DNA of 11,914 nt from NCBI GenBank assembly GCA_902826945.1, contig CADEGS010000139.1, forward strand, positions 1 to 11,914, in the 5' to 3' direction. Positions within the stretch are counted from its first letter, which is position 1; every line of letters begins with the position of its first letter. The DNA comes from an uncultured bacterium (GTDB lineage Bacteria > Planctomycetota > UBA1135 > GCA-002686595). Below the pieces are notes generated by a model. The model ran no database searches, was not told the DNA's origin, and saw nothing but the letters and a program-made list of their open reading frames with translations. Below are positions 1-11,914 of this stretch, piece after piece. A program made the position numbers and the translations under genes.

Positions 1-4
1 CGCG

Positions 5-1204
5 TCACCGTCCGACGGGGACGCGCAGGAGGCCGAGGTCCACGCGGGCCTCCTCGCCGCCCAGCTCGACCAGGATCGGGTCGGGCGGCGCGCCGGCGCG
101 CGCGGGGTCGAGGCGCGCCTCGAAATCGATGCGCAGGAGCACGCTCTCGCCCGGCAGGTCGGCGAGCAGGAAGCCGCCGTCCTGACCGGTGCGCGCGGAG
201 ACCGGCGGCCACGCCGGCCGCAGGTCGTCCGAGCGCGGCGAAGGCCCGACCGTGACCAGGATCTCCGCGAGCGCGCGCCCCTCCTCGTCCACCAGGCGCC
301 CGGCGAGCTCGCGCGTGCCCGCGCGCAGGCGCAGGTCGTCGAGCGCGAGCGTCTCGCCCTCGGCGATCTCGACCGCGAGCGGCACCGTGTCCGGCAGCCA
401 GCGCTCGTCCGCGCGGCGCGCCTGGCACGGGCGCGCCTGGAGCGTGTAGGCGCCGGGATACAGCGACTCGAGCGCGAAGCGGCCGTCCGCGTCGGTGCGC
501 GCGTCGCACAGCAAGCCCTCGACCACGGCCGAGGCGAGGCGCACGCCGATCCCCGCAGCGGGCTCGCCGGAGGGAGCGAGCACGCGCCCCTCCACGCGCG
601 CGGCGCGGAAGGCGCGCAGCGCGACGCGCGCGCTCCCTCCCGCGCCGACCGCGACGCGCCGCGCGAGGAAGCCCGGCCGCTCGGCGGGCTCTCCCGCGGC
701 GGCGCAGTCCTGCTCCTGCCCCCAGGGCGCGAGCCAGCCCTCCGGCAGGCTCTCCTCGCGCGCGAGCGCGCGGTAGACGCCGGGCGGGACCTCGAAGCGC
801 GCCGCGTCGCCGTCCGCGCCGATCGCGAGCGCGCGCTCCGACCCCGACCCGTCCTCGGCGCGCAGCACGACCAGCGCGGGCAGCACCGGGCGACCGGCCT
901 GGTCGAGCAGCGCGACCTCGACCCGTGCGGGCTCGGACGCGGCGGGCGCGGGAGCCTCGCTCGCCGGCGCCGCGGCGGGGAGCCGCTCGGGCGCGGCGCC
1001 TTCCGCCGGAGCGGTCGAGCCCTCTTCCACCTCCGCCGGCGCCGCGGGGCGCACCGCCACGGCGCGGCCGCGCCCTTCCTCCGGCGCCGCGGCGCGGACG
1101 CCCGGAGCCAGGGGCGCGCTCTCGAGCCACGTGACGCCGAAGGCGCACGCTCCTGCGAGGAGCGCGAGCCACAGGGCGCCCTGGCGCGAACGATCGCGTC
1201 GCAT
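5..1204 (-). CDS. Secreted/membrane-anchored protein with carboxypeptidase-regulatory-like repeats
   Basis: 399 aa from an ATG at 1204; the stop TGA is at 5-7. The frame stays open upstream to a GTG at 1306, but the ATG puts a clean signal or anchor sequence at the N terminus: basic residues 1-8, then a hydrophobic stretch at about 10-27 (LWLALLAGACAFGVTWL). Residues 30-92 are an Ala/Pro/Glu-rich linker. Three beta-sandwich-like units follow, at about 94-197, 202-292 and 297-395. The second and third have the carboxypeptidase-regulatory-like pattern: VEGRV..PSGEPAAGIGV with TDADGRF, and LAGRLVDEEGRALAE with TGQDGGF. Such Ig-like domains are usually structural or binding modules at the cell surface; there is no catalytic motif and no substrate can be named. 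Transcribed away from the pseudopilin gene. Family assignment is fairly safe, function unknown. Confidence 0.82.
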   Translation of the reverse strand: MRRDRSRQGALWLALLAGACAFGVTWLESAPLAPGVRAAAPEEGRGRAVAVRPAAPAEVEEGSTAPAEGAAPERLPAAAPASEAPAPAASEPARVEVALLDQAGRPVLPALVVLRAEDGSGSERALAIGADGDAARFEVPPGVYRALAREESLPEGWLAPWGQEQDCAAAGEPAERPGFLARRVAVGAGGSARVALRAFRAARVEGRVLAPSGEPAAGIGVRLASAVVEGLLCDARTDADGRFALESLYPGAYTLQARPCQARRADERWLPDTVPLAVEIAEGETLALDDLRLRAGTRELAGRLVDEEGRALAEILVTVGPSPRSDDLRPAWPPVSARTGQDGGFLLADLPGESVLLRIDFEARLDPARAGAPPDPILVELGGEEARVDLGLLRVPVGR

Positions 1205-1269
1205 CCGTCGAAGCTGCGGAACCGGGAGGTGGACGCGAACCCGGGGGGAGGCCCGCGCGAAGGAGGAAG

Positions 1270-1275
1270 AGAATA
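1270..1275 (-). promoter_or_regulatory. Possible -10 element upstream of the carboxypeptidase-regulatory-like gene
   Basis: TATTCT on the minus strand, about 65 nt upstream of the ATG at 1204, lies in the only AT-richer patch between the two divergent genes. No convincing -35 is seen at 16-18 nt. A GTGAGA sits about 19 nt upstream, which is too far for a good match. Weak call. Confidence 0.25.
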
Positions 1276-1344
1276 GCCTGCCGACGCGCCCGCGTCTCAC
1301 CCGCACGGCCGGCCGGACGACGGCGCGCCGCGCGCGCCCCCACG

Positions 1345-1388
1345 GCGGCCGCTCGCGGCCACGGCGGAGGCCGCGAGGCCGCGGCCGC
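1345..1388. repeat. Large GC-only inverted repeat between divergent genes
   Basis: Left arm 1345-1360 and right arm 1369-1388 pair over 16 bp, with a 4-nt bulge (GGCC) in the right arm and an 8-nt loop. Both outer arms are the octamer GCGGCCGC. It lies between the divergent starts at 1204 and 1473, about 85 nt before the pseudopilin ATG, where a terminator is not expected. It could form a cruciform, a 5'-UTR hairpin of the pseudopilin mRNA, or a protein site. Role unknown. The rest of 1205-1472 shows no gene. Confidence 0.5.
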
Positions 1389-1472
1389 GCGCCTCAATCC
1401 CCGCCCCGGCCGCGGCCGAAGAAGAGGCCTGGGCCCTGCCGCCCCGGCCGGCGCGGGGGCCCGAGCCGAACC

Positions 1473-1985
1473 ATGCCCCGACGCAGGCGCCAGGCCGGAT
1501 TCACGATCCTCGAGCTCCTGCTGGCGCTCCTGGTGCTCTCGGTGGTCGCCTCGCTCTCGATCCCGGCCTACTTCGCGCGCTCGGAGGTGACGCTCGAGAA
1601 CGCGAGCATCCTGCTCGCGCACGACCTGCGCGCCGCCCAGAACCGCGCCGCGTACATGGGCGAGCCCGCGCTCTTCGCCTTCGACCCGGCCGAGAACGGC
1701 TACGAGGTGCGCGACGAGTTCGGCGCCCTGATTCGCAACCCGACGACGCGCCAGCCGTTCGTGCGCTGCTACTCGCTCGACGGCGTCTTCGACGGGGTCG
1801 AGATCCGCTCGGCGCGCTTCGGCGACGACCAGACGCTCGTGTTCGACAAGCGCGGCTCGGCCCTCGAGTCGGGCGAGGTCGAGCTCGTCTTCGGCTCCGA
1901 CCGCCGCGTGCTGCGCATCGCGAAGGGCGCCGGGACCGTGCACATCGAGGGCACGACCTCGGGCTGGCGCGACCAGGGGCACTGA
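1473..1985 (+). CDS. GspH/FimT-type prepilin-like protein (type II secretion/type IV pilus pseudopilin)
   Basis: 170 aa. The ATG at 1473 is chosen because it yields a short basic leader, MPRRRRQAG, ending in the Gly required by prepilin peptidase. Cleavage is expected between G9 and F10, which becomes the N-methylated residue. E14 is the conserved Glu5 of the mature protein. Hydrophobic helix about 10-33 (FTILELLLALLVLSVVASLS) anchors the subunit before assembly. Residues 45-85 (ILLAHDLRAAQNRAA, then FAFDPAENGYEVRD) match the GspH/FimT pattern of an amphipathic helix followed by a beta-rich domain. The upstream reading frame is open back to 1131 but is low-complexity Arg/Pro and is not taken as coding. 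No strong Shine-Dalgarno is visible. No other pilus or secretion gene is in the window, so the machine it serves is unknown. Good confidence in the class, moderate in the GspH subfamily. Confidence 0.85.
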   Translation: MPRRRRQAGFTILELLLALLVLSVVASLSIPAYFARSEVTLENASILLAHDLRAAQNRAAYMGEPALFAFDPAENGYEVRDEFGALIRNPTTRQPFVRCYSLDGVFDGVEIRSARFGDDQTLVFDKRGSALESGEVELVFGSDRRVLRIAKGAGTVHIEGTTSGWRDQGH

Positions 1986-2092
1986 AGGACGCTCCGTCCC
2001 TCCCCGTCCACATCGGGGAAGGAGAAGGGGGAGCCGCCCCCTCGTTTCGAGGAGGCGACTCCGCGCCGTGGCCCCGGCGCGAGCGCCGGAAG

Positions 2093-2121
2093 GGCCGGGA
2101 GGAAGGCAGGGCCTCCCGGCC
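2093..2121. terminator. 10-bp perfect hairpin, possible terminator
   Basis: Arms GGCCGGGAGG (2093-2102) and CCTCCCGGCC (2112-2121) pair perfectly around a 9-nt loop. This is the most stable-looking stem between the two convergent genes. No T run follows on either strand, so any termination would be non-canonical, as is common in very GC-rich genomes. Confidence 0.35.
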
Positions 2122-2156
2122 GACCCGCGGCCCGAGCAGGATGGTCCGCGGGGCGC

Positions 2157-2198
2157 TCCGGTCTCGCGACCGGACTCGAGGGCTTCGCGTGCGAAGCC
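2157..2198. terminator. Tandem tetraloop hairpins, possible bidirectional terminator
   Basis: Two adjacent perfect 7-bp stems, each with a 4-nt loop. The first is TCCGGTC-TCGC-GACCGGA (2157-2174). The second is GGCTTCG-CGTG-CGAAGCC (2181-2198). They are separated by six bases. The minus-strand operon ends about 110 nt upstream at 2307 and the pseudopilin about 170 nt away on the other side. No T tract is present. Confidence 0.35.
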
Positions 2199-2306
2199 CG
2201 CCAGAGCGTCGCCGCAGTGGCAGGATCGGCGACGAAGGCCGAGCCTACCAGGGTTCCGCGAGGCCGCAACCCGCGCCGCACCGGTCGTGCGCGCGCCGCC
2301 CGCTCC

Positions 2307-2807
2307 CTACCAGGCGTCGATGCCGCCGCGCAGCGCGCGCACCTGGGCGAAGCCGTGGCCGGCGAAGTAGGCGGCGACGTCGAGCGCCTTCGAGCCGTCC
2401 TGGCACACGAACACGAGGCGCGTGTCCTTCGGCAGCTCCAGGTAGCGCTGGCTGTTCGCGAAGTCGAGCGGCTCGGCTTGCGGGAAGGGCGCGCGCTCGG
2501 CCTCCTGCGGCGGGCGCACGTCGACCAGGCGCAGCGCCTCGCCCGCCTCCAGCCCGCGGCGCAGCTCGGCCGCGTCGACCTGCATGCTCCGGTCGACCTC
2601 GTCCGAGCGCTCCAGGTGGTCGATCACCTCGCGCACGTCGAGAATGTTGTGGTCCTTGCAGACCTCCGCCAGCGTCTCGGTCGGCTGGAAGGCGCAGGCG
2701 GAGCAGCCGCCCACGTGGTAGCGCTGGAACAGCGCGCGCTGCGCGGAGGGGAAGAGACGCAGGATCTCCTCCATCTTCATGTCGGGGGTGATCGTCGCTC
2801 GGCTCAT
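2307..2807 (-). CDS. DUF1858 (redox disulfide) - rhodanese fusion protein
   Basis: 166 aa, cytoplasmic, no signal or membrane segment. N-terminal part (about 5-60) matches the DUF1858 pattern: ITPDMKMEEILRLFPSA, then GGCSACAFQPTETLAEVC with C35 and C38 as a CxxC pair and a third Cys at 50. C-terminal part (about 75-166) is a single rhodanese domain: LVDVRPPQEAE, then the catalytic loop CQDGSK with C135 as predicted persulfide-bearing residue, and the final ALRGGIDAW typical of the fold. Rhodaneses move sulfane sulfur, and some act as redox or sulfur sensors; the substrate here is unknown. The start ATG overlaps the stop of the upstream kinase (ATGA), with GAGG four bases before it. It is the last gene of the sigma/kinase operon. 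A TACAAT box 9 nt before the ATG could also give it its own transcript. Confidence 0.9.
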   Translation of the reverse strand: MSRATITPDMKMEEILRLFPSAQRALFQRYHVGGCSACAFQPTETLAEVCKDHNILDVREVIDHLERSDEVDRSMQVDAAELRRGLEAGEALRLVDVRPPQEAERAPFPQAEPLDFANSQRYLELPKDTRLVFVCQDGSKALDVAAYFAGHGFAQVRALRGGIDAW

Positions 2808-4201
2808 GGGGCCTCGATTGTACGCGGCGAGGCGCCGGGCCCCGCGGGCGCGTCGCGGGCGATCTCTGCCGCGGCTCCGGCGGCGTGCGCCTCGGCCAGG
2901 AGCGCGCGACCGCGCTCGGCGAGCCCCATCGCCGCGCAGGCCCGGCCGAGCAGGCCCAGGAGCCGCGCGCGCGCCGCGGGGTCGAGCGCGGCGTCGGGGC
3001 CGAGCCCGCCGGCCGCGCGCTCGACGAGCTGGCGCGCGTCGAGCTCCGCCGGCGCGAACGGGTCGCTGCTCTCGAAGACCTCCTGCAGGAAGCCGACGGC
3101 GGCGTTCGCGGTCTCCGCCTCGCGCCGCTCGGCGCGCGCGCGCTCCTCGTTGGCGCGCGCCTCGGCGCGGTAGGCGTTCGCGAGCGCCTCGCTCGCGCGC
3201 GACTCGTGGCGCAGCCGCAGCCAGAGCGCGGTGCTCGTCGCCGTCGCGAGGAGCAGCGCGACGAGCACCGCCGCGAGCGTCGCGACGAGCGAGCGGTGGC
3301 GGCGCGCGAAGCGTGCCAGGCGCAGCGCGCGGCTGGCCGGCCGCGCCAGGATCGGCTCGCCGTCCAGGACGCGGCGCAGGTCGCGTCCGAGCTCCTCGGC
3401 CGAGGCGTAGCGCCGCGCGCGCTCCTTCGCCATCGCCTTGGCGACGATCACCTCGACGTCGCCGCGCCACAGCGAGTCCAGGCGCGAGAGCGGCTCGGGC
3501 TCCTGCTCGAGCACGACGCGCGCCGCCTCGTGCAGCGCCAGCCCCTCGAGCGCGAACGGCCGCCGCCCGCCCAGGAGCTCGTAGGCGAGCACGCCGAGCG
3601 CGTACACGTCGTCGCGCGGATCGGGCGGGCCGGGCTCGCCGCGCACCTGCTCGGGGCTCATCGACGCGAGCGTGCCCACGACCTCCCCGGCCGCGGTCTG
3701 GCGCGAGTCCTCGCCGCCCGCCGCGTGCGCGACGCCGAAGTCGAGCACGCGCGGCTGGCCGCGCTCGTCGACGAGCACGTTGGCCGCCTTCAGGTCGCGG
3801 TGCACGACGCCGCGCTGGTGCGCGTGGTGCACGGCGTCGCACAGGCGCGCGAGGAGCGCCAGGCGCTCGCGCGCGGGCGTCGCGCGCCGCGCGAGCCAGC
3901 CGTCGATGCGCTCGCCGCGCACGAGCTCCATCGCGATGAAGGGCTGCGGGCCCGCGGGCGTCTCGGCGACGCCCGACTCGTACACGCGCGCGATGCCGGG
4001 GTGGTCGAGCCAGCCCAGGAGCTCCGCCTCGCGCCGGAAGCGCCGCGCGGCGCGCGCGCGGCCCGGGTGCAGCAGCTTGAGCGCCACCAGGCGCCGCGGC
4101 GAGCGCTGCCACGCCTCCCACACGACGCCCGCGCCGCCCTCGCCGAGGCGCCGCACGAGCTCGTAGGAGCCGACCGTGCGTCCCGCGCCGTCGATCCTCA
4201 T
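2804..4201 (-). CDS. Membrane Ser/Thr protein kinase, short paralogue nearly lacking TPRs
   Basis: 465 aa. Hanks-type kinase domain at about 12-280 with the key residues intact: P-loop G20-E-G-G-A-G25, Lys42 in VALK, helix-C Glu58, HRDLKAAN with D136 and N141, DFG at 154-156, SPE at 182-184, and DVYALG from D198. One membrane helix at about 303-328 (SLVATLAAVLVALLLATATSTALWL) is followed by a charged, coiled-coil-like stretch (330-370). The protein ends after one helical-pair motif (410-442) that aligns with the first TPR of the upstream kinase, followed by an Ala/Pro/Gly tail. Compared with that neighbour it lacks the N-terminal extension of about 80 residues and essentially the whole TPR array. 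Expected topology is kinase in the cytoplasm and tail outside. ATG at 4201 overlaps the upstream stop as ATGA; its own stop overlaps the rhodanese start in the same way. Probably an active kinase; substrates unknown, the sigma factor is a candidate. Confidence 0.92.
   Translation of the reverse strand: MRIDGAGRTVGSYELVRRLGEGGAGVVWEAWQRSPRRLVALKLLHPGRARAARRFRREAELLGWLDHPGIARVYESGVAETPAGPQPFIAMELVRGERIDGWLARRATPARERLALLARLCDAVHHAHQRGVVHRDLKAANVLVDERGQPRVLDFGVAHAAGGEDSRQTAAGEVVGTLASMSPEQVRGEPGPPDPRDDVYALGVLAYELLGGRRPFALEGLALHEAARVVLEQEPEPLSRLDSLWRGDVEVIVAKAMAKERARRYASAEELGRDLRRVLDGEPILARPASRALRLARFARRHRSLVATLAAVLVALLLATATSTALWLRLRHESRASEALANAYRAEARANEERARAERREAETANAAVGFLQEVFESSDPFAPAELDARQLVERAAGGLGPDAALDPAARARLLGLLGRACAAMGLAERGRALLAEAHAAGAAAEIARDAPAGPGASPRTIEAP
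2817..2822 (-). promoter_or_regulatory. TACAAT -10-like box 9 nt before the rhodanese start
   Basis: On the minus strand TACAAT is followed by CGAGGCCCC and then ATG (2807). The same box with the same 9-nt spacing precedes the sigma-factor ATG. If it is a -10 element the transcript would start about 2-3 nt before the ATG, nearly leaderless. It lies inside the 3' end of the kinase gene. There is no recognisable -35 at 17 nt. The hexamer stands out in almost pure GC sequence. Confidence 0.4.
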
Positions 4202-6984
4202 CGTGCGCCGTCCGCCGCGGCGTCGGCGTCGCGCGCGCCCTGCGCTCCCTCGTCCAGCCAGGCGCGCGCCTGCGCGAGCATGTCCGGGCGCTCGCCGGTC
4301 TGCTCCGCGATCGCCACCACCTCGCGCAGCAGCGGCTCGGCCTCCTCCGCGCGCCCGAGCTGGCGCAGGACGCCCGCCAGCTCGACGCGCATCTCCTGCG
4401 CCATCGGGCTCCGCTCCCCGAAGGCGCCGCGCGCGCCCGCGAGCGCGCGCCGGCGCAGCGCGAGCGCCTGCTCCAGCTCGCCCGCGCGGCGCGCGACGAG
4501 CGCCCGGGCCTTGAGCGAGAGCAGGCTGAGGGCGCTCGTCTCGCCCAGCACGCGCACGCGCGCCTCCCAGGCGACGCGCGCCTCGCGCTCGGCCTCCTCC
4601 AGGCGCCCCTGGTCGAGGTACAGGAAGGCCAGGTTGTGGTGCGCCTGCGAGGCCAGCGGGTGGTCGGGGCCGAAGGCACGCTCGACGCGGCCCAGGAGGT
4701 CGTGGAAGAGCGCCTCGGCCTCGTCGCGGCGCGCGGGCACGTCGGCCAGCGCGTAGGCCAGGTCGTGCAGCGCGCCGAGCGTGATCGTGGACTCCGGCCC
4801 ATCGAGCTCCTCCGCCTGCGCCGCGCACTCGAGCAGCATCGGGAGCGCCTCCTCGACGCGCCCCTGGTTGCCGAGCGAGCTCGCGACCTGCGAGCGCGCG
4901 TTGCGGCAGATGACGGAGGTCGGGCCGTAGCGCTCGGCGGCCAGCCGCTCGGCGCGGCGCGCGACCTCCTCGGCCTCGGCGTGGCGCTGCTGCAGGGTCA
5001 GGCACTGCGCGAGCGGCAGGAGCGCGCCGATCGTGGCCGATGGGTTCGACGCCGTGGCGAGCGCGTCGCGCAGCAGCGCCTCCGCGTCGGGCAGGCGCCC
5101 GACCGAGAGCAGGACGCCCGCCAGGTTGACCTTGGCCGGGTCGGTGCGGCGGTGGTCCTTGCCCCAGTGCAGCTCGTGGACGCGCAGGCTCTCGCGGAAG
5201 AGCGCGATCGCCTCGTCCGGCTCCCCCAGCGACCCCAGCGCGATGCCGAGGTCGTTCTGCAGCGTGGCCGCCTCGTCGCTCTCGGGACCGAGCTCGCGCT
5301 GCACGACCGCCAGCGCGGCGCGCAGGTCGCGCGCCGCCTCCGCCGCGCGCGTCCCCTGCGCGCGGCAGTTCGCGAGCTGGTGGAGCAGACGCGCGTGCTC
5401 CAGGCTGCCCGCGCCGTGGACGGTGCGCGCGAGGGCCTCCGCCTCCTCGAGCAGCGGCTCCGCGCGCTGGCGGTGCCCGAGGCCGATGCAGGCCTTGCCG
5501 AGCGCGCCGAGCAGCCGCGCGCGCACGCCCGGCTCGGCCTGCAGCGCGTCGGGCACGCGCCGCGCGGCGCGCTCGATCAGCTCGCGCGCCGTGAGCACGC
5601 GCGGCGTGCCCTCTGCGCCGGCCTCGGGCGAGAGCAGCGCCTCCAGGAAGGCCAGCGTCTCGCTGGCGTTCCGCGCCTCGCGCGCCGTGCGCTCGCGCAG
5701 CGCCTCGGCCGTGCGCGCCTCGTCGCGCGAGCGCTCGGCCAGCGCCGCGTTGCGCGCGGCCTCGCTGCGCACGCGCAGCCACAAGAGCGTGCTCGTCGTC
5801 GCGCCGGCCGCCAGCACGCCGAGCACGAGCGCCAGCGCCGCGAAGGCCGCCCGGTGCCGCCGCACCAGGCGGCGCGCGCGGTAGGCGCGGCTCGGCGGCC
5901 GCGCGCGGATCGGCTCGTGCGCGAGGAAGCGGCGCAGGTCGGCCGCGAGCGCGGAGGCGGACTCGTAGCGGCGCCACTTCTCCTTGGCCATGGCGCGCGC
6001 GACGATCACCTCGACGTCGCCCGCGAGCGCGGGGTCGAGCGCGCCGAGCGACGGCGGCTCCTCGTGCTCGATGCGCCGCGCCGCGTCGCACAGCGCGGTG
6101 GTCTCGAGCTCGAGCGGCCGTCGTCCGGCGAGCAGCTCGTAGCCGAGCACGCCCAGCGCGTAGACGTCGCTCTGCGCGTCCACGCGGAACGAGTCGCCCA
6201 GCGCCTGCTCCGGGCTCATGTAGGCGAGCGTGCCCAGGAGCTCGCCGGTCGCGGTCACGAGCGTCGTGCGCTCGAGGTCGGGGCCGACCAGGCGCGCCAG
6301 GCCGAAGTCGAGCACGCGCGGCCGGCCGCCGGCCTCGACCAGCACGTTCGCCGGCTTGAGGTCGCGGTGCACGACGCCGCGCTCGTGCGCGTGCTGCACG
6401 GCGTCGCACACGCGCGCCAGGAGCTCCAGGCGCTCCTCGCGCGTCGCGGCGCAGAGCGCGCACCAGCGGTCGATGCGCTCGCCGCGCACGAGCTCCATCG
6501 CGAGCCAGGGCTGCACCGCGCCCTGCACGTCGGCCGTGCCCGAGGCCCACACGCGCGCGACGCCGGGGTGGTCGAGGCGGCCGAGCGCCTCGGCCTCGGT
6601 GTGCAGGCGCCGCAGGCGCTCGGCGCCGAAGAGGCCGGGGCGCAGGAGCTTGAGCGCCACGCGCCGCCGCGGCGCCGACTGCTCGGCCTCGTACACGACG
6701 CCCATGCCGCCCGCGCCGAGCACGGAGAGCACGCGGAAGCCCGCCAGCTCGGAGGGCACGGGCGGCGCCGCGAGGAGCTCGCGCGCGAGCGCGGGCGCCT
6801 CGAGCGGCAGCGGGTCGCGGTCGCGCGCGAGCAGCTCGCGCACCTCGCGCGCCAGGTGCGGGTCGTCGCGCTCCGCGCGCGCGAGCGCTTGCTCGAGCGC
6901 GTCGCCCTCGAGGTCGCACACCGCCTCGAACAGGCGGAAGGCGGCCTCGAAGCCGTCGTCCGGCGGCCCGGGGCGCTCGCTCAT
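4198..6984 (-). CDS. Membrane Ser/Thr protein kinase with C-terminal TPR sensor domain
   Basis: 928 aa. Residues 1-80 form a helical N-terminal extension (FRLFEAVCDLEGDALEQAL..) common before such kinases. Kinase domain about 83-355: P-loop G90-A-G-G-M-G95, Lys112 in VALK, helix-C Glu130, HRDLKPAN with D208 and N213, DFG at 226-228, activation segment rich in Thr (240-252), SPE at 257-259, D273 in DVYALG. One transmembrane helix at about 380-404, then a coiled-coil-like linker (405-450), then a TPR array from about 485 to 912 with repeats such as EAIALFRESL, DAEALLRDAL, EAEALFHDLL and EAEPLLREVV. This is the standard kinase-TM-TPR layout of planctomycetes and acidobacteria, with TPRs as partner- or ligand-binding part, probably outside the membrane. 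ATG at 6984 overlaps the sigma-factor stop (ATGA), with GGAG five bases before it. All catalytic residues are present. Confidence 0.94.
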   Translation of the reverse strand: MSERPGPPDDGFEAAFRLFEAVCDLEGDALEQALARAERDDPHLAREVRELLARDRDPLPLEAPALARELLAAPPVPSELAGFRVLSVLGAGGMGVVYEAEQSAPRRRVALKLLRPGLFGAERLRRLHTEAEALGRLDHPGVARVWASGTADVQGAVQPWLAMELVRGERIDRWCALCAATREERLELLARVCDAVQHAHERGVVHRDLKPANVLVEAGGRPRVLDFGLARLVGPDLERTTLVTATGELLGTLAYMSPEQALGDSFRVDAQSDVYALGVLGYELLAGRRPLELETTALCDAARRIEHEEPPSLGALDPALAGDVEVIVARAMAKEKWRRYESASALAADLRRFLAHEPIRARPPSRAYRARRLVRRHRAAFAALALVLGVLAAGATTSTLLWLRVRSEAARNAALAERSRDEARTAEALRERTAREARNASETLAFLEALLSPEAGAEGTPRVLTARELIERAARRVPDALQAEPGVRARLLGALGKACIGLGHRQRAEPLLEEAEALARTVHGAGSLEHARLLHQLANCRAQGTRAAEAARDLRAALAVVQRELGPESDEAATLQNDLGIALGSLGEPDEAIALFRESLRVHELHWGKDHRRTDPAKVNLAGVLLSVGRLPDAEALLRDALATASNPSATIGALLPLAQCLTLQQRHAEAEEVARRAERLAAERYGPTSVICRNARSQVASSLGNQGRVEEALPMLLECAAQAEELDGPESTITLGALHDLAYALADVPARRDEAEALFHDLLGRVERAFGPDHPLASQAHHNLAFLYLDQGRLEEAEREARVAWEARVRVLGETSALSLLSLKARALVARRAGELEQALALRRRALAGARGAFGERSPMAQEMRVELAGVLRQLGRAEEAEPLLREVVAIAEQTGERPDMLAQARAWLDEGAQGARDADAAADGAR

Positions 6985-7577
6985 CCGCGCTCCAGCTCGC
7001 GCGAGAGCCAGGCGCGCGCGAAGCGCCACTCGCGCACGACCGTGCGCTCGGAGACCTCGAGCACGCGCGCGACCTCCTCGACCGCGAGCCCGGCGAAGGT
7101 GCGCAGCTCGACGATCTCCGCCTGGCGCGGCGCGTGCGCGCGCAGCGCCTCGAGCGCGCCGTCGAGCGCGACCAGGTCCACGCCGTCCGCCTCCGGCGCG
7201 CCGGGCGCCGCCACCAGGTCGATCTCGCCCTCGACGCGCCGCCCGCCGCCGCCGCGCTTGACGCGCCCGCGCGCGCGCGCGTGATCGACCAGGATCTGGC
7301 GCATCGCGCGCGCGGCGGTGGCCAGGAAGTGGCGCCGGTCGCGGAAGGCGAGCTCGCCGGGGTCGAAGAGCTTCAGCCAGGCCTCGTGCACGAGCGCGGT
7401 GGGCTGCAGCGTGTGGTCGGCGCGCTCGCCCTTCATGTAGCCGCCGGCCATCGCGCGCAGCTCCTCGTAGAGCCGCTCGCGCAGGAGCTCGTCGGCGGCC
7501 GGATCGCCGCCGGCGGCCCGCCGCAGCATGCGGCTGGCCTCGCCGCGGGGGCCGTCGGCGCTCGCGCGCTCCGCCAT
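6981..7577 (-). CDS. ECF RNA polymerase sigma factor, TIGR02999 type
   Basis: 198 aa, the usual length of this family. The ATG at 7577 was chosen over an open extension to 7643 because homologues begin near this point and a TACAAT box lies directly upstream. Region 2 spans about 15-105 with the family signatures RLYEELRAMAGGYMKGERADHTLQPTALVHEAW split over 36-67 and RHFLATAARAMRQILVDHARAR (82-103). Region 4 spans about 140-196 with the helix-turn-helix VEEVARVLEVSERTVVREWRFARAWL. At the place where most ECF factors have an acidic DAED-like motif it has Q58-P-T60-A, a change shared by the family. It would direct polymerase to an unknown regulon, probably under control of the two co-encoded kinases; no anti-sigma factor gene is next to it. 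First gene of the operon. Confidence 0.95.
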   Translation of the reverse strand: MAERASADGPRGEASRMLRRAAGGDPAADELLRERLYEELRAMAGGYMKGERADHTLQPTALVHEAWLKLFDPGELAFRDRRHFLATAARAMRQILVDHARARGRVKRGGGGRRVEGEIDLVAAPGAPEADGVDLVALDGALEALRAHAPRQAEIVELRTFAGLAVEEVARVLEVSERTVVREWRFARAWLSRELERG

Positions 7578-7586
7578 CGTCGGGCC

Positions 7587-7592
7587 ATTGTA
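7587..7592 (-). promoter_or_regulatory. TACAAT -10-like box 9 nt before the sigma-factor start
   Basis: On the minus strand TACAAT is followed by GGCCCGACG and then the ATG at 7577. The predicted transcript start is 2-3 nt before the ATG, so the operon mRNA would be nearly leaderless; no Shine-Dalgarno is visible, which fits. At 17 nt spacing the -35 position reads TCCGTC, a poor match. The spacer is an alternating CG run (7597-7610). Confidence 0.5.
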
Positions 7593-7642
7593 GGCCCGCG
7601 CGCGCGCGCGACGGACGGGGGCGGTCGGGACCAGGGCCGGCA

Positions 7643-7660
7643 TGGGGGCTCCACCCCCCA
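7643..7660. terminator. Small hairpin between the TPR gene and the sigma operon
   Basis: TGGGGG (7643-7648) pairs with CCCCCA (7655-7660) around a 6-nt loop. A 12-nt perfect palindrome CCGCCGCGGCGG follows at 7669-7680. Both lie between the stop of the secreted TPR protein gene (7710) and the sigma-factor promoter, so termination of the upstream transcript is plausible. No T tract is present. Confidence 0.3.
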
Positions 7661-7709
7661 GGCGACGGCCGCCGCGGCGGAGGCCAGGGAATCCCGGAAA
7701 GGGCGCCCC

Positions 7710-9881
7710 CTACTCGCTGCGGGGCAGCAGCGGAGGGTGCTCGGCGCGGAACTCCTCGTAGGCGGGCGCGTCGCGCAGGAGCGCGCCGACGTCGGGGTCG
7801 TCGTAGAGGCGCTCGGGGTCGTAGCCCTGGCGCACGCAGCGGTGCAGGAGCGCCAGCGCCGACCCCCCCTCCCCCGCGCCGACGGCGGCCAGCATCGGCA
7901 GGAACGCGTCGCCGTCGCGCGCCTGCGAGCGCCGCGCGCAGCGGCGCGCCGCGTCGGGCTGGGCGTTCCGCAGGTGCGCGCGCACCAGCGCCTGGTCGCG
8001 CAGGAACACGAAGCGGCCCTCGCGCTCGACCGCCTCCTCGGCGCGCTCGAGCTGGCGCACCGCGCTCGCGTGCCGCCCCGCGAGCAGGCTCTGCAGGCCG
8101 CGGTAGAAGGGCTGCAGCGGATCGAAGAGCGCGCGGCGCGTCGCGAGGAGCTCGGAGAGGAAGGGCGCGTCGCGGGCCTCGAAGGCGGCCTCGACGAGCT
8201 GGGCGAAGCTCAGGTCCTCGGGCGGCGTCTCGCGCCACACGTCGGGCGCGCGGCGGTGCTCGTAGCTCGCGTCCACCAGGTGCCAGCGGAAGGCCTCGCG
8301 CAGCGCCTCGTCGGCGCTCTCTCGAAGGCCCTCGCGCAGGAGCGCGAGGCCGCGCTCCACCTCGCCCTCCGCGAGCGCGAGCAGCGCGCGCTCGAGGCGG
8401 ATCCAGGCGTCCTCCGGCGCGCGCGCGGCGTGGCGCTCGAACAGCGCGCGCCAGTCGTCGCGCGCGCCCGCGCCGCGCAGGAGCGGCGCGAGCTGGCGGA
8501 AGGCCGTGCGCGCGTCCGGGCAGGCCTCGTAGCCGGCGAGCGCCGTCCCGGTGGCGAGCGAGGCCTCGAGGAACAGGCGCTGGAAGGCGTCCCGCTCCTC
8601 GTCGGGCGCGAGCGCCAGCGCCTCGCGCGCCTCGCGCAGCGCGTCCTCCGGCTGCTCCAGCTCGAGGTGCAGCCGGGCCAGGTAGTACGCGGCGTTCGCG
8701 TCGTCGGGCCGCACCTCGCGCTCGGCCCGGCACAGGCACTCGGCGGCGTCGAAGAGCTCCCCGTCGAGCAGGAGGACGACCAGCGGCTCGAAGCCGGCGC
8801 GCCCATCGGGCGCGGCGAGGAAGCGCTCGCGCAGCGGCTGCATGGCGAAGCGCGGCAGCGTCGCCGCGAGCTCGACCAGGAGCGTCTCGTCGCCGGGCGC
8901 GAGCGCCAGCGCCTGCTCCAGCGCGCTCACCGCCTCGTCCGTGCGCCCGAGCGCGCGCAGCAGCCGGCCGCGCAGGTGCAGCGTCAGGCGGTCGGGGCCG
9001 CCGATCGCCTCCTCGTAGCGCGCGAGCTCGCGCTGGGCCTCGTCCGCGCGGCCGAGCGCCTCGAGCGCCTGCGCGGCGAACAGCCGGCCCAGCGCCGCGT
9101 CGGGGTAGGCGCTGGCGAAGGCCTCGGCGCGCGCCAGCCCGGCGGTCGTCTCCTCGATCGCCCCTTGCACGAGCCCCGCCTCGAGCGGCTGCACGTAGAG
9201 CGCCGGCCACGCCGCCAGCTCGCCCGCGAGGATCTGCGCCGCTCCCTCCAGGTCGCCCTGGAGCACGAGCTCCTGTCCGCGCGCGAGCGCGTCCTGGAGC
9301 CGGTCGAACCCGAGGCCGGCGCCGTCCACGGCGATGCCCGCAGCCACGTAGTCGGAGAGCCGCCAGCCGGTGTCCACGTCGCGGTAGTCCACGATCTGCT
9401 CGCGCCCGTCGCGCGGCTCGATCCGCCACGCGAGGTAGACGTCCAGGTCCTGCGCGCTCACCGTCGCGCTCAGGAGCGTCCACCCCCCGCGCGCGCCGTC
9501 CTGGCGCAGCGAGCGCACGACCAGCTCGGCGGGCGCCGCGCGCGCCTCCTCGGCGAGGCCGGCGAGGAAGCCGCTCGTCCAGGTCCAGCGCCAGAACGGG
9601 TCGCGGCCGCGCGGGTGCGGCGCGCGCGCGAGCGCGGCGTCGAGCAACCCGCCCAGGTCGAGCGAGCGGCGCAGGCGCTCCGCGTCGCCGGCGCGGATCG
9701 CGTCGTGCGCCTCGCGCACGAGCGCGCTCAGGCGCGCGCGCGTCGCCTCGTCGAGCGGCGCCGCATCGGGCGCGAGCTCGCTCCCGGCGTCGCCGGCGCC
9801 GTCGCTCGGCTCCTGCGCCGCGGCCGGCGGGAAGGCGGCGGGCGAAGCGCCCGCGAGGGCGAGGAGGAGGAGGACGCGCAC
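7710..9881 (-). CDS. Secreted TPR-repeat protein of unknown function
   Basis: 723 aa from a GTG at 9881, which gives a signal peptide: MRVLLLLALAGASPAAFPPAAAQ, likely cut after AAA at about 20-22. The frame is open far upstream, but that part overlaps the zinc-ribbon gene in another frame and is rejected. Residues 45-190 form a mixed domain that ends in a beta-rich segment (WTLLSATVSAQDLDVYLAWRI, then QIVDYRDVDTGWRLSDYVAAG); I do not recognise it, and an NTF2-like or MlaC-like fold is only a thought. From about 195 to 715 the protein is helical TPR-type repeats, for example ALEALGRADEAQRELARYEEA, LLRALGRTDEAVSALEQALALAP and LARLHLELEQPEDALREAREALALAP. It follows the zinc-ribbon gene in the same direction after 110 bp. 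Probably an extracytoplasmic scaffold; function not inferable. Confidence 0.85.
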   Translation of the reverse strand: MRVLLLLALAGASPAAFPPAAAQEPSDGAGDAGSELAPDAAPLDEATRARLSALVREAHDAIRAGDAERLRRSLDLGGLLDAALARAPHPRGRDPFWRWTWTSGFLAGLAEEARAAPAELVVRSLRQDGARGGWTLLSATVSAQDLDVYLAWRIEPRDGREQIVDYRDVDTGWRLSDYVAAGIAVDGAGLGFDRLQDALARGQELVLQGDLEGAAQILAGELAAWPALYVQPLEAGLVQGAIEETTAGLARAEAFASAYPDAALGRLFAAQALEALGRADEAQRELARYEEAIGGPDRLTLHLRGRLLRALGRTDEAVSALEQALALAPGDETLLVELAATLPRFAMQPLRERFLAAPDGRAGFEPLVVLLLDGELFDAAECLCRAEREVRPDDANAAYYLARLHLELEQPEDALREAREALALAPDEERDAFQRLFLEASLATGTALAGYEACPDARTAFRQLAPLLRGAGARDDWRALFERHAARAPEDAWIRLERALLALAEGEVERGLALLREGLRESADEALREAFRWHLVDASYEHRRAPDVWRETPPEDLSFAQLVEAAFEARDAPFLSELLATRRALFDPLQPFYRGLQSLLAGRHASAVRQLERAEEAVEREGRFVFLRDQALVRAHLRNAQPDAARRCARRSQARDGDAFLPMLAAVGAGEGGSALALLHRCVRQGYDPERLYDDPDVGALLRDAPAYEEFRAEHPPLLPRSE

Positions 9882-9966
9882 GGTCGGCTCGGCGGTCGCG
9901 GGCGGCGCGCGCGGGACTCGCGCCGGCCGCCCGGGGGTCGCGGGCGGCGCAGCGCCCGCGCGCCTG

Positions 9967-9972
9967 ATCGTA
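9967..9972 (-). promoter_or_regulatory. Possible -10 element for the secreted TPR gene
   Basis: TACGAT on the minus strand, about 85 nt before the GTG at 9881, partly overlaps the hairpin at the end of the zinc-ribbon gene. No good -35 is seen. It would give the TPR gene its own transcript with a leader of about 80 nt. Confidence 0.25.
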
Positions 9973-9995
9973 GCCGGGCGGCGGCGCCGGGCTAC
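9970..9995 (-). terminator. Hairpin overlapping the stop codon of the zinc-ribbon gene
   Basis: On the minus strand GTAGCC pairs with GGCTAC (outer 6 bp). After a C-C mismatch, GGCG pairs with CGCC around a 4-nt loop. The stop codon TAG at 9994-9992 is inside the first arm. No T tract follows. It may terminate or attenuate read-through into the TPR gene, or protect the mRNA end. Confidence 0.35.
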
Positions 9996-11137
9996 CCCGC
10001 GCCCAGCGCGACGAGCGCGAGCACGAGCGCCGCCAGCGCCAGCACCGCCAGCAGGATCTTCGGCCAGGAGAGCGGCGCCTCGCCGACGCAGCGGCCGCTC
10101 TGGCCGTGCACGAGCACGGTGTAGGTCTTGCCGCCGAAGGCGTACTGCAAGGACCACAGGGGCAAGAGCACGTGCTTCCAGCGCACGTCGTCGACCTCGC
10201 TCTGCACGCGCAGGTCGCGGTGCGTGTCGCCGGGCACGTCGCCGGCGCAGCGCGCGCGCTGGCCGGCCTCGATCGCCGCGCGGCCCTGCTCCCAGGCCTG
10301 CTCGAGGTCCACGCCGTACTCCTCGGCGCTCCAGCCGGCGAGGTAGTGCGGCTGGTAGGGGCGCAGCTCGCGCAGGTCGTAGGCGCCGAGCTTCTGCACC
10401 AGGTCGCCGCGCAGGCCGGCGGAGCCGCTGACGAGCAGGTCGTCGTAGCGGTCGTCGCGCGCGCCCCAGGCCGGCCGCCAGCGCACCTTGCGCACGCGCC
10501 GCGTGGCGAGCTTGGCGCGCCCGCCGACGCGCACGACGGTCGTCTCCTCCGCCCAGTAGTACGTGCCCGCGTCGGCGGACCACCGCGAGCGCACGCTCGC
10601 GTCGAAGGTCCAGAAGGGCGCGTACAGGCCGAGCGCGTCGAAGCGCTTCGTGCGCTTCAGCGCCGCCGGCCGGAACCACAGGCCGCCGAGCCAGGCGCGG
10701 AAGGCCTCGCGCACGCGCTCGGCGCCGACGTCGAGCGGCACGAGCGACTCCGGCCGCAAGGCGTTGCGGCTCGCCTCCTGGTCGAGCACGGTGGCCGAGC
10801 CGCAGTAGGCGCACGTGCGCGCGGTGGCGCGCTCGCCGAAGGCCACGCGCGCGCCGCACGCGCCGCACGAGAGCACGCGCACCTCGAGGCCCAGGCCGCG
10901 CGCCGCCGCGCCCGCGTCGGAGAGCGGGCGCTCGAGCGGCGCGCCCTCGACGCGCGGCACGGGGACGCGGCTCTCGCAGTGCGCGCAGACGAGCGCGTCG
11001 GCGTCGGGGTCCCAGGTCGTGCCGGCGCCGCAGCGCGCGCACGGGAAGTCGACGGGTTCGCTCACGCTCGTCCAGGGTGCCCGCGGCGCGGGCTCCGCGG
11101 GCGGAGCCGGCGGGGGCTTCGCGGTCGGGGGGGACAC
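9992..11137 (-). CDS. Double zinc-ribbon protein with C-terminal membrane anchor (YdjG-like)
   Basis: 381 aa from a GTG at 11137. A second GTG at 11065 (giving MSEPVDFPCARCG) is an equally reasonable start that drops the Pro/Ala-rich first 24 residues. Two zinc ribbons: C33/C36 with C51/C54, and C91/C94 with C109/C112, each CxxC...CxxC. A middle domain rich in Trp/Tyr follows (about 135-345: WLGGLWFRPAALKR, LYAPFWTFDA, LLPLWSLQYAFGGKTYTV, VHGQSGRCVGEAPLSWPK). One transmembrane helix lies at 358-379, close to the C terminus. This layout matches the TFIIB-type zinc-ribbon family that includes Bacillus YdjG, a membrane partner of the SPFH protein YdjI in PspA recruitment. The divergent neighbour is just such an SPFH protein, which supports the assignment. 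Not an enzyme by any visible motif; helicase annotations of relatives are misleading. Confidence 0.85.
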   Translation of the reverse strand: MSPPTAKPPPAPPAEPAPRAPWTSVSEPVDFPCARCGAGTTWDPDADALVCAHCESRVPVPRVEGAPLERPLSDAGAAARGLGLEVRVLSCGACGARVAFGERATARTCAYCGSATVLDQEASRNALRPESLVPLDVGAERVREAFRAWLGGLWFRPAALKRTKRFDALGLYAPFWTFDASVRSRWSADAGTYYWAEETTVVRVGGRAKLATRRVRKVRWRPAWGARDDRYDDLLVSGSAGLRGDLVQKLGAYDLRELRPYQPHYLAGWSAEEYGVDLEQAWEQGRAAIEAGQRARCAGDVPGDTHRDLRVQSEVDDVRWKHVLLPLWSLQYAFGGKTYTVLVHGQSGRCVGEAPLSWPKILLAVLALAALVLALVALGAG

Positions 11138-11250
11138 GATATCCGGATCCTGGCGATTCTCTGAAGGGACACCTATCGTGGGCGTAGTCGGCCGTTCGGG
11201 CTCACGCTCCGGCGTGTCGCCGCGGCCGAGACCCCCGGAGGAGACGGCGC
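11138..11250. promoter_or_regulatory. Shared upstream region of the zinc-ribbon and SPFH genes
   Basis: 113 bp between divergent starts. On the plus strand TATCGT (11174-11179) is a possible -10 for the SPFH gene, with a weak TGGCGA 17 nt upstream. On the minus strand GAGAAT (11161-11156) could serve the zinc-ribbon gene. An 8-bp palindrome ATCCGGAT lies at 11141-11148. The divergent layout would allow joint control. All of these are weak by themselves. Confidence 0.3.
11237..11243 (+). promoter_or_regulatory. Strong Shine-Dalgarno of the SPFH gene
   Basis: GGAGGAG with 9 nt between the end of GGAGG and the ATG at 11251. It is the clearest ribosome binding site in the window and decides the start over the in-frame ATG at 11260, which is one helix turn further on. 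Confidence 0.75.
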
Positions 11251-11914
11251 ATGGGAGTGATGGACTGGTTCAAGCGCGGCGTGGGCGAGATGATGATCGC
11301 CCGCCCGGACGACGCGAAGTCGCACGTCGTGTGGAAGCATCCGGATCCCACGATCCCGATGAAGTCGCAGCTCACGGTCGAGGCCGACGAGACGGCGATC
11401 TTCTTCCGCGACGGCAAGGTCCAGGCCAAGCTCGGTCCCGGGCGCCACACGCTGGACAGCTCGAACCTGCCCTTCCTCTCCAACCTGGTCGACAGCTTCA
11501 CCGGCGGCCGGGTGTTCATCGCGGAGGTCTTTTTCGTCAACCTCCGCGAGCACACCGGAGTCAAGTTCGGCGGCCGCGTCGGCCACGTCGAGGACCCGAA
11601 GAGCGGCGTGCCGGTCGAGACGATGGTCCACGGCGAGTTCTCCTTCCGCGTGACCGATCCGGAACGGCTGATCGTCGGCCTGGTCGGCATGGGCCGCGCC
11701 GAGTCCTACGAGGTGCGCTCCTGGATGAAGGAGCAGGTGCTCAAGGTCATCCGCGACCGCATCGGCGAGCTCCTGGTGAAGAACAAATGGCCGCTCCTCG
11801 ACGTGACCTCGGGCGCCTACACCGAGGAGGTCGAGAAAGCGGTTCTGGTCGGCCTGGAGGACCACGTCGACGACTACGGCATCCACATCGTGCGCCTGGG
11901 CAACTTCGTCGTCG
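11251..11914 (+). CDS. SPFH-domain protein, YdjI type (partial, runs off the right end)
   Basis: The first 221 aa are present; the 3' end is beyond the window. There is no signal peptide or membrane helix at the N terminus, unlike flotillins, but as in YdjI. An amphipathic start (MGVMDWFKRGVGEMM) is followed by VVWKHPDP, then the SPFH core: QLTVEADETAIFFRDGKV (40-57), LGPGRHTLD (61-69), NLPFLSNLVDSFTGG (72-86), AEVFFVNLREH (91-101) and GEFSFRVTDPERL (128-140), ending in the helical part at 150-220. These are the landmarks of the family often annotated 'virion core protein' or YdjI. In Bacillus subtilis YdjI works with membrane proteins YdjG/YdjH to bring PspA to damaged membrane. Here the YdjG-like gene is divergent instead of in one operon. 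No PspA-like gene is visible; it could follow to the right. Confidence 0.9.
   Translation, partial: MGVMDWFKRGVGEMMIARPDDAKSHVVWKHPDPTIPMKSQLTVEADETAIFFRDGKVQAKLGPGRHTLDSSNLPFLSNLVDSFTGGRVFIAEVFFVNLREHTGVKFGGRVGHVEDPKSGVPVETMVHGEFSFRVTDPERLIVGLVGMGRAESYEVRSWMKEQVLKVIRDRIGELLVKNKWPLLDVTSGAYTEEVEKAVLVGLEDHVDDYGIHIVRLGNFVV

Follow-up and report, generated by a model that had tools for sequence, protein, structure and literature searches.

Gene content of the locus

The minus strand of the window, the whole stretch of 11,914 nucleotides that was analysed, carries four genes coupled by ATGA overlaps at 3/3 junctions (sigma/kinase 1, kinase 1/kinase 2 and kinase 2/rhodanese). The sigma gene (6981..7577) encodes an ECF-type factor of 198 aa, identified by profile matches, an alignment and an AF2 model, that scores 204.1 bits against TIGR02999 (curated cut-off 126.15) and 174.6 bits against PF07638 (cut-off 21.1). 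Kinase 1 (4198..6984; 928 aa) is comprised of an N-terminal arm, a Hanks-type kinase domain, one hydrophobic, TM-like segment and a TPR C-terminal part. Kinase 2 (2804..4201; 465 aa) shares 54% identity with kinase 1 across 429 aligned positions and has a TM-like segment, with neither the arm nor a TPR match. The fourth coupled gene (2307..2807) encodes, by its Pfam match (PF00581), a rhodanese-like protein. The original prediction of two intact membrane kinases downstream of the sigma gene holds, as both contain the G-loop, VALK, HRDLKxxN, DFG and SPE motifs as well as a hydrophobic segment. It had also stated that no anti-sigma gene is adjacent, and Pfam names none among the 7 window proteins scanned, which lie from position 2307 upward and include neighbours on both sides of the operon. 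One of these 7, the product of 9992-11137, has no Pfam match.

Residues 55-65 of the sigma factor read H-T-L-Q-P-T-A-L-V-H-E, so that Q58-P59-T60-A61 (7395..7406, minus strand) replaces the acidic DAED motif of region 2.2 and positions 58-61 hold no acid. The predicted alignment of T60 (codon 7398-7400), the proposed phospho-acceptor, with the Glu of DAED agrees with the ECF43 literature in the available text of PMC13147305. When the window protein is aligned with the 119 homologues that score best, T56, L57, Q58, T60, A61 and E65 do not vary. The AF2 model (mean pLDDT 82.6) has a helix at 59-71, with residue 58 as its cap and T60 as its second residue, in the first turn. In a fold search with this model the matches listed were ECF factors that superposed poorly over the whole chain, and none reached E <= 0.001. 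Between T87 and T160 the factor contains neither Ser nor Thr, and hence lacks a linker backup site of the EcfK style.

Judged by motif and gene neighbourhood, the window factor is ECF43-like. It has an uncharged DAED replacement with Thr at the third position (QPTA, T60; QTTA-like), two adjacent ATGA-coupled genes for Hanks-type kinases, and no anti-sigma gene among the 7 Pfam-scanned window proteins. ECF59/61/62/217 combine, according to PMC8999054, an adjacent kinase with an acidic motif that is still DAED-like; this combination is not found here, as no acid occupies 58-61.

Conservation and replacement of T60 across the family

The census of 325 relatives was not selected on the motif. Ten of its genomes (G001-G005, G456-G460) were reached via loci from a motif-based scan, their sigma genes then being found with the family model, and the others were drawn evenly within phyla. 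Census loci are mostly the best-scoring among the matches listed, of which part was taken; sigma domains below 100 bits (own model), one row gapped at 58-61 and sequence duplicates were left out. Up to 27 such sigma factors occur per genome. Position 60 is Thr in 301 relatives, Ser in 9 and Asp/Glu in 0. As originally predicted for TIGR02999, the motif is thus the family norm rather than a peculiarity of the window gene, and the predominance of Thr in the census, together with the invariant motif residues of the 120-row alignment, indicates that the QPTA-type motif is not due to chance.

The further expectation that T60 would be kept more strictly beside a kinase failed: Thr is present in 217/235 factors with a kinase directly downstream vs 24/24 with none within 4 kb, or within a shorter context (the context is shortened in 13/325 census rows, 13/13 of them Thr). 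Adjacency was therefore rejected as the driver of T60 conservation: all 24 factors lacking a nearby kinase retain T60. Kinases are present in 14/14 sigma-bearing genomes tested, 11 of which have a T60 factor, and none of the 14 combines a T60 factor with the lack of a Hanks kinase; this is a weak test because kinases were also present in 5/6 genomes that lack this sigma family. In three genomes (G160, G347 and G261) the sole kinase found adjoins the sigma gene.

Where T60 is lost, acids appear beside it. An acid at 58, 59 or 61 is found in 20/24 T60-lost factors vs 57/301 T60-kept factors (Fisher 1.8e-10). Of all columns tested, 58 ranks highest and 61 next (nominal p 4e-5 and 4e-4, respectively), the column-61 effect alone being not significant once corrected for about 187 columns; columns 51, 166 and 65 also differ between the two groups, at nominal p 0.003-0.006. 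The association between T60 and neighbouring acids gives 15:1 in nearest-relative pairs (p 5e-4) and about 3:0 of 5 pairs on supported branches alone, a number too small for significance. This gain of acids beside position 60 supports a role of T60 in supplying charge, as judged from sequence comparison. It favours the T60 part of the proposal that the factor is silent until T60 (or T56) is phosphorylated, although the lack of any acid at position 60 itself in the 325 relatives counts against it; the T56 part has only the conservation of that residue in its favour.

Adjacent kinases are mostly intact beside T60-lost factors (15/18), as they are beside T60 factors (187/200), and Ser or Thr stands at position 59 in 10/15 T60-lost factors vs 55/301 T60-kept ones. 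The persistence of intact kinases beside factors that lost T60 suggests that the kinase has a role besides charging position 60, or that it uses S/T59.

The kinase N-terminal arm and sigma region 4

The new part of this analysis is the arm, a previously undescribed module of three helices and ~50 residues at the N-terminal end of the kinase. In kinase 1 it spans residues 10-56 (6817..6957, minus strand; helices 10-22, 27-40 and 42-56) and is a predicted docking module for sigma region 4. An arm model was trained on one half of the adjacent kinases that have 60-110 residues upstream, and it found the arm on 122/123 of the other half. With a more sensitive model the arm was found on 266/274 sigma-adjacent kinases, including those of G160 and G347 that the A2 arm model had missed. 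Among the other kinases of the fetched loci, chosen for their sigma genes, it occurs on 81/97 (97 of 106, those with >= 15 residues upstream), and thus is not unique to directly adjacent kinases. It was found on none of at least 231 kinases (counted at E <= 1e-25) in six sigma-free genomes, defined by no sigma match at E <= 1e-30 or 1e-35. Over 14 genomes arm counts track sigma counts (Pearson 0.99, Spearman 0.89). Up to 8 sigma candidates and up to 150 arm candidates were scored per genome (150 of 218 in G403); the kinase count of G403 is a lower bound. Against PDB the arm profile matches PknS residues 12-76, with no other convincing match, whereas a fold search of the arm returned nothing usable (best E 1.5). 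The literature searched has no description of the arm beyond the PknS passages and does not name TIGR02999.

Kinase 1 carries the arm and kinase 2 does not. The suggested switch by the co-encoded kinases therefore needs a correction: the two are not equivalent, and kinase 1 alone has the arm of nearly all sigma-adjacent kinases, which makes it the likely sigma kinase as predicted from sequence.

Analysis of covariation between sigma factors and arms, from which nearly empty linker columns had been removed, connects the arm to sigma region 4 (residues 148-193; 6999..7136, minus strand), in which positions 148, 152, 185 and 193 covary with it. Of 10,092 column pairs between sigma factor and arm, 5 score higher than in any of 200 shuffles, and 5/5 lie in region 4; among 44,370 pairs between the sigma factor and the catalytic domain of the same kinases, 0 exceed 40 shuffles. 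Charges covary between the two partners, as in R193/E47 and R185/D55. For 193/47, 138 of 232 pairs are opposite and 2 like in charge (136 and 3 when realigned with the held-out set). Independent pairs on supported branches give about 8:0, 8:0 and 13:0.5, and 91 held-out pairs, tested by shuffling alone, give opposite vs like charges of 51:2, 22:0 and 26:0. These patterns predict that the arm docks on the sigma factor.

The proposed code, in window numbering, joins sigma 152, 185 and 193 with arm 16, 55 and 47; the 152/16 contact in the window proteins is Q/F, uncharged.

Across the family, we consider it likely that ECF43/TIGR02999 kinases share this module and dock by it on region 4 of the sigma factor, using a salt-bridge code that can be swapped. 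Such a code would wire each sigma factor to its own kinase even where the two genes lie apart. The module may tether the factor to the membrane before phosphorylation, and tandem kinases like those of the window would represent one docked kinase and one undocked input kinase. Taken alone, the T60 switch would add one more operon to a mechanism already published. Of wider value are a testable role for the N-terminal segment of PknS-type kinases and a testable answer to how many parallel kinase-sigma pairs stay apart in one bacterium; if the salt-bridge code is true, partners of orphan sigma factors become predictable from sequence.

Proposed activation mechanism and known systems

We find it quite likely that the operon encodes a kinase-activated sigma factor of the ECF43 kind, in which the arm of kinase 1 docks on sigma region 4 and phosphorylation of T60 supplies the missing charge. 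In its unphosphorylated form the factor would have a region 2.2 without the acidic surface for gripping the RNA polymerase beta-prime subunit. The membrane kinase 1 would bind it by placing the three-helix arm on region 4, with probable contacts of sigma R193 with arm E47/E50 and of sigma R185 with arm D55. A signal sensed by the presumably extracytoplasmic TPR part would lead kinase 1 to phosphorylate T60, and phospho-T60, as the missing negative charge, would allow the holoenzyme to form. Kinase 2, without the arm, more probably serves as an additional sensor or modulates kinase 1.

It appears unlikely that T60 is purely structural and unphosphorylated, with E65 and the rest of region 2 sufficing for polymerase binding and the kinase acting elsewhere. 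The retention of T60 in all factors without a nearby kinase, its place in the first helical turn of the AF2 model and the invariance of E65 would fit such a role, but where T60 is lost, position 58 or 61 gains acids, Glu included, a shift that no other column matches in strength. Glu is a poor helix cap. A capping function of T60 itself was also considered; with 59 as the first residue of the AF2 helix, the cap is residue 58, which is still compatible with a structural role of T60. The equivalent Thr is a reported phosphosite in EcfK and EcfP in the available text of PMC13147305.

The location of the strongest sigma-arm couplings in region 4 also suits a kinase that is mainly an anti-sigma factor, its arm clamping region 4 and holding the factor at the membrane until the kinase is activated, with T60 phosphorylation secondary or absent. 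The kinases that stay adjacent and mostly intact beside T60-lost factors, and the lack of a named anti-sigma gene among the proteins scanned, point the same way. We regard this explanation as very unlikely, since EcfK-dependent expression in X. citri requires PknS and phosphomimetic EcfK bypasses PknS, as given in the available parts of PMC13147305 and PMC8999054, which argues for activation rather than inhibition in that organism; an anti-sigma layer could nevertheless add to T60-based activation. Least probable, and by our estimate remote, is that the covariation is an artefact of adjacent genes inherited together. All pairs are indeed neighbours, phylogeny inflates mutual information, and distances of sigma factors and arms correlate overall (r 0.33), but the catalytic domain of the same kinases yields no pair above the shuffles, the signal survives independent-pair tests on the tree, charges reverse as expected of salt bridges, and held-out neighbours in other gene arrangements agree.

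The proposed T60 switch is itself the published ECF43 mechanism of EcfP/PknT and EcfK/PknS and is not new. As far as the available texts go, ECF43 has a QTTA consensus that is phosphorylated at its third position, where 88% of members have Thr (PMC13147305), and EcfP and EcfK are activated by phosphorylation at the Thr equivalent to T60 (PMC13147305, PMC8999054). Among other kinase-linked groups, ECF59, ECF61, ECF62 and ECF217 resemble the window in having a sigma gene beside a Ser/Thr kinase and usually no anti-sigma factor; according to the accessible part of PMC8999054, groups outside ECF43 retain a DAED-like acidic motif, unlike the window factor. For ECF59, PMC8103513 reports uncharged motifs with a phosphorylated Ser, at odds with PMC8999054. 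In PMC11032199, the text consulted on planctomycete kinases contains nothing about sigma partners.

EcfP/PknT of Vibrio parahaemolyticus, as described in the available sections of PMC8999054 and PMC13147305, shares with the window an uncharged DAED replacement (STTA, as against QPTA in the window factor), Thr at the same third position and a Ser/Thr kinase gene in the neighbourhood; the window differs in its two kinases and coupled rhodanese gene, its high-GC contig and its Planctomycetota-like relatives. The remaining comparisons follow the accessible text of PMC13147305. In EcfK the motif reads QATE and the linker contains phosphosites (T106); its T51A variant, matching T60, is still active in vivo owing to the second, linker site; the window factor has no motif acid and no linker Ser/Thr. 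With PknS of Xanthomonas citri, kinase 1 shares the plan of N-terminal extension, kinase domain, TM and TPR, and its arm is homologous to PknS 12-76, within an extension that is invisible in the PknS crystal and is given there without an assigned function.

The sigma factor-kinase operon and its counterparts in other genomes

The 11.9-kb window (GC 77%) encodes on its minus strand an ECF sigma factor of 198 aa (6981-7577), followed by two Hanks-type kinases, the 928-aa kinase 1 (4198-6984) and the 465-aa kinase 2 (2804-4201), with ATGA overlaps at the sigma/kinase 1, kinase 1/kinase 2 and kinase 2/rhodanese junctions; the rhodanese-like gene (2307-2807, minus strand) is thus a fourth, ATGA-coupled member of the operon, a possible tie between this pathway and sulfur chemistry. 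The catalytic motifs are preserved in both kinases, each of which also has a hydrophobic, TM-like segment; kinase 1 has TPR repeats at its C-terminal end, and a Pfam scan gave no TPR match in kinase 2. A TPR-repeat protein (7710-9950, minus strand) is encoded upstream of the sigma gene on the operon strand, and a divergent SPFH/Band_7_1 protein (11251-11913, plus strand) is cut by the contig end. Few proteins among the closest relatives carry names, and those that do come mostly from Planctomycetota or Phycisphaerales MAGs.

Hanks-type kinases were present in all 14 sigma-bearing genomes tested. Three genomes (G160, G347 and G261) have a single kinase (E <= 1e-20), which adjoins the sigma gene or lies within about 1.6 kb of it. 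The pairing also recurs in 3/3 plasmid records examined, of seven with a match, including a sigma-kinase-kinase row in the Eleftheria terrae record. Tandem downstream kinases are uncommon, being found at 4 of the 158 census loci having more than 5 kb downstream and at 2/58 other loci, one of which is the window. A Pseudoalteromonas xiamenensis plasmid locus (L447) has two tandem sigma-kinase pairs, the second kinase being cut by the end of the fetched stretch. A 494-aa open frame with two in-frame TIGR02999 matches (L122 / L314; G004 contig 31, about 94445-95488) is possibly a tandem sigma-sigma fusion.

An N-terminal kinase arm and its covariation with sigma region 4

Kinases adjacent to sigma genes have a median of 86 residues ahead of the kinase domain. 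An arm model built on half of those with 60-110 upstream residues matches 122/123 kinases of the other, non-training half and 266 of the 274 sigma-adjacent kinases overall, both counts taking in loci of the motif-based scan. Kinase 1 carries the arm (5.9e-12), and the same model found none in kinase 2. Exactly one of the two kinases bears it in the window and at four other tandem loci (L433, L282, L421, L448); both kinases bear it at two more loci flagged as tandem (L065 and L056). The AF2 model of the arm has three confident helices (10-22, 27-40 and 42-56) and matched no PDB fold, and a Pfam search returned no family. Its sole convincing PDB sequence match is to residues 12-76 of 9EED, the Xanthomonas citri kinase PknS, a segment that the crystal did not show and to which the available text of PMC13147305 assigns no function.

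Covariation was analyzed in 232 neighbouring sigma-kinase pairs, of which the census supplied 190 and other loci 42, with arm positions numbered as in kinase 1. Five of the 10,092 sigma-arm column pairs exceeded the maximum of 200 shuffles, and their sigma columns all fall in region 4 (152, 193 twice, 185 and 148). No pair exceeded the null among the 44,370 sigma-catalytic-domain pairs or the 14,790 arm-catalytic-domain pairs, each set being compared with its own 40 shuffles. The charges at covarying positions are complementary: opposite charges outnumber like ones by 138 to 2 at sigma 193/arm 47 (15 pairs reversed), 46 to 0 at 152/16 and 72 to 2 at 185/55. Counting only independent pairs on supported branches left about 8:0 (median p 0.008), 8:0 (0.008) and 13:0.5 (0.0005), and a held-out set of 91 arm-bearing pairs, from 103 further neighbours in all gene orientations, gave 51:2, 22:0 and 26:0, all three values exceeding those of 2,000 shuffles. 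In the window, sigma R193 is opposite arm E47 and E50, and R185 is opposite D55; Q152/F16 is an uncharged exception. As far as the literature searched shows, neither the arm nor this covariation has been described.

The arm follows the TIGR02999 sigma family. An 18-row arm model found none in six genomes without such factors (113, 57, 46, 7, 5 and 3 kinases), and genomes with 17, 15, 18, 8, 1 and 1 sigma factors had 21, 17, 18, 10, 1 and 1 arms; two further genomes with one factor each gave 0 arms with this model, their adjacent kinases matching a more sensitive one. In G001, where 20 sigma genes were counted (four of them scoring under the cut-off of the family), the distance to a sigma gene is at most 5 kb for 16 of 21 arms (0.6 expected at random) and greater for the other 5.

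Position 60 across the family

The original prediction noted an uncharged QPTA in place of DAED, and this observation holds: with Q58-P-T60-A-L-V-H-E aligned to D-A-E-D-L-V-Q-E, the window factor has no acid at the four positions. In its AF2 model (mean pLDDT 82.6) T60 is the second residue of helix 59-71. Our census of 325 distinct sigma factors was drawn from family-model matches without selection on the motif, in genomes with Planctomycetes, Acidobacteria, Proteobacteria, Spartobacteria or other names in the titles of their starting records; the window and loci seen only in the motif-based scan (74 altogether) were left out of the counts. Thr occupies position 60 in 301 factors and Ser in 9; the others have Ala (9), Gly (3), or Val, Arg or Ile (one each), with Asp or Glu in 0/325.

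For 235/325 factors, a same-strand kinase domain begins no more than 1.5 kb downstream. The suggestion that T60 might be conserved more strictly beside a kinase is not borne out, since Thr occurs in 217 of these 235 factors versus all 24 without a kinase within 4 kb (9 of the 24 with shorter context); T60 is therefore not tied to kinase adjacency. A distant arm-bearing partner is a possible reason for its persistence at such loci. The orphan sigma gene of G445 lacks any kinase within 6 kb; among 15 kinases of this genome a single one was found to bear an arm, and this kinase, about 27 kb away, is a candidate partner.

Loss of T60 is accompanied by acids nearby: 20 of 24 T60-lost factors have one at 58, 59 or 61, versus 57 of the 301 that keep T60, and 13/15 do when losses are limited to residues other than Thr or Ser. 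Among tested columns, the biggest shifts in acid content are at 58 (nominal p 4e-5) and 61 (4e-4), followed by 51, 166 and 65 (0.003-0.006). The difference persists within score bands containing lost cases, except the highest, which has a single one. In comparisons with the closest relatives that keep T60, discordant pairs favour the charge swap by 15 to 1. The FastTree tree implies at least 21 changes of T60; supported branches provide only 5 independent T60/acid pairs, about 3:0, which is not significant. The 15 factors that have neither Ser nor Thr at 60 also have one of these residues more often at 59 (10/15 vs 55/301). Our reading of the charge pattern in these sequences is that selection favours a single negative charge on the region 2.2 face.

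Proposed switch and its relation to ECF43 factors

In the mechanism that we propose, the arm of kinase 1 probably holds the sigma factor on region 4, and an external cue would lead kinase 1 to phosphorylate T60, the phosphate substituting for the missing acids so that polymerase binding becomes possible. The probable role of kinase 2 is to act on kinase 1 or to contribute an extra input.

The switch foreseen in the original prediction is partly supported, but it is not new. In the available text of PMC13147305, PMC8999054 and PMC8103513, ECF43 factors lack DAED, have the consensus QTTA and are phosphorylated at the third motif residue (Vibrio parahaemolyticus EcfP; T51 of Xanthomonas citri EcfK), which is Thr in 88% according to PMC13147305; such a switch is therefore already known for factors of this kind. 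The window factor passes every ECF43 feature that could be tested. PMC8999054 states that other kinase-linked groups keep acidic motifs and PMC8103513 reports an uncharged, Ser-based motif in ECF59; since the two disagree on ECF59-type motifs, the ECF43 boundary is not sharp. EcfK has a second switch in its linker. The window factor, with neither Ser nor Thr from T87 to T160 other than these two residues, therefore lacks that switch, leaving region 2.2 as the main candidate.
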